Shown: positions 1-64,000 of the stretch, one piece after another
How positions within the stretch are numbered: the stretch's first letter is position 1
How the letters are laid out: every line of letters starts with the position of its first letter
The notes under the pieces: generated by a model
Told to the model about the DNA's origin: nothing
Seen by the model: the letters and a program-made list of their open reading frames with translations, nothing else
Database searches by the model: none
Assembly: GCF_009799805.1 (NCBI RefSeq)
Contig: NZ_CP047050.1
Location: 1,316,001-1,380,000, forward strand
Source of the DNA: Myroides phaeus
GTDB lineage: Bacteria; Bacteroidota; Bacteroidia; Flavobacteriales; Flavobacteriaceae
Direction of reading: 5' to 3'
DNA: 64,000 nucleotides
Position numbers and translations under genes: made by a program

Positions 1-14
1 TTTAATTTTTGAGA

Positions 15-890
15 ATGGATGAAATAACTATCTTACAAATGCGGGATTTGACGAAGAATGTACTTCGAGCTGATTTTTATGCAAATACAATTCCTAAGCA
101 TTTAATCTCGAATCATACACATATTGAGAAGCCTCATAAGCATAATTTTTATACCTGTATGATATTTACCAATGGCTCAGGTACACACGAAATAGACTTT
201 AATAGTTTTGAGGTAAAAAGAGGAGCTGTTTTTATGCTTGCACCAGGGCAAACACATAGTTGGGAATTGTCAGCTGATATAGATGGTTATATCTTTTTTC
301 ATACTCAAGAGTTTTTCGACTTGTTTTTTGTTAGAGAGACAGTACGCGAATATCCTGTTTTCAAATCTGCAATTTATCCAAATGGTTTTATGGTAGAAGA
401 AAAGGAGATTGATTCTATTGTTTATTTAATGAAGCAGATGGTTACTGAGGTTAAAAGTGCGAAATGGAAGAAAAATAATGTATTGGTGAGTTTAGCTTCT
501 TTGTTTTATGTACAAGCGAACAGAATGTTGTTACACGGAGAATCATTTAAGGTGGTTGCAAATATGCATTACAATAACCATTTTCAACATTTTGAAGACT
601 TATTAGAAAAGAACTTTAGAACAGAGAAGTCTGCTGCGGTATATGGAGAGTGGATGAATATGACACAAAAACATTTGAATCGAATTTGTAAGACACTTGT
701 TGATAAAACGACAACAGATATAATATTGGATAGAGTAGTGCTTGAAGCAAAACGTATGCTTTTATATACAGGGAAAAGTTTTAGTGATATAGCAGTGATT
801 TTAGGCTATGAAGATTACTCTTATTTTTCAAAAGTATTCAAGAAGAAAACAGGCTATACACCGAAAGATTTTATGAAGAAATATGAATAA
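15..890 (+). CDS. AraC-family transcriptional regulator
   Basis: Predicted DNA-binding regulator with a cupin-type sensor domain at the N terminus (about residues 30-100, with motifs KHNFYTCMIF and APGQTHSWEL) and two helix-turn-helix motifs at the C terminus (about residues 200-290, ending in the family signature SFSDIAVILGYEDYSYFSKVF ... GYTPKDF). About 291 residues is normal for the family. I use the ATG at 15; a TTG two codons upstream is possible but there is a stop just before it, so the gene is complete. The ligand cannot be told from sequence. A strong hairpin terminator follows directly. The target genes are unknown; the gene to its left is outside the window. Confidence 0.9.
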   Translation: MDEITILQMRDLTKNVLRADFYANTIPKHLISNHTHIEKPHKHNFYTCMIFTNGSGTHEIDFNSFEVKRGAVFMLAPGQTHSWELSADIDGYIFFHTQEFFDLFFVRETVREYPVFKSAIYPNGFMVEEKEIDSIVYLMKQMVTEVKSAKWKKNNVLVSLASLFYVQANRMLLHGESFKVVANMHYNNHFQHFEDLLEKNFRTEKSAAVYGEWMNMTQKHLNRICKTLVDKTTTDIILDRVVLEAKRMLLYTGKSFSDIAVILGYEDYSYFSKVFKKKTGYTPKDFMKKYE

Positions 891-897
891 AAAAAAA

Positions 898-926
898 CTC
901 CTTAATTTCTTAAGGAGTTTTTTGTT
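898..926. terminator. Bidirectional intrinsic terminator
   Basis: CTCCTTAA-TTTC-TTAAGGAG hairpin with a T-run on the right and an A-run on the left. It can end the AraC gene on the plus strand and the tRNA-Trp transcript on the minus strand. Confidence 0.85.
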
Positions 927-932
927 GATCTG

Positions 933-1003
933 CACGGGTGGAGGGATTCGAACCCCCATCAACGGTTTTGGAGACCGCTATTCTACCCTTGAACTACACC
1001 CGT
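933..1003 (-). tRNA. tRNA-Trp (anticodon CCA)
   Basis: Minus strand reads ACGGGTG...CACCCGT, a perfect 7-bp acceptor stem, with discriminator G, a T-arm GGGGGTTCGAATCCCTC and the anticodon loop CTCCAAA, giving anticodon CCA. The 3' CCA is not encoded (GCA follows). Tryptophan tRNAs with G73 are the norm. It is located between the AraC gene and a DUF983 gene, both unrelated. Confidence 0.95.
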
Positions 1004-1050
1004 TTGTGTTTTTCAGTGGTGCAAATATAAAGAACTTTTATTTAATAATC

Positions 1051-1419
1051 CTACTCTTTTTTATAAAACATATTCAGCCACATAATTCTTGATAATCTAT
1101 AGTTGAACGTCCATAAAATAAAGACTACGAAGACAATTGCAATGAAAGTTTGTAGTAAATTGATATTCAGGCCAAAACCTGCGTTTAAAATATAGCGAAC
1201 TACCATTACTGCTACCATTTCAGCTACTGTAAGAGCATAACTCATATACATCGCACCGAAATAAAAACCTGTTTCTCTGTGAAAATTATATCCACAAGAA
1301 GTACAATCTTTAGTCATTTTCGGCATTCTGAACGTAACAGGATTCCCATTATCGTGAAAAATCTTCTCTTTCCCACAGTTTGGACATTTACCGCTAACAA
1401 CTCTACTGATATAAGACAT
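1051..1419 (-). CDS. DUF983 family protein (zinc ribbon plus two membrane helices)
   Basis: A 122-residue protein. It starts with a zinc-ribbon-like module: CPNCGK (residues 12-17) and CTSCGYNF (about 39-46). Two hydrophobic stretches follow (about 56-78 and 88-108), then a basic C-terminal end. This order and length match the DUF983 family, common in Bacteroidota and alphaproteobacteria; its biochemical role is unknown. It is probably an inner-membrane protein with the zinc ribbon in the cytoplasm. It stands alone, upstream of tRNA-Trp on the same strand. Confidence 0.85.
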   Translation of the reverse strand: MSYISRVVSGKCPNCGKEKIFHDNGNPVTFRMPKMTKDCTSCGYNFHRETGFYFGAMYMSYALTVAEMVAVMVVRYILNAGFGLNINLLQTFIAIVFVVFILWTFNYRLSRIMWLNMFYKKE

Positions 1420-1551
1420 AATCTAATTTTTGTGCAAATTTCGTGAAAAAATATGAATTCAATCCGTTTAATACACTTGTATTTTTGTATAATTCGGACA
1501 TTATTTGGTTAGATAAGGTTTGTAGATAAAAAAGAACAAAAAAAAAGGAGA

Positions 1552-2280
1552 TTAATAATCTCCTTCTTCTTCGTTATACTGTACTTCCCCATTTCCATTT
1601 GAATTCTCTTCTCTTATCTCTAAGTATTCAAGAGGACTTCTTTGAGTAGGTTCGTTATAATAATCATCATATTCTTTAGATAGGTTTAAAATTTCTTCTA
1701 AAGTAAGTACTTTTTCATCTTCTACTCCTTCTTCTAAATTAGCAACTTCATATTTCTTTTGAAGTTTTAGTTTTTTACCTTCAAGTTGTTTTCTTGCTAT
1801 ATCTCTTTGAGCGTAATAGATCTTACGGTCTTTACTATATCTTCTATAAATCTCTTTAACGTTAGCTTTGTATTCAGTTTCTAACTCTTTTAATTCAGTT
1901 TTATAATCTGTTTCACCAGCTTTAGCTTCCTCAATTTCTTTTTTGATTTTTGTCCAATTCTCAAGTTGATCCTCTGTTAATGTACGCTCAATGAACTGAG
2001 TATATCCAATAACAAGGTCACGACGATTCATTTTTAATTCAGCTGGATCAATATCTGTTTTTGAATTAAGATTTTGTAAATCTCTTTTAATGAATTCATT
2101 TTTGATTGTAAAAGCTGCAGTTTGTTTAGATGTCAATCCTAATTCAGAAGTGTTTTCAAGAATTTCTCTGATATCTAAGTATTCGATTTTTGGTTTGGTT
2201 TCAACCTTTTTCGATTTACGTTGTCCATACACTGAGCTCAGTGATGTTAATATTAAAAATAAGAATATAACCTTTTTCAT
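1552..2280 (-). CDS. Secreted coiled-coil protein, Spy/LTxxQ-like character
   Basis: A 242-residue protein with a clear signal peptide (MKKVIFLFLILTSLSSVYGQ, cleavage near residue 19). The mature part is highly charged and helical. It contains LTSKQ (about 49) and LTEDQLENW (about 101), reminiscent of the LTxxQ motif of periplasmic Spy/CpxP proteins, but it is longer than those and the match is only suggestive. The last 50 residues are acidic and low in complexity. It is most likely periplasmic; function not recognised. No partner gene: both flanks are wide intergenic spaces. Confidence 0.6.
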   Translation of the reverse strand: MKKVIFLFLILTSLSSVYGQRKSKKVETKPKIEYLDIREILENTSELGLTSKQTAAFTIKNEFIKRDLQNLNSKTDIDPAELKMNRRDLVIGYTQFIERTLTEDQLENWTKIKKEIEEAKAGETDYKTELKELETEYKANVKEIYRRYSKDRKIYYAQRDIARKQLEGKKLKLQKKYEVANLEEGVEDEKVLTLEEILNLSKEYDDYYNEPTQRSPLEYLEIREENSNGNGEVQYNEEEGDY

Positions 2281-3367
2281 TTTCTTTATTTTATTAATTC
2301 AAATAACAATTTTGTTTTAACCTCTCGCAAATTTAATATAAAAAATATGATTTTATTTTAAATATTTTTAAACCTATATAATTGGTTATCAATAGTCCAA
2401 TTCTTATAAGATATATAGACTTGAAGAAATAATTTCTTATTAAGCAAATTATAGATGTTGAATGATAACGGTACTTTATTTAGTTTATTGCAATTTACTA
2501 CATTGTTGTAGTATATTAAAGTAAATTATTAATTTTTTGATTTAGATTTATTCTTTTTGTCTTTATCTGTGTAAATGTATGTGTTTATTAACACAAGTTG
2601 TTTTTTTGTGTATTACTGTAGTTAAATGTATTGGTAAATATTGCGATTATTAATGATCTATCATTGGTGAGGGAAGTGGTGTCTTGAGATTGTTTTTAAA
2701 AGTTAAGTGAATGTTACTGAGTGTTTTTTGTTGTCTCTATAAATTCATTTAAGAATAGACTTTTTCTTGAAAAGTTAATCAATGAATAGTTATGTTAATG
2801 GTGATTACTTATAGGTGGATTGTAATATTCTTACTCATTATTTATTAGAAAAAGAATGTTTTTGGAGTAAAAAGAGTTGTGTTTTTGTCACTTTATTCCC
2901 CAAATATATAAAAATGAGTGATTTTTTATTGTTATTAGTATGTTGTTTTTTATTTTATAAGTTATTGGTTGTTAGTGTTTTGTTTTTTGTTTACGTGGTA
3001 ATTAGCATATTGTAGCCCATTACTTAATATACGTATTTGTTAGGCTTATAGGGCATTTCTCCGACAATACTCCGACAATGCTCCGAGAATACTGGCTTTA
3101 TAAGGATTTAGTCGGACAATAGTCAGATGAGTGTCGGAGTATCTTTGATTAAAAGTGTTTTTTGTATTGGTGATTTTATACTTATAATGTTAGTAATAAG
3201 AACTATGATTTGGGAGAATGGGCACTTAGATTTAACTTTAATTCAAGGATTAGGATTAAGAAATTTGTGATTGAGTTATGATTGAAGTTGTTATAGTTTT
3301 TTAACTTCGTTGTATTATAACTTTTTGAATTTTGAAAAGGATATATAGAAACGAAAACAGAGAAGTT
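2281..3367. other. Long AT-rich intergenic region
   Basis: About 1.09 kb without a credible gene. The one short open frame (2815-3015) is low-complexity, hydrophobic and T-rich and looks random. The only structured element is the TCCGACAAT repeat cluster at 3059-3142, annotated separately. I see no tRNA, no clear terminator and no strong promoter apart from general AT-richness upstream of the epimerase gene. Confidence 0.6.
3059..3142. repeat. 11-bp tandem repeat with an inverted partner
   Basis: Three tandem 11-bp units CTCCGACAATA / CTCCGACAATG / CTCCGAGAATA at 3059-3091. About 40 bp later comes an inverted partner: ATACTCCGACA at 3067-3077 has its exact reverse complement TGTCGGAGTAT at 3132-3142, with a further GTCGGACAAT between. 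The cluster is GC-richer than its AT-rich surroundings and could fold as one long imperfect hairpin. Function unknown. Confidence 0.7.
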
Positions 3368-4300
3368 ATGCAGACAATATTAGGAGCAAATGGGCAAATA
3401 GGTACAGAATTAGCTAAAGCTTTAAAATTAAATTATACGTCAGACATAAGGCTGGTAAGTAGAAAGCCTAAGAAAGTAAATGATACGGATGCGTTATTTG
3501 TTGCGAATTTATTAGATAGAGAAATGGCTTTTAAAGCTGTAGAAGGAAGTGATATCGTTTATTTTACTTTAGGGTTACCAATGAATAGTCAGATGTGGGA
3601 AGAGCAGTTTCCTGTAATTATGCAAAATGTTATAGCGGCTTGTCAAGCGCATAACACTAAGTTAGTCTTTTTTGATAATACCTATATGTATCCTCAAAAT
3701 GATAAAGTTCTTACTGAAGAAATAGCTTTTGCTCCTGTGGGGAGAAAAGGGAAGGTAAGAAGGCAAATTGTAGAGATGCTTTTAGAAGCAATGAAAGCAA
3801 AGGAAATTGATGCAGTGATTTGTCGTGCTCCAGAGTTTTATGGTCCTGGTCAAACACAGAGTATTACAAACACATTTATTTTTGACGCTATAAAAGGTGG
3901 TAAAAAACTAAAAGTTTTGTTGAGAGATGATGTATTGAGAACATTGATTTGGACACCAGATGCAAGTAGAGCTATGGCATTGATAGGGAATACACCAGAT
4001 GCTTATGGACAGACATGGCATTTACCTTGTGATGACAATCGCCTTACTTATAAACAGTTTATTACATTAGTTTCTGAAGTATATGGTGAGAAGTTTACTT
4101 ATCGTGTTATTCCAAATTGGTTGTTGTCTATTGGTGCTTTGTTTGTTGAGAAAGTAAAAGAGTTACAAGAATTGTTACCTCGCTATGGAGAGGATAATAT
4201 TTTTGATTCAAGTAAGTTTAAAAAACGCTTTCCTGATTTTAAGATAACAGCTTATAAAGAAGGAATTGAGAAGATTAAAGAGGAGCAGAAAAGAGTGTGA
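3368..4300 (+). CDS. NAD(P)-dependent epimerase/dehydratase (atypical SDR)
   Basis: About 310 residues. The nucleotide-binding motif sits at the very N terminus (TILGANGQIGTELAKAL), followed by the SDR-type helix-strand pattern (SDIVYFTLG, LVFFDNTYMYP, VICRAPEFYGPG). The Tyr of NTYMYP takes the place of the usual YxxxK region, so this is the atypical SDR/NmrA-like group rather than a classical epimerase; substrate unknown. I choose the ATG at 3368 because the glycine motif follows at once; the longer frame from 3332 would add 12 residues unlike the family. It stands alone and ends before a strong terminator at the island boundary. Confidence 0.8.
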   Translation: MQTILGANGQIGTELAKALKLNYTSDIRLVSRKPKKVNDTDALFVANLLDREMAFKAVEGSDIVYFTLGLPMNSQMWEEQFPVIMQNVIAACQAHNTKLVFFDNTYMYPQNDKVLTEEIAFAPVGRKGKVRRQIVEMLLEAMKAKEIDAVICRAPEFYGPGQTQSITNTFIFDAIKGGKKLKVLLRDDVLRTLIWTPDASRAMALIGNTPDAYGQTWHLPCDDNRLTYKQFITLVSEVYGEKFTYRVIPNWLLSIGALFVEKVKELQELLPRYGEDNIFDSSKFKKRFPDFKITAYKEGIEKIKEEQKRV

Positions 4301-4339
4301 TGTTTTAGAGTAAAAGTTTTTAATGCCTTAAAAAAAATA

Positions 4340-4374
4340 AACCCCTCACTACCAAGGTAATGAGGGGTTCTTTT
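4340..4374 (+). terminator. Intrinsic terminator at the island's left edge
   Basis: AACCCCTCA ... TGAGGGGTT stem followed by TTCTTTT. It ends the epimerase gene and directly precedes the tRNA 3'-end duplicate. Before integration it was probably also close to the tRNA 3' end. Confidence 0.8.
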
Positions 4375-4417
4375 GTGGTCTAACCTGGGCTCGAACCAGG
4401 GACCACCTGATTATGAG
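4375..4417 (-). other. attL: truncated tRNA(CAU) 3' half
   Basis: Reads on the minus strand as CTCATAATCAG followed by a variable region, a perfect T-arm (CCCTGGTTCGAGCCCAGG) and an acceptor 3' strand ending GACCAC. It lacks the D-arm and 5' acceptor strand, so it is not a working tRNA. Differences from 22137-22179 are two bases in the acceptor strand and three in the variable loop. The shared core ACCTGGGCTCG...CAGGGAC probably holds the crossover. Confidence 0.75.
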
Positions 4418-4533
4418 AAAAATAATGAAGCTTTGCAGATAGTTGTATTTTGTTTCAAAGTTGTTGAATAACAGTATTATACGATTTTTTAAAAATATTT
4501 TCGTTTCATCCAATTGCACCATAAGTGCCTATT

Positions 4534-4553
4534 TGTTGTACGTATGTTGTACT
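4534..4553 (+). repeat. Left integrase arm-type site (copy 1 of 2)
   Basis: TGTTGTACGTATGTTGTACT, itself made of two TGTTGTAC units 11 bp apart (one helical turn). An identical 20-bp copy is at 22045-22064 in the same orientation. Position near both ends, and absence elsewhere as far as I could see, fit arm-type binding sites for the integrase N-terminal domain. It also lies in the leader of the integrase gene, so binding could repress the integrase. Confidence 0.65.
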
Positions 4554-4567
4554 CAAAACCAATTAAG

Positions 4568-5794
4568 ATGAAAGCAAGTTTAAAAATCGTACTAAAGAAA
4601 ACACAATTAAGTGATGGTACCTATCCAATCAATCTTAGAATTACTATTGATAGAAAGTCTAAGTTTTACAAAACACCTTATAGTGTAGCTCCTAAATTAT
4701 GGAATGAAAAGTTAGGTGAATTTACTTCAAAGTTTCCAAACTTTTTACAATCTAATAGAATATTGAACACGCTTAAACAAGAAGCATCAAAAATATTAGA
4801 TATAATGCTTGAGCAAGAAAAAAACTTTACCCTTGAAATATTTGATTCTTTGTTTCGACCTGAGAAAGTTGAAGAGTTAAAGTTTATAGATTTCTTTCAG
4901 AAGAGAATTGATCTGTTTAAGGAATCAGGTCAAATAAGTTCTTCGTATTCATATTACAATACCATTTGTGCTTTAAAGCGCTTTAAACCTATTGTAGTTC
5001 AATATGAGTTTGCACAAATTGATTATACTTTCTTGGTTGCATTCGAATCAGATTTAAGATCAAGAGGTTGTACGAATGGTGGTATTTCTTTATATATGCG
5101 TAATATTCGTGCTGTTTACAATTCTGCCATTAAATCTAAAATAGCATCTCAGGATAATTATCCTTTTAGAGATTATGTGATATCTAAGTTGAAATCAACT
5201 AAGATAAAGAAAGCCCTTACAAAAGAGGAATTACAGATGTTACTTGATTATGATTTTTCAGAAAACCTTGAAAGAGCTAAGGTGTTATATACTTATTTAT
5301 TTAGCTTCTTTTGTCGTGGGATGAATTTTACAGACATCGCTGAGTTAAAGTGGGATGATATAAACTCTAATCGCTTTAGTTATATCCGCAATAAAACGGG
5401 GGTAGCTATTAATGTAAAGATACCTGACAATAAAGATTTGGACACTATTCTGAACTATTTCAGAATCTATAGACCATTTGATACAAATTATATTTTTTCG
5501 ATTCTGGACAAGGATATAAGCCTATATACTAAAGAAGAGCTAAGGGCACGAAAAAGTAGTGTAAGAGATTATTATAACAAACAATTAGAATTGATAGCAA
5601 AAGATTGCGGTATTAAAACAAAAGTAACCTTCTATACCGCTCGTCATACTTTTGCGACTTTATCACTAAAAAAAGGTGTAAATCTATACATGCTTAAACA
5701 AGCCTTCGGTCATCAGTCTATTAAAACTACTGAAGCTTATGTGGAAGATTTTAGTAAGGATGAGTTAGATGAAGTGTTTGAGAGTGTGTTTTAG
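4568..5794 (+). CDS. Tyrosine recombinase (island integrase)
   Basis: About 408 residues: an N-terminal Arm-DNA-binding domain (about 1-90), a SAM-like core-binding domain (about 105-205) and the catalytic domain (about 215-408). Visible catalytic residues are Arg250 (FFCRGMNFTDIAELKW), Arg359 in YTARHTFAT, His382 in GHQSIKTTEAY and the nucleophile Tyr391. The first His of HxxR is Tyr356, a change seen in other Bacteroidota integrases. I prefer the ATG at 4568 over the frame start at 4514: the extra 18 residues are unlike the family and would cover the arm-type repeat. It should catalyse island integration and, with an excision factor, excision at the tRNA(CAU) gene. Confidence 0.92.
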   Translation: MKASLKIVLKKTQLSDGTYPINLRITIDRKSKFYKTPYSVAPKLWNEKLGEFTSKFPNFLQSNRILNTLKQEASKILDIMLEQEKNFTLEIFDSLFRPEKVEELKFIDFFQKRIDLFKESGQISSSYSYYNTICALKRFKPIVVQYEFAQIDYTFLVAFESDLRSRGCTNGGISLYMRNIRAVYNSAIKSKIASQDNYPFRDYVISKLKSTKIKKALTKEELQMLLDYDFSENLERAKVLYTYLFSFFCRGMNFTDIAELKWDDINSNRFSYIRNKTGVAINVKIPDNKDLDTILNYFRIYRPFDTNYIFSILDKDISLYTKEELRARKSSVRDYYNKQLELIAKDCGIKTKVTFYTARHTFATLSLKKGVNLYMLKQAFGHQSIKTTEAYVEDFSKDELDEVFESVF

Positions 5795-6042
5795 TTTATA
5801 AAGTTATTCCTTTGCAACATAGCAGTGATAATTGGTATAAGTTTAAAATAGAAGTTACAAATATTAACATATAGATTTTATATACATTATGATGTTTCTT
5901 GTTTAGTGAAAAATTAATATTGGAGAGATGCTTTACAGTAAAATATATAAAATTAGATATTGCAACTTAGGTTTAGAACTAAAATGTTATTGTATTTGAG
6001 GTGTATACTTCTTTTATTTTCGAGAAAATATGAATGTTATTT

Positions 6043-6125
6043 TTTCGGAGTTGAGATAGTGGTAATGTAGCCCATTGATACTCGGTAAAACCAATAGGTT
6101 TCAAGGGTTCGAATCCCTTCATCTC
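6043..6125 (+). pseudogene. tRNA-like remnant (intact T-arm and acceptor 3' strand)
   Basis: The 3' end is a good tRNA end: AAGGG-TTCGAAT-CCCTT T-arm, then CATCTCT and discriminator G, then CAA. The 5' side carries GAGAT (part of TTGAGATAGTGGTAATG), which pairs with ATCTC, and a D-loop-like AGTGGTA, but no proper D-stem or 7-nt anticodon loop can be folded from CCATTGATACTCGG. It is followed at once by a terminator-like palindrome, as true tRNA genes often are. Probably an old attachment site or a decayed tRNA; identity unknown. Confidence 0.5.
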
Positions 6126-6130
6126 TGCAA

Positions 6131-6164
6131 AAAACCCTTTAAACATTAATGTTTAAAGGGTTTT
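6131..6164. terminator. Perfect palindromic terminator
   Basis: AAAACCCTTTAAACATT followed by its exact reverse complement AATGTTTAAAGGGTTTT: 17-bp arms without spacer, ending in T-rich sequence. Placed 5 bp after the tRNA-like remnant, so probably its original terminator. Confidence 0.7.
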
Positions 6165-6172
6165 GTTTCTAC

Positions 6173-6189
6173 GGGGGCTAATTTAGGTG
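6173..6189 (+). repeat. Short direct repeat, copy 1
   Basis: GGGGGCTAATTTAGGTG. A near-identical copy (two extra bases) is at 6569-6587, about 396 bp away and next to the 3' end of the serine recombinase gene. Too short to assign; it may mark the ends of an inserted piece. Confidence 0.45.
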
Positions 6190-6568
6190 CTAGTTAACGT
6201 AGTGTAACTATCTATTTTAAAGAGCCAAGGATAGACATTTTCTAAATCACTTTACGATTCAATACAATATCCTTACATCTATTATTCTAAAATACAAGAG
6301 GAAAACTGTTGAGTTATTTTTTATTATCACTCAAAAATTTCATTATTTATCTTTTACTCACTACTTTGTTTTTTGTTTGCTTGTTGCATAAGTAGTAAAA
6401 GCCCTCGATCTTCTTTGGTTTCAGTTGATATTTTTTTTATTCATATGGTGGACATTTCTCACAATTGTTCTAATAAAGCTCTATCTGGTTTGAGTTTAGA
6501 TTAAGCTATAATAAAACCCATTAGCGTATTATTTATTAAAGAGTTGTCTTTTAAAAAAGACAGATTAA

Positions 6569-6587
6569 GGGGGCTAATTTTCAGGTG
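6569..6587 (+). repeat. Short direct repeat, copy 2
   Basis: GGGGGCTAATTTTCAGGTG, matching 6173-6189 apart from two extra bases. It lies 12 bp beyond the stop codon of the serine recombinase gene. Confidence 0.45.
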
Positions 6588-6599
6588 AAAATAGCTACT

Positions 6600-7205
6600 T
6601 TATGTAAATAAATTCGAATTATTCTTCACAAAACTTGTAACAGTTAATCTATGAACTCCTAAAATCCGACCTATAGCGCTATAAGAAACATTCTTATCTA
6701 GAAGTTCTTTAATCTTCTTTTCTTGACCTGTTAATTTCGTTTTAGCAGACTTACTTCCTACAGGACGACCAAGAATAACTCCTTCAGCTTTTTTACGTGC
6801 TAAAGCTTCTTTTGTGCGTTGTGAGATTAGATTTCTTTCAATCTCAGCAGATAATCCAAAGGCAAAGGCTAAAACTTTTGAATTAATGTCACTTCCTAAA
6901 CGATAATTATCTTTAATTGTCCAAACTTGTATATCACGATTCATGCACTCGTTTAAAACTCCCATAATCATTAATAGGTTACGTCCAAGACGTGACAGTT
7001 CTGAACAAATAAGAATATCATCCTTTTTCATTTTTTTAAGAAGCTTTCCTAACTTTCGATCATCGACTTGTTTCGAGCCTGAAATAGTTTCCTCTATCCA
7101 ACGGCTAACTATAATGTTTTGCTTTTCACAAAAATGGTTGATTTCAAATCGTTGATTCTCTACCGTTTGTTTGTCGGTACTTACTCTAATATATCCGTAT
7201 ATCAT
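6600..7205 (-). CDS. Serine recombinase, Mpi/Hin-type DNA invertase
   Basis: A 201-residue small serine recombinase. Residues 1-135 are the resolvase/invertase catalytic domain: Ser9 in YGYIRVSTDKQTVENQR is the nucleophile, and ELSRLGRN and the E-helix AEIERNLISQRTKEAL are intact. A linker with GRPVGS leads to a C-terminal helix-turn-helix (YSAIGRILGVHRLTVTSFV). Length and motifs fit the DNA invertase group, in particular the Bacteroides Mpi type that flips many promoters. Its gene begins 84 bp from the left arm of a 21-bp inverted repeat (7289-7309 / 9046-9066) that frames the restriction specificity cassettes, so it is the obvious candidate to flip that segment. Confidence 0.93.
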   Translation of the reverse strand: MIYGYIRVSTDKQTVENQRFEINHFCEKQNIIVSRWIEETISGSKQVDDRKLGKLLKKMKKDDILICSELSRLGRNLLMIMGVLNECMNRDIQVWTIKDNYRLGSDINSKVLAFAFGLSAEIERNLISQRTKEALARKKAEGVILGRPVGSKSAKTKLTGQEKKIKELLDKNVSYSAIGRILGVHRLTVTSFVKNNSNLFT

Positions 7206-7287
7206 ATTGTGTAAATTTTATACAAAAATGGTTTAAAATAAACACTTACTGACTAAAATAAATATAGACATTTAATATAACTGTAAA

Positions 7288-8199
7288 ATGAGCATTTATT
7301 TTGAACAATATTATAATATTTCATTTTTTAATACCTCTGGTAGTTGGATTGTTTTAAGTGAAATTGAGCAACGTATAAAAGCTAAAATTGAAGCTGTTGG
7401 AATACCATTAAAAGATTGGGATATTAATATTTATAGAGGAATACTTACAGGATATAATGAAGCGTTTATTATTGATGGCAAGAAGAAAGATGAGCTTATA
7501 GCTTCTGATCCAAAATCTGCTGAAATTGTACGGCCGTTACTTAGAGGACGTGATATTAAGCGTTATTCTTATGAATTTGCTGATTTATACATAATTACAA
7601 CTTTCCCAAGTTTAAAAATAGACATTGAGCAATATCCTGCTGTAAAAGAGCACCTTATGAGTTTTGGGTATGATAGATTAAAACAAACTGGAGAGAAAGG
7701 GAGTAGAAAAAAGACTAATAATCAATGGTTTGAAACTCAAGATACGATAGCTTATTGGGAGGATTTTTCTAAACAGAAAATTGTATATATTGAAATAATG
7801 ACTGACAATCCAGATGAAGGTTATGAATTTCCTTGCTTTTCATATGATGAAGAAAAAAGTATTGCTTTAAATACTGCATACGTCATGACCGGTGATATTA
7901 AAGAATTAAAGTATATTTTAGGTGTATTAAATTCAAAATTAGGCAAACAGCTTGTTAAATATTATGCTTTACAATTACAACAAAGACAATACAGAATGTT
8001 GAGTCAGTATGTCTCTAATTTTCCATTACCAAAATTAGATTATACAGAATATTGTTTTTTTGACAATTTAATCACTGATATTTTGGAAAGAAAAAAAAAT
8101 AAGCAAGACTTTAAAGAGTTGGAGGAAATTATAAAAAACAAAGTATATAATATCTTTAATTTAAATCAAGAAGAAATAGATTTTATTGAATTTCAATAA
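7288..8199 (+). CDS. Silent alternative specificity cassette of a type IIG restriction enzyme
   Basis: 303 residues homologous to the last 294 residues of the enzyme on the opposite strand (8183-11920). Both begin (M/L)SIYFEQ, share a conserved block (SWIVLSEIEQRI, DPKSAEIVRPLLRGRDIKRY), then diverge strongly over about 130 residues where the target-recognition part should lie, and end alike (DFIEFQ versus GFIEIQ). There is no methyltransferase or nuclease domain, so alone it should be inactive. Its start codon overlaps the 21-bp inverted repeat by one base. Inversion would fuse it in frame to residue 951 of the enzyme. It ends tail-to-tail with that gene, overlapping it by 17 bp. Whether it is translated as a free protein in this state is unknown. 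Confidence 0.85.
   Translation: MSIYFEQYYNISFFNTSGSWIVLSEIEQRIKAKIEAVGIPLKDWDINIYRGILTGYNEAFIIDGKKKDELIASDPKSAEIVRPLLRGRDIKRYSYEFADLYIITTFPSLKIDIEQYPAVKEHLMSFGYDRLKQTGEKGSRKKTNNQWFETQDTIAYWEDFSKQKIVYIEIMTDNPDEGYEFPCFSYDEEKSIALNTAYVMTGDIKELKYILGVLNSKLGKQLVKYYALQLQQRQYRMLSQYVSNFPLPKLDYTEYCFFDNLITDILERKKNKQDFKELEEIIKNKVYNIFNLNQEEIDFIEFQ
7289..7309 (+). repeat. Left arm of the 21-bp inverted repeat (inversion site)
   Basis: TGAGCATTT...TTGAACAAT, 21 bp, perfectly repeated in inverse orientation at 9046-9066, with mismatches immediately on both sides. Upstream of it the two loci are unrelated; downstream they encode homologous protein. It shows an imperfect TGnnCA-N7-TGnnCA dyad around an AT-rich centre, as serine recombinase crossover sites do. 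Confidence 0.85.
7455..7472 (+). repeat. Inner 18-bp inverted repeat, left copy
   Basis: TAATGAAGCGTTTATTAT (encoding NEAFII) is the exact reverse complement of 8883-8900. Surrounding DNA of the two cassettes is clearly more diverged. It could be a second crossover point or a trace of gene conversion. Confidence 0.6.
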
Positions 8200-8201
8200 A
8201 A
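8181..8201. repeat. Palindrome at the tail-to-tail junction of the two cassettes
   Basis: TTTTATTGAA-T-TTCAATAAAA, 10-bp arms around one base. It contains both stop codons of the convergent cassettes and lies within 15 bp of the midpoint of the 7289-9066 segment. It is the natural result of two homologous gene ends facing each other, and may also stop transcription from both sides. Confidence 0.7.
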
Positions 8202-11200
8202 CCTATTTCTGTCCTTTCTTCAATTGTAACATCATATAAATCAAAAATAATGTTATCAACTTGAATCTCAATATTTGTAGTTTTTTTATTGTCAGTTTTT
8301 AAGGATTGTATATTTAAAATTAATTTTTCAAATTGTTGATTAATTTCGTCTGTAACTTTTAAAACTGTTATTTTATCGAAAAACACTTTACTTAATTCCC
8401 TTGTGCCTCCCTGTAGTTCAGGGAAATTATCTCTAAAACAATATTTGAATAATGAAGAGTTTAAAAACGCAGTTAAAAACGCTATTTTTTCACCTGTAAT
8501 AATAAAACATTTTTGATTTGTCAAAAAACCTTTGTCGTCATAAACAAATGGTAAAAATTTTGTCATATTAGGATATATTACTTTTGGTCTAGAAAAATCC
8601 TCCATATAAGCACAGTTCCTTAAATTATATGGAGTATCTCCTTTATCAGATCGTTTTTCTAATTGTGTATAATATTGATCCAAATGTTTTTTTATTGCTG
8701 AATAACCTTCTGTAAATACGCGTTTTAAGCTATTCTCTTTAATACCATTATGTGTGTTTATCAACCATAAATCCGCAAAATCATAACCATATCTTTTAAT
8801 GTCTCTGCCACGTAAAATAGGTCGTATAATTTCAGCACTTTTTGGATCTTCATCAATTAATTCTTTCCTCTTCTCACCAGTGATAATAAACGCTTCATTA
8901 AAGCCTGTTTTTATCCCATAATTGATGTTTATATCCCATTCTTTAAGAGGTGTGCCAATAGCTTCTATTTTGTCCTTAATTTGTTTTTCAATAGGAGAAA
9001 GCACAACCCAACTTTCGTTTGTTTTAAATTCGGTTTGGTGAGCAAATTGTTCAAAATAAATGCTCAAATTATTTAACACCTTTTCTTTGACAATACAAGC
9101 CTTGGTCTGTTGTCTATTTTTATCCTTAGCAAACATTAAAATATTGGTATCAACCGTAGCAGAATCAAATATCTGAATCCCTCCAAAATCAATGAGAATT
9201 AAAGGATCTGTAAAATCTATAAAATACTTTCGCAAACTTTCTCCATAAGCAGCTCGCATCCATTTATTGGAAGTAATAAAAATTAAAATTCCATTATTTC
9301 TCAAGATGTTGTTACCCAATTCATAAAACAAACTGTAAATATCTCCTGTACGAGCAAAAGTTAAGTAATTTAACCGTTGCAAGACATCGCTTGCTTTACC
9401 CATTTTTTGCAGTTGAATATATGGAGGATTACCAACAATTACATCAAATCCAATAAAATTACCTTCATTATCTAAAACTTCAGGAAATTCAAAGCGCCAT
9501 TCAAAAGCATCTTGATAAATTACATTATTTAAAATTTCTTCTTTTTCCGAAATTGCCTTATCTGCTTTCTGTTTTAGCTTTTTTAAATTATCTTTTTCCG
9601 CTTTTTTAATTTTTTCACCAAATAATTCTAAATTAATTAAACGTTGACGTTCAGTTTCATATTTGCTCGTTATTTTATCTATACCATCTTTTGCTTTATT
9701 AGATAATGTAGATTTAAAATTTGATTTAATAGTATCTATAATCTCTTGAACTTCTGTTTTTTTAGCTTTACTGTTCGTTTGTTTATACTCATTTACAGCT
9801 ATTTTATAATCTTCTATAGTGTAAGTAACTTCTTTATTTTTAAAAGCAGACTTTAAACCATCTTGCAATGAAAATCGACTTACTAACGAGTTTCCACACT
9901 TAATATTAATATCAATATTAGGAAGTGTTTGCAACTCTCCTTCTGAGGTGTAATAAGCATTTTTTAATAATTCGATCCACAAACGTAATCGACAAATATT
10001 TACTGAATTAGGATTGATATCTACTCCAAATAAACAATTTTCAATCACATTTTGTTTTTCATGAAAAAGTGTTTTTTGTATAGCTAAACTGTTAACATCA
10101 TTTCTCTGATATTCAAATAACTCTCCTTCATTATATGCAACATAAAGCTCATCATTTTCAATAGAAATCTCGCAAGGAATTCGATTTCCTTCCTCATTAC
10201 ACAAGATTTTTAATTCACTTTTAATTGAAATCACCTCATTTAAGGCTGATACTAGAAAGTGTCCAGACCCTACCGCTGGATCACAAATTTTTAAACTATT
10301 AATAGTTTGATTAAACTTAATTAAATCTGCTTTCTTGAAATATTGTGAGCAATAATCTTTTACATCTTCAAAAGTTTCAATAGTATCGTTATACTCTACT
10401 TTAAATTTATCAACAACCGCTTTTCTAATCGCCTCCTTACACATAAACATTGTGATGTAACCAGGCGTGTAAAAAGACCCGTCTTTATATCCATTAATTT
10501 TTTCAAAAATTAATCCTAAAACTGCTGCATTAATTAATGTTTTATTTTCTTGCTCATTTTCAAACTCTGTATTAGCATCCGCTGAGAAGTCGTAGGCTTC
10601 TAAAAAAAGAAAAATATACTGAAGTGTATTTAATTTTCCTTTTAAACGTTTACCATTAGCATTTTTTAATATTGTTGATGAGTAAATTTCCATTTCTTCA
10701 TCTTTAAGAGCAGTAATATCAAAGGTTTGCTTCTCTAATGCACTATGTTCAAAAAGACTACTATTTAGATAAGGTATATTTTTAAATTTTTCTTTATACT
10801 TAGGATGCCGTTCTGTCAGAGGCTTTGCCAATGCAGAAAAAAATAAGTCATTTAATGCATCAAAGCCATTTAAAAAACTAAAATTTAAAAAACGATACTC
10901 ATTAGAATTATTATAGCTAACTAATTGTGACTCTAGTAATTTAAGAAATAAAATTCTATTAATCCAATTTATACAAAGCTCTAAGCCAACTGCGAATGCT
11001 TTATCTTCCGCACCAGAAAAGCCTTTAACACGATGCAAATAATCTTTATCTTCTAATGTGAAAATTGTATTCTCTAGAAGTGAAGCATAATCACGTTGTT
11101 GTTCTGACTTACGAACAATTATTTTTTTAGAACTTTCTTTTACTTCTTCTAAGCCTATAATATGAAGTAATTCTTTATAAAAAGAATCATTCAATTTATT

Positions 11201-11920
11201 ACTATCATTTCCAAAGCTATGCCCTAATAAATGAACATTTGAAAACAACTTATAAATTTGAGTAATTTTAGCCTCTCTTAAATTATTTAATTCGATTTTA
11301 TCAAACTCTATATGAACAAAAGGTAATATATCTTGAATCTCTTTTATATACTTTGAGGCTATTTCATCATAAAAAAGTTCATTTTTAGAAGTATCTTTAA
11401 GTCCATCTCTAAACTCGGTGTATTCTTTAACTAGACTAGAGTTTTTATAAAATATATTATAAAAATCTTCTCCTTTGAAAAAAAACCATTCAAATCCATT
11501 TGTAATAATCAAATGCTTGATATTGTTATTCTTTTCATCAATACGTTCTCTTAAATAATATAAAAGTAATTCTTGAAGTGCTTTTTTGTTTAAATTATCC
11601 TTAGAGACAAACTCTGTTTTATTACTTGGCCTTTTTGCTTCAATAATTACCCCCACATCACTTTTTGCAGTTTCATCTAAATAAATAGCTAAATCAATAC
11701 GCCCTTTAGTATTAATGAGATTTTTTTGAAAAAAAGTATTTTGAAAAAATCGTTTAATTGGTTCTTTAAGATGTTCTTCACTCTCATTTTTACTATCACT
11801 AACCTCAATAGCTTCGATACAACTTAATAATTCCAATTTAAACTTGTCTATATCATTACGGAGTGGTTTAAATTTTCGATATGCGGGATTTAATGCTTTA
11901 GTAATTGATATTGAAGACAT
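8183..11920 (-). CDS. Type IIG restriction-modification enzyme, Eco57I-like, with switchable C-terminal specificity domain
   Basis: 1245 residues combining nuclease, methyltransferase and recognition functions in one chain. The N terminus has a PD-(D/E)XK-type nuclease motif (Asp76 in GRIDLAIYL, Glu94-x-Lys96 in GVIIEAKRPS). The methyltransferase carries SAM motif I (CDPAVGSGHFL, 546-556) and motif IV NPPY (831-834), typical of N6-adenine enzymes. Residues 952-1245 form the specificity region and begin exactly at the 21-bp inverted repeat (LSIYFEQ). An alternative version of this region is stored at 7288-8199. Because cleavage and methylation share one recognition domain, a flip would change both together. 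The enzyme looks intact. The target sequence cannot be predicted here. Confidence 0.92.
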   Translation of the reverse strand: MSSISITKALNPAYRKFKPLRNDIDKFKLELLSCIEAIEVSDSKNESEEHLKEPIKRFFQNTFFQKNLINTKGRIDLAIYLDETAKSDVGVIIEAKRPSNKTEFVSKDNLNKKALQELLLYYLRERIDEKNNNIKHLIITNGFEWFFFKGEDFYNIFYKNSSLVKEYTEFRDGLKDTSKNELFYDEIASKYIKEIQDILPFVHIEFDKIELNNLREAKITQIYKLFSNVHLLGHSFGNDSNKLNDSFYKELLHIIGLEEVKESSKKIIVRKSEQQRDYASLLENTIFTLEDKDYLHRVKGFSGAEDKAFAVGLELCINWINRILFLKLLESQLVSYNNSNEYRFLNFSFLNGFDALNDLFFSALAKPLTERHPKYKEKFKNIPYLNSSLFEHSALEKQTFDITALKDEEMEIYSSTILKNANGKRLKGKLNTLQYIFLFLEAYDFSADANTEFENEQENKTLINAAVLGLIFEKINGYKDGSFYTPGYITMFMCKEAIRKAVVDKFKVEYNDTIETFEDVKDYCSQYFKKADLIKFNQTINSLKICDPAVGSGHFLVSALNEVISIKSELKILCNEEGNRIPCEISIENDELYVAYNEGELFEYQRNDVNSLAIQKTLFHEKQNVIENCLFGVDINPNSVNICRLRLWIELLKNAYYTSEGELQTLPNIDINIKCGNSLVSRFSLQDGLKSAFKNKEVTYTIEDYKIAVNEYKQTNSKAKKTEVQEIIDTIKSNFKSTLSNKAKDGIDKITSKYETERQRLINLELFGEKIKKAEKDNLKKLKQKADKAISEKEEILNNVIYQDAFEWRFEFPEVLDNEGNFIGFDVIVGNPPYIQLQKMGKASDVLQRLNYLTFARTGDIYSLFYELGNNILRNNGILIFITSNKWMRAAYGESLRKYFIDFTDPLILIDFGGIQIFDSATVDTNILMFAKDKNRQQTKACIVKEKVLNNLSIYFEQFAHQTEFKTNESWVVLSPIEKQIKDKIEAIGTPLKEWDININYGIKTGFNEAFIITGEKRKELIDEDPKSAEIIRPILRGRDIKRYGYDFADLWLINTHNGIKENSLKRVFTEGYSAIKKHLDQYYTQLEKRSDKGDTPYNLRNCAYMEDFSRPKVIYPNMTKFLPFVYDDKGFLTNQKCFIITGEKIAFLTAFLNSSLFKYCFRDNFPELQGGTRELSKVFFDKITVLKVTDEINQQFEKLILNIQSLKTDNKKTTNIEIQVDNIIFDLYDVTIEERTEIGFIEIQ
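8883..8900 (-). repeat. Inner 18-bp inverted repeat, right copy
   Basis: ATAATAAACGCTTCATTA, exact reverse complement of 7455-7472, within the conserved NEAFII stretch of the expressed specificity domain. Confidence 0.6.
9046..9066 (-). repeat. Right arm of the 21-bp inverted repeat (inversion site)
   Basis: Exact reverse complement of 7289-7309. In the enzyme it encodes codons 952-958 (LSIYFEQ), read in the same frame as the silent cassette, so inversion keeps the reading frame. It is located right after the methyltransferase domain. Confidence 0.85.
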
Positions 11921-12209
11921 GTTAGTAATAGATATAGATTATAAATAATGGTTAAAAGTACAAAATAATTCAAATAAGTTAAAATATGATAAAACAGTAA
12001 TATTTATTATGTCATTTATATCTGTCAGATATTATTAAGTCTTTATATTTATCGTTGAATACAATGCATTTATGGGGAATATAGCTATTATAATAGATCA
12101 ATGAATAGAAAGATTGGGAAAAAGAGGAATGGTACTTGAGTTAATGCTAAAAAAATGTAAGTTTCTTTAAAAAGCCTATGAGGTTTTACTTAAAAAAAAT
12201 AAATATGAA

Positions 12210-13292
12210 ATGAAAAAAACAATTGGAAAACCAGAAAATTGGCAAGATTTTGAATCACTTTGTAAAAAACTTTGGGGGGAAATTTGGGCTATACCCAATA
12301 AAATTAAAAAAAATGGTCGTTTAGGTCAAGAACAAGCTGGTGTAGATGTATATGGAATTCCAAAAGGTGAAGAAAAGTATTGGGGAATTCAAGCAAAAGG
12401 GAAGGATGATTATTCGAAAGCGAAATTAACAGAAACAGAAATATACACTGAAATTGAAAAAGCAAAGAAATTTAAGCCTAATCTTGGAGTTTATATAATA
12501 GCTTCAACAACTAACAAAGACGCAAGGATAGAAGAATTTATCAGAATAAAAGATTTAGAAAATCAAGAGGCTGGTTCTTTTGAAATTTTATTGTTTTGCT
12601 GGGAAGATATTGTCGATTTATTAGAAGAAAATAAAGATACTTATAATTGGTATTTAACTGGAATTAATCAAAAAGATAAATTCGATTTCAAAGTTTCTTT
12701 TAATAATTTTGATGAAAGTCTTACTTTAAACCCAATTCTTGAAAAGACTATTATTAAGTATAAATTATCCAATGAAAGTAGCAATGACTTTTTTAATAAA
12801 AGTCTAATAAAGTCTATTCCTGAATTCAGAATCGAATCACTATTTTATTCAAATAAAATAAATAAATCTTGGTGTAGTTTTGATTTAATTATGGAAAATA
12901 TAGGTGCTGTAGTCATTGAAGACTGGATGTTAATTATAAAATTTATAAGAGGTGTTTCAAGTCTTGATACAGGTTCGTTTCTATCTCCAAGATTATCTCT
13001 AACAGATTATGTTGATGATGAAAATAAGACAATAACTTATAGACCAAAAGATAATAAACCTTTGATTCAAAAGGATAATAAATATTTTGAAATTTCATTG
13101 CTTCCTGATGTAGAATCTGATAGTATTGTAATTGAGTGGGAATTGTTAGCAAGGGACTTTAATCGAAAAGAAATAGTTGAAATTAATATTGAACCAGAAT
13201 ATATTGAAGAAATAAAGTTTGAAGAAGTAAAATTAGAGTCACAATTAATGGAAGATTCTGTTGTTATTAGCTATTATATAGTTGAAAAATAA
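12210..13292 (+). CDS. PD-(D/E)XK nuclease-domain protein, possible defence effector
   Basis: 360 residues. The first 150 look like a restriction-endonuclease fold: WQDFESLCKKLW at the start, GVDVYGIP, then YWGIQAKGK, which gives an Asp...(Gln-x-Lys) arrangement as in Mrr-like and related nucleases, and LGVYIIASTT. The remaining 200 residues are a beta-rich domain I do not recognise. It lies beside the restriction enzyme on the opposite strand, in the cargo part of the island, which suggests a DNA-targeting or antiphage role. The region upstream (11921-12209) is AT-rich and without other genes. Nuclease activity is inferred from motifs only. Confidence 0.65.
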   Translation: MKKTIGKPENWQDFESLCKKLWGEIWAIPNKIKKNGRLGQEQAGVDVYGIPKGEEKYWGIQAKGKDDYSKAKLTETEIYTEIEKAKKFKPNLGVYIIASTTNKDARIEEFIRIKDLENQEAGSFEILLFCWEDIVDLLEENKDTYNWYLTGINQKDKFDFKVSFNNFDESLTLNPILEKTIIKYKLSNESSNDFFNKSLIKSIPEFRIESLFYSNKINKSWCSFDLIMENIGAVVIEDWMLIIKFIRGVSSLDTGSFLSPRLSLTDYVDDENKTITYRPKDNKPLIQKDNKYFEISLLPDVESDSIVIEWELLARDFNRKEIVEINIEPEYIEEIKFEEVKLESQLMEDSVVISYYIVEK

Positions 13293-13690
13293 AATACAGC
13301 ATTTTGATTGTACCAATAACAAAGCTAACGTTGTATTGTAATTTTACTTTCTATATGTTTCATAAATTCTGTATAAATCTTATTTGATGATTATTTGATA
13401 GGAACATAGTTTAAAAATTTAAACTGCTTAAAATCAGACTTTTTTTATTTGATAGTTATTTGATAAAGGGGACATTCAGTTTCTAAGAAAAATCAATTGA
13501 GTTATACTTTTAGTTAGACACGAAGGTGCAAAATAAGAGTATATAAAACTGGGTAATTTACTCAATGTAACTAATTTCATGATTGGTTTAAACTTAGATA
13601 TACATTGGTATATAAAGTAAATAATTTTTAAAGAAGTAAAACTGTAAAAGCATCTTTACAGTTTTACTTCTTTAAAAAAACAAAGGCGCC
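13293..13690. other. Gene-free region with short repeats
   Basis: About 400 bp without a credible gene. Visible are two near copies of ATTTGAT(G/A)(A/G)TTATTTGATA (13382-13400 and 13448-13464), a small palindrome AGTTTAAAAATTTAAACT (13410-13427), and the large terminator hairpin at 13625-13678. Confidence 0.5.
13625..13678. terminator. Long hairpin terminator downstream of radC
   Basis: TTTTTAAAGAAGTAAAACTG... with its full reverse complement after a 6-nt loop (GTAAA-AGCATC-TTTAC): arms of about 24 bp. It lies 13 bp beyond the RadC stop on the minus strand and can act both ways. Confidence 0.75.
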
Positions 13691-14161
13691 TTATAAGATG
13701 CCTTCATCTGCAAAAGAGTAGTAACCCTCTGCTGTTATAATTAAATGATCTAAAAGATTAATATCAAGTATTTTACTTGCTTCTTTAATCTTTCTTGTAA
13801 TTTGTCTATCAGCATCACTTGGTGCTAATTTCCCTGATGGATGATTGTGTACAATCAAAAATGCTGTAGTATTCGCTTTTAATAGAGCGGAGAAAATAAT
13901 TCTTAAATCTACTATTGTACCTGTTATCCCTCCTGAGGAAACTTCTAATACTCCAAGTACTTTGTTGTTGTTTGAAAGCATAAGAACTTTAAACTGTTCT
14001 AATAATTCAATCTTATTAATATCCCAAGCCTTTAATGCTATATGATAGGCACTGTAAGAAGATGTAATCTGTGGTCTCTGTGAAGCCTTTACTTTTGATT
14101 TGTAAATTAATTCTACTTCTGATGCGATAAGCCATTCTGTGTTTAAAACTGTAGTTTCCAT
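13691..14161 (-). CDS. radC: RadC/JAB-domain protein (DUF2466)
   Basis: 156 residues comprising only the JAMM/MPN-type domain of RadC. The metal-binding signature is visible: ...LIVHNHPSGKLAPSDADRQ (H-x-H...D) near residue 105-120, with an upstream Glu in VLGVLEVSSGG. Chromosomal RadC proteins have an extra N-terminal helix-hairpin-helix part, absent here. Short RadC proteins are frequent on Bacteroidota plasmids and islands, where the role is unproven despite the old DNA-repair name. No partner overlaps it. Confidence 0.9.
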   Translation of the reverse strand: METTVLNTEWLIASEVELIYKSKVKASQRPQITSSYSAYHIALKAWDINKIELLEQFKVLMLSNNNKVLGVLEVSSGGITGTIVDLRIIFSALLKANTTAFLIVHNHPSGKLAPSDADRQITRKIKEASKILDINLLDHLIITAEGYYSFADEGIL

Positions 14162-14446
14162 AATATTAAATTTTTAAATTAATTATGGAGTCACAATTGG
14201 TAATGGCTGAGCGAGTGCAAGAAGCAACGCAATAAAGCGAAGACTTTAGTCAAGCATTTATGGGGGAATTTCTTGTTAGCGAACCGCAAGGCATTGCCTA
14301 ACTTTGTGCAATTATTAATAAAAAATAAAACCTAAAAAACTAAGTCTCATTAAGACCTAATTACCTTAAATGTTTTTAAACTACTATCTATGAAAAGAAA
14401 AAGTAGAATACCCTCCACAGTAATTCTATCTTTTTTCTATATGTAC

Positions 14447-14848
14447 CTATTTACTTTGAATCAGTTTCTCTAAGCGATTCATCATCTCATCTTTTTCTTT
14501 GAGGATTCGTTCATACAATTCAATCTTTTCATTGTGTAATTGTACTATGGCAGTAACTGGATTAATGGTATCATAATGATATTTTTGTGTTGGAGAATCA
14601 ATGTGTGTATTTGAGATAATGCTTAGAGCTCGTTTTGAATCAAAATTTTTAATGGCTTCAATTGGTACAGCCAGCTTATTAGAAATCTCTTGTAGGAGTG
14701 AATTATCAATCACCTCTTTTTTTTCCAACAATGAGATTTTCTTCTGAGTCCAATTATCTCCTAAATCAAATGCAAGAACCTCTTGTTTGATTCCTAGCAT
14801 TTCTCTGAAACGTTTTATGTTTCTTCCCTGGTGTATCTTGTGTTCCAT
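14447..14848 (-). CDS. XRE-family regulator with C-terminal coiled coil
   Basis: 133 residues from the ATG at 14848 (MEHKIHQGRNIKRF). The longer frame to 14941 adds 31 hydrophobic residues without family resemblance. Helix-turn-helix at about residues 8-62 (IKRFREMLGIKQEVLAFDLG...TQKKISLLE), then a linker with DSPTQKYHYDTINP and a C-terminal coiled coil (IVQLHNEKIELYERILKEKDEMMNRLEKL). It has the same build as the divergent gene at 15080-15490, so the two are paralogues. They probably regulate the island, perhaps each other. Confidence 0.8.
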   Translation of the reverse strand: MEHKIHQGRNIKRFREMLGIKQEVLAFDLGDNWTQKKISLLEKKEVIDNSLLQEISNKLAVPIEAIKNFDSKRALSIISNTHIDSPTQKYHYDTINPVTAIVQLHNEKIELYERILKEKDEMMNRLEKLIQSK

Positions 14849-15050
14849 AATTGATTTAAGATTTTGGATGAATACTTGTAAAAGGCTGATTACTAATTTA
14901 CTGTTTGTAATAAAGTAGCTTTTTATTATCAAAGTTGACATTATAAACTACAGTAGTGAACTAATTTTACTTGTATAATACAATTGAAAATTAGTATCTT
15001 ACGCTATCATTAGAATGAAATAGGTTACAGGTTTTAATAGACCTTTTTCA

Positions 15051-15058
15051 TATATTTG
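15051..15058 (+). promoter_or_regulatory. -7 box of the XRE gene
   Basis: TATATTTG matches the Bacteroidota TAnnTTTG -7 element, 21 bp before the ATG at 15080. No convincing -33 element is seen. Confidence 0.45.
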
Positions 15059-15079
15059 TTAAACCTAATAAGTTAAGCC

Positions 15080-15490
15080 ATGACAACAGTTACTCGTAAA
15101 CATATAGGAAAAAATATTAGTCGAATCCGTGAAATAAAAGGAATGAAGCAAATAACGTTAGCTGAGCTTTTAGGCGTTAGTCAGCAACAAGTATCTATTA
15201 TTGAAAACAGTGAGTCTGTTGAAGAAACTAAATTAGAAAGTATCGCAAAAATATTAGAGGTACCTGTAGATGTAATAAAGGATTATTCTGATGAGAGAGT
15301 ATTGAATATTATAAATAGTACTTTTCATGAAAGCCCTTTTTATAGTAATACTGTAAATTATAATCCAACATTCAATCCTCTTGATAAATTGTTAGAAGCT
15401 TACGAGGAAAATAAAAAGCTTTATGAGCGCCTATTAGAAGCGGAGAAAGAGAAAATAGCATATTTAGAAAAATTGCTATCAAAAAAATAA
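15080..15490 (+). CDS. XRE-family regulator with C-terminal coiled coil
   Basis: 136 residues. Canonical helix-turn-helix at about residues 10-65 (IREIKGMKQITLAELLGVSQQQVSIIE). The C-terminal part (YNPTFNPLDKLLEAYEENKKLYERLLEAEKEKIAYLEKLL) is a coiled coil, likely for dimerisation. It parallels the protein at 14447-14848 in order and in details: DERVLNIIN versus SKRALSIIS, then HESP versus IDSP, and a closing leucine-rich coil. The genes are divergent and share a 230-bp spacer. This fits a pair of mutually acting maintenance or lysogeny-like regulators; no toxin is apparent. Confidence 0.85.
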   Translation: MTTVTRKHIGKNISRIREIKGMKQITLAELLGVSQQQVSIIENSESVEETKLESIAKILEVPVDVIKDYSDERVLNIINSTFHESPFYSNTVNYNPTFNPLDKLLEAYEENKKLYERLLEAEKEKIAYLEKLLSKK

Positions 15491-15492
15491 TA

Positions 15493-15552
15493 TACTCTAA
15501 GCTTCAAGAATATTTTCTTTCATTAATTATTCTTGATGCTTAGAGTATTTTC
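15493..15552. terminator. Bidirectional terminator between converging genes
   Basis: TACTCTAAGCTTCAAGAATA ... TATTCTTGATGCTTAGAGTA, 19 of 20 positions paired, between the XRE gene (+) and the HEPN-like gene (-). Confidence 0.8.
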
Positions 15553-15564
15553 TCAAATTGCTGT

Positions 15565-16362
15565 TTAATAAATTAATTTGTAGTAGTATTCATTGCCACA
15601 TGAACAATCTTCTATCAAATTAGGTTCATAGAAATTTATGAACGTTCTGATAGAAAAAATGCCTTTGTCAAAGTCAAAATCAATTATTTCTCTATAAAAG
15701 TTCTTATACTTGGTATTAGTATTTTCTTTTGTCGGATTAAGATGAATTATGCGATTTCTCAAACCAATAAGTTCTTTTACTATCTTATAATCTTCTGGAA
15801 ATTGTTTTTCAAAATCTAGCCCCTTAATTTTAGTAATACCTAAGTCAATTTTATCATGAATATTTGGTTTTCTTATGGGTTTATTATTATTTGATAAAAT
15901 TATATAATTATCAGGGATACATCTATTAATAAAAGTTTCCAAAGAAGCTTGTAAGTTTATAATACAATTTACCGCTAACTGAAAGTAATGTCCGAAAAGT
16001 TCAGGGTTTATCTCAGTCTGAGATTTTTTCATTAAACTTGGCGAATCTTTCATTAAATTGGCTCTAAATTGTTTTGCACTTTTGACAGACATTATTGCAT
16101 TCGAAAAGAAAATTAAAGTAGGATTAATTTCAGGTATAAATATTTTATCAGATTTATATGAATAATCAAAACCAAATACAATACTATTTTCTGTAAATAG
16201 CATGAGATCCATTCCTATTTGGTCTGAAAGATTACTTGATTTTACATATTCCTCTTCGATTTTCTTACTATCTGAAAAATCTTGACTACTGTTTTGAGTT
16301 ATGTCACTTATGTTATAATCTATACTTATTAGTTGAGTAGGTTTCAATTTAATGTGTTGCAT
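15565..16362 (-). CDS. Hypothetical protein with a HEPN-like RxxxxH motif
   Basis: 265 residues, not recognised as a named family. The central and C-terminal part is helical (HYFQLAVNCIINLQASLETFINRCIP ... YKIVKELIGLRNRIIHLNPTK). The stretch ELIGLRNRIIHL contains Arg-x4-His, the signature of HEPN domains, many of which are RNases in toxin-antitoxin or defence systems; others are only structural. The C terminus has CSCG, possibly metal-binding. It lies 21 bp downstream of the mobilization operon and may be co-transcribed with it. Function unknown. Confidence 0.5.
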   Translation of the reverse strand: MQHIKLKPTQLISIDYNISDITQNSSQDFSDSKKIEEEYVKSSNLSDQIGMDLMLFTENSIVFGFDYSYKSDKIFIPEINPTLIFFSNAIMSVKSAKQFRANLMKDSPSLMKKSQTEINPELFGHYFQLAVNCIINLQASLETFINRCIPDNYIILSNNNKPIRKPNIHDKIDLGITKIKGLDFEKQFPEDYKIVKELIGLRNRIIHLNPTKENTNTKYKNFYREIIDFDFDKGIFSIRTFINFYEPNLIEDCSCGNEYYYKLIY

Positions 16363-16383
16363 AGTTTCATTTTAAAAAAAACA

Positions 16384-16914
16384 TCAATTCTTATTACTAA
16401 GATAAGAAGAATTAAGGACATTTTTTTTTGACCTATTTTCCCACTTCTTATACGCCTCATAGTTCTTAGGGTTCTCTTTAAAGAATTGATTCAAATGATT
16501 TAATTCAAGATCAGCCTTTTTGTTATCATCTATTAGTTTCTCATGCTTAGAACTATCAATTGATTTATCTATGGCAATGTACATTGATAATCCACTTGTG
16601 AAGAGGAGAAAAATATTAAGTGCAATTAGGTAAAACATTTTCTTGTTGCTAATAGCTCTATAGACTTTTAGAAGTTCTTCTTTACTATGTATAAGCTTAG
16701 ATTGAAATGCAGTAAAATCATTTTGTAGTCCTTCTCTATTTTTAGTTTCAAGATTACGGAGTTCCGACAGGTTTACTTTTACTTCAATGCTGTTTATTTT
16801 GTCTGCCAGCTCAGTTTGTTGAGCGATATTCTGCTTCATTGTTTCTTGCAAGTAAACTACTTGTTTAAAAAGTAACTCAGTGAGTTCTGTTAGTGTTGGT
16901 TGATGCTTTGCCAT
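16384..16914 (-). CDS. Mobilization-operon coiled-coil membrane protein
   Basis: 176 residues. Residues 1-90 form coiled coil (LLFKQVVYLQETMKQNIAQQ, LSELRNLETKNREGL), followed by one membrane helix (MFYLIALNIFLLFTSGLSMYIAI, about 93-115) and a charged tail. It starts 2 bp after the relaxase stop. Third genes of this build are usual in Bacteroidota mob operons, where they may tie the relaxosome to the membrane or the helper coupling protein. That role is inferred. Confidence 0.6.
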   Translation of the reverse strand: MAKHQPTLTELTELLFKQVVYLQETMKQNIAQQTELADKINSIEVKVNLSELRNLETKNREGLQNDFTAFQSKLIHSKEELLKVYRAISNKKMFYLIALNIFLLFTSGLSMYIAIDKSIDSSKHEKLIDDNKKADLELNHLNQFFKENPKNYEAYKKWENRSKKNVLNSSYLSNKN

Positions 16915-16916
16915 AA

Positions 16917-17831
16917 TTATCGTCTTATCGTTCGTTTTTTCTTTTTAGTGATATCAGGAGCATAGTCCTCATAGTAATTGCCGTAGGAGTTTAGAAAACT
17001 AAACAGACTTGCTGTGTTTGTATTCCAATTCTCAAATGAAATTTGTTTGTCTTGGTCTTTGAATAGAACAGTGTGAAATAAGTCATCACTACGTTTGGGA
17101 GTGTTATTTTCAAACAGTTCATTTAGTTTTAGATTACGGTCAACTTCACTTGCCTTTAAGTTTGTATTAGTTGGTAAGTGAATAAACCGATACCCTTGAA
17201 TATTACCTTGTTTGTTTACGCTCGGTTTTACTTCTATTTGATGTATTTGCATCATATCGATATACTGCTGTAAATTTTTAGGGTGCTCTTTTAAAACAAG
17301 ATAATGTGCTTTTTTAATCTCTTGGGCTACTTGCTTCTGATTAGCTTTTACTTGTTCTTTTTTGTTTTCATTTTCCTGTCGTATAGAAATCCAACCGTAC
17401 TTTAAAGCTATTTCATGAGCGATGCGTTGTGCTTGAAATCCGATGTAGTTATCCTTTAATGCTTTTGTGTTTTCATCAATGCGGTTAGCCAATATGTGAA
17501 TGTGCTTGTGTTCTTTTTCAGTATGAACAAAAGCGATGTATTGCGCATTTTTGGGATCTAACTTTAAACCAACTAAAAAATCATGGACAAGATTGTTTAA
17601 ATCTTGATCTGTCATCTTTTTACTATCTTCAATAGTAGGTGAGATAACAACGGAGATTGTATTGTTTTTACAGCGTAAGTTTTGATTTTGTAGTATCTGC
17701 ATAGTTAGAAACATATCTTTCGGAGTTTCCCCCGAAAGATTGTTTCTAACAAGTTCATAACCTTTGTTTGGATTAATCACATAATTAAAAAGAGCTGTTC
17801 CTCCAATACATGTTTTTGCTTTAGCTATCAT
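16917..17831 (-). CDS. Relaxase/mobilization nuclease (MobB/BmgA-like)
   Basis: 304 residues. The relaxase signature is clear: His103 and HKHIHILANR (His108, His110, His112), the metal-binding histidine cluster of MOB relaxases. The catalytic tyrosine is probably in the first 30 residues (Tyr17 in ALFNYVINP or Tyr25 in GYELVRNN). TISVVISPTIEDSKKM and IGFQAQRIAHEIALKYGW are further family hallmarks. It would nick oriT and lead the transferred strand. It follows the MobC gene by one base and precedes the coiled-coil gene by two, so the three form an operon. Confidence 0.9.
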   Translation of the reverse strand: MIAKAKTCIGGTALFNYVINPNKGYELVRNNLSGETPKDMFLTMQILQNQNLRCKNNTISVVISPTIEDSKKMTDQDLNNLVHDFLVGLKLDPKNAQYIAFVHTEKEHKHIHILANRIDENTKALKDNYIGFQAQRIAHEIALKYGWISIRQENENKKEQVKANQKQVAQEIKKAHYLVLKEHPKNLQQYIDMMQIHQIEVKPSVNKQGNIQGYRFIHLPTNTNLKASEVDRNLKLNELFENNTPKRSDDLFHTVLFKDQDKQISFENWNTNTASLFSFLNSYGNYYEDYAPDITKKKKRTIRR

Positions 17832-17832
17832 A

Positions 17833-18132
17833 TTACTTTAGTTTTTGAAGGTGATCTCTAATTAAGTTTGAGGTTTCAATAGTAGCTTCTTTTACACCTG
17901 TGGTATCACCAAGTTTAAACAGGTTACCAATTCTTCTGAAGTTATCAGCAAACTTGTTTAGGAGTTTGTAAACCTCAATTTCATCTTGTGTTAGTTTGTA
18001 GCTAAGTGCGTACCCAAGTGCAGTACTACGTAGGTACTCAGAAACGCTACAACCAATTTTATCTGCTTTGTTTTTTATAAGCAGAGATTCCGTTAGAGTA
18101 ACCCTAAATTCTATCTTATGTTCTCTTTTCAT
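17833..18132 (-). CDS. mobC: MobC-type relaxosome accessory protein
   Basis: 99 residues. A ribbon-helix-helix-like N terminus (IEFRVTLTESLLIKNKADKI, GCSVSEYLRSTALG) is followed by helices ending in the usual MobC C-terminal pattern (LNKFADNFRRIGNLFKLGD). Such proteins bind oriT beside the nick and help the relaxase. It is the first gene of the mob operon and begins right next to the candidate oriT. Confidence 0.85.
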   Translation of the reverse strand: MKREHKIEFRVTLTESLLIKNKADKIGCSVSEYLRSTALGYALSYKLTQDEIEVYKLLNKFADNFRRIGNLFKLGDTTGVKEATIETSNLIRDHLQKLK

Positions 18133-18230
18133 CGTCTTACCAATTTTGCGACCTTCGGGAGAAAAACGAGTGGTCTTTGTTCTGATTCAAATTTTCAATT
18201 TGTAAGGACAAAGACACATCTCGATAATTC
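18133..18230. other. Candidate origin of transfer (oriT)
   Basis: The 98-bp space before mobC holds nested inverted repeats: GTCTTTGT (18173-18180) with ACAAAGAC (18208-18215), and inside it CAAATT-TTC-AATTTG (18188-18202). The sequence is GC-richer on its left part. Position next to MobC and relaxase and the hairpins fit an oriT; the nick site cannot be fixed by eye. It also contains the promoter for the mob operon or the end of the primase leader. Confidence 0.5.
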
Positions 18231-19139
18231 TTACGTCAACTTATCGCGGTTAATACTAAGTAAATAATCATTGAGATCTTTGTAATGTTTATATCTCACT
18301 CTCGCATCTTTTGTAGTTAATGGAAATGCAGTGAGTAATTTATCTGTTGCTTTATCGCCAGCTTTGTCATTATCCAAGCAAGCGATAATACTCTTGTACT
18401 TTGACTCAAACATTACTTTGTTATCTAAGGTTTTGTACAAATAATTGTTTGGAGGTTTAATTAGTGTATTGTCCAAAGTAGAAACCGAGTTTAAGATGAT
18501 ATAATCAAACTTGTACTCTAAGTTTGGTTTAAGAGTGAGAAATGATAAGAAATCTATAAAGGCTTCAAATATAAATACGGTAGTTGAACCATTGTCTATA
18601 TAAGAAAGCGACTTAGAACCTAAGCATATTTGGATATACTTGTTTCTGAGTTCTACCCCGCCAAGTTCATTTTGAAAACCTATTGCGTAATAGGCTTTGT
18701 CACCAATAGTATAGTGTACTTCTTTGCAGTATTTCTGAACTATTTTAAGGCATAGACCTCGCTGTTTGATATAATGTATTAGGTATTTATTTCTAAGCGG
18801 TATAATAGCCGTAATTTGATAGTCTTTTCTTTTTTCACAAGTATCTATCTTAGAAGGTAACTGGTGAAAAGAAAAAGAGTTGCTTGCTAATATCTTAAGA
18901 GCTTCTTTTACATCGCACTTGTAATACAACATTACAAAGTCTAAGACATTACCCTTATATGTATTATCTCCAAAATCATAGAAAACATTTTTAGTTACAC
19001 TTACGTGGAATGACGGTGTGTTCTCTGTTCTAAAAGGAGAGTAGTACCAAGCTTCCTTGTTATTTATTTTAGATTGTCTTATCCCTATATTATCTAAAAT
19101 AGAGATAAGAGATATATTTTTTGCTTCTTGATAGGTCAT
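18231..19139 (-). CDS. Toprim-domain primase with degenerate zinc finger
   Basis: 302 residues. Residues 1-85 resemble the DnaG CHC2 zinc-binding domain in outline (YYSPFRTENTPSFHVSVTKNVFYDFG ... GNVLDFVM) but the zinc-binding Cys/His set is missing. A Toprim domain follows, with Glu192 (VFIFEAFIDFLSFL) and Asp256-x-Asp258 (ACLDNDKAGDKA), the metal-binding residues of primases and topoisomerases. Such primases are standard on Bacteroidota mobilizable elements and prime the complementary strand after transfer or replication. The next minus-strand gene upstream encodes the helicase. Confidence 0.85.
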   Translation of the reverse strand: MTYQEAKNISLISILDNIGIRQSKINNKEAWYYSPFRTENTPSFHVSVTKNVFYDFGDNTYKGNVLDFVMLYYKCDVKEALKILASNSFSFHQLPSKIDTCEKRKDYQITAIIPLRNKYLIHYIKQRGLCLKIVQKYCKEVHYTIGDKAYYAIGFQNELGGVELRNKYIQICLGSKSLSYIDNGSTTVFIFEAFIDFLSFLTLKPNLEYKFDYIILNSVSTLDNTLIKPPNNYLYKTLDNKVMFESKYKSIIACLDNDKAGDKATDKLLTAFPLTTKDARVRYKHYKDLNDYLLSINRDKLT

Positions 19140-19331
19140 AAGTGTTTTTTTAGGTGTAAGTGGTTGATATTTAGTTTTTAATAAAATATCTATGTATCAT
19201 TTTGTTGTCATCTGCGCATCTGAGTTTGATTGTGTCTTAAAAAGAATACTGTTTTAGATGATTGCAGATGAACTATAGATGACAAGTGTTTGATACTATG
19301 AAGTATTATTAAATGAATGATACTCTATCTA

Positions 19332-20573
19332 TTACAGTAATTTCTCATCTGTCATCTGATTTAAAAGAGTGTCTTTTAAAATTCTGTAGTATTTCCCTTT
19401 GTGAATAATTCGCTTTAATGTATTGTCTTCTATTTTGATCCGCTCATAATTATTGGAATTCGCTGATCGTACTAAGGCAATATTTTCAAGTATGGTCTGT
19501 ATCTCTCGCATTGAAATATTATGCCCTCTGTTATAATAGTTTAAAAGAGCATTAATATCAGATGGAGTAGTGTCTAGTTCATCAATTTCAAATTCATTAA
19601 AAATGATATCCAGTATGTCAAGAACCTGGTTCTTGTTCTGAAGGTCTAAGTCGTGTTTAAGTTTGTGTAGAGCTTCTGTATGTATTAATTCAGGAGTAAA
19701 CCACATTCGTGTTTTCTTTTCAGTCGTGAATGGAACTCTATAGAGGTAGTTTAAAAAAATGGGAACTTCCTTAATAAGCTTAGTGTAGAACTCAGTACTT
19801 CTTTTTTTTATCACTGGAACTTTAATTACCCAAAACCTTGTTTCTTCTTTATCTATCTTTAGAAAGTTATGCTCGTGATTACTGGTCATAATTATTTTTA
19901 GAAAAGATTTCTGTTCAACCTTCTCTTGTCCTTTGTATTCAATGGATTGATACATTGCGGTTGAAATGTATTTAATCGCTTCAACGATATCTTTATTGTC
20001 AGATTTTACTTCTTCTATTAACAAGAGAAGTTTACTATCCATTTCACTATTGAACTTTTCGGTAAATGCATTGGCCTTGATAAAGACAGCATTTTTATCA
20101 AAGATTTCTTTTATCCAGTTTAGAAAGGTAGTTTTCCCTGTTTCACGATTTCTTGATACAAGTACTATGATTGGTAATATTTGCTCAGGATAGAACAATA
20201 AGATTTTAAAGTAATCTATACCAAGTAAGTATTGATTTCCAAAAATGTGTTGTAAAAAATAAAAGGTAATAGGTATCTGCTCTCTAAGTGAATTTAAAGA
20301 AAGTACAGAAGTAGTGTCTATATCATATAGAATAGGGGAGTAGGAATTAAAATAATCTCCTATAAAATGAGCATAATTAATGTGACTGGGTTCACATTTA
20401 TAACCAAAGAATTTAGGTAGTTCTTTAATCATGTCTTTTCCAAAGTCAGTGATGATTTCTGACTTTTTCCATAGTTTGCGTTCGACAATGATTTCTTTGC
20501 CGTTTACGTTCTTCTTTCTTATCGCATAGTAATCTGTTCCTATTCGAATGTATTCTGTTGCAGTTGTAGTCAT
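19332..20573 (-). CDS. Primase-associated helicase (SF3-like AAA+ ATPase)
   Basis: 413 residues from the ATG at 20573; a TTG three codons upstream is less likely. The N-terminal part is a family-specific domain. Walker A is at SRNRETGKTTFLNWI (about 140-154) and Walker B at LLLLIEEVKS (about 180-190), followed by the sensor LKIIMTSNHEHNF and an arginine motif in EETRFWVIKVP. This matches the DUF5906/primase-helicase group found on plasmids and islands. It should work with the Toprim primase in replicating the excised island. Confidence 0.8.
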   Translation of the reverse strand: MTTTATEYIRIGTDYYAIRKKNVNGKEIIVERKLWKKSEIITDFGKDMIKELPKFFGYKCEPSHINYAHFIGDYFNSYSPILYDIDTTSVLSLNSLREQIPITFYFLQHIFGNQYLLGIDYFKILLFYPEQILPIIVLVSRNRETGKTTFLNWIKEIFDKNAVFIKANAFTEKFNSEMDSKLLLLIEEVKSDNKDIVEAIKYISTAMYQSIEYKGQEKVEQKSFLKIIMTSNHEHNFLKIDKEETRFWVIKVPVIKKRSTEFYTKLIKEVPIFLNYLYRVPFTTEKKTRMWFTPELIHTEALHKLKHDLDLQNKNQVLDILDIIFNEFEIDELDTTPSDINALLNYYNRGHNISMREIQTILENIALVRSANSNNYERIKIEDNTLKRIIHKGKYYRILKDTLLNQMTDEKLL

Positions 20574-20672
20574 ATCAAACAATTTTCAGAAAGAAGTAGT
20601 TACATTTACTACTCTTTTCTTTGAGTTATAGAAATAGTTATCTAAGCATTGATAGTAGGGCTATCAATGCTT

Positions 20673-20960
20673 TTATCTTTTTAACTGTTTTGAAAATTGC
20701 GATAAAACTTCTTCGTCTGTAAAGACTCTGTACTGTTTAATCCATTCAATTATTTCAAGGCGATCAAAGAATAAGGTACCATTGGTTGGTTTGTGATGAG
20801 GAATTAAATTCTTAGAAGTTAATTTGTGAATGGTACTGTCTGAAAAACCAGTATAAGCCATTAGATCTTTAATAGTAAAGATCTCTTTCTGAAACTGATT
20901 ACCCTTGGTAATCATTAGCTTAATCTCGTTAAGCTCTTGGATAATTTTTAGCGTTGTCAT
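20673..20960 (-). CDS. Excisionase-like helix-turn-helix protein
   Basis: 95 residues. A winged HTH of the MerR/excisionase type covers about 25-80: FTIKDLMAYTGFSDSTIHKLTSKNLIPHHKP...LFFDRLEIIEWI. Short proteins of this kind in Bacteroidota islands act as excision factors or as activators of the replication genes. It is the first gene of the primase-helicase group and close to the right end of the island, so a role in excision is plausible but not shown. Confidence 0.75.
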   Translation of the reverse strand: MTTLKIIQELNEIKLMITKGNQFQKEIFTIKDLMAYTGFSDSTIHKLTSKNLIPHHKPTNGTLFFDRLEIIEWIKQYRVFTDEEVLSQFSKQLKR

Positions 20961-21051
20961 AATAAATGTTTTTTGAATTATGACGCTAAACTATTTGAAT
21001 GAAGCTATCTGAAACGGTGGTTTGTCAGTGAACTGACATTTAATTTAAGGT

Positions 21052-21873
21052 TTAGAATGTTTTTTTAGACAACTGACTTTTTACATTTTCTAAGATCTTA
21101 GCATATGTTTCTTTATGAGCGTTAGTTATTAGTTTTCTTCCCTTTTTATTTATAGAATCATAGTTAATTGCAGAGTGACTTTCTGCTGTTGCATATTGAA
21201 AGTAACGACAACTTTCTTTAAGTGTGGTTTTATGTAGAGTAAATAGCTGTACAAAAGGAATAAAGAACGATTCTAAAAACATTGCACAATGTTGGGATTG
21301 AAGTTCTAATTTGATAAAGGGTTCTATATGTCCTACATGTTTAATAATGCAGTATAGTATTGCTCTTTTAAAATCCTCCACAGTTGTATCATCATTAATA
21401 ACTTCTTTCTTTAATTGATATAAGGTTTCTTTTATGATGGTATCATGTGTAGTATTGAAAGTAAATACATTATCCTTATTGTACTTTTTTTCTTTTTCAA
21501 TAGGAGCTGTATCGATTGAAATTATCTTTTCAACAGGGAGTGATAGTAGATACTCTGTTGAGTTTTGAAATGATTTAAAAGATTGTCGGTATATTAAGTT
21601 TAGATTGCTGATTAAGAAAATGTTTTGTCCTTTGAGGAAATTAATTACTGCGGTTAATAATAGTACTGAGTAAATTAATGCACTCAAAGGTAAAAGAATA
21701 TACCACTTTGATAAGTTATAGAAATACGGCAAAAGCGCTACTGATACAATCAATGATGATATTGGTAGTAATGGTGCAATTATGTAAGTGAATTTCTTAG
21801 ACAAAGTTATTGAGCTAAACTTCTCTAACTTCTGATGAAAGAAAAAAAACGGAGTTTCAATTAAGGTATTCAT
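21052..21873 (-). CDS. Island-borne membrane protein of unknown function
   Basis: 273 residues. Two membrane helices near the N terminus (about 29-52 IIAPLLPISSLIVSVALLPYF and 57-80 ILLPLSALIYSVLLLTAVINF), then a cytoplasmic helical domain of about 190 residues without a known motif. Last gene before the right boundary. I do not recognise the family; proteins like this are frequent beside excisionase and primase genes of such islands and may concern maintenance. Confidence 0.55.
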   Translation of the reverse strand: MNTLIETPFFFFHQKLEKFSSITLSKKFTYIIAPLLPISSLIVSVALLPYFYNLSKWYILLPLSALIYSVLLLTAVINFLKGQNIFLISNLNLIYRQSFKSFQNSTEYLLSLPVEKIISIDTAPIEKEKKYNKDNVFTFNTTHDTIIKETLYQLKKEVINDDTTVEDFKRAILYCIIKHVGHIEPFIKLELQSQHCAMFLESFFIPFVQLFTLHKTTLKESCRYFQYATAESHSAINYDSINKKGRKLITNAHKETYAKILENVKSQLSKKTF

Positions 21874-22044
21874 AGTGCATTGTTATTAGTTAGGATTTGA
21901 AATATAACTAAATGCAATATAATGAAGTGTTTCAATGGCAAAGGCGAGATAGCACTTGAAGTCTCACTTTTGCTATTTTTGACTAAAAAAGAAGCTAAGT
22001 GAAACAAAATGAAAACTTTAGTATCTTTGTGGGGTAGAACAAAA

Positions 22045-22064
22045 TGTTGTACGTATGTTGTACT
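22045..22064 (+). repeat. Right integrase arm-type site (copy 2 of 2)
   Basis: TGTTGTACGTATGTTGTACT, identical to 4534-4553 and in the same orientation, about 73 bp from the 3' end of the intact tRNA that marks the right junction. Confidence 0.65.
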
Positions 22065-22137
22065 GATGAAGTGAAACGAGAAAAAAGGGCATAAAAAAAG
22101 CACCTATTTTACAATAGATGCTTCTTTGAAATTTTAG

Positions 22138-22211
22138 TGGTCCCACCTGGGCTCGAACCAGGGACTTACTGATTATGAGTCAGTTACTCTAACCAACTGA
22201 GTTATAGGACC
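22138..22211 (-). tRNA. tRNA with CAU anticodon (Met or Ile2), island attachment site
   Basis: 74 nt. Acceptor GGTCCTA / TGGGACC, discriminator A, anticodon loop CTCATAA with stem ACTGA/TCAGT, T-arm CCTGGTTCGAGCCCAGG. CCA is not encoded (ACT follows). CAU may mean elongator Met or, after lysidine modification, Ile; I cannot decide by eye. Its 3' half, 22137-22179, is attR of the island. Confidence 0.9.
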
Positions 22212-22237
22212 GCTCATATGAGCGTAAAATTTCGTGG

Positions 22238-22311
22238 TGGTCCCACCTGGGCTCGAACCAGGGACTTGCTGATTATGAGTCAGCTACTCTAACCAGCTGA
22301 GTTATAGGACC
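22238..22311 (-). tRNA. Second tRNA with CAU anticodon (Met or Ile2)
   Basis: A near copy of the previous tRNA, 26 bp away. The anticodon stem is GCTGA/TCAGC, so the outer pair changed from A-T to G-C on both sides, a compensatory change showing both are under structural selection. The 3' CCA is encoded here (22235-22237). Confidence 0.9.
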
Positions 22312-22381
22312 AGTGTCAAACATAATTTGACGAGTGCAATATTACTCCGTTTTATTGGTTTATGCAAGAGTTTTTTAGCAT

Positions 22382-22783
22382 TTATTTGATTTCTTGACAT
22401 AGTTCAATCAATACTCCGTTTGTGGTTTTAGGGTGTAAGAATGCAACTAATTTATTATCAGCACCTTTTTTAGGTTTTTCGTTTAAAACGATAAAGCCTT
22501 CATCGGAAAGTCTTTTCATTTCTGCCTCAATATCTTCAACATCAAAAGCGATGTGATGAATTCCTTCTCCTTTTTTCTCAAGAAATTTAGCAATTGGACT
22601 ATCTGGATTTGTAGCTTCTAATAACTCTATCTTGTTTGGGCCATTCATAAAAAAAGAAGTTTTTACACCTTCACTCTCTACACTCTCTTCTTTGTAAGCT
22701 GGAGCGCCAAATAGTTTTTCAAACAATGCGTTAGAAGCTTGTAAGTCTTTTACTGCAATACCAATATGTTCAATTTTTTTCAT
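22382..22783 (-). CDS. mce: Methylmalonyl-CoA epimerase
   Basis: 133 residues, the usual size of this vicinal-oxygen-chelate enzyme. Two betaalphabetabetabeta modules are seen: IEHIGIAVKDLQASNALFEKLFG (His5) and EGIHHIAFDVEDIEAEMKRL (His about 75), with the closing Glu in NGVLIELCQ. It interconverts (2R)- and (2S)-methylmalonyl-CoA, joining propionyl-CoA carboxylation to methylmalonyl-CoA mutase and succinyl-CoA. It is transcribed away from rbfA. Confidence 0.92.
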   Translation of the reverse strand: MKKIEHIGIAVKDLQASNALFEKLFGAPAYKEESVESEGVKTSFFMNGPNKIELLEATNPDSPIAKFLEKKGEGIHHIAFDVEDIEAEMKRLSDEGFIVLNEKPKKGADNKLVAFLHPKTTNGVLIELCQEIK

Positions 22784-22839
22784 TTCAGTTTTTTTGGGTT
22801 GATAAACAAAGATAAAAAACTTTGATATGCAAAAAATTG

Positions 22840-22847
22840 TATTTTTG
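22840..22847 (+). promoter_or_regulatory. -7 box of the rbfA-lolE operon
   Basis: TATTTTTG fits TAnnTTTG. It ends 4 bp before the ATG at 22852, so the expected start of transcription is at or next to the start codon, which would give a leaderless mRNA. Confidence 0.45.
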
Positions 22848-22851
22848 CACT

Positions 22852-23244
22852 ATGGAAACAAATAGACAAAAGAAGATGGGGACCTTGTTGCAAAAGGATA
22901 TCGTTGATATCTTGCAAGGAGAGGTACGTAAGAACGGATTATCAAACTTGATAATTTCGGTTTCTAAAGTTAGTATTACAACTGACTTATCAATTTCAAG
23001 AGTATACTTAAGCATCTTTCCATCAGAGAAAGGTCCTGAATTATTGAAAGCAATTCAATCAAATGCTCCGTTAATTAAACACGAATTAGCACAAAGAGTA
23101 AAACACCAATTAAGAAAAGTTCCAGATTTAGTTTTCTATATCGATGATAGTTTAGAGTATATTGACCAAATCGATAAGGCTTTAAAAGGTGAAGAAAATC
23201 CAATCGCTGACCGTGATTTATTAGTAAAAAGAAAGAAAAAGTAA
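22852..23244 (+). CDS. rbfA: Ribosome-binding factor A
   Basis: 130 residues from METNRQKKMGTLLQKDI. A single KH-like fold: helix at the start, LSNLIISVSKVSITTDLSISRVYLSIFP strands, and the helix-kink-helix region RVKHQLRKVPDLVFYIDDSLEY, which is characteristic of RbfA. It helps maturation of the 30S subunit and 16S rRNA 5' end, especially in the cold. Its stop overlaps the neighbourhood of the lolE start (one base between), so the two are translationally coupled; rbfA followed by lolE is a common order in this family. Confidence 0.93.
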   Translation: METNRQKKMGTLLQKDIVDILQGEVRKNGLSNLIISVSKVSITTDLSISRVYLSIFPSEKGPELLKAIQSNAPLIKHELAQRVKHQLRKVPDLVFYIDDSLEYIDQIDKALKGEENPIADRDLLVKRKKK

Positions 23245-23245
23245 T

Positions 23246-24457
23246 TTGAAGTTCTCTCTTTACATAGCTAAACGATATGCTTTTAGTAAAAGCAAGAGCA
23301 AAGCGATAAACGTTATTACTGCAATAGCTTCCATTGGAATTGTTGTCAGTGCTATGGCTATGTTTATTGTTTTGTCTGTGTTTAGTGGGTTAAGGAGTTT
23401 TAGTCTTTCGTTTGTTAATGATCTTGATCCAGACTTAAAAGTGTATAGCGAAAAAGGCAAAAGCTTTATAGTGGAAGACAAACAGATTTTAGACTTAGAA
23501 GATTCAGGTTATTTTAAAGGAGTTGCTAAAGTAGTAGAAGATCGCCTTTTATTTTCTTTTAAAGAAAAACAAACAGTTTCTACAATAAAAGGCGTAGATT
23601 CTGACTATTCAAATGTTAGCGATTTCGAGAGTAAAGTAGAATATGGTAATTGGCTTGAGGCAGATTCAGATGAGACTGTTGTAGGTATCGGTATTAGTGC
23701 TGTGCTATCAATGGGGCTTTTTGATACTGAAAATGCTTTTGAAGCTTTAGCAATGAAACCAGGTAAAGGGGTGATTAATAATCCAGAAGATGCGTTTATT
23801 AAAAAGACTTTAAACCCTACTGGTGTCTATATTTTACAAAATGATGACTTAGATGATAAGTATGTATTCGTTGACATTGATGTTGCGAGAGACTTATTGT
23901 TTATTCCTGCCAATGAGATTACTAATCTTGAACTTGCTATAGCAGATAATGTCTCTGAAAGCAAAGCGATAAGTAAGGTAAAAGAAGTATTGGGGGAAAA
24001 TTTTATTATCAAGAATAGAGCACAACAAAATGATGGTTTGTATCGTATGCTGAATACAGAGAACCTTGTTGTTTATCTTATTTTTGTGTTAGTAGTTATA
24101 ATGGCTCTTTTTACTTTAGTGGGAGCAATGATTATGATTATTTTAGAGAAACAATCCAATATTAAAACCTTGAACGAACTTGGTACACCACTAACTGATT
24201 TAAGAAAAATATTCTTATTTCAGGGAATGATTATTTGTGGTTTAGGAAGTTTAATAGGTGTTTTTTTAGGAGTTGTTTTTGTTTTACTTCAAGCGCATTT
24301 TCAGTTTATCTCAATTAGAGAGGGAATGGCTTATCCTGTTGAGTTCAACTTAATGAACTTAGTTTTAGTGTTTGTATCAATTATTTTCTTAGGATTGATA
24401 GCATCGCTAATAGCGTCGTCTCGTGTGAATCATAACTATTTACAAGCAAACAAATAA
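23246..24457 (+). CDS. lolE: LolC/E-type ABC transporter permease (lipoprotein release)
   Basis: 403 residues starting at TTG (reads MKFSLYIAKRYAFSKSKSKAIN, the conserved beginning of this family). One membrane helix near residues 22-48, a large periplasmic MacB-like domain (about 50-270), then three helices (about 275-305, 330-355, 370-395). This is the FtsX/LolE topology. It works with a LolD-type ATPase, not encoded here, to move lipoproteins out of the inner membrane. The rare TTG start, one base after the rbfA stop, suggests coupling. Confidence 0.88.
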   Translation: MKFSLYIAKRYAFSKSKSKAINVITAIASIGIVVSAMAMFIVLSVFSGLRSFSLSFVNDLDPDLKVYSEKGKSFIVEDKQILDLEDSGYFKGVAKVVEDRLLFSFKEKQTVSTIKGVDSDYSNVSDFESKVEYGNWLEADSDETVVGIGISAVLSMGLFDTENAFEALAMKPGKGVINNPEDAFIKKTLNPTGVYILQNDDLDDKYVFVDIDVARDLLFIPANEITNLELAIADNVSESKAISKVKEVLGENFIIKNRAQQNDGLYRMLNTENLVVYLIFVLVVIMALFTLVGAMIMIILEKQSNIKTLNELGTPLTDLRKIFLFQGMIICGLGSLIGVFLGVVFVLLQAHFQFISIREGMAYPVEFNLMNLVLVFVSIIFLGLIASLIASSRVNHNYLQANK

Positions 24458-24638
24458 TCGTTAATTTTTATCGGTTTAGATTTTCTTTGTTATTCTTTTT
24501 GCGGTGTAATTTATTCATTACTTCTGTTTTTTATTGATTTTGTAGTGTCATATTGAAATATTGTAAATATTTTAGTAATTCACAATTATAGAAATTGCGC
24601 TTAGTCGTAATGACGACTCTTATTGAATGTCGTTTTCT

Positions 24639-24646
24639 TACATTTG
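24639..24646 (+). promoter_or_regulatory. -7 box of the Sel1-HSP90 operon
   Basis: TACATTTG fits TAnnTTTG and lies 51 bp upstream of the ATG at 24698; the spacer has no other gene. A -33 element is not convincing. Confidence 0.45.
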
Positions 24647-24697
24647 TGATTATTGAGAATGATATTTAGTTTACAAAAAACAATAAAACAGACAATT

Positions 24698-27220
24698 ATG
24701 AGAAATTCTTTTAATGAATATAAAAGCTACGTAAGTGACTTTGCGGCTGATAGTGTATCACTAACAGAACAAGCAAAATCATTTATAGAAGCAAATGATT
24801 ATAATGATCCTAATCAATGGTATAAAGCTTATGCAATATGTCTGTTAGCGGTTAAAGAAGCAAAAAGTAATGAAGTAATTGAAGAATTATATATTCAATT
24901 GAACGAAGATTCTAATTGTGTTCATAGCAGTATGTCTTTAAATGCAGAGGATTATGCTACTTGGTTTACAGATGTTAGAGAATTAAATAACTTATTTATA
25001 AATCAAGGTTTTATAAGAGCTTATGGTTTTCAATATGAGTTGTTTTTAAATGCTCGTTTTAGCTATAAAGATGATGAGATTGCAAAGGGATATTTACAAA
25101 AAGGATATGAATTAGGAGATGATCTATGTACTTGTCACGTAGGGTATAGTAAATATTATGGCAACTTAGGATATGAAAAGAATCAAGATGAAGGGTTGCA
25201 GTTGTTACAGAATATTGTAGCAAAGACAAAGATTGCTGCAGGGGAGTTGTTTTTATTGAATATTGAGTTTCGCAATTGTAATTCTCCAGAGGAAGGATGG
25301 CAGGTTATTGAAAAATATTCAGACTTATTACACAATCAAAAGAAAGGATTGTATGTTTTAGCTGATTATTATTTAAGAGAAGAGCAAGATGCTAAAGCTG
25401 CAGAAGTATTAGAGGAAGGAATTGCTAATAAAAGTGCTTATTCAGCTTATTTATTAGGAATGATGTGCTGTAATGGACGATTTGAAAGTTTGGGATATAC
25501 TGTTGAAAGAGGGCGTGATTTACTTGATTATGCTTTCGATTACGGAATTGTATATAGTGGTTTTGTACTTGCGTATAGCTATTTGTATCCTCTAAATGGA
25601 GGAGAAAGAGACTTTAAAACTGCAATTGCTTTATTAGAGAAAACAGTTGCTTATGACTCAAATGAAGCTTTGTTAGAATTGGCAACTATTCGTCTGTACA
25701 ATGAGGAATATAAAGATGTTGAAAAAGCAATAGGATATTTAGATAGAGCAATTGAGAACGGCTTTGATAGAGCAATGTCTGAAAAGGCTTTTGTTTTGTT
25801 AGATTCAGGAGAGGTAGAAAGCAATGTAGTAGAAGCAAAAGCTTTGTTAGAAGAGGCTACTAAATTAGGAAGTGATTATGCGCCTTACCGCTTAGGTATT
25901 GCTTATCAAAATACAGAGTTTGAAGATGAACCAAACTATGAGAAGGCACTTGAGTATTTTGAACTGTCTGCTGAAAGAAATAATGGAATGGGATTGGAAT
26001 ATGCAGGTAGGTATAATCGTTATGGATATGCAGGAGAACCTAATACAGAAAAGGCAATTGCTTATTATCAACAAGGAATAGAACAGCACGGATCTAACTA
26101 CTGTAAAGTTGAGTTGGCTATGATGTTGGAGAGAGGTGAAGGTTTAGATGCTAATGCTGAGGAGGCACAAGCTTTATATATTGATGCTTTAAACAATGAG
26201 TATTTCTTTGCTGCCTTGCGTTTAGGGTTTATGAGTGAAGATGGTGTTGTAGGAGAACCAAACTTAGAGGAAGCTCGTAAGTATTTCCAGATTGCTGCAG
26301 ATAATGATATTGCAGAGGGAGTTTATCATTTAGCACGTTTCTACCGTTATGGAATAGGAGGTGATAAAAATGAAGAAATGGCTTTTGAATTATTTGAGAA
26401 AGCATTAGAACTTGGTTTTGTAGATGCTAATGTTGACATCGCTTTGTTCTATGAAGAAGGTGTAAATGGTGGTGAACCAAATTACGCTAAAGCATTTGAA
26501 TATATGCTGGAAGGAGCAGAAGCAGGTTTTAGTTATGCACAATATAAAGTTGGTGTTTACTATTCTTATGGTTATTTAGAAGAAAGAAATAGTGAAGAAG
26601 GAAAGAAATGGTTTGAAAAAGCTGTAGAAAATGGTTCGCCTTTAGGAATGTTAGCTTTAGGGGACTATTATTTATATGGTTATGGACCTGATCAAGAATA
26701 TGAGAAGTCTTTTGAATATTACAAAATGGCTGAGGAGAGAGATTATATTTCAGAGGGAATAGGTATTTGTTATCAGTTTGGTTTTGGAGTTGAAAAAGAT
26801 GATAAAAAAGCTTTCCAAGCATATAAAGCAGCGGCTGAGCGTCATTATGATGCAGCAATGTTTAGATTGGGATTATGTTACTACTATGGTAATGGTGTAG
26901 ATAAGGATTTAGTAGAGGCATTTTACTACTTAAAAACAGTTGCTGACAATAGCTATATGGATGCAGTAAGTTATGTTGGAACAATGCTTATCAAAGGAGA
27001 AGGAACAGATAAAGATCCTGAATATGGGGTAAGTTATTTAATTCAGGCAGCTGAGGCTGGTATTGACAGTGCGCAGTATGAATTAGCAAATTGTTATTTA
27101 AAAGGAGAGGGTGTTCCTCAAAGTGATGAGCAAGCAATGCAATGGTATCAGCAAGCAGCTGAAAATGGAAATGAAGATGCTCAAAAAATTGTAGGAGGAC
27201 CTCGTAAAAGAAGAAGATAA
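24698..27220 (+). CDS. Sel1-like repeat protein
   Basis: About 840 residues, made almost wholly of Sel1-like repeats (TPR-related units of about 36-40 residues) from about residue 80 to the end. Typical units are AKGYLQKGYELGDDLCTCHVG, AFELFEKALELGFVDANVDIA and AMQWYQQAAENGNEDAQKI. No signal peptide or membrane helix, so it is probably a cytoplasmic scaffold. I take the ATG at 24698 rather than the TTG at 24653, which would add 15 residues unlike the rest. The stop overlaps the start of the HSP90-like gene (TAATG), so the two are tightly coupled. TPR-like proteins are known partners of HSP90; a co-chaperone or adaptor role is an inference. Confidence 0.85.
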   Translation: MRNSFNEYKSYVSDFAADSVSLTEQAKSFIEANDYNDPNQWYKAYAICLLAVKEAKSNEVIEELYIQLNEDSNCVHSSMSLNAEDYATWFTDVRELNNLFINQGFIRAYGFQYELFLNARFSYKDDEIAKGYLQKGYELGDDLCTCHVGYSKYYGNLGYEKNQDEGLQLLQNIVAKTKIAAGELFLLNIEFRNCNSPEEGWQVIEKYSDLLHNQKKGLYVLADYYLREEQDAKAAEVLEEGIANKSAYSAYLLGMMCCNGRFESLGYTVERGRDLLDYAFDYGIVYSGFVLAYSYLYPLNGGERDFKTAIALLEKTVAYDSNEALLELATIRLYNEEYKDVEKAIGYLDRAIENGFDRAMSEKAFVLLDSGEVESNVVEAKALLEEATKLGSDYAPYRLGIAYQNTEFEDEPNYEKALEYFELSAERNNGMGLEYAGRYNRYGYAGEPNTEKAIAYYQQGIEQHGSNYCKVELAMMLERGEGLDANAEEAQALYIDALNNEYFFAALRLGFMSEDGVVGEPNLEEARKYFQIAADNDIAEGVYHLARFYRYGIGGDKNEEMAFELFEKALELGFVDANVDIALFYEEGVNGGEPNYAKAFEYMLEGAEAGFSYAQYKVGVYYSYGYLEERNSEEGKKWFEKAVENGSPLGMLALGDYYLYGYGPDQEYEKSFEYYKMAEERDYISEGIGICYQFGFGVEKDDKKAFQAYKAAAERHYDAAMFRLGLCYYYGNGVDKDLVEAFYYLKTVADNSYMDAVSYVGTMLIKGEGTDKDPEYGVSYLIQAAEAGIDSAQYELANCYLKGEGVPQSDEQAMQWYQQAAENGNEDAQKIVGGPRKRRR

Positions 27221-28998
27221 TGGAAGATAAGAAACAATATCAGTTTCAAGTAAATATGAAAGGAATGATAGAATTGTTGTCAGAGCATATTTATAGCTCG
27301 CCAACAGTTTTTATCAGGGAATTATTGCAAAATGGAATGGATGCTGTTACTGTACGCAAAGGTATAGATGAACAGTTTAAAGGGGCTATTAATGTTACTT
27401 TTGAAGGTGATCGATTAATATTCCAAGACAATGGTGTTGGACTAACACAAGAGGATGTTCACCAATTTTTATCTGTGATTGGACAGAGTTCTAAAAGAGG
27501 TGAATTAGCAGATAAAGACTTAATAGGAAAGTTTGGTATTGGTCTGTTATCTTGTTTAGTAGTGAGTGAGGCTATTGTTGTTGAATCTCGTTCTCTTTAT
27601 AGAGAGGAGTCTGTTCGTTGGACTGGTAGAGCTGATGGTACTTATAATGTTGAAATGATTGACTTACTTCCAGAGGTTGGAACAAAGGTAATCTTGGATG
27701 CAAAGAAGGCTTGGAAGTCCTTGTTTAAAAAAGATGAGGTTAAACAAAACATATTGTTTTACGGAAGTGCTTTACCAATTGAAGTAAATTTAATTGAGAA
27801 CGGTGAAGTAGATCAAATATTAAATGGTAATCCTGTTTGGTTAGATCCAGAAAGTACAAAAGAAGAACTTTTAGCTTACGGAAAGGAAGTATTTAAAACA
27901 AAGTTTTTAGATGTTTTCCGATTACAGTCTGATGCAGGAGAACTACAAGGAGTTGCTTTTATTATTCCTAATAAGGTAAATACAACCGCTACAAAAGAGC
28001 ATAAAATATTCTTGAAAAGAATGTATTTGTGTGATCAAGCAAGTAATTTATTGCCAGAGTGGACTTCTTTTGTACGTTGTGTAATTAATGCAAATGCATT
28101 ACAACCAACAGCGTCAAGAGAGTCGTTAATGAATAATACGGTTCTTCAAGAAACGAAGAAAGAGTTGAGTATTTGTTTTAAAGACTATTTGAAGTCATTA
28201 TCTCTAACGGACATTGACACGTTAGAAAAGATTATCAATATTCACCATATGTTTATTAAAGCATTGGCGGCATCTGATTCTGAGATAATGAACTTATTTG
28301 AGGATTATTTACCTTTTGAAACCAATCAAGGGATGCTTGCTTTTGGGGATATCAAAGAGTCTGTAGATAAAATATACTTTACACCTTCTTTAGATGATTT
28401 TAGACAGATAAGACGTATTGCAGGTTCTCAAAAGAAATTAGTGATTAATGCGGCTTATAGTTATGAAACAGATTTAATTGAAAAAATTAAGCGTAGTCAT
28501 CCTGAGTTAAGCATAGAGAAAATTAATCCAAATGATATTCTGGAGGAGTTTGAAGATGCAGTTGAATCTGAAGAGTTGATTGAAAAGTTTGTATTAGAGG
28601 CTAATAAAATCTTGAAGAAGCATTTTTGTAGAGCTGAAGTTAAGCGCTTTGAACCAAAAGATACAACGGCTATCTATATTGCCAATGAGGATGCAATAGC
28701 GTCTAAGAATATTCAGAGTCTTTCTCAAACGTCAAATCCTTTTGCGTCGACTTTACATCATTTTAAGAAAAAAGAGGAAGTAATGCCGACGTTGTGTTTT
28801 AATCAACAAAGTGATTTGGTAACGAAAATTATGCATATTGACGATCCAGAGTTGTTTGAAGCATTAATCAATGTCTTGTACGTTCAAGCATTAATGTTGG
28901 GTGGATATACAATCAATAAAAAAGAGATGGATACGTTTAATGATGCGTTGTATCAGTTTATGATCTTAGGTATGTCTAATTTTTTACCTAAGTTTTAA
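27220..28998 (+). CDS. Divergent HSP90-family ATPase
   Basis: 592 residues. The N-terminal GHKL ATPase is clear: Glu34 and Asn38 in FIRELLQNGMDA, Asp70 in FQDNGVGL, and the glycine lid GKFGIGLLSC (104-113). The middle domain follows, with the ATP-contacting arginine perhaps in TASRESLMNN. The C-terminal third is unlike HtpG and ends in FLPKF. It resembles the separate group called HSP90 family protein rather than the housekeeping HtpG. Both neighbours overlap its ends by one base (TAATG), so it is part of one operon with the Sel1 protein and two paralogous proteins of unknown family, which suggests a complex. Confidence 0.88.
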   Translation: MEDKKQYQFQVNMKGMIELLSEHIYSSPTVFIRELLQNGMDAVTVRKGIDEQFKGAINVTFEGDRLIFQDNGVGLTQEDVHQFLSVIGQSSKRGELADKDLIGKFGIGLLSCLVVSEAIVVESRSLYREESVRWTGRADGTYNVEMIDLLPEVGTKVILDAKKAWKSLFKKDEVKQNILFYGSALPIEVNLIENGEVDQILNGNPVWLDPESTKEELLAYGKEVFKTKFLDVFRLQSDAGELQGVAFIIPNKVNTTATKEHKIFLKRMYLCDQASNLLPEWTSFVRCVINANALQPTASRESLMNNTVLQETKKELSICFKDYLKSLSLTDIDTLEKIINIHHMFIKALAASDSEIMNLFEDYLPFETNQGMLAFGDIKESVDKIYFTPSLDDFRQIRRIAGSQKKLVINAAYSYETDLIEKIKRSHPELSIEKINPNDILEEFEDAVESEELIEKFVLEANKILKKHFCRAEVKRFEPKDTTAIYIANEDAIASKNIQSLSQTSNPFASTLHHFKKKEEVMPTLCFNQQSDLVTKIMHIDDPELFEALINVLYVQALMLGGYTINKKEMDTFNDALYQFMILGMSNFLPKF

Positions 28999-30074
28999 TG
29001 TATCGATTACAAATACAAAAGTTAGCTTTAGAAATAGAAGAGCATTACAGCGATTATGATCGTTGTATTGCTTTGTTACAGCAAGCAATTCAAATTGCGG
29101 ATAAACACAATGATCTGGATTGGGGAGTTGATTTACGCAGTTATTTAATAAGAAAAGAAAGTGCTACGTCTATGTGTATTCATAGTCCGGCTGCTTTTGC
29201 TTGGATCTTAAATGTGTGTGATGAATATCCTGAGGAGTTTTCAGATGCTGAGTTTTTAGGTTTATATGAGTGGATGCTTGGAGCAGTTAATTGTAATACA
29301 GATATTCCTTTAGAACACACCCAAACTGTAGCGCTTGATTTAGAAAGGCGTTTAGAGAAAAACGGAATGAGTAAACGAGGGCTATACTTTTGTTTAGCTG
29401 AATTTGCTCAGAATAGAGGAGATGTCGCAAAAGGATGTGAGTATATAGATTTAGCAAAACTTGAACCTAAAGAAGATGATGAAGATGAGGTGGTAGAGTA
29501 TGATTATTCTGTAGAAAGGGCATCTATTATAGGAGACTTTGAAGAGGCTATATATTTAGCCAATCAAATGGAACTAAAGAAGCTTTCTGCATTTTCATTG
29601 CCTTTTGAAAGCTATTGTGCAATGACCTATTTTATGGCAAGAAGAGGAGATAGTCGTGCTTCTATTTATTTAGAAAAAGCTAAGGAAGCATTTTATAAGG
29701 TAGAGGGAGTAAATAGTTCGATGTTGTTTAGTATGACAAGGTTTATTTACACACTACACTTGTTAGAAGACGAACTTCTTTATAGTATGTTTGAATTAGT
29801 AGTAGATTGGCAAGTGGGGGCAGAGGACTTTTTACAAATGGCTTTTAGTCAACATATAGCTGCGGTATTTGTAAAAGGTGGTACAAGAGAATTAAAAATA
29901 TCTCCTAAACAGCCTTATTATAAACAAGAAGGAATTTATGATTTAGCAGTGTTAGCGGCTTATTACTATTCTATAGCAGAGTCATTTTCTACTAAATTCG
30001 ATCAAAGAAATGGCAATAATCATTGCTGTACTGAGCTGAAGCAATTACAAGAAGAAAACCAACCAAAAAAATAA
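28998..30074 (+). CDS. Unknown-family paralogue 1 of the HSP90 operon
   Basis: 358 residues. Helical, cytoplasmic, no recognised domain. It shares with the next two genes a common frame: IQIADKHNDLDWGVDLRSYL near the start, FAWILNVCDE, LYEWMLG, then a helical middle part and a C-terminal signature DLAVLAAYYYSIAESFSTKFDQRNGNN. The helix pairs look TPR-like. The start overlaps the HSP90 stop (TAATG). Probable role: partner or client adaptor of the HSP90-like protein (inference from coupling only). This copy is the most diverged of the three, with Leu in place of Ile in NDIDWG and a longer acidic segment (EPKEDDEDEVVEYD). Confidence 0.65.
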   Translation: MYRLQIQKLALEIEEHYSDYDRCIALLQQAIQIADKHNDLDWGVDLRSYLIRKESATSMCIHSPAAFAWILNVCDEYPEEFSDAEFLGLYEWMLGAVNCNTDIPLEHTQTVALDLERRLEKNGMSKRGLYFCLAEFAQNRGDVAKGCEYIDLAKLEPKEDDEDEVVEYDYSVERASIIGDFEEAIYLANQMELKKLSAFSLPFESYCAMTYFMARRGDSRASIYLEKAKEAFYKVEGVNSSMLFSMTRFIYTLHLLEDELLYSMFELVVDWQVGAEDFLQMAFSQHIAAVFVKGGTRELKISPKQPYYKQEGIYDLAVLAAYYYSIAESFSTKFDQRNGNNHCCTELKQLQEENQPKK

Positions 30075-30078
30075 AAGG

Positions 30079-31140
30079 ATGAGTTATAATTTAGAGATTC
30101 AAAAGATTTTATTAAAGCTGGATGATTTGCAGAATTTTTCAGATAGAGTAAAGGCTTTAAAGGAGGCAATTGCAATTGCAGATAAACATAATGATATAGA
30201 TTGGGGGTTTGATTTGCGTTTGGACTTAATTAGACAAGAGCGCAATACTTCTAAATGTGAGGAGAGTTTTCCTGCGTTTGCTTGGATTTTAAACGCAAGT
30301 GATGAAAATGACGACTACTTTGATGAGGCTGATTTTTTATGGGAATATAAATGGATGTTTTGTTCTGCTTACCGCAGTTCAGCTATTCCAATGGAGCAGG
30401 TTTTGGAGATAGGAGAAGATTTGAAACGCCGTTTAGTTAAGAATGGTTTTAGTCTTCGCGCTTATTATAATGTTATGACAGGTTTGTCATTACATCTTAG
30501 AGATTATAAAAAGGCACAAGAGTACATTGATTTAGCTGATGCTGAAATCATAGATGATATGACTAATTGTCCGGCTTGTGAATTAGATACAAAGGTAGAA
30601 ACGTTATTGTATCAAGGATTTGTTGAAGAGTCTCTAATCAAAGCTCAAGATTTGATTAATAAAAAACTGACGTGTTATTCAATGCCTTTTCAAACATTTT
30701 GCTGTTTTGCTTATTGGTTAGAACAAGCAGGAGATGATAGAGCCAGTATCTATTTTGACAAAGCAATGGAGGAATATCACGCACACGATCAATATGATAG
30801 TTCTGTTGGGTATTCAATGGGACTATTAGTTGCTTATATGCACAAAAAGAATCATCCAGATACTTGGTCATTTTTTGAAAAGATTGCAGATTGGCAATTA
30901 GGAGCAGAGGATTTACATATTTTTAATTTCGCTAAGTATATGGCACCACTTATGAAAAATGGTGGTAAACAAAGACTGGAGTTGTCTTCACTACTTCCAT
31001 ATTATCAAGAAAGCGGTGAATATGATTTATCTGAACTATATGTTTATTTTAAAGATATAGCTTATGACTATGCTAATCGTTTTGATCAGCGTAATGGTAA
31101 TGACAATTTTAAAACAGAAGTTGACGAAATGTTAACTTAG
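30079..31140 (+). CDS. Unknown-family paralogue 2 of the HSP90 operon
   Basis: 353 residues. Begins MSYNLEIQKILLKLDDL, followed by the family signature IAIADKHNDIDWGFDLRLDL, FAWILNASDENDDYF and EYKWMF; the end is YDYANRFDQRNGNDNF. Helical throughout, no signal peptide. Lies 4 bp after paralogue 1, so it belongs to the same operon, and is followed by a good terminator. The strongly conserved DWGFDLRL and RFDxRNGN stretches are the best candidates for binding surfaces. Function unknown. Confidence 0.65.
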   Translation: MSYNLEIQKILLKLDDLQNFSDRVKALKEAIAIADKHNDIDWGFDLRLDLIRQERNTSKCEESFPAFAWILNASDENDDYFDEADFLWEYKWMFCSAYRSSAIPMEQVLEIGEDLKRRLVKNGFSLRAYYNVMTGLSLHLRDYKKAQEYIDLADAEIIDDMTNCPACELDTKVETLLYQGFVEESLIKAQDLINKKLTCYSMPFQTFCCFAYWLEQAGDDRASIYFDKAMEEYHAHDQYDSSVGYSMGLLVAYMHKKNHPDTWSFFEKIADWQLGAEDLHIFNFAKYMAPLMKNGGKQRLELSSLLPYYQESGEYDLSELYVYFKDIAYDYANRFDQRNGNDNFKTEVDEMLT

Positions 31141-31157
31141 CGTTTTTACAATATTGC

Positions 31158-31190
31158 AAAGGCAAGTGGTTTTTTCTGCTTGCCTTTTTT
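31158..31190 (+). terminator. Terminator of the Sel1-HSP90 operon
   Basis: AAAGGCAAG ... CTTGCCTTT stem followed by a T-run. Confidence 0.8.
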
Positions 31191-31249
31191 AATAGGATTA
31201 ATATAATAACTTTAGACATTAAGAGGTTAAAAGTGATAAGAATAAATAT

Positions 31250-32329
31250 ATGAGTTATACACTGGATATACAGAAAATAGTTTTAAAGATTAATGAAACA
31301 AAGGTTATAGCTGATCAATTGGTGTTAATTAAAGAGGCTATTGCCATTGCGGATAAACACAATGATATTGATTGGGGATTTGATTTAAGATTGTTGTTGA
31401 TAAATACAGAGAACCATACGCCACGTACGTCTTTAAGTTATCCTGCTTTTACTTGGATTTTAAATACAAGTGATAGCAATGAAGGATATTTTGAAGAGAA
31501 AGACTTTTTATATGAATATAAGTGGATGTACGCTATTTCATCGGGGTCTACAGCTATTACCAAAGAACAATTAAAGGAGATAGGAGATGATTTTCATAAA
31601 CGTTTGTTGAAAAATGGATATAGCAGTCGTGGATATTACCACATTTTAGCTATTTGGTACCAGCATTTACGAGAGTATGACAAAGCAATGGAAATAGTTA
31701 ATTTAATGGGGGAGGAGTTGGTTGACGAATTAAGTGATAATCCTCCTTTTGAACACGCTATAAAGACGTATAATCTTTTAGCTCAAGGGAAGTTTGAAGA
31801 GGCAAAAATAGCAGCACGAGATCTGTTTGCAAATCGCTTTGAGTTTATAGAGACCGCTTTTGAAACATATATGGTATTTGCTTATGAACATTTTATTCGT
31901 GGCAATGTGAATGAGGCACGTGAATATTTTGAGCTTGCTCAGTGTAATATGTCAGTATATGATGAGAATGATCCGATAACACATTTTAGATCACGTATTT
32001 TCTATATGTACTTATCGTGGCAGTTTGGAGGAGAAGAGTGTTGGGATGTCTTTGAGAAGTTTTGTATCTGGGAAAATGGAGCAGATAGTCATTATTCATT
32101 AATATTTACCAAACACGCTATGTGTCTTTTAAAAGAGGGAGGAACCAGGAAGTTTAACTTTCCAGTGTCGTTACCTTATTACCAAGAAAGTGGAGAGTAT
32201 GATTTGAAAGTGCTGTGTAATTATTTCAAAGACTGTGCTTTTGATTTGGTAGCTCGCTTTGATAATAGAAATGGGAATAATAATTTCACAAAAGAAGCAA
32301 ATCGACTTTTTGCTATACCACGCCTATAA
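31250..32329 (+). CDS. Unknown-family paralogue 3, outside the terminator
   Basis: 359 residues, closest in style to paralogue 2: MSYTLDIQKIVLKIN, IAIADKHNDIDWGFDLRLLL, FTWILNTSDSNEGYFEE, EYKWMY, and a C-terminal CAFDLVARFDNRNGNNNF. It is separated from the operon by a terminator and 110 bp, so it must have its own promoter or live on read-through. This looks like a recent tandem duplication with diverged middle parts, as expected of adaptor proteins with different partners. Function unknown. Confidence 0.65.
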   Translation: MSYTLDIQKIVLKINETKVIADQLVLIKEAIAIADKHNDIDWGFDLRLLLINTENHTPRTSLSYPAFTWILNTSDSNEGYFEEKDFLYEYKWMYAISSGSTAITKEQLKEIGDDFHKRLLKNGYSSRGYYHILAIWYQHLREYDKAMEIVNLMGEELVDELSDNPPFEHAIKTYNLLAQGKFEEAKIAARDLFANRFEFIETAFETYMVFAYEHFIRGNVNEAREYFELAQCNMSVYDENDPITHFRSRIFYMYLSWQFGGEECWDVFEKFCIWENGADSHYSLIFTKHAMCLLKEGGTRKFNFPVSLPYYQESGEYDLKVLCNYFKDCAFDLVARFDNRNGNNNFTKEANRLFAIPRL

Positions 32330-32353
32330 GTATAGGAAAAGATGCATATTATA

Positions 32354-32384
32354 AAAGGGCTATTTCAACTTGAAATAGCCCTTT
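32354..32384. terminator. Bidirectional terminator between converging genes
   Basis: AAAGGGCTATTTCAA-C-TTGAAATAGCCCTTT, 15-bp arms, between paralogue 3 (+) and the repeat protein (-). Confidence 0.85.
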
Positions 32385-32389
32385 GTTAT

Positions 32390-33922
32390 TTAAAATAAAC
32401 TTATTTGTCCTTCTTGGTCAAAAGAAGAGTTTTTCTTTTCTTTTTTTCTTTCTTTCTTAGGTTTGTTTACAATTGGTTCTGTAACAATTGTCTCTACGTC
32501 AAAGATTTCAATTTGCATAACATCTTTCGTATTAGGAGTGTTTTGGGTTCCTACTTCTGAAGTTATTTCCTCTTGTGGCTTGTCATCCACTAAAGGTAGT
32601 TCTGTTGCAGGTATTTCGAACAATGTAGCTTCACTTTCTATGGCTAAGTTGTCTTCTGCTACTAAAGGTTGCTCTATTGTCGTAATATCCTCTTGTGGCT
32701 TGTCGTCCACTAAAGGTAGTTCCGTTACAGGTATTTCAAACAAGGTAGCTTCATTTTCTATAGCTAAGTTGTCTTCTATTACTAAAGGTTGCTCTATTGC
32801 CGTAATATCCTCTTGTGGCTTGTTGTCTACTAAAGGTAGTTCTGTTGCAGGTATTTCGAACAAGGTAGCTTCACTTTCTATGGCTAAGTTGTCTTCTATT
32901 ACTAAAGGTTGCTCTATTGCCGTAATATCCTCTTGTGGCTTGTTGTCTACTAAAGGTAGTTCTGTTGCAGGTATTTCGAACAATGTCGTTTTATTCTGAA
33001 AAGACGGTTTAGTCTCTTTTTGTGCTAAATCATTTTCCTCTGCATTGATACCTTTTTTTGCAATATTAAAAAACTCGCTAAACTTAGAATCATTTAATGA
33101 TTGTTTCTCTATTGCCGCTGGACTTGGAGGACAATCAGAAGGAATAGAATCTTCTGCTTTTATAATTTCCCAATCCATTTTAGGGATTGTATTTTCATTT
33201 GTGAATTCAATAGAAAACAAATCTTTGTCTATCTCTTCTTGAATAGGTAAATTATCAAGTTCAAGTGTTTCCTCCCAGATAATAGCTTCTTGCTCTTCTT
33301 CTGTATCAACATCTGTTTGTGAACGACTATTGCTGTTTATAGGAGAGATATTTTCTTGAGGAGCTTCTGTGAATAAATTCAAATGAGTTTCATCCGTTAC
33401 TCCTTCATTAAAGTTTAGTGATTCAAAAGCAGCTGGCTCTAATGTTATTTCAACTTGTTGGTCAGTAGTTTCATTTACGAAAAGTTCAGTTTCAACAAGA
33501 TTAGTAGCAATAGCGGGAGTAGTAACCTCATCATTATGCTCAACATCAACTACAGCAAAATCTTCTTCTTTAGCAAAAATATCAACTTTGTTATGCAACT
33601 CATTGATAAGTCTTTTTATCCTTTTGATATGCGGGCTGTCGTTAAATAATTGTTTATTAAAAACAGCATCTAATAACTTATACAAAGAATAAGCTTCGTG
33701 GTATTTTAGAACTAAAGAATGTTTTTTGTTATGGTCAAGAATAGAAACCTGTTTGTGAATATTTTTTGCTTTCTCTTCCAACTTAGTAATTAGATCTTCT
33801 TTGGTGCTTATAAGCAAAGCATCTGTTACATTTTTTACAGCATAATCATCGGTTTGTTGTACCATTTTGATAACTGTAAGAAGAACATCATTATTTAATT
33901 TAAGTTGAATTTTTGCGATCAT
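32390..33922 (-). CDS. Acidic tandem-repeat protein with C-terminal clamp-binding-like motif
   Basis: About 510 residues from the ATG at 33922; the frame can be extended to a TTG at 33970 but the start MIAKIQLKLNNDV is more natural. Residues 1-125 are a helical domain (ISTKEDLITKLEEKAKNIH; YHEAYSLYKLLDAVF). Then follows a long acidic, probably unfolded part with about 3.6 copies of a 40-residue unit (ATLFEIPATELPLVD...IEQPLV.EDNLAIE). The tail is basic (KPKKERKKEKKNSS) and ends in GQISLF, like the QLSLF peptide by which many proteins bind the DNA sliding clamp. It may therefore act near replication or repair; this is an inference. Confidence 0.6.
   Translation of the reverse strand: MIAKIQLKLNNDVLLTVIKMVQQTDDYAVKNVTDALLISTKEDLITKLEEKAKNIHKQVSILDHNKKHSLVLKYHEAYSLYKLLDAVFNKQLFNDSPHIKRIKRLINELHNKVDIFAKEEDFAVVDVEHNDEVTTPAIATNLVETELFVNETTDQQVEITLEPAAFESLNFNEGVTDETHLNLFTEAPQENISPINSNSRSQTDVDTEEEQEAIIWEETLELDNLPIQEEIDKDLFSIEFTNENTIPKMDWEIIKAEDSIPSDCPPSPAAIEKQSLNDSKFSEFFNIAKKGINAEENDLAQKETKPSFQNKTTLFEIPATELPLVDNKPQEDITAIEQPLVIEDNLAIESEATLFEIPATELPLVDNKPQEDITAIEQPLVIEDNLAIENEATLFEIPVTELPLVDDKPQEDITTIEQPLVAEDNLAIESEATLFEIPATELPLVDDKPQEEITSEVGTQNTPNTKDVMQIEIFDVETIVTEPIVNKPKKERKKEKKNSSFDQEGQISLF
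32568..32995 (-). repeat. 120-bp tandem repeats inside a coding gene
   Basis: About 3.6 copies with an exact 120-bp period, few differences between copies, encoding the 40-residue units of the surrounding protein. The near identity implies recent expansion, and copy number may vary between strains. An open frame on the opposite strand across this array is a shadow. Confidence 0.9.
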
Positions 33923-34303
33923 TTTGTGTTTGGAAAAAGCCGTTTTATAAGTTTCTAAGAAAGTACACAAAATAATGAAAAAATATTGTAAGTAATAAGT
34001 AATACGCTGAAAATATTATTAAAACAAAGGGACTTCTATATAAGAATTAGTATAAAAGAATAAAATGTCATTTTGTTTAGGATATTGATTAGAAGATAAA
34101 TGTTTTTTTAATTAATTACTTCTTTGTTTTAATGAGAGAGAATTTACTATAAAAAGAAGAAAATAACTTTTGTAAAATAGACAAAATGAGATTATTTGGC
34201 AGGAAAGAGAGGGATTGTTAAATTTAATGAGTAACTTTAATTCTTGGTAAGGATATAGGTCCTTATGGTATGTTAATTGTGTTATTACAGAAAAAATAAA
34301 ATT
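33923..34303. other. Intergenic region, divergent promoters expected
   Basis: About 380 bp, AT-rich, between the repeat protein (-) and D-lactate dehydrogenase (+). It should hold promoters for both, but I cannot mark a clear -33/-7 pair. No hairpins or repeats of note. Confidence 0.4.
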
Positions 34304-35302
34304 ATGAAAATTGCTTTCTTTTCAGCGCAGCCTTATGATATTACTTTCTTCAATAAAGAGAACAAAAGTTTCGGTTTTGAGTTAGAATATTTTGATACAG
34401 GATTAGAAGAACAAACAGTAAATCTTATTACTGAAGGTACGGATACTGTATGTGTATTCGTTAATGATAAAGTAGATGCTGAGGTTATTAAAAAATTAGC
34501 AAAGAAGAATGTGAAGTACATTGCTTTGCGTTGTGCTGGTTTTAATAATGTTGACCTTGAAGAGGCACATAAGCACAATATCAAAGTTTGTAGAGTACCT
34601 GCATATTCTCCTGAAGCAGTAGCTGAGCATACATTAGCTTTATTGTTTACATTGAATAGAAAAATTCACAAAGCATACAACCGTGTACGTGAACAAAACT
34701 ATTCTTTGAATGGACTATTAGGAACAAATATTTACAAAAAAACAGTAGGTATTGTTGGTACAGGTAATATTGGAGCTGTATTCTGTAGAATGATGAAAGC
34801 TTTAGGAACAGAAGTGTTGGCTTATGATATTTATGAGAATGAAGAATTGAAAAAAGAAGGTATCAAATATGTTAGCTTAGACGAGATTTACGCTAAATCT
34901 GATATTATTTCTTTACACTGTCCTTTGACTCCTGATACAATGCATTTGATTAACGAAAACACTATAGCTAAGATGAAAGATGGTGTGTTCTTGATAAACA
35001 CAAGTAGAGGAAAACTTATTGAATCACACGCGGCTATCCAAGCTTTGCGTGCAAAGAAAATAGGTGCTTTAGCTATTGACGTATATGAACAAGAGGAGAA
35101 GGTTTTTTTCCGCGACTTGTCTGAAACTATCTTAGAAGATGAGAGATTGCAGTTGTTAACATCATTCCCGAATGTAATTGTAACAGCTCACCAAGCTTTC
35201 TTTACAGATGAGGCATTATCTCAAATATCTTATATTACATTAGACAATTTAAAACAGTTATCTACTAAAGGAGCAATCGAAGGTAGAGTGGCTGAACTAT
35301 AA
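34304..35302 (+). CDS. ldhA: D-lactate dehydrogenase (2-hydroxyacid dehydrogenase)
   Basis: 332 residues from MKIAFFSAQPYD. NAD-binding motif GIVGTGNIGAVF (about 148-159) and the catalytic triad of the D-2-hydroxyacid dehydrogenases: Arg in NTSRGKLIES (about 233), Glu in DVYEQEE (about 262) and His in TAHQAFFT (about 294). The beginning and the AYSPEAVAEHTLAL stretch are those of the fermentative D-lactate branch. It reduces pyruvate to D-lactate with NADH in the cytoplasm. The ATG at 34304 is chosen over an upstream frame start that adds 9 unrelated residues. Single gene with its own terminator. Confidence 0.92.
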   Translation: MKIAFFSAQPYDITFFNKENKSFGFELEYFDTGLEEQTVNLITEGTDTVCVFVNDKVDAEVIKKLAKKNVKYIALRCAGFNNVDLEEAHKHNIKVCRVPAYSPEAVAEHTLALLFTLNRKIHKAYNRVREQNYSLNGLLGTNIYKKTVGIVGTGNIGAVFCRMMKALGTEVLAYDIYENEELKKEGIKYVSLDEIYAKSDIISLHCPLTPDTMHLINENTIAKMKDGVFLINTSRGKLIESHAAIQALRAKKIGALAIDVYEQEEKVFFRDLSETILEDERLQLLTSFPNVIVTAHQAFFTDEALSQISYITLDNLKQLSTKGAIEGRVAEL

Positions 35303-35328
35303 AAATATTATTGTAATTCTTGAATTCG

Positions 35329-35365
35329 GCAAGCAGAGACTTTTGTGTTTCTGCTTGCTTTTTTT
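35329..35365 (+). terminator. Terminator of ldhA
   Basis: GCAAGCAGAGAC...GTTTCTGCTTGC stem followed by seven T. The rest of the 300-bp space before the helicase (35366-35604) is AT-rich without other structure. Confidence 0.85.
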
Positions 35366-35604
35366 ATGGCTATTTTCTAATAGTAGATTTCTTGTTTTTA
35401 CTAACACTATTTGCGTTGAACTGGTGTTTTTTTGAATATGTATGTTTGTGTTGATATTAGAACTTAAACATTGTGTGTTTAACAAAGTTATAGTTGCTTT
35501 TGTAATGTAATCAAGGGCAAAGTGAAGATAAGTATTTGTGAAACTCGCATTTTGTAATTTAGTATACTTGATTTTTTTGTATCTTTTCCTTTTAATTCAT
35601 AACA

Positions 35605-38358
35605 GTGAAAGAGTTTCCCTCCCATATTGGTTTTAAATATACTTGGCGTAGTTATCAACAAAAGGTGTTAGACCAGTTAAGCCAACATTTAAGCGATGAT
35701 AAACTTCATATCGTCGCTCCTCCTGGTTCTGGGAAAACAGTACTTGGGCTTGAAGTAATGTTGCGATTAAATAAACCAACCTTAATTTTAGCTCCTACAT
35801 TGGCTGTTCGTAATCAATGGGTAGAACGCTTTTGTGAGTTGTTTTTACAAGTTGATGAGGTGCCTGATTGGATATCTCGTGATTTATACAATCCACAGTT
35901 TTTAACGGTTTCAACTTATCAAGGACTTCACGCTACTTTCAACAACCTAAAAGAGGAGGAAGAGGTATTAGAAGAGGAAGAAATAGAAAGAACCGTTTCT
36001 TACGGTAATAGGAATGGGGATACCATTATTCAATTACTAAAAGAGGCAGGTATTTCTACTATCATTGTAGATGAAGCACATCATTTGAAAAAGGAATGGT
36101 GGAAGTCTTTAGATTTTTTAGAACAGAAATTATCGCCAACTGTTGTTGGACTTACGGCAACGCCTCCTTATGATGTTACTGGGTTTGAGTGGAATCGTTA
36201 TATCTCATTAAACGGACCAATTGATGAAGAGATTTTTGTTCCGGAATTAATTGGACAAGGAGATTTGTGTCCTCATCAGGACTATATTTATTTTAGTATG
36301 CCTGAATTACACGAAAGAGAGGCTATACTTGAAATACGAAACAATGTTCACGAGATTTATACTAAGTTACGTCAGAATGAAGAGTTAATTGTAGATTTAG
36401 AACAAACACCTGTTTATCAAAAACCAATGGAGTATCTCGATTGGATATATGAGAACCTTGCGAACTATATGGCGTGTTTGGTATTAATAAACGATTTTAG
36501 GGGAACGGTGCCATCTGTACATTTAGAGATTTTAGGAGATGAAGAAACGACTGTTCCTATCCTGACATATGAATGGATGGAAAAGGCTTTAAACTTTTAT
36601 TGTTTTAGGGGAAAGATCTTTTTTGAAGACATTGAAGGATATGAAGAAAGGGTTGAGAAGATAATTAATAGACTTCGTCGTTATGGAGCGATGGAGCATC
36701 GACAAATACGTTTTGGAAATAGCAAAAAAGAGAACGCACTACTCAATGCGAGTGTCAATAAGCTGAGTAGTATTTTAGACATCGTTAATTTTGAGCACCA
36801 ATGTTTGCAAGATCAATTGCGCTTAGTAGTCTTAGCGGATTATATACGCAAGGAGTACCACGTTCAGAAAGAAATAAATGACAGTACCTTGAGTAAAGTA
36901 GGTGTTGTGTCAATTTTTGAACATTTGAGAAGAAATGCGCCTAATATTACTAAATTGGGAGTACTAACAGGATCATTAGTGATCATTCCTATTTCAGCGA
37001 AGGAGCGACTTGTAACGTTAATGCAAGAGAGAAATATAAAGGAAGTCGCCATACTTCCTGTAGCCTATGATAGTTCTTATATTGAAATAAGTATTAGAGA
37101 ACATTTTAAGAATGATGTAATTCATCTTATTACTCGGCTTTTTGAAGAAGGGGAAATAAAAGTATTAGTAGGTACCAAAGCTCTTTTAGGGGAAGGATGG
37201 GATGCTCCTGCAATTAATGCGCTTATCCTTGCCAGTGTTGTAGGCTCATACGTTTCTTCTAATCAAATGAGGGGCCGTGCTATTCGTACTGAACGTAATA
37301 ATCCTACAAAGACAGCAAATATTTGGCATTTAGTCTGCTTAGATCCGGATGTAGAACACGGAGGAAATGATAGAAATGTCTTGTCACGTCGTTTTCGTGG
37401 CTTTGTTGGAATATCAAATCACGAGGAAGAAGAGCAAGTTGTTATTAGCAATGGTACACAGCGATTGTTATTGCCTTATTCTTTACAATCGTATGAAGAG
37501 ATAGAGGAACAGAATAAAAGAACATTTGAACAAGCAAAGAATAGGGAGGCACTATACAGCCGATGGAATGAGGGAATCGCAAAGGGAACGGATTTAGTAC
37601 ATACGATTAAAGTGCCTTTTATACCTTCTCAGGACAATCGCACCTTAGAGAGTGTGAAAGCTTTTTATACTCATAAAACAATTGCGAATGCACTATTCTC
37701 TTTAGGTGTATTAATAGGTACTTTCTTGATTAACCAGTTTTATTTTTTAATGTTAAATGTGGTTATTTGGGGAGATATGAACAAAGAAGGCTTCTTGTTT
37801 TGGTTATTCAACACGTTCTTTATGGGAGTGTTTTTAAAGTTTGGTAAGAAGGCTTATAGAAATTATAAGATTGCCAGAAAGTATAGAGATATTAGTTTAG
37901 ATGTACTCAATATTGCAACTGCTTTATTAGAGACATTGTGTAAGTTTGAATTAATTGCAACACCTAAAGAAGAAATAGAGATTATCAGTAGAATTGATGT
38001 GTTTGGCAGTATCTATTGTGTTGTAAAAGGAACCACAGTGTTAGAAGGTAATTTATTCGTTAGCTGTTTAAATGAGATATTAGCTCCAATAGATAATCCA
38101 CGTTATGTAATCGAAAGACGTTCTTTTTTAGCTCACGCAGATAGTTACTCTGATTTTCACGCAGTGCCAGAATGTTTGGGAATGAATAGAAAGATGGTAG
38201 ATTACTTTGCTGGAAGATGGGCAAAGTACGTTGGTCCAACGCGCATTGTTTATACGCGAACACCTGAAGGTAGAAGCGAATTACTTAGTTGTCGAGTTGA
38301 TGCTTTGTCAAATCAGTTAGCTGATAATGGAATACGAGAAGAGAATGTGTGGGTATAA
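35605..38358 (+). CDS. DEAH-box superfamily II helicase with a membrane-anchored C-terminal part
   Basis: 917 residues, GTG start. Helicase motifs: Walker A APPGSGKT (38-45), Ia LAPTLAVRNQW, DEAH (156-159, VDEAHHLK), III LTATPP, and in the second RecA domain VGTKALLGEGWDAPAIN and the arginine motif SSNQMRGRAIRTER. Unusually, residues about 690-750 are hydrophobic, with two probable membrane helices (ALFSLGVLIGTFLINQFYFLM and GFLFWLFNTFFMGVFL), followed by a 160-residue soluble end with cysteine-poor mixed structure. SF2 helicases are rarely membrane-bound, so it may act at the envelope, for instance on incoming DNA. Function not established. Single gene between terminators. Confidence 0.8.
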   Translation: MKEFPSHIGFKYTWRSYQQKVLDQLSQHLSDDKLHIVAPPGSGKTVLGLEVMLRLNKPTLILAPTLAVRNQWVERFCELFLQVDEVPDWISRDLYNPQFLTVSTYQGLHATFNNLKEEEEVLEEEEIERTVSYGNRNGDTIIQLLKEAGISTIIVDEAHHLKKEWWKSLDFLEQKLSPTVVGLTATPPYDVTGFEWNRYISLNGPIDEEIFVPELIGQGDLCPHQDYIYFSMPELHEREAILEIRNNVHEIYTKLRQNEELIVDLEQTPVYQKPMEYLDWIYENLANYMACLVLINDFRGTVPSVHLEILGDEETTVPILTYEWMEKALNFYCFRGKIFFEDIEGYEERVEKIINRLRRYGAMEHRQIRFGNSKKENALLNASVNKLSSILDIVNFEHQCLQDQLRLVVLADYIRKEYHVQKEINDSTLSKVGVVSIFEHLRRNAPNITKLGVLTGSLVIIPISAKERLVTLMQERNIKEVAILPVAYDSSYIEISIREHFKNDVIHLITRLFEEGEIKVLVGTKALLGEGWDAPAINALILASVVGSYVSSNQMRGRAIRTERNNPTKTANIWHLVCLDPDVEHGGNDRNVLSRRFRGFVGISNHEEEEQVVISNGTQRLLLPYSLQSYEEIEEQNKRTFEQAKNREALYSRWNEGIAKGTDLVHTIKVPFIPSQDNRTLESVKAFYTHKTIANALFSLGVLIGTFLINQFYFLMLNVVIWGDMNKEGFLFWLFNTFFMGVFLKFGKKAYRNYKIARKYRDISLDVLNIATALLETLCKFELIATPKEEIEIISRIDVFGSIYCVVKGTTVLEGNLFVSCLNEILAPIDNPRYVIERRSFLAHADSYSDFHAVPECLGMNRKMVDYFAGRWAKYVGPTRIVYTRTPEGRSELLSCRVDALSNQLADNGIREENVWV

Positions 38359-38451
38359 GCAAACTGAGTATGTCGAGTTGATCAAGAAATAGATTATAAT
38401 TAGCTTATACAAGTACATAAAAATATCTTGTAATAGTGTAGATATAAATTT

Positions 38452-38490
38452 AAACGCCCATTTAGCAAGTGCTATAATGGGCGTTTTTTT
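38452..38490. terminator. Terminator downstream of the helicase gene
   Basis: AAACGCCCAT ... ATGGGCGTTT stem and T-run; it lies between the helicase gene (+) and the outer-membrane protein gene (-) and can serve both. Confidence 0.8.
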
Positions 38491-38504
38491 GTAATCAAGA
38501 CTAA

Positions 38505-40877
38505 CTAATTACTTCTGTTTTTATCTTCGAAGCGAGCTTCTTTTATTTGTTTTTTATTGCTGCTATTTCCAAAAGAATACGAAGCACTAAGGTTTAGTCT
38601 TCTTGAATTCCATTTGTTAGCAAATGTTTGTGTATTGTTTTCATAATACATTGTTCCACTTGATTTTCCTGTGTTGAATATATCAGAAAGGGTTACGTTT
38701 ATATTAAGCTTTTTATCTAATAGAGCAAACTTAGCTCCTGTAGATAATGTTTTGTAACTATTATATCTTGTGTTGTCTTCTTTATTCGGAAGTTGGTGAT
38801 ACCAGTTTAAGAATAGTTTTATTGTTTTAGCGTTATTTACATTAAATGTGTTTTGTGAGTAATAGCTAAAAGTTGGTCCATTCTGAGGTACTTGTGATGC
38901 TTCCTGTGCTCTATAGTACGCAATAGCATAGTAATAGTTCGTACCTGTATTAGTTTCCCACCAAGGCAGTATTTTATTACTATAAGACGCATCAATACCA
39001 TAACTTTCCTGGTTAAGCATATTGTAATATGTAGAAGCCATTATTCCATTTTCAAATGTTGCTAATTGATCAAATGAATCTGTCAATTTGCTATAGTTTA
39101 GCGTGAATGACAGCGTGCTATTGAATACATAGTTTAATTCAAAATTGTTTGTAATAGCAGGACTTAATTCAGGGTTACCACTGTTGTATGAATATTTGTT
39201 CTCATAATATCTAAACGGATTTAGAATGTTAGAATACGGTCTATTGATACGTTTTGCGTAATTAAAACTAAATGAGTGATTGTCATTAGGGTCAAATGAT
39301 ATATAGGCTGTAGGGAACCATTTACCATAAGACTTCGTAAACTTTTCATCTGTATCTAACAAATGACCTTTTACTTCTGTTTGTTCATAGCGCAGACCTC
39401 CTTTTACTTGCCATTTGTCACTTAACTTTTTGCTTAAGCTGAAATAAGCAGCATAATTATCTTCTGCATAGTTAAAGCGATTGCTCTTTTTGTTGTCTAA
39501 AACATAGTCATCGTTCTTCCAATTGTAATAATTTACAGTTGCCTTGTTGTCGTAATTTGTGTATTTACCACCTATTTCAACATCAGCCCATTTTAGTTTG
39601 TAAGACAAATCAGCAGTAGCACTCCATACATTATAGTCAAGTTTATTTGTGTAATACATTTGATTACTAATAGCACTTATAGCGTTATAGTCCACAATTG
39701 TGTTTGTGTTGTCTGGAATATTAGCAAAATAATTTACTCCTAAAGACAACTTACTACCTAAGGTGTCTAACTTCTGGTCAAAGAAGGTATTTAGTGTGTG
39801 ATAATAGTTTTTCGAATCACCACTGCTCAATGATGTTATTGTTGAATCAATGACAGCTTGAGGGTATGTGCTATAAATAGTCTTGTTATGACGCTTAGAG
39901 TCGTTTGTCATACGTGTGATGTCGTATGTTACACCAACTAACGCATTGTCTGTAATTTGGTAATTCGTAGTTAAGTTTCCACCAACAGATTTGTATTTCG
40001 AATTCCAATCTGAGTTAGAAGCCATCCCTTTTGTCGCTTCTGTATAGGTGTAATTGTTTTCAGATTGGTAGTGGCTGTCATTACCATTAGCCTTCAACAT
40101 TATACTCCACTTTTTATTTTGAAAGTTTACACTCCCATTTGCATTATAGCTTGGATTGTTATTATAGGAATACGAACCACTTGCAGTACCATATAATCCC
40201 ATTGTCTTATTTTTTTTCAACACAATGTTTATCATTCCGCTATTACCAGATGCTTCATATCTGGCAGGGGGAGAAGTAATCACTTCAATACGCTCGATAT
40301 CATCAGAGCGCAATGTTTTTAAATAGTTAGTTAATGCATCGCCTGATAAGTATAGCGGTCTATCATCTACCATAATTGTAACGCCACTTTTACCAACAAT
40401 ACTCACTTTATCATCTACTACTTTTACAAGTGGGGTGTTGGTCAATGCTTCAATAGCATTCATACCTTGAGATGAAATACTATTAGCTGTATTGAATACA
40501 AGACGATCCACTTTGCGTTCGATCAGCTTTTTCTCTGCCTGTAAAACAATTTCGTCTAATTGGTTATTATCTTTAATTTGAATTACCCCCAAATCAATAC
40601 TCTCTGTCAATGATAATTTTTGATTGTTGAGGTTTTTGCCGAAGTACACAATTTTAAAATCATAATCACCTGTAGGGATATCTTCTATTGTAAAGGTTCC
40701 ATTCTCATCAGAGAATACTTGTTTAATCAATACGTCCTTCGGCTGTGTTAATAATATTTCAGCAAAGTCAATAGGCGTGTTGTTTTCATTAGTTACTTTT
40801 CCTTTAATCGTATGCTGTGCCCAAGTAGTTGTGCAAAACAAAGAAAATAGAAAAGTAGTTGTCAAAAAATGTTTCAT
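38505..40877 (-). CDS. TonB-receptor-like outer-membrane barrel protein, copy 1
   Basis: 790 residues. Signal peptide (MKHFLTTTFLFSLFCTTTWA), a carboxypeptidase-regulatory-like domain (HTIKGKVTNENNTPIDFAEILL, about 22-100), a plug-like region (IDRVEVITSPPARYEASGNSGMINIVL pattern, about 115-235) and a C-terminal beta-barrel ending in SASYSFG...K. This is the outer_membrane-beta-barrel family of Bacteroidota, similar to TonB receptors but usually without a TonB box or SusD partner. The substrate is unknown. Its paralogue is directly upstream with 14 bp between, so the two are co-transcribed. Confidence 0.85.
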   Translation of the reverse strand: MKHFLTTTFLFSLFCTTTWAQHTIKGKVTNENNTPIDFAEILLTQPKDVLIKQVFSDENGTFTIEDIPTGDYDFKIVYFGKNLNNQKLSLTESIDLGVIQIKDNNQLDEIVLQAEKKLIERKVDRLVFNTANSISSQGMNAIEALTNTPLVKVVDDKVSIVGKSGVTIMVDDRPLYLSGDALTNYLKTLRSDDIERIEVITSPPARYEASGNSGMINIVLKKNKTMGLYGTASGSYSYNNNPSYNANGSVNFQNKKWSIMLKANGNDSHYQSENNYTYTEATKGMASNSDWNSKYKSVGGNLTTNYQITDNALVGVTYDITRMTNDSKRHNKTIYSTYPQAVIDSTITSLSSGDSKNYYHTLNTFFDQKLDTLGSKLSLGVNYFANIPDNTNTIVDYNAISAISNQMYYTNKLDYNVWSATADLSYKLKWADVEIGGKYTNYDNKATVNYYNWKNDDYVLDNKKSNRFNYAEDNYAAYFSLSKKLSDKWQVKGGLRYEQTEVKGHLLDTDEKFTKSYGKWFPTAYISFDPNDNHSFSFNYAKRINRPYSNILNPFRYYENKYSYNSGNPELSPAITNNFELNYVFNSTLSFTLNYSKLTDSFDQLATFENGIMASTYYNMLNQESYGIDASYSNKILPWWETNTGTNYYYAIAYYRAQEASQVPQNGPTFSYYSQNTFNVNNAKTIKLFLNWYHQLPNKEDNTRYNSYKTLSTGAKFALLDKKLNINVTLSDIFNTGKSSGTMYYENNTQTFANKWNSRRLNLSASYSFGNSSNKKQIKEARFEDKNRSN

Positions 40878-40891
40878 AATTAGATAGTAGG

Positions 40892-43273
40892 TTATTTTCG
40901 GTTGATTTCGTCTTTATTTCCTCCCTGATGCTCTGTTACTCTAATTTTAGAGTTTCCAAAAGAGTAAGAAAGTCCAACATTAACATAGCGAGTTAGTGCA
41001 TTTGCTTTATAGGTTTGTCGCACCCCATTCGTTTCTGTTACAGCAGTTTGTCCACTTGTTCGCAATACGTCATTTACATATAACGACATATTTAGCTTTT
41101 TATTTAACATAGCGTATTTTAAACCAAGATTTAAAGACGACATAGTATTAAGTTTGTACATCAAAACATTAAATTTAGGCTGTACCCAAAAGTCAACTTG
41201 AGCTTGTAATGTTTTCTCTGTATTTAGATTAATAGTGTTGTTAGTAGAGAAATAAGTTCCCCAACCATTTAGCGTTTCAAAGTCTAAATCTTTGATAAGT
41301 TTTGTTCGATTGTGAAATGCACTGAATGAGTTTTGCGATTGTAACCAAGGCAGTGTATTGAATACATAAGTGATAGATCCGTTAAAAGAATACATATCGA
41401 AAATATTATCGTTTAAATACATCTGTGTGTTTGTTTCTGGATCTGCAATTGGGTATTGAGAAAAAGAGTCTTTTGATTTGGCATAACGCACAGAAGTTAT
41501 CAACTTTCCTTTAAACGTATGTGTAAGTTCTACACTGTTAGAAAAAATAGGTTGTATTTTAGGATTCCCTTCTACAAAACTGTATTCGTTAACATACCAA
41601 CGGAAAGGATTTAACTGCCAAAAGCTTGGACGCATAATACGACGGCTGTAATTCACAGAAAATGTATTATCGTCATTCATCTCGTAAGAAACATATAAAC
41701 TCGGGAATAGTTTTGTGTAATCATTCTTATCTGTTGTATTGTAAATCTTAGAAAACCCTTCTGTTTGTGTACTTTCTAATCTTAGACCAGCTTGCGCTTG
41801 CCATTTTTCTCCAAAAGATTTGTTTCCACTAACATATACAGCTTGAGTGTTTTCTTTATATTCAAAATTATCTCTCTGTTTATCATCTTGAACAGGACTA
41901 CCAGAAGTTAGATCAAAGAAGTTTGTTTTGTTTTTAGTAGTTGTAAAACTCGCCTTTGCTCCATAGGAAAGTTTAAAACTTTTAAAAGGTTGTTCAACGT
42001 CAACTTTAACACTGTAATTATCTATATTTTGTTCTCCTGTACTCTCTGCGATATATGCTTTGTTAACAACGTTATCAACACTATGTTCATTTGTGTTGAA
42101 AAGTCTACTTTTATCGTTGTTAAAAGTAAAGTAATCAAAGTCTAAATTTAGTTTAGTTCCCAGTGTATCAAGCTTTTGAATAAGATGTGCGTTAACAGAG
42201 TGATTGTTAGTAATATTTTTTGTTTTCCCGTCAGTTTCGATTGTTTTTATTAAGTTATCAACAGGGTTATTAACAATAGTAGTTGTGTAATCATCATTAC
42301 TTGGTGTATTTTTACCACCTCTGTATTGTACGCCAAAAGACGTTTTGTCAGAAGCCTTATAATCAATTAAGAAGTTACCAGAAATACTTCCATTGTTTGA
42401 ATTGCTATCATTAGTTGATGACCAAGTTTGGGTAGGGTAAGCGATAATCGATTTATCTTTTCCTGCAGCATAACCTGTTGTTCCATTAACACTTGCATTT
42501 ATAGATACTTTATTCTTATTATAATTGAATACATCTCCAAATCTCCATATTGCTTTTTGTGAAGCCATAACACCTGTAGATATTTGGTTGCTCCACGCAT
42601 CTTGTTTAGGTTCTTTTAGAACAATGTTGATAAGTCCGCTTTGTCCCTCTGCTTCATATTTAGCAGGAGGAGCAGTAATTACTTCGATCTTTTTAATATT
42701 ATCAGAAGGAATTGTTTTTAAATAGTTTAGTAATTGTTCTCCTGAGAGATGTACAATTTTATCATCAATCATTACTCTAACAGCGCCTTTTCCAATTAAG
42801 TCAATTGATTGGTCATCTACTTTTACTCCAGGGGTTAGTTTAAGTAGGTCGGTTGCATTGTTATTAGTAGCGTGAACAGAATTTTCAATGTTGAAAACAG
42901 TTCGATCTACTTTTCGTTCAAAAAGTTTCGCTTGTGTTTTGACAACAATTTCGTCTAAGTTGTTATTAGTGTCAATTTTTATTTCACCTAAATCTACCGG
43001 AGTAGTTACTTCAATTGTCTTTTCAAGATATTGAATACCTAAGCTATGTATTTGAAATAAGTAAGCGTTATTTTCTACATTATCTAAATTGAATACCCCT
43101 TTTTCATTGGAAAATGTCTGTTGAACTAATTTTCCATTCATATCCAATAAATATATTTCAGCAAAATCTACGGGTGTTTTTTCTGTATTAACGATAGTCC
43201 CTTTAATACTGTTTTGAGCATTTGCAGCAAGTGTAATTAAAAATAGGGAAGCAGTTAGTATAAAATGTTTCAT
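40892..43273 (-). CDS. TonB-receptor-like outer-membrane barrel protein, copy 2
   Basis: 793 residues, a paralogue of the next gene with the same order: signal peptide (MKHFILTASLFLITLAANA), carboxypeptidase-like domain (NSIKGTIVNTEKTPVDFAEIYLL), plug-like part (IKKIEVITAPPAKYEAEGQSG) and barrel. Corresponding stretches such as DEIVVKTQAKLFERKVDRTVFNIENS and DEIVLQAEKKLIERKVDRLVF show tandem duplication. First gene of the pair. No SusD-like lipoprotein is nearby, so it is unlikely to be a polysaccharide locus; a role in uptake of a small ligand or in envelope maintenance is possible. Confidence 0.85.
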   Translation of the reverse strand: MKHFILTASLFLITLAANAQNSIKGTIVNTEKTPVDFAEIYLLDMNGKLVQQTFSNEKGVFNLDNVENNAYLFQIHSLGIQYLEKTIEVTTPVDLGEIKIDTNNNLDEIVVKTQAKLFERKVDRTVFNIENSVHATNNNATDLLKLTPGVKVDDQSIDLIGKGAVRVMIDDKIVHLSGEQLLNYLKTIPSDNIKKIEVITAPPAKYEAEGQSGLINIVLKEPKQDAWSNQISTGVMASQKAIWRFGDVFNYNKNKVSINASVNGTTGYAAGKDKSIIAYPTQTWSSTNDSNSNNGSISGNFLIDYKASDKTSFGVQYRGGKNTPSNDDYTTTIVNNPVDNLIKTIETDGKTKNITNNHSVNAHLIQKLDTLGTKLNLDFDYFTFNNDKSRLFNTNEHSVDNVVNKAYIAESTGEQNIDNYSVKVDVEQPFKSFKLSYGAKASFTTTKNKTNFFDLTSGSPVQDDKQRDNFEYKENTQAVYVSGNKSFGEKWQAQAGLRLESTQTEGFSKIYNTTDKNDYTKLFPSLYVSYEMNDDNTFSVNYSRRIMRPSFWQLNPFRWYVNEYSFVEGNPKIQPIFSNSVELTHTFKGKLITSVRYAKSKDSFSQYPIADPETNTQMYLNDNIFDMYSFNGSITYVFNTLPWLQSQNSFSAFHNRTKLIKDLDFETLNGWGTYFSTNNTINLNTEKTLQAQVDFWVQPKFNVLMYKLNTMSSLNLGLKYAMLNKKLNMSLYVNDVLRTSGQTAVTETNGVRQTYKANALTRYVNVGLSYSFGNSKIRVTEHQGGNKDEINRK

Positions 43274-43432
43274 AGTATTTATCTTTTCTGCTTATCTAAA
43301 AGACTATAAATATGCCAATGAGAAAATAAAATACAACTAACTGTTTTGCAGGTGTTTGTTTTTTGTGTAGAGAATAAGAGTGTTCAGATATGGACAGTTT
43401 TTTTGCGAAAGTGAACAGAAAAGGAAGGTATA

Positions 43433-43555
43433 TAAAAAAAGAAAACTGCTTGGGGAAAGCAGTTTTCTTGGCTAAGCTATATGATTAAATTATTTCTGAC
43501 TAAAAGATAATCACTTTTTGAGCTTGACCGGCTTTGTTGTTTATGAAAATTTGTT
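43433..43555 (-). ncRNA. Candidate small RNA in an intergenic region
   Basis: On the minus strand a -7 box TACTTTTG (43560-43567) is followed by about 85 nt without a useful reading frame, then a strong terminator: GAAAACTGCTT-TCCCC-AAGCAGTTTTC (43467-43441) and a T-run. No minus-strand protein gene lies between, so the terminator has no other owner. The predicted transcript is about 120 nt. No -33 element was found. It lies in the 405-bp space 43274-43678. Confidence 0.4.
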
Positions 43556-43678
43556 AGCACAAAAGTACTGATATTTTTGATATATTTTACTTTATGAAAT
43601 TATAATTGTTATTTTTGTTTCTAAAATACGTTTGTACTTATATAATTTTAAGAAAGGACGTGCGCTAATGTTAAGTTT

Positions 43679-43963
43679 ATGGAAATAGATAAGATTAAAA
43701 GTAGAAGAAAATTATTGGGATATTCTCAAGAATTTGTAGCGAGTAAGTTAGGACTTTCTCAAAAAGCTTATTCTGATATTGAGAGTGGGAAGACAAAGCT
43801 GAAAAGCGAAGTGTTGAATGAAATTGCTAAGATATTGGAAATTTCTCCTGCTACTATTTGTCCAATTGCGTGTGATTGTCATTTTGATATTGATGCAAAA
43901 CACAAGGGATTGATAACTTATTTAATGGAAAGAGGAATTGATTTTCCTGAGAAGTTCATTTAA
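43679..43963 (+). CDS. Small XRE-family regulator
   Basis: 94 residues. Helix-turn-helix at about 5-58 (IKSRRKLLGYSQEFVASKLGLSQKAYSDIESGK), then a short C-terminal tail with CPIACDCHFDID, three cysteines and a histidine, which might bind metal or be redox-sensitive. It stands alone and is followed by a very strong hairpin. Targets unknown. Confidence 0.8.
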   Translation: MEIDKIKSRRKLLGYSQEFVASKLGLSQKAYSDIESGKTKLKSEVLNEIAKILEISPATICPIACDCHFDIDAKHKGLITYLMERGIDFPEKFI

Positions 43964-44041
43964 GACAATACAGATAATAGTATACCTTATTTTTATATTG
44001 TTTCTTTAAGTAAATTTAAAAGAAAGAGGAATAGGTATTGC

Positions 44042-44092
44042 ATATAACAAAAAATAGGGTGCCTTACTAAGGCACCCTATTTTTTGTTATAT
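44042..44092. terminator. 25-bp perfect hairpin terminator
   Basis: Two perfect 25-nt arms around one base (core AATAGGGTGCCTTA-C-TAAGGCACCCTATT), A-rich on the left and T-rich on the right. It ends the XRE gene and is bidirectional. The rest of 43964-44633 holds only the transposase remnant. Confidence 0.85.
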
Positions 44093-44134
44093 ACATCAAT
44101 AACGAAAGTTGTGGATTAAACAAGACAATGATTA

Positions 44135-44345
44135 ATCTACAAAAGAAAAAATCTTTATTTCTATCTCCTCTATATATCAATCTAAAGTGCTTTAATTTCG
44201 CATTAAAGGATTCAGTAGTAGCATTCTTACTTCTTTATTCAAGTAATTAATATATTGTTTCGAAAGTCTTTCAAACGCTATTAAAGTACTGTTGTTATAA
44301 ACTTCTTTGATACTTGCTTCAGACAAGTACCACACAAATACCATA
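44135..44345 (-). pseudogene. ISAon1-family transposase remnant (C-terminal end)
   Basis: Read on the minus strand with one frameshift it gives ...ERLSKQYINYLN / RSKNATTESFNAKLKHF + RLIYRGDRNKDFFFCRL, the typical closing region of ISAon1-type DDE transposases (NA(S/T)(A/T)ESFNAK...FR...FRGVRN..FFLFRL). The missing base falls just before RSKN, and the N-terminal two thirds are absent or decayed. No terminal inverted repeats are seen. The region on its right (44346-44500) has no readable frame. Confidence 0.65.
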
Positions 44346-44633
44346 CATCTTCGGGAAAAAAGCCTCTTTTCCGAACTTCTGTGGGACTTGAGTGGTAGAT
44401 GTCTCGAACATGGTACGTTTAAAACTACACTTTGATATGTTCTTTATAGTAAGAACAATCCAATATTTTACATTTTAAATCTTCGTTTATTTTGTTTCTT
44501 ATAGAAAAGGGATGTTTATACTTAGTCCTCAACTTTTGTACCTGATTTATTTTTATCCTTATCGTTTCATAGAAATGGTAGGCTACTATTCAAGAGTCAG
44601 GTTGTTCGTTAACCTTTTAGACAGTCTTTTTAT

Positions 44634-45635
44634 TTATATAGACCATCTTAAGATACTTGCTCCCCAAGAGAAGCCTGCTCCAAAAGCTGTTAGTAAGATT
44701 AAATCGTTTTTCTTTATTTGATTTGTATTCTCCCAAATACACAAAGGAATAGTTGCAGCAATCGTATTTCCATAGTTTGCAATATTAACCAATGTTTTTT
44801 CAGGTTGAATTTTAATTTCTTTACCTACTGCATCAATGATTCTTTTGTTTGCTTGATGAGGTACTAACCAGTTTACGTCCTCAATAGTCAAATCATTTTT
44901 TTGTAGTACATCTAAACAAGCATCACTCATAGATTGTATAGCGTGTTTAAACACAACCTTACCATCTTGTTTAATATATTTTTTGTCTTCTGTATTTTCA
45001 TTTTCAGTAGTTGGATATAAAGATCCACCCCCTTCAATATTTAAGAATTCTCTTCCTTGTCCGTTACTGTGCATAACAGCATCTAAGACTCCTTCTTCTG
45101 CAGAAGGCTCTAACCATACAACACCAGCTCCGTCTCCAAACAATATATTTGTAGAGCGGTCTTTAATATTAACGTAAGCACTAATTTTATCAGCACCAAT
45201 AACAAGTACATTTTTGTAACGACGTGTTTCAACTAAAGAAGAACCAAGATCAAGAGCATATAAAAAACCAGAACAAGCGGCATTAACGTCAAACCCCCAA
45301 ACATTGTCTAAACCTAATTTTTCACAAATAATATTTGCAGTAGCAGGCATTGGCATATCAGGAGTAGAAGTTGCTACAATAATAGCATCAACTGCTTTGA
45401 TGTCTTTATGATAAGTTTCAAGTAAATTTTTGATAGCAGCAACTGCCATATCAGAAGTAGCAAGTCCAGAATTTAAAATTCTTCTTTCTTTAATACCAGT
45501 TCTTTTAGTTATCCATTCATCAGATGTATCAGTTATTAATGCTAAGTCTGCATTAGTTCTTTTTTCTTCAGGAACATATCCTCCGATAGCTGTAATGGAT
45601 GCAAATAGTTGTTTTGTACTATTAATTTCTTTCAT
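44634..45635 (-). CDS. fabH: 3-oxoacyl-ACP synthase III family enzyme
   Basis: 333 residues with the KAS III triad: Cys in NAACSGFLYALDLG (about 120), His in LVPHQANKRIIDAVG (about 260) and Asn in NYGNTIAATIPL (about 290). ERRILNSGLATSDMA and GDGAGVVWLEPS are also conserved. It condenses acetyl-CoA or a branched acyl-CoA with malonyl-ACP to start fatty acid synthesis. It is not next to rpmF or accB genes, so it may be a second copy with a special primer rather than the housekeeping enzyme. The 163-bp space upstream separates it from an AraC regulator on the same strand. Confidence 0.9.
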   Translation of the reverse strand: MKEINSTKQLFASITAIGGYVPEEKRTNADLALITDTSDEWITKRTGIKERRILNSGLATSDMAVAAIKNLLETYHKDIKAVDAIIVATSTPDMPMPATANIICEKLGLDNVWGFDVNAACSGFLYALDLGSSLVETRRYKNVLVIGADKISAYVNIKDRSTNILFGDGAGVVWLEPSAEEGVLDAVMHSNGQGREFLNIEGGGSLYPTTENENTEDKKYIKQDGKVVFKHAIQSMSDACLDVLQKNDLTIEDVNWLVPHQANKRIIDAVGKEIKIQPEKTLVNIANYGNTIAATIPLCIWENTNQIKKNDLILLTAFGAGFSWGASILRWSI

Positions 45636-45798
45636 TTTTCACGCGTCTTTATCTCAAATAAAGTTGTTAAGTTCTGTTTGACTATAAACTGACTTAAAAC
45701 ATCCCAAATTTCTTGCTTTTCCAGTTTTTTTAAGTAGATAATTAAACGGATTAAGTTGTAAAAAAGACGCAATTATACGATTAGCTACTAAAGAAAAG

Positions 45799-46695
45799 TT
45801 AATTTTTATTTTTGAATTCTGTCGGTGAAACACCATTATGAGTTTTAAAGAATTTACTAAAGACTGAAAGGTCTTGAAAGTTTAATTCATTTATCACATC
45901 AGAAATCGATAAACGTGGGTTTTTCAATAAAACTTTAGCTTCCAAAATGATAGTCTCTGATATAATTTGTTTGGGAGTCTTTTTGAAAACTTCTACGATT
46001 GTTTTAGTTAAGTGTTTTCGACTAATATACATTTGATCAGCATAAAATTGTACACTACGTTCTTTTTTAAAGTGTGTAGCCACTAAATAGAGAAATGTTT
46101 TTGTAGTTTCTTCTTTGCGAAGTTGTTTGCCGTGATTTTGTACTAAAATGGTTTTATTATAAAAATGCCCTAACTCGTACATAAGAATAGAAAAGTAATT
46201 TAGAATTAAGTCTTTCCCAAAAGTGTGTTCATTTTTAAAGCAAAGTTTAGACAGCTCCTTTAGGTTGTTTCTAATTTTGCTAATAACTGTTTTATCCAAA
46301 GAAATAATTTTCGGATATTGAGATGATAGAAATTGAATAAGGTTATTTGATTTAATGTGAAAACCAGCCTCTAAAAAAATATCAGCATCAACAAAAAGAG
46401 TTTTTACAGTAAAGTCTTCACTATATTTTTTTATTTCAAACAACTGATTAGAAAGAACTACAAGTAAATCGTCTTTTTTCACCATAGTAGGTTCGAAGTT
46501 AATGGTAATCTCACATTTGCCACGAGTAACTAAAATAAGTCCAAAAACATTGAATTGGTAAGGTCTATCTACAACAAAATATTGATTGTGTTTAGGTCCA
46601 ATTTCAAAAATAGCAAGGCGTTTATCTGTTAAGATATGCTTGTATCTGTCTGTAATATTGTCTAAAGAATAAACCTGTACGAAGTCTGAATTCAC
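45799..46695 (-). CDS. AraC-family transcriptional regulator
   Basis: 298 residues: N-terminal cupin-like sensor domain (YQFNVFGLILVTRGKCEITIN, about 45-75) and a C-terminal double helix-turn-helix (about 200-298; VQFYADQMYISRKHLTKTIVEVF and LSISDVINELNFQDLSVFSKFFKTHNGVSPTEF). Normal length. It lies upstream of the KAS III gene on the same strand and may regulate it, or act elsewhere. The ligand is unknown. Confidence 0.88.
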   Translation of the reverse strand: MNSDFVQVYSLDNITDRYKHILTDKRLAIFEIGPKHNQYFVVDRPYQFNVFGLILVTRGKCEITINFEPTMVKKDDLLVVLSNQLFEIKKYSEDFTVKTLFVDADIFLEAGFHIKSNNLIQFLSSQYPKIISLDKTVISKIRNNLKELSKLCFKNEHTFGKDLILNYFSILMYELGHFYNKTILVQNHGKQLRKEETTKTFLYLVATHFKKERSVQFYADQMYISRKHLTKTIVEVFKKTPKQIISETIILEAKVLLKNPRLSISDVINELNFQDLSVFSKFFKTHNGVSPTEFKNKN

Positions 46696-46905
46696 AATAA
46701 TATATTGGTTGTTTAAGGGAGTCTAAAAGTAAGTAATAGTTAGCAATTGTTAACTAATATCAAATAATAAAAAAAGGATAAAAACCTATTAAAACCTTGC
46801 AAATAATAGAGGTTGAGTAAGGCTACTTATATTATTTACTGATGTTATTTTGGTGTTTTTTTTATGCTACTATGTTATAAGCATAAAGAACTCTTGCATA
46901 TAAAA

Positions 46906-46936
46906 AAGGGAGCTTTTTAAAAGCTCCCTTAATCTA
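46906..46936. terminator. Terminator of the efflux operon
   Basis: AAGGGAGCTTTT-T-AAAAGCTCCCTT, 12-bp arms, 16 bp beyond the RND permease stop on the minus strand. Confidence 0.85.
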
Positions 46937-46951
46937 AATATATAAATACTC

Positions 46952-49900
46952 TTATTTAGCAGTGTTTTCTTTCGCTGCAAACTCATCTACGAAGTTGTCA
47001 TTTACAGTATAATCTTTAGTCATTAATTCACCAAAGTTTACTTTTTCTTTCTTTCCAAAGCGATTTCCAATCTTATCAAAAATAGAATAGATAATTGGTA
47101 CAATTACCAAGGTTAAGAATAGAGAAGAAAGTAGTCCTCCAATAATTACTACAGCTAATCCGTTGTTCATTTCAGAACCAGCACCACTTGCTAATGCAAT
47201 AGGCACCATTCCGATTACCATTGCAATTGTAGTCATTAAGATTGGACGTAAACGCGCGTGGTTGGCAGCGATTAATGCATCGTGTACGCTGTCTCCTGCT
47301 TCAACTCTATGGTTGGCAAAATCCACTAATAAAATCGCATTCTTACATACCAAACCAATCAACATAATGATACCTAATATGGTAAAGATATTCAGCGATA
47401 TATTGGCAATTGCCAAGGCTAATAAAGCTCCAATAAAAGAAAGAGGAACGGCAAAAATTACGATGAATGGTTTTGAGAAACTGTCGTATAAAGCTACCAT
47501 CACCAAGTAAACAAAGATAATTGCAGCTAATAAAGCAACTCCTAATGTACCGAAACCTTCTTCTTGGTCTTCCATTGTTCCAGACCATTGGTAGTTTACT
47601 CCCGCTTTTTTCTCTAATTGATCAAATTGCGCTAACCATTCGTTTCCGATTTGTCCTGGATCTCGTCCTATCGTTTGTGATTTAATTGTTACAGATGGCG
47701 TTTTATCTCTTCTTTCCAATACAGAAGGTCCTGAGCTATAAGCAACAGTTGCGAATTGTTGTAATTTGATATTTTGTCCTACGTTGTTCATAAACGAAAT
47801 ATCCTTTACATCGTCAATTGTTCCTCTGGCATATTCTTGGAAACGGATGTTGATATCATATTCATATTCCCCAGCTCTAAACTTACTATCTGTATTTCCA
47901 TTGAATGCCGTTTGCATAGTCATACCAACCGTATACATATCTAACCCTAAAGCAGCCATTTTATCACGGTCAACTTGTACATTAATCTCTGGACTACCAG
48001 TTTCAGAAGTTAGTTTAACCTCCATTGCACCTGGAATCTGCTCTAAAATGTCTTTAGCTTGAATAGCAAAATCCATAGCATCGTCTAAAGAAGATCCTGT
48101 CACTGTAAGAGAAAGAGGAGCTTCTTCAGCACCAATTAATCCTACAGGAACGGTTTTGATTTTGGCATCAACAACAAGTGGTGCTAATTCGTTTTTCAAC
48201 TTTGCAGCATAAACGAATGAGTTGTCTTTACGTTGTTTTTTATCAACTAATACAACTTGAATTTCCGATTTATACTTAGTCCCTTGAATTCCTCCATACC
48301 CTTCAGAAGATTGTCCAACTGTGGTGATTAAATCCTGAATTTCTGGTTTTGTTTGTAGGTATTCTTCTACTTTTTGAGTTACCTTATTTGTTTGTTCAAC
48401 AGATGCATCTTTTGGCAATTCTAATTGAACAAGGAACTCTCCTTTATCTGTTTTAGGGAAAAACTCGAAACCGATATATCCCATTGGCGCTAAAGCAATC
48501 GATGCAAAGAATGTGATACCTACTACGATCAATACAATAATTGTGTTGCGAGTAGAGTTTAACGACCACACTAATAAGTCAGAAATAGCGTGTGTAAAAC
48601 TGCTTAATCCTTTTTCAAAGTTGTGCAATATTTTACCAAAGAAAGAACTTGGTTTAATTACTTCAATTTTTCCATAACGCGATGATAACCACGGAACAAT
48701 TGTAAATGATACCAATAAAGAAAGCATTGTAGCAATAATTACGGTAACACAGAATTGTTTAATAATATTTGGAACCAATCCTGATGACATTGCGATAGGT
48801 AAGAATACAACAACAATTACTAAGGTAATTGCGGTTACAGTAAACCCAATTTCTTTTGCACCGTCATAAGAAGCGCGTACTTTGTTTTTCCCCATCTCCA
48901 TGTGACGGTGAATATTTTCAATTACCACAATGGCATCATCCACAAGAATACCAACTACTAACGAAAGTGCTAATAAACTCAATAAGTTTAATGAGTATCC
49001 AAATAAATATAGTCCAAGGAATGTTGCGATTAATGATAATGGAATTGCTACCATTACAATCAAGGCATTTCTGAAACTATGTAAGAAGAAAAGCATTACA
49101 AAGGCCACTAACACAACCGCTAAGAAAAGGTCAAAAATAACCGAGTTTGCTGCCTTCAATGTAAATTGAGACGTATCGTTAGCAATGTGTATTTTTAAGT
49201 CAATATCACTATTGTTATTTTCTACTTCAGCAATAGTTTGGTGTACAAGCTCACTAATTGTCACAGCATTCGCATCTGATTGTTTGATGATTTGCATTAA
49301 GATAGTTGACTTTTGATTTAATCTCGCGATTTTCTCAATCTCTTTAATACCATCTTGTACATCAGCAATATCACTTAGACGAATGTCAATTCCTCCTTTA
49401 GAAGCGATAACAAGTTCGCGCATTTCCTCTACGTTCTTGTATTTACCTGCTAAACGGATTAATGTTTGTTTGTCGTTTGATTTTACGTTTCCTGTTGGGA
49501 AGTCAAGGTTAGACGCCAATATCATTTGTTGAACCGCAGGTACGTTTAAACCATAAGCTTCAATTTTCTTTGGATCAAGTAATACTTGGATTTGTCTCTC
49601 CTCACCACCAATTAATTCAACTTTAGCCACTCCGTTTACACGAGAGAAGATAGGTTGGATTTTCTTGTCTAATAAATCGTATAACTCCTTTTCATTTGAA
49701 TTACTCGTAACGCTCAATGTCATAATTGGCAAGTCACTTAGCGAGTATTTTTGAAGAGAAGGAGGGTCAACGTCTTTCGGTAAATCTTTTAAGATGGCAT
49801 TAATTTTACGTTGTGCATCATTTAAAGATAAATCCACATCAGCCTCAGAAGTTAATGCAATCATAACAGTAGATAAGCTTTCAAAAGACATAGCCTCTAC

Positions 49901-50137
49901 CTTTTTTACATTTTCTAAAGAAGCTACCGCATCTTCTATTTTTTTGGTTACAGTATTTTCTATTTCAGAAGGCGAAGCCCCTGGATAAACAGTAGCTACC
50001 GTAATTACGTTAACTTCAAATTTTGGGATTAATTCATAGCTCAAGTTTTTGTAACTATAAATACCTCCTAAGATTAAAGCGATAAATAAAACGATAATAA
50101 TACTTGGTCGTTTTATTGATATTTCAGCTATTTTCAT
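46952..50137 (-). CDS. RND efflux permease (AcrB/HAE1-like)
   Basis: 1061 residues, family length. First membrane helix at 10-30, two large periplasmic loops, helices 2-6 and 8-12. The proton-relay acidic pair is seen in GILVDDAIVVIENIHRHME. Signatures VYPGASPSEIENTVTKKIED and LPKDASVEQTNKVTQKVE are typical of tripartite RND pumps. It pumps hydrophobic or amphiphilic compounds across the envelope together with the MFP and TolC proteins encoded upstream in the same operon. The short spacers (20 bp and 11 bp) mark one transcript. Exact substrates cannot be predicted. Confidence 0.93.
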   Translation of the reverse strand: MKIAEISIKRPSIIIVLFIALILGGIYSYKNLSYELIPKFEVNVITVATVYPGASPSEIENTVTKKIEDAVASLENVKKVEAMSFESLSTVMIALTSEADVDLSLNDAQRKINAILKDLPKDVDPPSLQKYSLSDLPIMTLSVTSNSNEKELYDLLDKKIQPIFSRVNGVAKVELIGGEERQIQVLLDPKKIEAYGLNVPAVQQMILASNLDFPTGNVKSNDKQTLIRLAGKYKNVEEMRELVIASKGGIDIRLSDIADVQDGIKEIEKIARLNQKSTILMQIIKQSDANAVTISELVHQTIAEVENNNSDIDLKIHIANDTSQFTLKAANSVIFDLFLAVVLVAFVMLFFLHSFRNALIVMVAIPLSLIATFLGLYLFGYSLNLLSLLALSLVVGILVDDAIVVIENIHRHMEMGKNKVRASYDGAKEIGFTVTAITLVIVVVFLPIAMSSGLVPNIIKQFCVTVIIATMLSLLVSFTIVPWLSSRYGKIEVIKPSSFFGKILHNFEKGLSSFTHAISDLLVWSLNSTRNTIIVLIVVGITFFASIALAPMGYIGFEFFPKTDKGEFLVQLELPKDASVEQTNKVTQKVEEYLQTKPEIQDLITTVGQSSEGYGGIQGTKYKSEIQVVLVDKKQRKDNSFVYAAKLKNELAPLVVDAKIKTVPVGLIGAEEAPLSLTVTGSSLDDAMDFAIQAKDILEQIPGAMEVKLTSETGSPEINVQVDRDKMAALGLDMYTVGMTMQTAFNGNTDSKFRAGEYEYDINIRFQEYARGTIDDVKDISFMNNVGQNIKLQQFATVAYSSGPSVLERRDKTPSVTIKSQTIGRDPGQIGNEWLAQFDQLEKKAGVNYQWSGTMEDQEEGFGTLGVALLAAIIFVYLVMVALYDSFSKPFIVIFAVPLSFIGALLALAIANISLNIFTILGIIMLIGLVCKNAILLVDFANHRVEAGDSVHDALIAANHARLRPILMTTIAMVIGMVPIALASGAGSEMNNGLAVVIIGGLLSSLFLTLVIVPIIYSIFDKIGNRFGKKEKVNFGELMTKDYTVNDNFVDEFAAKENTAK

Positions 50138-50157
50138 AAGTAAATCCTTTAGGGATG

Positions 50158-51219
50158 TTATTTAATGATTGTAACAGATGCGTTATCTGTTAAGTTGATT
50201 TGTCCTGAAGTGATAACTGTATCCCCTTCTTTAAGTCCGTCTAAAATTTCTACGAAGTCCCCAAAGTTTCTACCTGAAACAACCGTTTTGGCAATCGCTT
50301 TATCATTGGCAACTGTGTAAATTAGATTCGAGCTAACACTACCTACAAAGGCATTTCTTGGAACCATTAAGATAGGAGTAGCTTGGTTTTCTTCAGAGTC
50401 AAAATAAGCAGAACCATACATACCAGCTCTTAATTTAGCATTGGCATTATTTGTAATTAGTAAGTCTACCGGAAAGTTTAAAGTAGCATCAGCCTTCGGA
50501 GCGATAAAAGTAACTTTACCTTGAAACTCTTCATTTGACAACACACTTGCTTTAACCTTGATTATATCCCCTTCTTTTAAGTTAGCAACGTGTTGTTCGT
50601 CTACATTAACTCTCAATTTCAATTGATTTACGTTTACTAATTCAAAAAGAGGAGCACCAGGAGCAACGAAAGTTCCTAATTCAACGTGTTTTTTATTGAT
50701 GATTCCATCTATAGGAGCCTTGATATGTGTATCATTAGCTGTAATTCTTGCAGAGTTAAGATTAGCCTCCGCATTTTTAACTAATAATTTCACTTGGTCT
50801 AATTGCTGTTTAGTTACCCCACCCGTAGTGAAAGCGCTTTCAAAGCGAGCCAAATCAGCTTTAGCAGTAGCATAAGCCGCTTCTGCATTTTGTAATTGCA
50901 CATTGATTTGGTCAACATTTATCAAGGCTAAAGCTTGTCCTTTTCGCACAGAAGCACCTTCGTCAACCAATAATTTGATAACGCGTCCAGGAGTTTCAGC
51001 TGAGATAATTACCTCTTGAAAAGGCACAAAGTTTCCATTAGCTTTATAATTAGCATTTATGTTTTGAATTTTAGCTTGTTCCGCACGAACAGAAATAATA
51101 GTACTTTTTTCTGCTACAATAGCTGTTTCTGCTTCGTTTTTAGATTTATTGCTTGTCAATATATAGGCAGTACCACCAAGTAGTGCAATCACTACAAGAG
51201 CTGTAATTATTTTTTTCAT
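50158..51219 (-). CDS. RND periplasmic adaptor (MFP) subunit
   Basis: 353 residues. N-terminal membrane anchor (MKKIITALVVIALLGGTAYIL), lipoyl-like and barrel halves (VIISAETPGRVIKLLVDEGASVRKGQALALIN), a central coiled coil (LQNAEAAYATAKADLARFE ... KNAEANLNSARI) and beta-domains (HIKAPIDGIINKKHVELG). This is the HlyD/AcrA build. It bridges the inner-membrane pump and the TolC-like channel. Confidence 0.93.
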   Translation of the reverse strand: MKKIITALVVIALLGGTAYILTSNKSKNEAETAIVAEKSTIISVRAEQAKIQNINANYKANGNFVPFQEVIISAETPGRVIKLLVDEGASVRKGQALALINVDQINVQLQNAEAAYATAKADLARFESAFTTGGVTKQQLDQVKLLVKNAEANLNSARITANDTHIKAPIDGIINKKHVELGTFVAPGAPLFELVNVNQLKLRVNVDEQHVANLKEGDIIKVKASVLSNEEFQGKVTFIAPKADATLNFPVDLLITNNANAKLRAGMYGSAYFDSEENQATPILMVPRNAFVGSVSSNLIYTVANDKAIAKTVVSGRNFGDFVEILDGLKEGDTVITSGQINLTDNASVTIIK

Positions 51220-51230
51220 AGTATAAGGTG

Positions 51231-52553
51231 TTAGTCAAGTAAAGATTTTAATTCCCCTTGTGCTTTTATCAATTGTATTTCAGATAATTTATAATCAAGT
51301 ATAGATGTAGTGTAATTGTTTTCTGCTTGCGTAAAAGCATTTTCAGCATTCAGTAAGTCAGTTAAAGTAGCTAATCCGTGTTTATAATTGTTTTGGATAT
51401 TGCTTAAAATACTTTTAGCCAATGCGACATTATCTTTTTGAATGTTGATTGAAATCAGAGCGTTTTCAAGTGATTTCTGTGCATTTTTAAAAGCCAATGT
51501 CAAGGCGTTTTTTGTATCTTGTAATTGCACGTCTATTTTGTCCAATTCAATTTTCACTTGTCTTACTTTAGCCCTTGTTTCAAAACCGTTAAACACGGGA
51601 ACTTTTAAGCTTAATCCTACCATTGCATTATTAGTCCAGAATACACCTTCACTTGGTTTCTTACCCCAAACAAACTCACTTCCTGTTCCTTGGTAATTCA
51701 TCGTACCAAAAGCAGCAAGAGAAGGGTAGTAGTCAGCTTGACTTGCTTTTTTCTTGTAATTCAGTAAATCCTTTTGTTTTTCAAGCAAGTGAATTTCTGT
51801 TCTATTGTCTATTTTATTGTCTAATAGTACAACAGACTCATCAATATTGAAAGAGTTGTTGGCTAAAGTAATTTCCTCATTTAAGTCCATTCCAATTAAA
51901 AACTTCAAAGCGTTTTGTTGTAAGTCAACCGCATTAACGATTTGTTGTCTTTGTGCTTGTAGGTTGCTTAAACTCACTTTAGTACGATCTAAGTCAATCT
52001 GAGTTGCCAAACCGTTTTTATGTAAGTCCTCAATAATCTTCATTATTTTCGTTGTACTTGCGATAGTAGTTTCAATTGTAGACAACATTTCTTTCGCTTG
52101 GAAAACTTGGTAATAAGTAGTAGAAACCTTCTCAATGATTAATTCATCAGTCAACTCTTTGTTGATGATATAAAAATCTTTAGCCGTTCTTGCTGCCTTC
52201 AAGCCCATAAAAACAGCTTGGTTGAACAAAGCTTGTGAAACCGTAGCAGTAGCTTGAGAGTTCCACTTTAGGTTAACCGGAATCATTTGAGTTTGATCAC
52301 CTAAAGTCAGTGGCATTTTTTGAATAAGAGGGTTGTTAACTACATTAGCTTCAATATTCAAGTGAGGCAAAGCATTTGCGCGGACCTCTTCAATTTGATA
52401 TTGACTATTTCTGATATCTAAATCAGCAATTTTAGCTTCAGCTTTAAATTCTAAAGCGTGTAGTAAAGCATCTTTAAGTGAAAGCTCTCTATTTTGCGCA
52501 ATAGCAAAAAAACTGAAGAGCAATAGTACAGACGTTAGCGTGTATCTATTCAT
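51231..52553 (-). CDS. TolC-family outer-membrane channel
   Basis: 440 residues. Signal peptide (MNRYTLTSVLLLFSFFAIA), then two repeats of long helices and beta-strands (outer membrane efflux protein family): RELSLKDALLHALEFKAEAKIADLD and NALTLAFKNAQKSLENALISINIQKDN. The first gene after the TetR regulator, overlapping its end by 8 bp. It should give the outer-membrane exit of the pump. Confidence 0.92.
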   Translation of the reverse strand: MNRYTLTSVLLLFSFFAIAQNRELSLKDALLHALEFKAEAKIADLDIRNSQYQIEEVRANALPHLNIEANVVNNPLIQKMPLTLGDQTQMIPVNLKWNSQATATVSQALFNQAVFMGLKAARTAKDFYIINKELTDELIIEKVSTTYYQVFQAKEMLSTIETTIASTTKIMKIIEDLHKNGLATQIDLDRTKVSLSNLQAQRQQIVNAVDLQQNALKFLIGMDLNEEITLANNSFNIDESVVLLDNKIDNRTEIHLLEKQKDLLNYKKKASQADYYPSLAAFGTMNYQGTGSEFVWGKKPSEGVFWTNNAMVGLSLKVPVFNGFETRAKVRQVKIELDKIDVQLQDTKNALTLAFKNAQKSLENALISINIQKDNVALAKSILSNIQNNYKHGLATLTDLLNAENAFTQAENNYTTSILDYKLSEIQLIKAQGELKSLLD

Positions 52554-53157
52554 TCGTGTTTTTATCTTTAATTAATTTTTCAAATAATTGTACCCCTTTT
52601 TCTGTAGCGATACTTCTGATATGGTATTCTAAATGTTGACTGTGTATTTCTTTCTGATCAAACTCTTCGATTGGGAAGTATTCAATATCATCAATAGCAC
52701 AAACCGAAGCCAAGTGGAATCTCGATACATATTCGATGTCTATATTGTTTCTATAAACCCCTTCTTTGATTCCTTTCTCTAAGTTTCTTTGGATGATGTG
52801 TAAATACTTTTTGCGGTGAAAAGCTTTTTGTTTTTCACAAACCTTAGGATAGTATTTATTTAGTTGATACAAAGAAGCAGAAGCATCAATGGCAAAAATC
52901 TTATCGATGTCTTCGTGAGACATAACTATTTCTTCAATTGCTCCGTGGTTTTTAGCAATAGTAATTTCTAATTGTTCAATGAATTTTTGATTTAAGTAAA
53001 CTAAACTCTTTTCAATCAATTCAGGTTTAGAACTATAATATTGATAGATTGTTTTTTTAGAGATAGACAATTCAGATGCGATATCATCCATTGTAACAGT
53101 CTTATACCCTTGAGCTAAAAACATTTCTGTCGCCTTTAATAAAATTTCAGATTCCAT
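52546..53157 (-). CDS. TetR-family repressor of the efflux operon
   Basis: 203 residues. N-terminal helix-turn-helix (EMFLAQGYKTVTMDDIASELSISKKTIYQYYSSKPELIEKS, residues about 8-50) and a helical ligand domain. As first gene of the operon and beginning directly behind inverted GTTTCC repeats and a -7 box, it most likely represses its own operon and lets go when a pump substrate binds. The overlap with the TolC gene supports co-regulation. Confidence 0.93.
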   Translation of the reverse strand: MESEILLKATEMFLAQGYKTVTMDDIASELSISKKTIYQYYSSKPELIEKSLVYLNQKFIEQLEITIAKNHGAIEEIVMSHEDIDKIFAIDASASLYQLNKYYPKVCEKQKAFHRKKYLHIIQRNLEKGIKEGVYRNNIDIEYVSRFHLASVCAIDDIEYFPIEEFDQKEIHSQHLEYHIRSIATEKGVQLFEKLIKDKNTNE

Positions 53158-53177
53158 AAGTTTTTGTTTTGTGGAGG

Positions 53178-53185
53178 CAAATATA
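53178..53185 (-). promoter_or_regulatory. -7 box of the efflux operon
   Basis: Minus strand TATATTTG (TAnnTTTG), 20 bp upstream of the tetR ATG and touching the operator repeats. Confidence 0.55.
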
Positions 53186-53186
53186 C

Positions 53187-53257
53187 TATGGAAACTAAAT
53201 AAGTTTTAAAGTTTCCGTGGTATTAAGAAAACTTTAACTTGTTAAAAAGTTTCCGTG
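53187..53257. promoter_or_regulatory. Likely TetR operator: GTTTCC repeats
   Basis: TATGGAAACT (53187-53196) is an inverted partner of AGTTTCCGTG (53210-53219), spaced by 13 bp, and AGTTTCCGTG occurs again at 53248-53257. The pair overlaps the promoter region of the tetR-efflux operon, so repressor binding would block transcription. Confidence 0.6.
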
Positions 53258-53331
53258 TTTAGAAGTATTAATGTTAGGATAGTCGTTATACTTAAAAAAA
53301 ACGCGTATTTTTACGCAAAATTTTTAGTGAA

Positions 53332-54306
53332 ATGCAATCAATCGTTAAATACAAAGAGCAGATATCTGCTTTTATAGAGTCTATTTCGTTAGATAGATCC
53401 CCTAAGGATTTATACGATCCTATCTCATATATTTTATCCCTTGGCGGAAAACAAATCCGTCCGGTATTAACATTAATGTCCGCTGAAGTTTTCGGAATAG
53501 AAGCTAATAAAGCGATTCATGCAGCTACTGCCATCGAATTGTTTCACAATTTTTCATTGATGCACGACGATATTATGGATGATGCGTCATTGCGAAGAGG
53601 GAATGCGACAGTACACGAGAAATGGGATGTGAATACGGCTATTCTGTCAGGAGATGCAATGTTGATTTTAGCATATCAATATTTTGAGCAATATGAGCCA
53701 GAGACATTTAGAGATTTAGCAAAATTGTTTAGTAAAACAGCCATTGAAGTATGTGAAGGACAACAGTGGGATATTTGTTTCGAAAAGAGGAATGATGTTC
53801 AGATTCCAGAGTATTTAAAAATGATTGAATACAAAACAGCTGTTTTGGTTGGAGCTGCTCTAAAAATGGGAGCAATAGTGGCCAAGACAAGTGAGCAGAA
53901 TGCAAATGATATTTATGATTTTGGATTAAACTTAGGAATTGCTTTTCAATTACAAGATGATTATTTAGATGCTTTTGGAGATGAAGCAACGTTTGGGAAA
54001 ATGATAGGAGGAGACATCCTTGAGAATAAGAAAACGTATTTATACTTGAAAGCATTAATTAACGGAACAACTGAGCAGAAAGAAGAATTGATTACCTTCT
54101 TTTCAACAACAGAAGGAGATGAGAATGCAAAAATTAAACGTGTAAAAGAGTTATTTGTAGAGACTGCTTCAGCAACAGATTCGCAAGCGCTGATTAAAGA
54201 GTACACAGAAAAAGCACTTGCAATTTTAGATGGAATGGATATTCCAGCAGATAAGAAAGAATTACTACAAGTATTCAGTAATGAATTAATGAATAGAAGA
54301 GTTTAA
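53332..54306 (+). CDS. Polyprenyl diphosphate synthase (long-chain, trans)
   Basis: 324 residues. Both aspartate-rich motifs are present: LMHDDIMDDASLRRG (first DDxxD, about 82-87) and QLQDDYLDAFGD (second, about 208). GGKQIRPVLTLM near residue 40 is the typical start of long-chain octaprenyl/heptaprenyl synthases. It makes the side chain for menaquinone from IPP and FPP. It precedes a conserved small protein by 10 bp. Confidence 0.9.
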   Translation: MQSIVKYKEQISAFIESISLDRSPKDLYDPISYILSLGGKQIRPVLTLMSAEVFGIEANKAIHAATAIELFHNFSLMHDDIMDDASLRRGNATVHEKWDVNTAILSGDAMLILAYQYFEQYEPETFRDLAKLFSKTAIEVCEGQQWDICFEKRNDVQIPEYLKMIEYKTAVLVGAALKMGAIVAKTSEQNANDIYDFGLNLGIAFQLQDDYLDAFGDEATFGKMIGGDILENKKTYLYLKALINGTTEQKEELITFFSTTEGDENAKIKRVKELFVETASATDSQALIKEYTEKALAILDGMDIPADKKELLQVFSNELMNRRV

Positions 54307-54316
54307 ATAAAAGACT

Positions 54317-54661
54317 ATGTTACAAGCTGTAGAATATTTAGAGCAACAAATTAATGAGCCACATTTTTTTGATGACTTGGTAAAACAAGTTCAGAAAGAC
54401 TTTCAGATGGCTGTTGATTTAGATATTGTATTTACAGCGCAGACTCCTGCTGAATTAGTATCTCAGGTAGTCAATGAGTTACATAGAGTAATAACTTCGA
54501 CATCTGTTTCAAAGTTTTCAAACCTATTATATAGAGTTGATGTATCAGAAGCAGATGTCAAAGCTATAAAAAGTCAAGATATAGAAGAATATCTTGAACG
54601 CATTACGTTCTTGTTGTTAAAACGAGAATTTCAAAAAGTTGTGATTAGAAATACATTCTAA
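54317..54661 (+). CDS. Conserved small protein downstream of the prenyl synthase
   Basis: 114 residues, helical and acidic, with FFDDLVKQVQKDFQMAVDLDI and the closing LLLKREFQKVVIR. No named domain. 10 bp behind the prenyl synthase, so probably co-transcribed. The last 17 bp overlap, tail to tail, with the outer-membrane protein gene on the other strand. Confidence 0.65.
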   Translation: MLQAVEYLEQQINEPHFFDDLVKQVQKDFQMAVDLDIVFTAQTPAELVSQVVNELHRVITSTSVSKFSNLLYRVDVSEADVKAIKSQDIEEYLERITFLLLKREFQKVVIRNTF

Positions 54662-55220
54662 CAAACGGCATATAAGCCCCACCATAAACCATATCTTTTT
54701 CTTTATATAAGACATTATAACGGATACCTATAGTTACAGGACCACTGCTATAACCTATCCCTAAAAATAGGGCAGTATTCCAGAAATTATCACTCATTTT
54801 TTCTTTGTCGTGATAAGTATAATTATTATTAACTCTTAACTGTTCAAGTTCAGCTGAAAGTTGTAATTGAGGTATTGGGTTAGACAAAGCGATTAAACTT
54901 CCCCCATATAACCACGAATCATATTCTTTTATAGAAGAATAATAGTACCCTCTATCTTTACTTTGTATGTAGCTACCTTGTAGACCTACACCAGCGCTAA
55001 AGTACTCATTTACTTGGTAAATAGCACTTGGAGCAATCATAATATCAGTATAACCGCTTCCAAACCCTACACCTAAACCACCACCAAATTTCCAATTTTT
55101 ATTAAAATCGTGATTTTTGGTATTATTTTTGGATTCTTGTGCAAGAATAGGAGTGGAGGTATTTAAAAAAAACGATATTGATAAAAAAAGCAATAAAGAG
55201 TTGACATTAAATATTTTCAT
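54645..55220 (-). CDS. Small outer-membrane beta-barrel protein
   Basis: 191 residues. Signal peptide (residues 1-27, ending TPILAQ), then alternating strands with glycine and aromatic ends (WKFGGGLGVGFGSGYTDIMIAPS, FSAGVGLQGSY, VTIGIRYNVLY) and a closing Phe (MPFVRMYF), as barrel proteins have. In related genomes the small gene in front of odhA is sometimes wrongly named alpha-ketoglutarate decarboxylase; nothing here supports an enzyme. Function unknown. Confidence 0.7.
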   Translation of the reverse strand: MKIFNVNSLLLFLSISFFLNTSTPILAQESKNNTKNHDFNKNWKFGGGLGVGFGSGYTDIMIAPSAIYQVNEYFSAGVGLQGSYIQSKDRGYYYSSIKEYDSWLYGGSLIALSNPIPQLQLSAELEQLRVNNNYTYHDKEKMSDNFWNTALFLGIGYSSGPVTIGIRYNVLYKEKDMVYGGAYMPFVRMYF

Positions 55221-55289
55221 TTCTGTTTTGTGGATTAATTATGAGATAAAAATAAGTAAAAACTTAGAGTATTCTCATAAAGAGTTTGT

Positions 55290-55297
55290 ATTTTTGT
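55290..55297 (+). promoter_or_regulatory. -7 box upstream of odhA
   Basis: TATTTTTG (TAnnTTTG), 38 bp before the ATG at 55336. A clear -33 element is not seen. Confidence 0.45.
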
Positions 55298-55335
55298 ATG
55301 TATAATATTTAAACAAAAGGTCTTTAGACGAAATT

Positions 55336-58110
55336 ATGGATAGATATTCCTTTTTAAATGCGGCGCACACTGCATTTTTTGCTGAGTTATATGATCAATA
55401 TTTAGAAAGTCCTGATAGTGTTGAGCCAAGTTGGAGAGCATTTTTTCAGGGTTTTGACTTCGCAAATGAATTCAGTGATGGGCCTGTAGAACGGTTGTCA
55501 CAAGCATATACTTCACCGACAAGCAATGCTAGTGTAAATAATTCAGGTCAGATAGAGCAAGTTCAAAAAGAGTTTGCTGTACTACGCTTGATTGACGCAT
55601 ATAGAACTTACGGGCACTTGTTAACTAAAACAAACCCAGTAAGAGATAGAAAAGTTGAACATCCCGATTTGAGTTTAGAGAAGTTTGGTCTTTCTCAAGC
55701 TGATATGAATGTTAGCTTTGAAGCTGCAAAAACAATACAACTTCCAACATCAACTTTATCACAAATTCTTGCACAGTTAGAAAAAGTTTACTGTTCAACG
55801 TTAGGGATAGAATACAAGTACATTACTGATGAAAAAGCAGTAAATTGGATTCAGAATCACTACGAAGCACCAGAAGCGAGATTTAACAGTGAAGAGAAAA
55901 AAGAGATACTTCACAAGTTGATTGAAGCTGTATCATTTGAAAACTTCCTAAACACAAAATATGTTGGACAAAAACGTTTCTCATTAGAGGGTCTTGAAGC
56001 TGCTATACCAGCGATGGATTTCTTGATGGATTCTGCTGCTACAAAAGGAGTAGAGGAAATCGTAGTGGGAATGGCGCACAGAGGACGTCTTAACGTTTTA
56101 GCAAATGTTTTCAAGAAACCAGCAAGAGAGATTTTCTCTGAGTTTGACGGAAAAGATTATGATACTGAGGAAGGATTTGATGGAGACGTTAAATACCACT
56201 TAGGTCTTACATCAACTCGTAAAACAAGAACAGGGAAAGAAATTCAAGTAAACTTAACACCTAACCCTTCTCACTTAGAGACTGTAGGTGCCGTTATTGA
56301 AGGTATTTCAAGAGCAAAACAAGATACTGTTTTCGCTGCTAATCCAGCAAAAGTGTTACCAATTGCTTTACACGGAGATGCTGCTATTTCTGGACAAGGT
56401 ATCGTTTACGAAATTGTGCAAATGGCACAATTAAGAGGATACAAAACAGAAGGAACAATTCACGTTGTATTGAATAACCAAGTAGGATTTACTACAAACT
56501 ATACAGATGGTCGTACTTCTACTTACTCTACTGATATTTCAAAAGTAACAGGATGTCCTGTACTTCACGTAAATGCAGATGATACTGAAGCTGCAGTAAG
56601 AGCATTCTTATTCGCTTTAGACTATCGTATGGAATTTGGTCGTGATGTATTCATTGATATGGTAGGTTACCGTAAATATGGACACAACGAAGGTGATGAG
56701 CCTAAGTTCACTCAGCCAATTTTATATAAATTAATTGCTAAACACCCTAACGCACGTAATATTTACAATGCAAGATTGTTAGAAGATAAAGTGGTTGACG
56801 ATAACTTCGTTGCTTCTTTAGAACAACAATACAAAGGAGCTTTAGAAGAAGATTTAGAGATTTCACGTAAAAACGAATTCGCTAAAATTAGAACATTTAT
56901 GGAAGAGAACTGGGAAGGATTTGAACTTGCTGGAACTCAAGAAATGTTAGCTGATTATGATACGAAAGTATCAAAAGAAGTTTTAACGGATATCGCAAAT
57001 GTAATTACTGAATTACCAGGAGATAAAAAATTCATTAATAAAGTAAAACGTCTAATCGGAGACAGACAAGCGATGTTCTTCGAAAAAGATAAGTTAGACT
57101 GGGCAATGGGTGAATTATTAGCTTATGGTTCTTTATTGACTGAAGGATACGATGTTCGTATGTCTGGACAAGACGTAGAGCGTGGTACTTTCTCTCACCG
57201 TCATGCAGTAGTTAAAACAGAAGATACTGAAGAGTCAATCATCTTGTTAAACCAATTGAAAAACCAAAAAGGACAAATGAGAATTTTTAACTCATTGTTA
57301 GCTGAATACGCTGTTTTAGGTTTTGAATATGGTTATGCATTGACAAATCCAAATACATTAACAATTTGGGAAGCGCAGTTTGGAGATTTCTCTAATGGTG
57401 CACAAATTATGATGGACCAATATATTTCTGCTGCAGAAGATAAGTGGACAAGTCAAAACGGTATTGTGATGTTATTACCTCACGGGTATGAAAACCAAGG
57501 GGCAGAACACTCATCAGCACGTTTAGAGCGTTATTTACAATTGTGTGCTGAGCACAATATGTTTGTAGCAAACTGTACGACTCCTGCAAACTTCTTCCAC
57601 TTAATGAGACGTCAAATGGTTACTAAATTTAGAAAACCATTAATTGTAATGTCTCCTAAGAGTTTATTAAGACATCCATCAGCAGTTTCTTCAATCAGTG
57701 AGTTTACTGACGGTAAATTCCAATTTGTTATCGATGATAACGGAGTTGAAGCTAAAGATGTGAAATCATTAGTATTCTGTAGTGGTAAATTCTATTACGA
57801 CTTAGTAGCTAAACGTGAAGAGTTAGGTAGAAAAGATATTGCATTTGTTCGTATTGAGCAATTGTTCCCATTACCTATCGAACAAATGAAAGAAGTTATT
57901 GCTAAGTATTCAAATGCAGACGATTATGTTTGGGCTCAAGAAGAACCTAAAAATATGGGAGCATATGGACATATGTTAATGAACTTCCACGAAAAACCTT
58001 TACGTTACGCAGGTACAAAAGCATATAGTGCTCCAGCTTCTGGAAGTTCTACACGTTCTAAAAAACGTTATGCTTATGCGATAGCTAAAGTATTCGATAA
58101 GAATTTATAA
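55336..58110 (+). CDS. sucA: 2-oxoglutarate dehydrogenase E1 component
   Basis: 924 residues, normal length. The N-terminal E2-binding helix (FLNAAHTAFFAELYDQYLESPDSVEPSWRAFFQGF) is characteristic. MAHRGRLNVLANVF and LHGDAAISGQGIVYE are hallmark thiamine-diphosphate E1 motifs, and HLETVGAVIEG, GYRKYGHNEGDEP and LLPHGYENQGAEHSSARLER complete the family. It decarboxylates 2-oxoglutarate in the TCA cycle and passes the succinyl group to E2. Followed by the E2 gene after 47 bp; no E3 gene in the window. Confidence 0.96.
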   Translation: MDRYSFLNAAHTAFFAELYDQYLESPDSVEPSWRAFFQGFDFANEFSDGPVERLSQAYTSPTSNASVNNSGQIEQVQKEFAVLRLIDAYRTYGHLLTKTNPVRDRKVEHPDLSLEKFGLSQADMNVSFEAAKTIQLPTSTLSQILAQLEKVYCSTLGIEYKYITDEKAVNWIQNHYEAPEARFNSEEKKEILHKLIEAVSFENFLNTKYVGQKRFSLEGLEAAIPAMDFLMDSAATKGVEEIVVGMAHRGRLNVLANVFKKPAREIFSEFDGKDYDTEEGFDGDVKYHLGLTSTRKTRTGKEIQVNLTPNPSHLETVGAVIEGISRAKQDTVFAANPAKVLPIALHGDAAISGQGIVYEIVQMAQLRGYKTEGTIHVVLNNQVGFTTNYTDGRTSTYSTDISKVTGCPVLHVNADDTEAAVRAFLFALDYRMEFGRDVFIDMVGYRKYGHNEGDEPKFTQPILYKLIAKHPNARNIYNARLLEDKVVDDNFVASLEQQYKGALEEDLEISRKNEFAKIRTFMEENWEGFELAGTQEMLADYDTKVSKEVLTDIANVITELPGDKKFINKVKRLIGDRQAMFFEKDKLDWAMGELLAYGSLLTEGYDVRMSGQDVERGTFSHRHAVVKTEDTEESIILLNQLKNQKGQMRIFNSLLAEYAVLGFEYGYALTNPNTLTIWEAQFGDFSNGAQIMMDQYISAAEDKWTSQNGIVMLLPHGYENQGAEHSSARLERYLQLCAEHNMFVANCTTPANFFHLMRRQMVTKFRKPLIVMSPKSLLRHPSAVSSISEFTDGKFQFVIDDNGVEAKDVKSLVFCSGKFYYDLVAKREELGRKDIAFVRIEQLFPLPIEQMKEVIAKYSNADDYVWAQEEPKNMGAYGHMLMNFHEKPLRYAGTKAYSAPASGSSTRSKKRYAYAIAKVFDKNL

Positions 58111-58157
58111 GAAAAACAGTATTTTTACAAAACAATATTTAATAAAAGAATATACAG

Positions 58158-59378
58158 ATGAGCATCTTAGAAATGAAAGTTCCTTCGCCAGGTGAATCAA
58201 TTACAGAAGTTGAAATCGCTACTTGGTTAGTTAAAGATGGAGATTACGTTGAAAAAGACCAAGCGATTGCTGAAGTAGATTCAGATAAAGCAACTTTAGA
58301 GTTACCTGCAGAAGAAAGTGGTATTATCACTTTGAAAGCTGAAGAAGGTGACGCAGTAGCTGTTGGTCAAGTAGTATGTCTAATTGATATGAGTGCTGCT
58401 AAACCTGCAGGAGGTGCTTCTACAGAGGCTAAACCAGCTGCTGAGGCTCCAAAAGCAGAAGCTCCAAAAGCTGCACCAGTGCAAGCTCCAGCTGCAACTT
58501 ATGCAACAGGAAGTGCTTCACCAGCTGCTAAGAAAATTTTAGATGAGAAAAACATCAACCCTGCAACTGTCTCAGGAACAGGAAAAGATGGAAGAATAAC
58601 TAAAGAAGACGCTTTAAACGCTAAACATTCAATGGGTACTCCAACAGGAGGATCAAGAGGAGAAGAGCGTAAAAAAATGTCTATGTTACGTCGTAAAGTT
58701 GCTGAGCGTTTAGTTGAGGCTAAAAACACAACAGCTATGTTAACTACTTTCAATGAAGTTAACTTGACTAATGTAAATAAATTAAGAAGCGAATATAAAG
58801 AAGTATTCAAATCTAAACACGGTGTTGGTTTAGGATTTATGTCTTTCTTTACTAAAGCTGTAACTCGTGCATTAGAAATGTATCCAGATGTAAACTCTAT
58901 GATCGATGGTCAAGAGCAAATCAAATACGATTTCTGTGATGTTTCTATCGCTGTATCAGGACCAAAAGGATTAATGGTACCAGTAGTTAGAAATGCTGAG
59001 TTATTATCTTTCCGTGGAGTTGAAGCTGAAATCAAACGTTTAGCTATCAGAGCACGTGATGGACAAATTACAGTTGATGAAATGACTGGAGGTACATTTA
59101 CTATTACTAATGGTGGTGTATTTGGATCTATGTTATCTACTCCAATTATCAACCCTCCACAATCTGCTATCTTAGGTATGCACAATATTATTGAGCGCCC
59201 TATCGCAGTAAACGGACAAGTTGAAATTCACCCAATGATGTATTTAGCACTTTCTTATGACCACAGAATTATTGACGGACGTGAGTCAGTTGGTTTCTTA
59301 GTGGCTATTAAAGAAGCTTTAGAAAATCCGGTTGAGTTGTTAATGGACAACAATCCTAAAAAAGCATTAGAACTTTAG
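58158..59378 (+). CDS. sucB: 2-oxoglutarate dehydrogenase E2 (dihydrolipoyl succinyltransferase)
   Basis: 406 residues. One lipoyl domain (residues 1-77, lipoyl lysine in [15 protein letters not shown]), an Ala/Pro/Lys-rich linker ([17 protein letters not shown]), a peripheral-subunit-binding domain ([32 protein letters not shown], about 118-150) and the catalytic domain ending in the active-site signature [11 protein letters not shown] (His about 375). It transfers the succinyl group to CoA. Co-transcribed with sucA; a terminator follows. Confidence 0.96.
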
Positions 59379-59405
59379 TAGAGCTAAGTTTTAAGGACTA
59401 TATAG

Positions 59406-59440
59406 AAAAGGCTAATCTCTTATGGAGGTTAGCCTTTTTC
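59406..59440 (+). terminator. Terminator of sucAB
   Basis: AAAAGGCTAA ... TTAGCCTTTTT stem with T-run, 28 bp behind the sucB stop. Confidence 0.85.
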
Positions 59441-59670
59441 TTTTGTTTTATAGTGAAAAATAAGTGTTTGTTATTAATTGACACAATGTTGGATTGGGTA
59501 GCTTGTAGCCTTGATGTTTGTTGGGTTTGTTGTTTTTTGATTAAAATAAGTTGCTGTAAATGAGAGAATTGTGTAACTACTTGACTTATAGGTATTGTTA
59601 ATAACTTTAGTTTTTTGTGGATAAGTTATACGGCGTTCAATTTCGTATCATGTAAAAAATGACAATCTTT

Positions 59671-59695
59671 GTTTACTTAACATCGTTAAGTAAAC
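59671..59695. promoter_or_regulatory. Operator-like palindrome upstream of nrdBA
   Basis: GTTTACTTAAC-ATC-GTTAAGTAAAC: perfect 11-bp arms around 3 bp, 45 bp before the nrdB ATG, no T-run, hence an operator rather than a terminator. It does not look like the NrdR box I know (acaCwAtATaTwGtgt), so the regulator is open. Confidence 0.65.
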
Positions 59696-59740
59696 ATTTC
59701 ATATGTTGAAAATTGTCTAAATCTTTATAATGAAAATCCT

Positions 59741-60718
59741 ATGAGTATTCAAGAACCTATTTTAACAGAGAATAAAAATCGTTTTGTTATTTTTCCAATT
59801 AAACACCATGATATTTGGGACTGGTATAAAAAAATGGAAGCAAGTTTTTGGACTGCAGAAGAGATTGACTTACATCAAGATTTATCAGATTGGAACAACA
59901 AATTGAATGAAGATGAACGTTATTTCATTAAACATATTCTTGCATTTTTTGCTGCATCTGATGGTATTGTAAATGAGAATTTAGCTGAGAACTTTGTAAA
60001 TGAAGTACAGTATCCAGAAGCAAAGTTTTTCTACGGTTTCCAAATTATGATGGAAAACATCCATAGTGAAACATATTCTTTGTTAATCGATACCTACGTT
60101 AAAAACGAAGAGGAAAAAGATAAATTGTTCCGCGCAATTGAAGTATTTCCTGCTATTATGAAAAAGGCAGAATGGGCATTGAAATGGATTGAATCAGATT
60201 CATTTGCTGAGCGTTTGATTGCTTTTGCTGCTGTAGAAGGAATTTTCTTTTCAGGATCTTTTTGTTCAATTTTCTGGTTGAAAAAACGTGGATTAATGCC
60301 AGGGTTAACTTTCTCAAATGAGTTGATTTCAAGAGATGAGGGATTACATTGTGATTTTGCAGTTCACTTACACAACCACCACTTGATTAATAAAGTGCCA
60401 AAAGCGCGTATTAGAGAGATTTTAGTAGATGCTTTAGATATTGAGCGCGAGTTTATTACTGAGTCGTTACCAGTAAGTTTAATAGGAATGAATGCTGTTC
60501 TAATGACACAATACTTAGAGTTTGTTACAGACCGATTATTAGTAGAATTAGGATGCGAGAAAGAATACAATGTAAGCAACCCTTTTGATTTTATGGATAT
60601 GATTTCTCTACAAGGTAAAACTAACTTTTTTGAAAAACGAGTTTCGGAATATCAAAAAGCGGGAGTTATCAGTAAAGAAGAAGGGGGTAATAAAATTAGC
60701 TTTGATGCTGATTTTTAA
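59741..60718 (+). CDS. nrdB: Class Ia ribonucleotide reductase small subunit
   Basis: 325 residues. The di-iron ligands and radical Tyr region are visible: [10 protein letters not shown] and [17 protein letters not shown] (Glu, His and the radical-bearing Tyr), and [34 protein letters not shown] for the second half. It holds the tyrosyl radical that starts deoxyribonucleotide formation in the large subunit. The large subunit follows after 27 bp. Confidence 0.95.
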
Positions 60719-60745
60719 TTAATAATAAATAGCTAAAAGAAAGAG

Positions 60746-63139
60746 ATGTTTGTAGTAAAAAGAGACGGTAGAAGAGAGCCTGTAATGTTTGATAAAATTA
60801 CAGATCGAATCAGAATATTATGTTACGAATTAAATGAGTTAGTTGACCCAGTAAAGGTTGCTATGCGTGTAATTGAAGGGCTATATGACGGAGTTAGTAC
60901 ATCTGAATTGGATAGTTTGGCAGCAGAGACTGCAGCATCTATGACAGTATCTCACCCGGATTATGCTTTGTTAGCTGCGAGAATTGCTGTCTCTAACTTA
61001 CATAAAAACACAAAAAAGGTTTTCTCTGAAACTGTAGAAGACTTATATCGCTATGTTAATCCAAGAACAAATCAAGAGGCGCCATTGATTGCAGACGATG
61101 TTTATCGCGTAATTATGGAAAATGTAGATAGATTAGATTCTTCGATTATTTATCAACGCGATTTTAATTATGATTACTTTGGTTTTAAAACATTAGAGCG
61201 TTCTTACTTATTGCGTTTGAATGGTCAGATTGTTGAGAGACCACAACATATGTTAATGCGTGTTGCTGTAGGTATTCACTTAGATGATATTGACTCTGTA
61301 ATTGAAACTTATGAGTTGATGTCTAAAAAGTATTTTACACACGCTACACCAACTTTATTTAATTCAGGTACGCCTAAACCTCAGATGTCTTCTTGTTTCT
61401 TATTGACAATGCAAGATGATAGTATTGAGGGGATTTATGACACTTTAAAACAAACAGCGAAGATTTCACAATCAGCTGGAGGAATTGGACTATCAATTCA
61501 CAATATTAGAGCAACAGGTTCATATATTAGAGGAACAAATGGTACATCAAATGGTATTGTGCCTATGTTGCGTGTATTTAATGATACAGCGCGTTATGTA
61601 GATCAAGGAGGAGGAAAGAGAAAAGGTAGTTTTGCTATCTATATTGAGCCTTGGCATGCTGATGTATTTGACTTTATCGAATTGCGTAAGAATCACGGTA
61701 AAGAAGAAATGCGTGCACGTGATTTATTCTTGGCATTGTGGATTAACGATTTGTTTATGAAGCGTGTTGAAACTGATGGAACTTGGACATTAATGTGTCC
61801 TAATGAGTGTCCAGGTCTTTGTGATGTTTATGGAGAAGAGTTTGAACAATTATACTTGTCTTATGAACAAGCAGGAAAAGGTCGTCGTACAATAAAAGCA
61901 CGCGAACTTTGGGAAGCTATTTTAGATGCTCAGATTGAGACAGGAACACCTTATATGCTTTATAAAGATGCAGCGAATAGTAAATCAAATCAAAAGAATT
62001 TAGGTGTAATCCGTTCGTCAAACTTGTGTACAGAAATTATGGAGTACACTTCTCCTGATGAAGTAGCAGTTTGTAATTTAGCGTCAGTTTCACTTCCAAT
62101 GTTTGTTGAGAATGGAGAATTTAACCACGCTTATTTATTTGACGTTACAAAGAGGATTACGCGAAACTTGAACAAAGTTATTGATCGTAATTATTATCCT
62201 GTAGAAGAGGCTTATAATTCGAATATGCGCCATAGACCAGTTGGTTTAGGAGTACAAGGATTGGCAGATGCATTTATTTTAATGCGTTTACCGTTTACAA
62301 GTCCAAAAGCAAAGCAATTAAATCAAGAGATATTTGAGACTATTTACTTCGCGGCAGTAACTGCATCGATGGAGATGGCAAAAGAAGAAGGACCATATTC
62401 TACATTTGAAGGATCTCCGATTTCACAAGGAGAATTCCAATTTAACCTTTGGGGTATAAAAGACGAAGAGTTAAGTGGTAGATGGAATTGGGATGCTTTA
62501 CGTCAGGAAGTTGTTAAAAATGGGGTTAGAAACTCTTTGTTATTAGCACCTATGCCAACAGCGTCAACATCTCAGATACTTGGAAATAACGAGGCATTTG
62601 AACCGTATACGTCTAATATTTACACAAGACGTGTATTGTCTGGAGAGTTTATCGTTGTAAACAAACATTTATTGAGAGATTTAGTTGATTTAGGTTTGTG
62701 GAATGAAGACTTGAAGCAAGAAATTATGAGAGCGAATGGTTCAATTCAACACATTGATTATATTCCTGCTGATATTCGAGAATTGTATAAAACAGTTTGG
62801 GAATTAAGTATGAAAGACATTATTGATATGTCTCGTCAACGTGGTTATTTTGTTGATCAGTCTCAATCGTTGAACTTGTTTATGGAAGGAGCAAACTATG
62901 CTAAGTTGACATCTATGCATTTCTATGCTTGGAAGTCTGGACTTAAAACAGGTATGTATTACTTAAGAACGAAGTCTGCTGTTGATGCAATTAAGTTTAC
63001 GTTGAATAATGAAAAGAAAGCAAATTCAATTAATGTAGTAGAACCTTCTGCAATTTCTGCTGAAGAGTATAGAGCTATGGTTGAAAGAGCAAAGATGGCA
63101 TCTAATGAAGAAGATGATTGCGAAATGTGTGGTGCATAA
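60746..63139 (+). CDS. nrdA: Class Ia ribonucleotide reductase large subunit
   Basis: 797 residues. ATP-cone at the N terminus (residues 1-90, [16 protein letters not shown]), active-site Cys in [10 protein letters not shown] and in [23 protein letters not shown], radical-transfer and loop regions ([17 protein letters not shown]), and the C-terminal redox Cys pair CEMCGA. Converts ribonucleoside diphosphates to deoxy forms with NrdB. Feedback control by ATP/dATP through the intact ATP-cone is expected. Followed by a terminator. Confidence 0.96.
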
Positions 63140-63162
63140 TTTCAGCGTTTAAAATATTTACA

Positions 63163-63193
63163 AAGCCCAAGTGATATACACTTGGGCTTTTTT
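63163..63193 (+). terminator. Terminator of nrdBA
   Basis: AAGCCCAAGTG-ATATA-CACTTGGGCTT with T-run. Confidence 0.9.
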
Positions 63194-63260
63194 GTTTAAA
63201 ACAGTTACACTAAAACATATTTTATTTAGTGTATTTTTATTGTTTTAAAAAGCAAATAGT

Positions 63261-64000
63261 ATGTTTAAAAAGATCATTGGAGTTTATTTGTTTCTATTAG
63301 GAAGCTTCTCTGTTTTTGGGCAAGAGATTATATATAGTACCGGAAAGGTAGTTGATATATCAAGTTGTATCGCTTCATCTAATCGTATTCGAACAATTAT
63401 GGATGATAATGAAGAAGGGATGTCTACTTATTATTTGATTCAAAAAGATGATGGCAGTGACTTAGTGATTGATCAAGAACAAGTTTTTTATTATGATGTA
63501 GGAGCTCCTGATTTTGAAAGTGAGGGGTATATTCGTTTTCGAGATAAGCAAACGAATTTAGTTGGATTGTATAACGACAAAGGAGAGATAGTTCTTTCAC
63601 CGATTTATACCAGTCTATCTCGAGTTCACAATGGAGTACTTTATGCATTAAGTGATGCAAAAGTTAGAAATATAGGGCGTGGTGGAGATGAACATATTGT
63701 TTTTGAAGGAGGCAAGACGAGGTTGATAAAGCCTGATGGCACAGTCTTGATTAACGAAATGTTAGCGCCAAATGTTGTTTTAGATATGTATAGTTTATCA
63801 ATAACAGAACAGCCTATGCAAGATGAACGTTATATGAGTTTGTTAGGTGTAAATGGGAAGTATTACAATTTTCTAAATTTAGAAAGCTATTTCAAGAGAT
63901 TCGTAGAAGAGGACTTTTTACCCAAAAGTAAAGGCGAAGAGTGGCTTGATTTTACAAATGAGAATACAATAGTCAATATTGAACTTAACAATGGAAGTAT
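63261..64000 (+). CDS. Secreted protein with WG-repeat-like units, cut by the window end
   Basis: The frame from the ATG at 63261 is open to the last base of the window, so the C terminus is missing; at least 246 residues. Signal peptide (MFKKIIGVYLFLLGSFSVFGQ). The segments IRFRDKQTNLVGLYNDKGEI, VLSPIYTSLSRVHNGVLYAL and TRLIKPDGTVLINEML resemble WG-repeat proteins (G-(L/V)-x-(D/N)-x-x-G then P-x-(Y/F)), which are common and poorly understood in Bacteroidota. Probably periplasmic or cell-surface. Confidence 0.65.
   Translation, partial: MFKKIIGVYLFLLGSFSVFGQEIIYSTGKVVDISSCIASSNRIRTIMDDNEEGMSTYYLIQKDDGSDLVIDQEQVFYYDVGAPDFESEGYIRFRDKQTNLVGLYNDKGEIVLSPIYTSLSRVHNGVLYALSDAKVRNIGRGGDEHIVFEGGKTRLIKPDGTVLINEMLAPNVVLDMYSLSITEQPMQDERYMSLLGVNGKYYNFLNLESYFKRFVEEDFLPKSKGEEWLDFTNENTIVNIELNNGS

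What the first reader, a model, noticed from the sequence alone, without database searches (positions are those of the whole stretch)
6600..11920. DNA-inversion switch that changes the specificity of a type IIG restriction-modification enzyme
Seen: a Mpi/Hin-type serine recombinase gene, then a promoterless copy of the C-terminal specificity domain (7288-8199), tail-to-tail with a complete 1245-residue type IIG enzyme (8183-11920). A perfect 21-bp inverted repeat (7289-7309 / 9046-9066) sits exactly where homology between cassettes begins; upstream DNA is unrelated. Both copies are read in the same frame (SIYFEQ), so flipping the 1.78-kb segment joins residue 951 of the enzyme in frame to the other cassette and stores the old one. 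Known: invertible hsdS genes of type I systems and Mpi in Bacteroides. Inference: because nuclease, methylase and recognition share one chain here, a single flip changes the cut site and the protecting methylation at the same time, with no orphan nuclease problem. A complete, island-borne, self-switching single-protein system of this kind is to my knowledge rarely described.
Basis: partly seen in the sequence, partly recalled or inferred. Interest (0 to 1): 0.92.

Follow-up and report, generated by a model that had tools for sequence, protein, structure and literature searches.

The report
Self-shuffling single-chain restriction enzyme gene
A bacterial DNA-cutting enzyme keeps a spare copy of its target-reading part next door, backwards, and a small recombinase can probably swap pieces between the two at short DNA sites hidden inside the gene, so one gene can produce several enzymes that probably read different DNA sequences.

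Summary
A 1245-residue type IIG enzyme (8183-11920), an inverted spare copy of its C-terminal specificity domain (7288-8199) and an Mpi-family serine invertase (6600-7205) sit together on a 17.8-kb mobilizable island at a tRNA-Met gene. The 21-bp inverted repeat marks the start of cassette homology. Exchange happens in nature. Two related enzymes (P0013, P0065) carry the same cassette pair in reciprocal positions. A database protein (P0138) is the window's own spare cassette (161 residues) joined without a mismatch to the window's active C-terminus (139 residues). Across the family the cassettes carry three DNA sites whose codons, and even amino acids, are held far more strongly where Mpi is present. 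In 29 of 30 loci the two cassettes have complementary middle blocks, in random linkage with the preceding block. The device is therefore a multi-site module shuffler (four predicted states here, up to eight elsewhere), not a two-state flip. That Mpi catalyses it, and that each state reads a different target, are inferred. Type I hsdS shufflers are known. A 2023 survey (Milman et al., recalled, not readable here) reported type II R-M inversions, so I call it a new variant of a known kind.

The parts
6600..7205 (-). Mpi-family serine invertase (201 aa), the only relative found in the genome
   Evidence: NF009949 346 bits, cut-off 272; Resolvase PF00239; single match in G000
7206..7287 (.). intergenic gap between invertase start and spare cassette
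   Evidence: gap of 86-97 bp in 13 of the 23 loci that the script called divergent
7288..8199 (+). inverted spare (silent) specificity cassette, 303 aa, blocks a'(YRG) b'(TFPS) c'
   Evidence: TaqI_C PF12950; 38% identical to the enzyme C-terminus; block types
8183..11920 (-). type IIG restriction enzyme/methyltransferase, 1245 aa: DUF7149-DUF7814-Eco57I-TaqI_C
   Evidence: PDLC03612 1012 bits over 7-1236; Pfam; DPAVGSGHF at 547, NPPY at 831
7289..7309 (+). site S1, spare copy
   Evidence: perfect 21-bp inverted repeat; codon constraint
9046..9066 (-). site S1, active copy (from L952)
7528..7551 (+). site S2, spare copy; degenerate here (GTACGGCC against family ATACGACC)
8804..8827 (-). site S2, active copy (I1032-R1039); matches the family consensus
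7758..7771 (+). site S3, spare copy, GGAGGATTTTTCTA
   Evidence: 14-bp exact match to the active copy in the same codon phase; crossover point of P0138
8590..8603 (-). site S3, active copy
4375..4417 (.). island left end: partial copy of the tRNA-Met 3' end
   Evidence: repeat D2 with 22137-22211; sequence read
4514..5794 (+). island tyrosine integrase
22137..22211 (-). tRNA-Met, island right end

Best explanation
The locus is a cis-encoded, multi-site DNA-inversion device that exchanges C-terminal modules of a type IIG enzyme with an inverted spare cassette. The Mpi invertase next to it recombines short matched sites embedded in the two coding sequences. At S1 (start of the specificity domain) the whole cassette is exchanged. 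At S3 (the EDFS motif) only the last block is exchanged. In many relatives S2 (the IIRPILRG motif) probably separates the first and second blocks. The S1 and S3 junctions keep the reading frame, so the products are full enzymes with nuclease, methylase and a new mix of recognition blocks, while the displaced blocks are stored in the spare copy. The window should have four states (S1 x S3), because S2 is degenerate in its spare copy; relatives with three intact sites could have eight. Shown from sequence: sites, frame, nucleotide-level constraint tied to Mpi, natural recombinants at S1 and S3 (one of them of this very locus), and module reassortment. Inferred: Mpi as catalyst, S2 as a true crossover site, and a different target for each block combination.
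For: P0138 is a 296-residue stand-alone cassette from a 7,881-bp contig. Its first 161 residues equal the window's spare cassette and its last 139 equal enzyme residues 1107-1245, without mismatch, overlapping in EDFS, which the 14-bp S3 repeat encodes; the window does not encode it in any of six frames. Reciprocal positions: P0013 and P0065 have 97.8% identical bodies and 45% identical C-termini; the stand-alone cassette with P0013's contig length (P0309) is 99.0% P0065's C-terminus, and the one with P0065's contig length (P0201) is 98.6% P0013's. L006: body 97.9% to P0026, own active C-terminus 46%, spare cassette 97%. P0091 joins L008's active first and last blocks to L008's spare middle block (bodies 93%). 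39 proteins with 98.7-100% identical bodies show 6 of 8 combinations of two alleles at three blocks; seven with one identical body show five. The ten highest of 272 codon-constraint columns all lie in S1, S2 or S3. In 36 Mpi-less homologues the key residues are mostly lost. In 6 of 30 loci the spare lacks S1, and all 6 active copies lack its AGC; the other 24 keep both. Middle blocks are complementary in 29 of 30 loci (0 of 20,000 shuffles reach this), first blocks in 22 of 24 (3 of 20,000), linkage phase 11:11.
Against: No reads, long-read data or methylomes were available. P0138's source field is blank, as for the window's own proteins, so its strain is unknown. S3 in this window is only 14 bp, and an 18-bp match at NEAFII (7455-7472) is longer, so S3 rests on P0138 and on the family. 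S2 codons agree between copies no better than controls (0.59), so S2 as a working site is weaker. Codon bias outside the sites reaches z 5.9. The 39-protein group comes from sources without names, mostly metagenome-like, where assembly could mix paths. A full-length enzyme reciprocal to P0138 was not seen in the listing (at roughly 92% identity it could be hidden in P0001's 90% cluster). The stand-alone search with the window's active cassette listed nothing above 87% identity, so S1 inversion of this very locus was not seen.
Confidence: 0.88

Rival explanations
1. A simple two-state switch: only S1 works, by Mpi, and the sharing of internal blocks is old history.
For: S1 is the longest repeat here (21 bp), and cassettes in reciprocal S1 positions exist.
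Against: P0138 is an S3 recombinant of this locus without a mismatch; S3 codons are as constrained between copies as S1 (0.94 against 0.93); an identical body carries five block combinations.
Confidence: 0.08
2. Exchange is by general homologous recombination between two inverted, related cassettes, not by a site-specific enzyme.
For: Some loci have long identical stretches between the copies (for example 183 bp in L037), and S2 shows no more identity between copies than controls.
Against: In the window the crossover fits a 14-bp repeat within cassettes that share 38% of amino acids. Site codons are held far more strongly where Mpi is present. S1 is lost when its partner is missing.
Confidence: 0.07
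3. The spare cassette is a decaying duplicate, or a separately expressed specificity protein, and no exchange occurs.
For: It is an intact ORF with an ATG start in the window.
Against: Natural recombinants; the codon before the site is ATG in only 10 of the 27 spare copies with S1 read (duplicate L085 left out), so a start is not conserved; 33 of 57 scanned loci have Mpi and cassette matches on both strands.
Confidence: 0.02

Closest known systems
Invertible hsdS loci of type I R-M systems (for example pneumococcal SpnIII/Cod, Mycoplasma pulmonis hsd)
   Same: Inverted spare specificity genes, several inverted repeats, combinatorial specificity modules, site-specific recombinase nearby (PMC4948785: abstract start in a search listing; otherwise recalled)
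   Different: There the switched gene is a separate S subunit; here one chain carries nuclease, methylase and specificity, and the recombinase is an Mpi-type serine invertase.
Type II R-M genes with gene-altering programmed inversions (Milman, Yelin, Kishony 2023, doi 10.1093/nar/gkac1166)
   Same: Predicted and long-read-validated inversions that alter type II R-M genes (abstract recalled; not held; seen only as a citation)
   Different: I could not check whether they saw this Mpi-linked family, the three embedded sites, or the complementary block pairs.
Master DNA invertase Mpi of Bacteroides fragilis
   Same: Same NCBI family (NF009949)
   Different: The known Mpi flips many promoters genome-wide (recalled); here one Mpi gene and one perfect pair of sites in the genome, inside coding sequences.
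BREX PglX
   Same: Related adenine methylase with C-terminal specificity region; PglX structures are among the fold matches. PglX phase variation by inversion is recalled.
   Different: Enzyme scores 74 bits against a cut-off of 500 for BREX-1 PglX; no BREX gene was named among the 16 island proteins tested.
Phase-variable type IIG enzymes (Campylobacter Cj0031, Helicobacter)
   Same: Single-chain R-M with variable output
   Different: Repeat-tract on/off switching or slow block movement, not inversion (a citation in PMC5903667; passages of PMC7379913; otherwise recalled).

Membership tests
Type IIG restriction enzyme | Nuclease, N6-adenine methylase and specificity domain in one chain | tested here: met
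   PDLC03612 1012 bits over residues 7-1236; Eco57I and TaqI_C; IDLAIYL (75) ... EAK (94), DPAVGSGHF (547), NPPY (831) (motif meaning recalled)
Type IIG restriction enzyme | Cuts near and methylates an asymmetric target | not testable with these tools
   No activity data
Mpi-family serine invertase | Curated family score and resolvase domain | tested here: met
   346.1 bits against cut-off 272; PF00239 117.8 bits
Mpi-family serine invertase | Catalyses inversion at its sites | not testable with these tools
   Only linkage and Mpi-dependent site conservation
Invertible specificity-cassette system | Inverted spare cassette with matched repeats in the same codon phase | tested here: met
Invertible specificity-cassette system | Alternative states found in related sequences | tested here: met
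   (protein level; of these, DNA was at hand only for L006 and L008)
Invertible specificity-cassette system | Target specificity changes with state | not testable with these tools
   Inferred from TaqI_C homology; no methylomes
Invertible type I hsdS system | Separate hsdR, hsdM and hsdS genes | tested here: not met
   Single-chain enzyme
BREX PglX | PglX family score; BREX neighbours | tested here: not met
   74.4 bits against cut-off 500; none named among the 16 island proteins tested

The most novel reading that the evidence does not exclude
A widespread family of type IIG enzymes has its specificity domain built from three interchangeable blocks whose borders are recombinase sites written into the protein code. 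The DNA site dictates the amino acids (AGC, CGA and GAG codons are largely fixed with Mpi, and the residues mostly gone without it). Each locus keeps one of each of two ancient block types in opposite positions and shuffles them, giving up to eight single-chain R-M specificities from one gene plus one spare.
Probability: 0.6. Interest if true: 0.82.

Novelty: new variant of a known kind. Interest (0 to 1): 0.7.

Why it matters
A clone could carry several restriction specificities in one gene, each with its matching methylation, as a hedge against phages and as an epigenetic switch. Here it is carried on a mobilizable island, and relatives are found across Bacteroidota and in contigs labelled as other phyla. 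The natural block combinations are a ready-made set for learning which part of a type IIG specificity domain reads which bases. The locus also shows recombinase sites constraining codons and amino acids inside an enzyme.

Tried and rejected
Opposite orientation at the DNA level within the window's own genus: no other same-genus genome had a match (parts of the family and phylum), so protein databases were used. Viral contigs gave 1 locus (L076), with the same length and match span as L054 and presumed its twin, not compared. Plasmids: 241 records, all under 60% identity, not followed up. Phages: 26 records, none covering 80% of the query. S2 looked like a third perfect repeat in a few loci, but across 30 loci its codons agree no better than controls and it is perfectly identical in 5 of 30 (S1 14 of 24, S3 14 of 30, controls 0-4), so S2 is claimed with less weight. 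Single-linkage clustering merged the real types of blocks a and b, so signature-based types were used. The fold model (mean pLDDT 73.2, pTM 0.54) only confirmed the CamA/PglX/BseCI/MmeI/TaqI methylase relationship and was not used to place the sites. Residue labels are one lower than true enzyme numbering (checked); this report uses true numbering.

Rows dropped or doubled. L015, L042, L050, L051, L053, L055, L059, L060-L075 and rows with N were left out (distant, frameshifted or duplicate). L051, L055, L059 and rows with N left out; 8 CTDs on cut contigs counted apart as unknown; L083, L085 and L091 repeat L026, L006 and L031 (same first 40 residues), so three loci count twice among the 75 Mpi rows. 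Mpi absence in 33 of the 36 Mpi-less rows (those from loci L060-L111) was judged with about 1.5 kb of flank or less. L015, L043, L083, L085, L091 left out; L032 and L054 lost a copy because of N; those and L041, L056; 84 of 120 proteins had all three borders recognised; 90 of 120 and 226 of 239.

Full report
What is there. The window holds an Mpi-family serine invertase (6600-7205, NF009949 346 bits, cut-off 272), an inverted spare specificity cassette (7288-8199) and a 1245-residue type IIG enzyme (8183-11920; PDLC03612 1012 bits; DUF7149, DUF7814, Eco57I, TaqI_C). The cassettes align from L952/M1 to their ends at 38% identity. A perfect 21-bp inverted repeat lies at the start of that homology, in the same codon phase in both copies. 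The genome has one Mpi gene and one perfect pair of these sites. The unit sits on an island bounded by a partial copy of the tRNA-Met 3' end (4375-4417) and the tRNA-Met gene itself (22137-22211), with integrase, relaxase, NikA-like protein and primase-like protein.

How common it is. A scan of genome contigs gave 57 loci. Of these, 38 of 57 have an Mpi gene (at least 50% identity), 33 of 57 have Mpi and cassette matches on both strands, and 13 of 57 contigs end inside a cassette. The script put Mpi divergent from the spare copy in 23 of 34 loci and on the same strand in 11; L041 and L043 are held the other way round, so by my reading it is 25 and 9. Record titles include Flavobacteriia, Sphingobacteriia, Bacteroidales and MAGs labelled Campylobacteraceae, Opitutales, Akkermansia, Spirochaetes, Planctomycetaceae and an archaeon; MAG labels may be wrong. 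In the window's family, 17 of 299 genomes have a relative of the enzyme at E <= 1e-50, the window's own included.

More than one site. Comparing active and spare copies showed repeated matches inside the cassettes as well as at their start. A codon test on 73 C-terminal domains from 41 loci (272 columns, mean z 1.23, SD 2.42) gave its ten highest values in three places. S1: AGC at S953, 98% observed against 17% expected, z 16.4. S2: CGA at R1033, 89% against 20%, z 14.4. S3: GAG at E1107, 100% of 64 against 30%, z 12.3. Elsewhere the highest value is z 5.9 (label 1000, true 1001). Control: with Mpi, AGC 51 of 52, CGA 61 of 71, GAG 65 of 65. In 36 Mpi-less homologues the residues themselves are mostly gone (S 1 of 34, R 1 of 36, E 8 of 35, of which GAG 2 of 8). 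Where a residue is kept, the codon is not (G1038 GGC 3 of 34 against 46 of 74; K1113 AAA 24 of 36 against 74 of 74). Mpi-less homologues are also more distant overall, which weakens this control somewhat. Within loci, same-residue codons agree 93% at S1, 94% at S3, 59% at S2, and 36-67% at seven control stretches. In 6 of 30 loci the spare copy lacks the first block, and all 6 active copies lack the AGC of S1 (L011 and L028 still resemble the site); the other 24 keep both.

Natural recombinants. P0013 (named Chryseobacterium sp.) and P0065 (unnamed) have bodies 933/954 identical and C-termini 45% identical. That they lie on the same contigs is inferred from equal contig lengths. Pedobacter L006: body 97.9% to P0026, active C-terminus 46%, spare cassette 97%. 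P0091 combines L008's active first and last blocks with L008's spare middle block (92, 98 and 99% identity), bodies 93% identical. For the window itself, P0138 is a stand-alone 296-residue cassette: residues 1-161 equal the window's spare, the last 139 equal enzyme residues 1107-1245, and the overlap is EDFS; the window does not encode it in any frame. The repeat that encodes the join is 14 bp, too short for ordinary assembly mix-ups (general knowledge). Among 120 full-length relatives listed, one body type (39 of the 84 that could be typed; bodies 98.7-100% identical) shows 6 of 8 combinations at three blocks, and seven proteins with one identical body show five. One of the 39 (P0069) has an odd C-terminal end. 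That group is unnamed and its sources look metagenomic, so assembly artefacts cannot be fully excluded. Elizabethkingia anophelis enzymes show a block exchange at S3.

Complementary pairs. The middle block is one of two broad types (HNG, or TFPS/WHFP-like), the first block NYG or YRG. In 29 of 30 loci the two cassettes carry opposite middle types (0 of 20,000 shuffles reach this), and in 22 of 24 opposite first types (3 of 20,000), while the linkage phase is 11:11. The last block is of a different class in 30 of 30. Reciprocal exchange within a locus predicts this: one of each is kept and the phase is random. Selection against long identical inverted repeats could add to it. Shuffles ignore relatedness of the loci.

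Mechanism. Shown from sequence: the sites, the frame, the Mpi-tied constraint and recombinants at S1 and S3. Inferred: Mpi as the catalyst, S2 as a true crossover (the a-b phase and P0091 speak for it; the poor match between copies speaks against it), and altered targets. The C-terminal region is homologous to the DNA-reading part of methylases with solved structures (BseCI, E 1.8e-6 for the C-terminus alone; CamA with the whole enzyme; fold matches to CamA, PglX, BseCI, MmeI and TaqI). In the window S2 is degenerate in the spare copy (GTACGGCC), so I predict four states.

Known and new. In ten paper searches no listed title or abstract start names an invertible type IIG gene. I then looked at passages of PMC11892184, PMC5903667 (also section 13), PMC5608340, PMC13076061, PMC7379913, PMC10939037, PMC11868660, PMC3874165 (12 of 29 places) and PMC12707154; none of the passages shown describes one. 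Milman et al. 2023 is not held; I recall that its abstract names type II R-M systems as a new inversion target. The kind is therefore known; the three-site, Mpi-linked, complementary-block form is, as far as I could check, a new variant.

Noticed in passing
4534-4553 and 22045-22064: Identical 20-bp repeat TGTTGTACGTATGTTGTACT just inside both island ends, perhaps integrase arm or regulatory sites.
   Followed up: no
12210-13292: Gene next to the enzyme with a weak Mrr-like nuclease match (E 0.0013, below cut-off), perhaps a second defence gene.
   Followed up: no
6131-6164: Perfect 34-bp palindrome between the integrase and the invertase (I24).
   Followed up: no
32562-32995 and 29085-31410: Overlapping 194-nt repeats at 120-bp spacing, and a 74-nt motif repeated about every 1.1 kb.
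   Followed up: no
L015 12500-15200: Elizabethkingia miricola locus with a 90% identical Mpi but a different C-terminal domain; its two copies share a 24-bp inverted repeat at another place. The invertase may serve a second cassette family.
   Followed up: partly
L020, L021, L051: Specificity cassettes 67-69% identical to the window's active one on enzyme bodies only about 30% identical, so cassettes seem to move between distant enzymes.
   Followed up: partly
L012, L016, L033, L034, L038, L040, L049: Second layout, mostly in Bacteroidales records: a more distant Mpi (67-70%) on the same strand as the spare cassette, 14-24 bp away.
   Followed up: no
L006 spare cassette, start near 4934: Its S1 has one T more than the active copy's S1, with the spare's upstream frame shifted accordingly; effect on the frame after a flip not worked out.
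   Followed up: no
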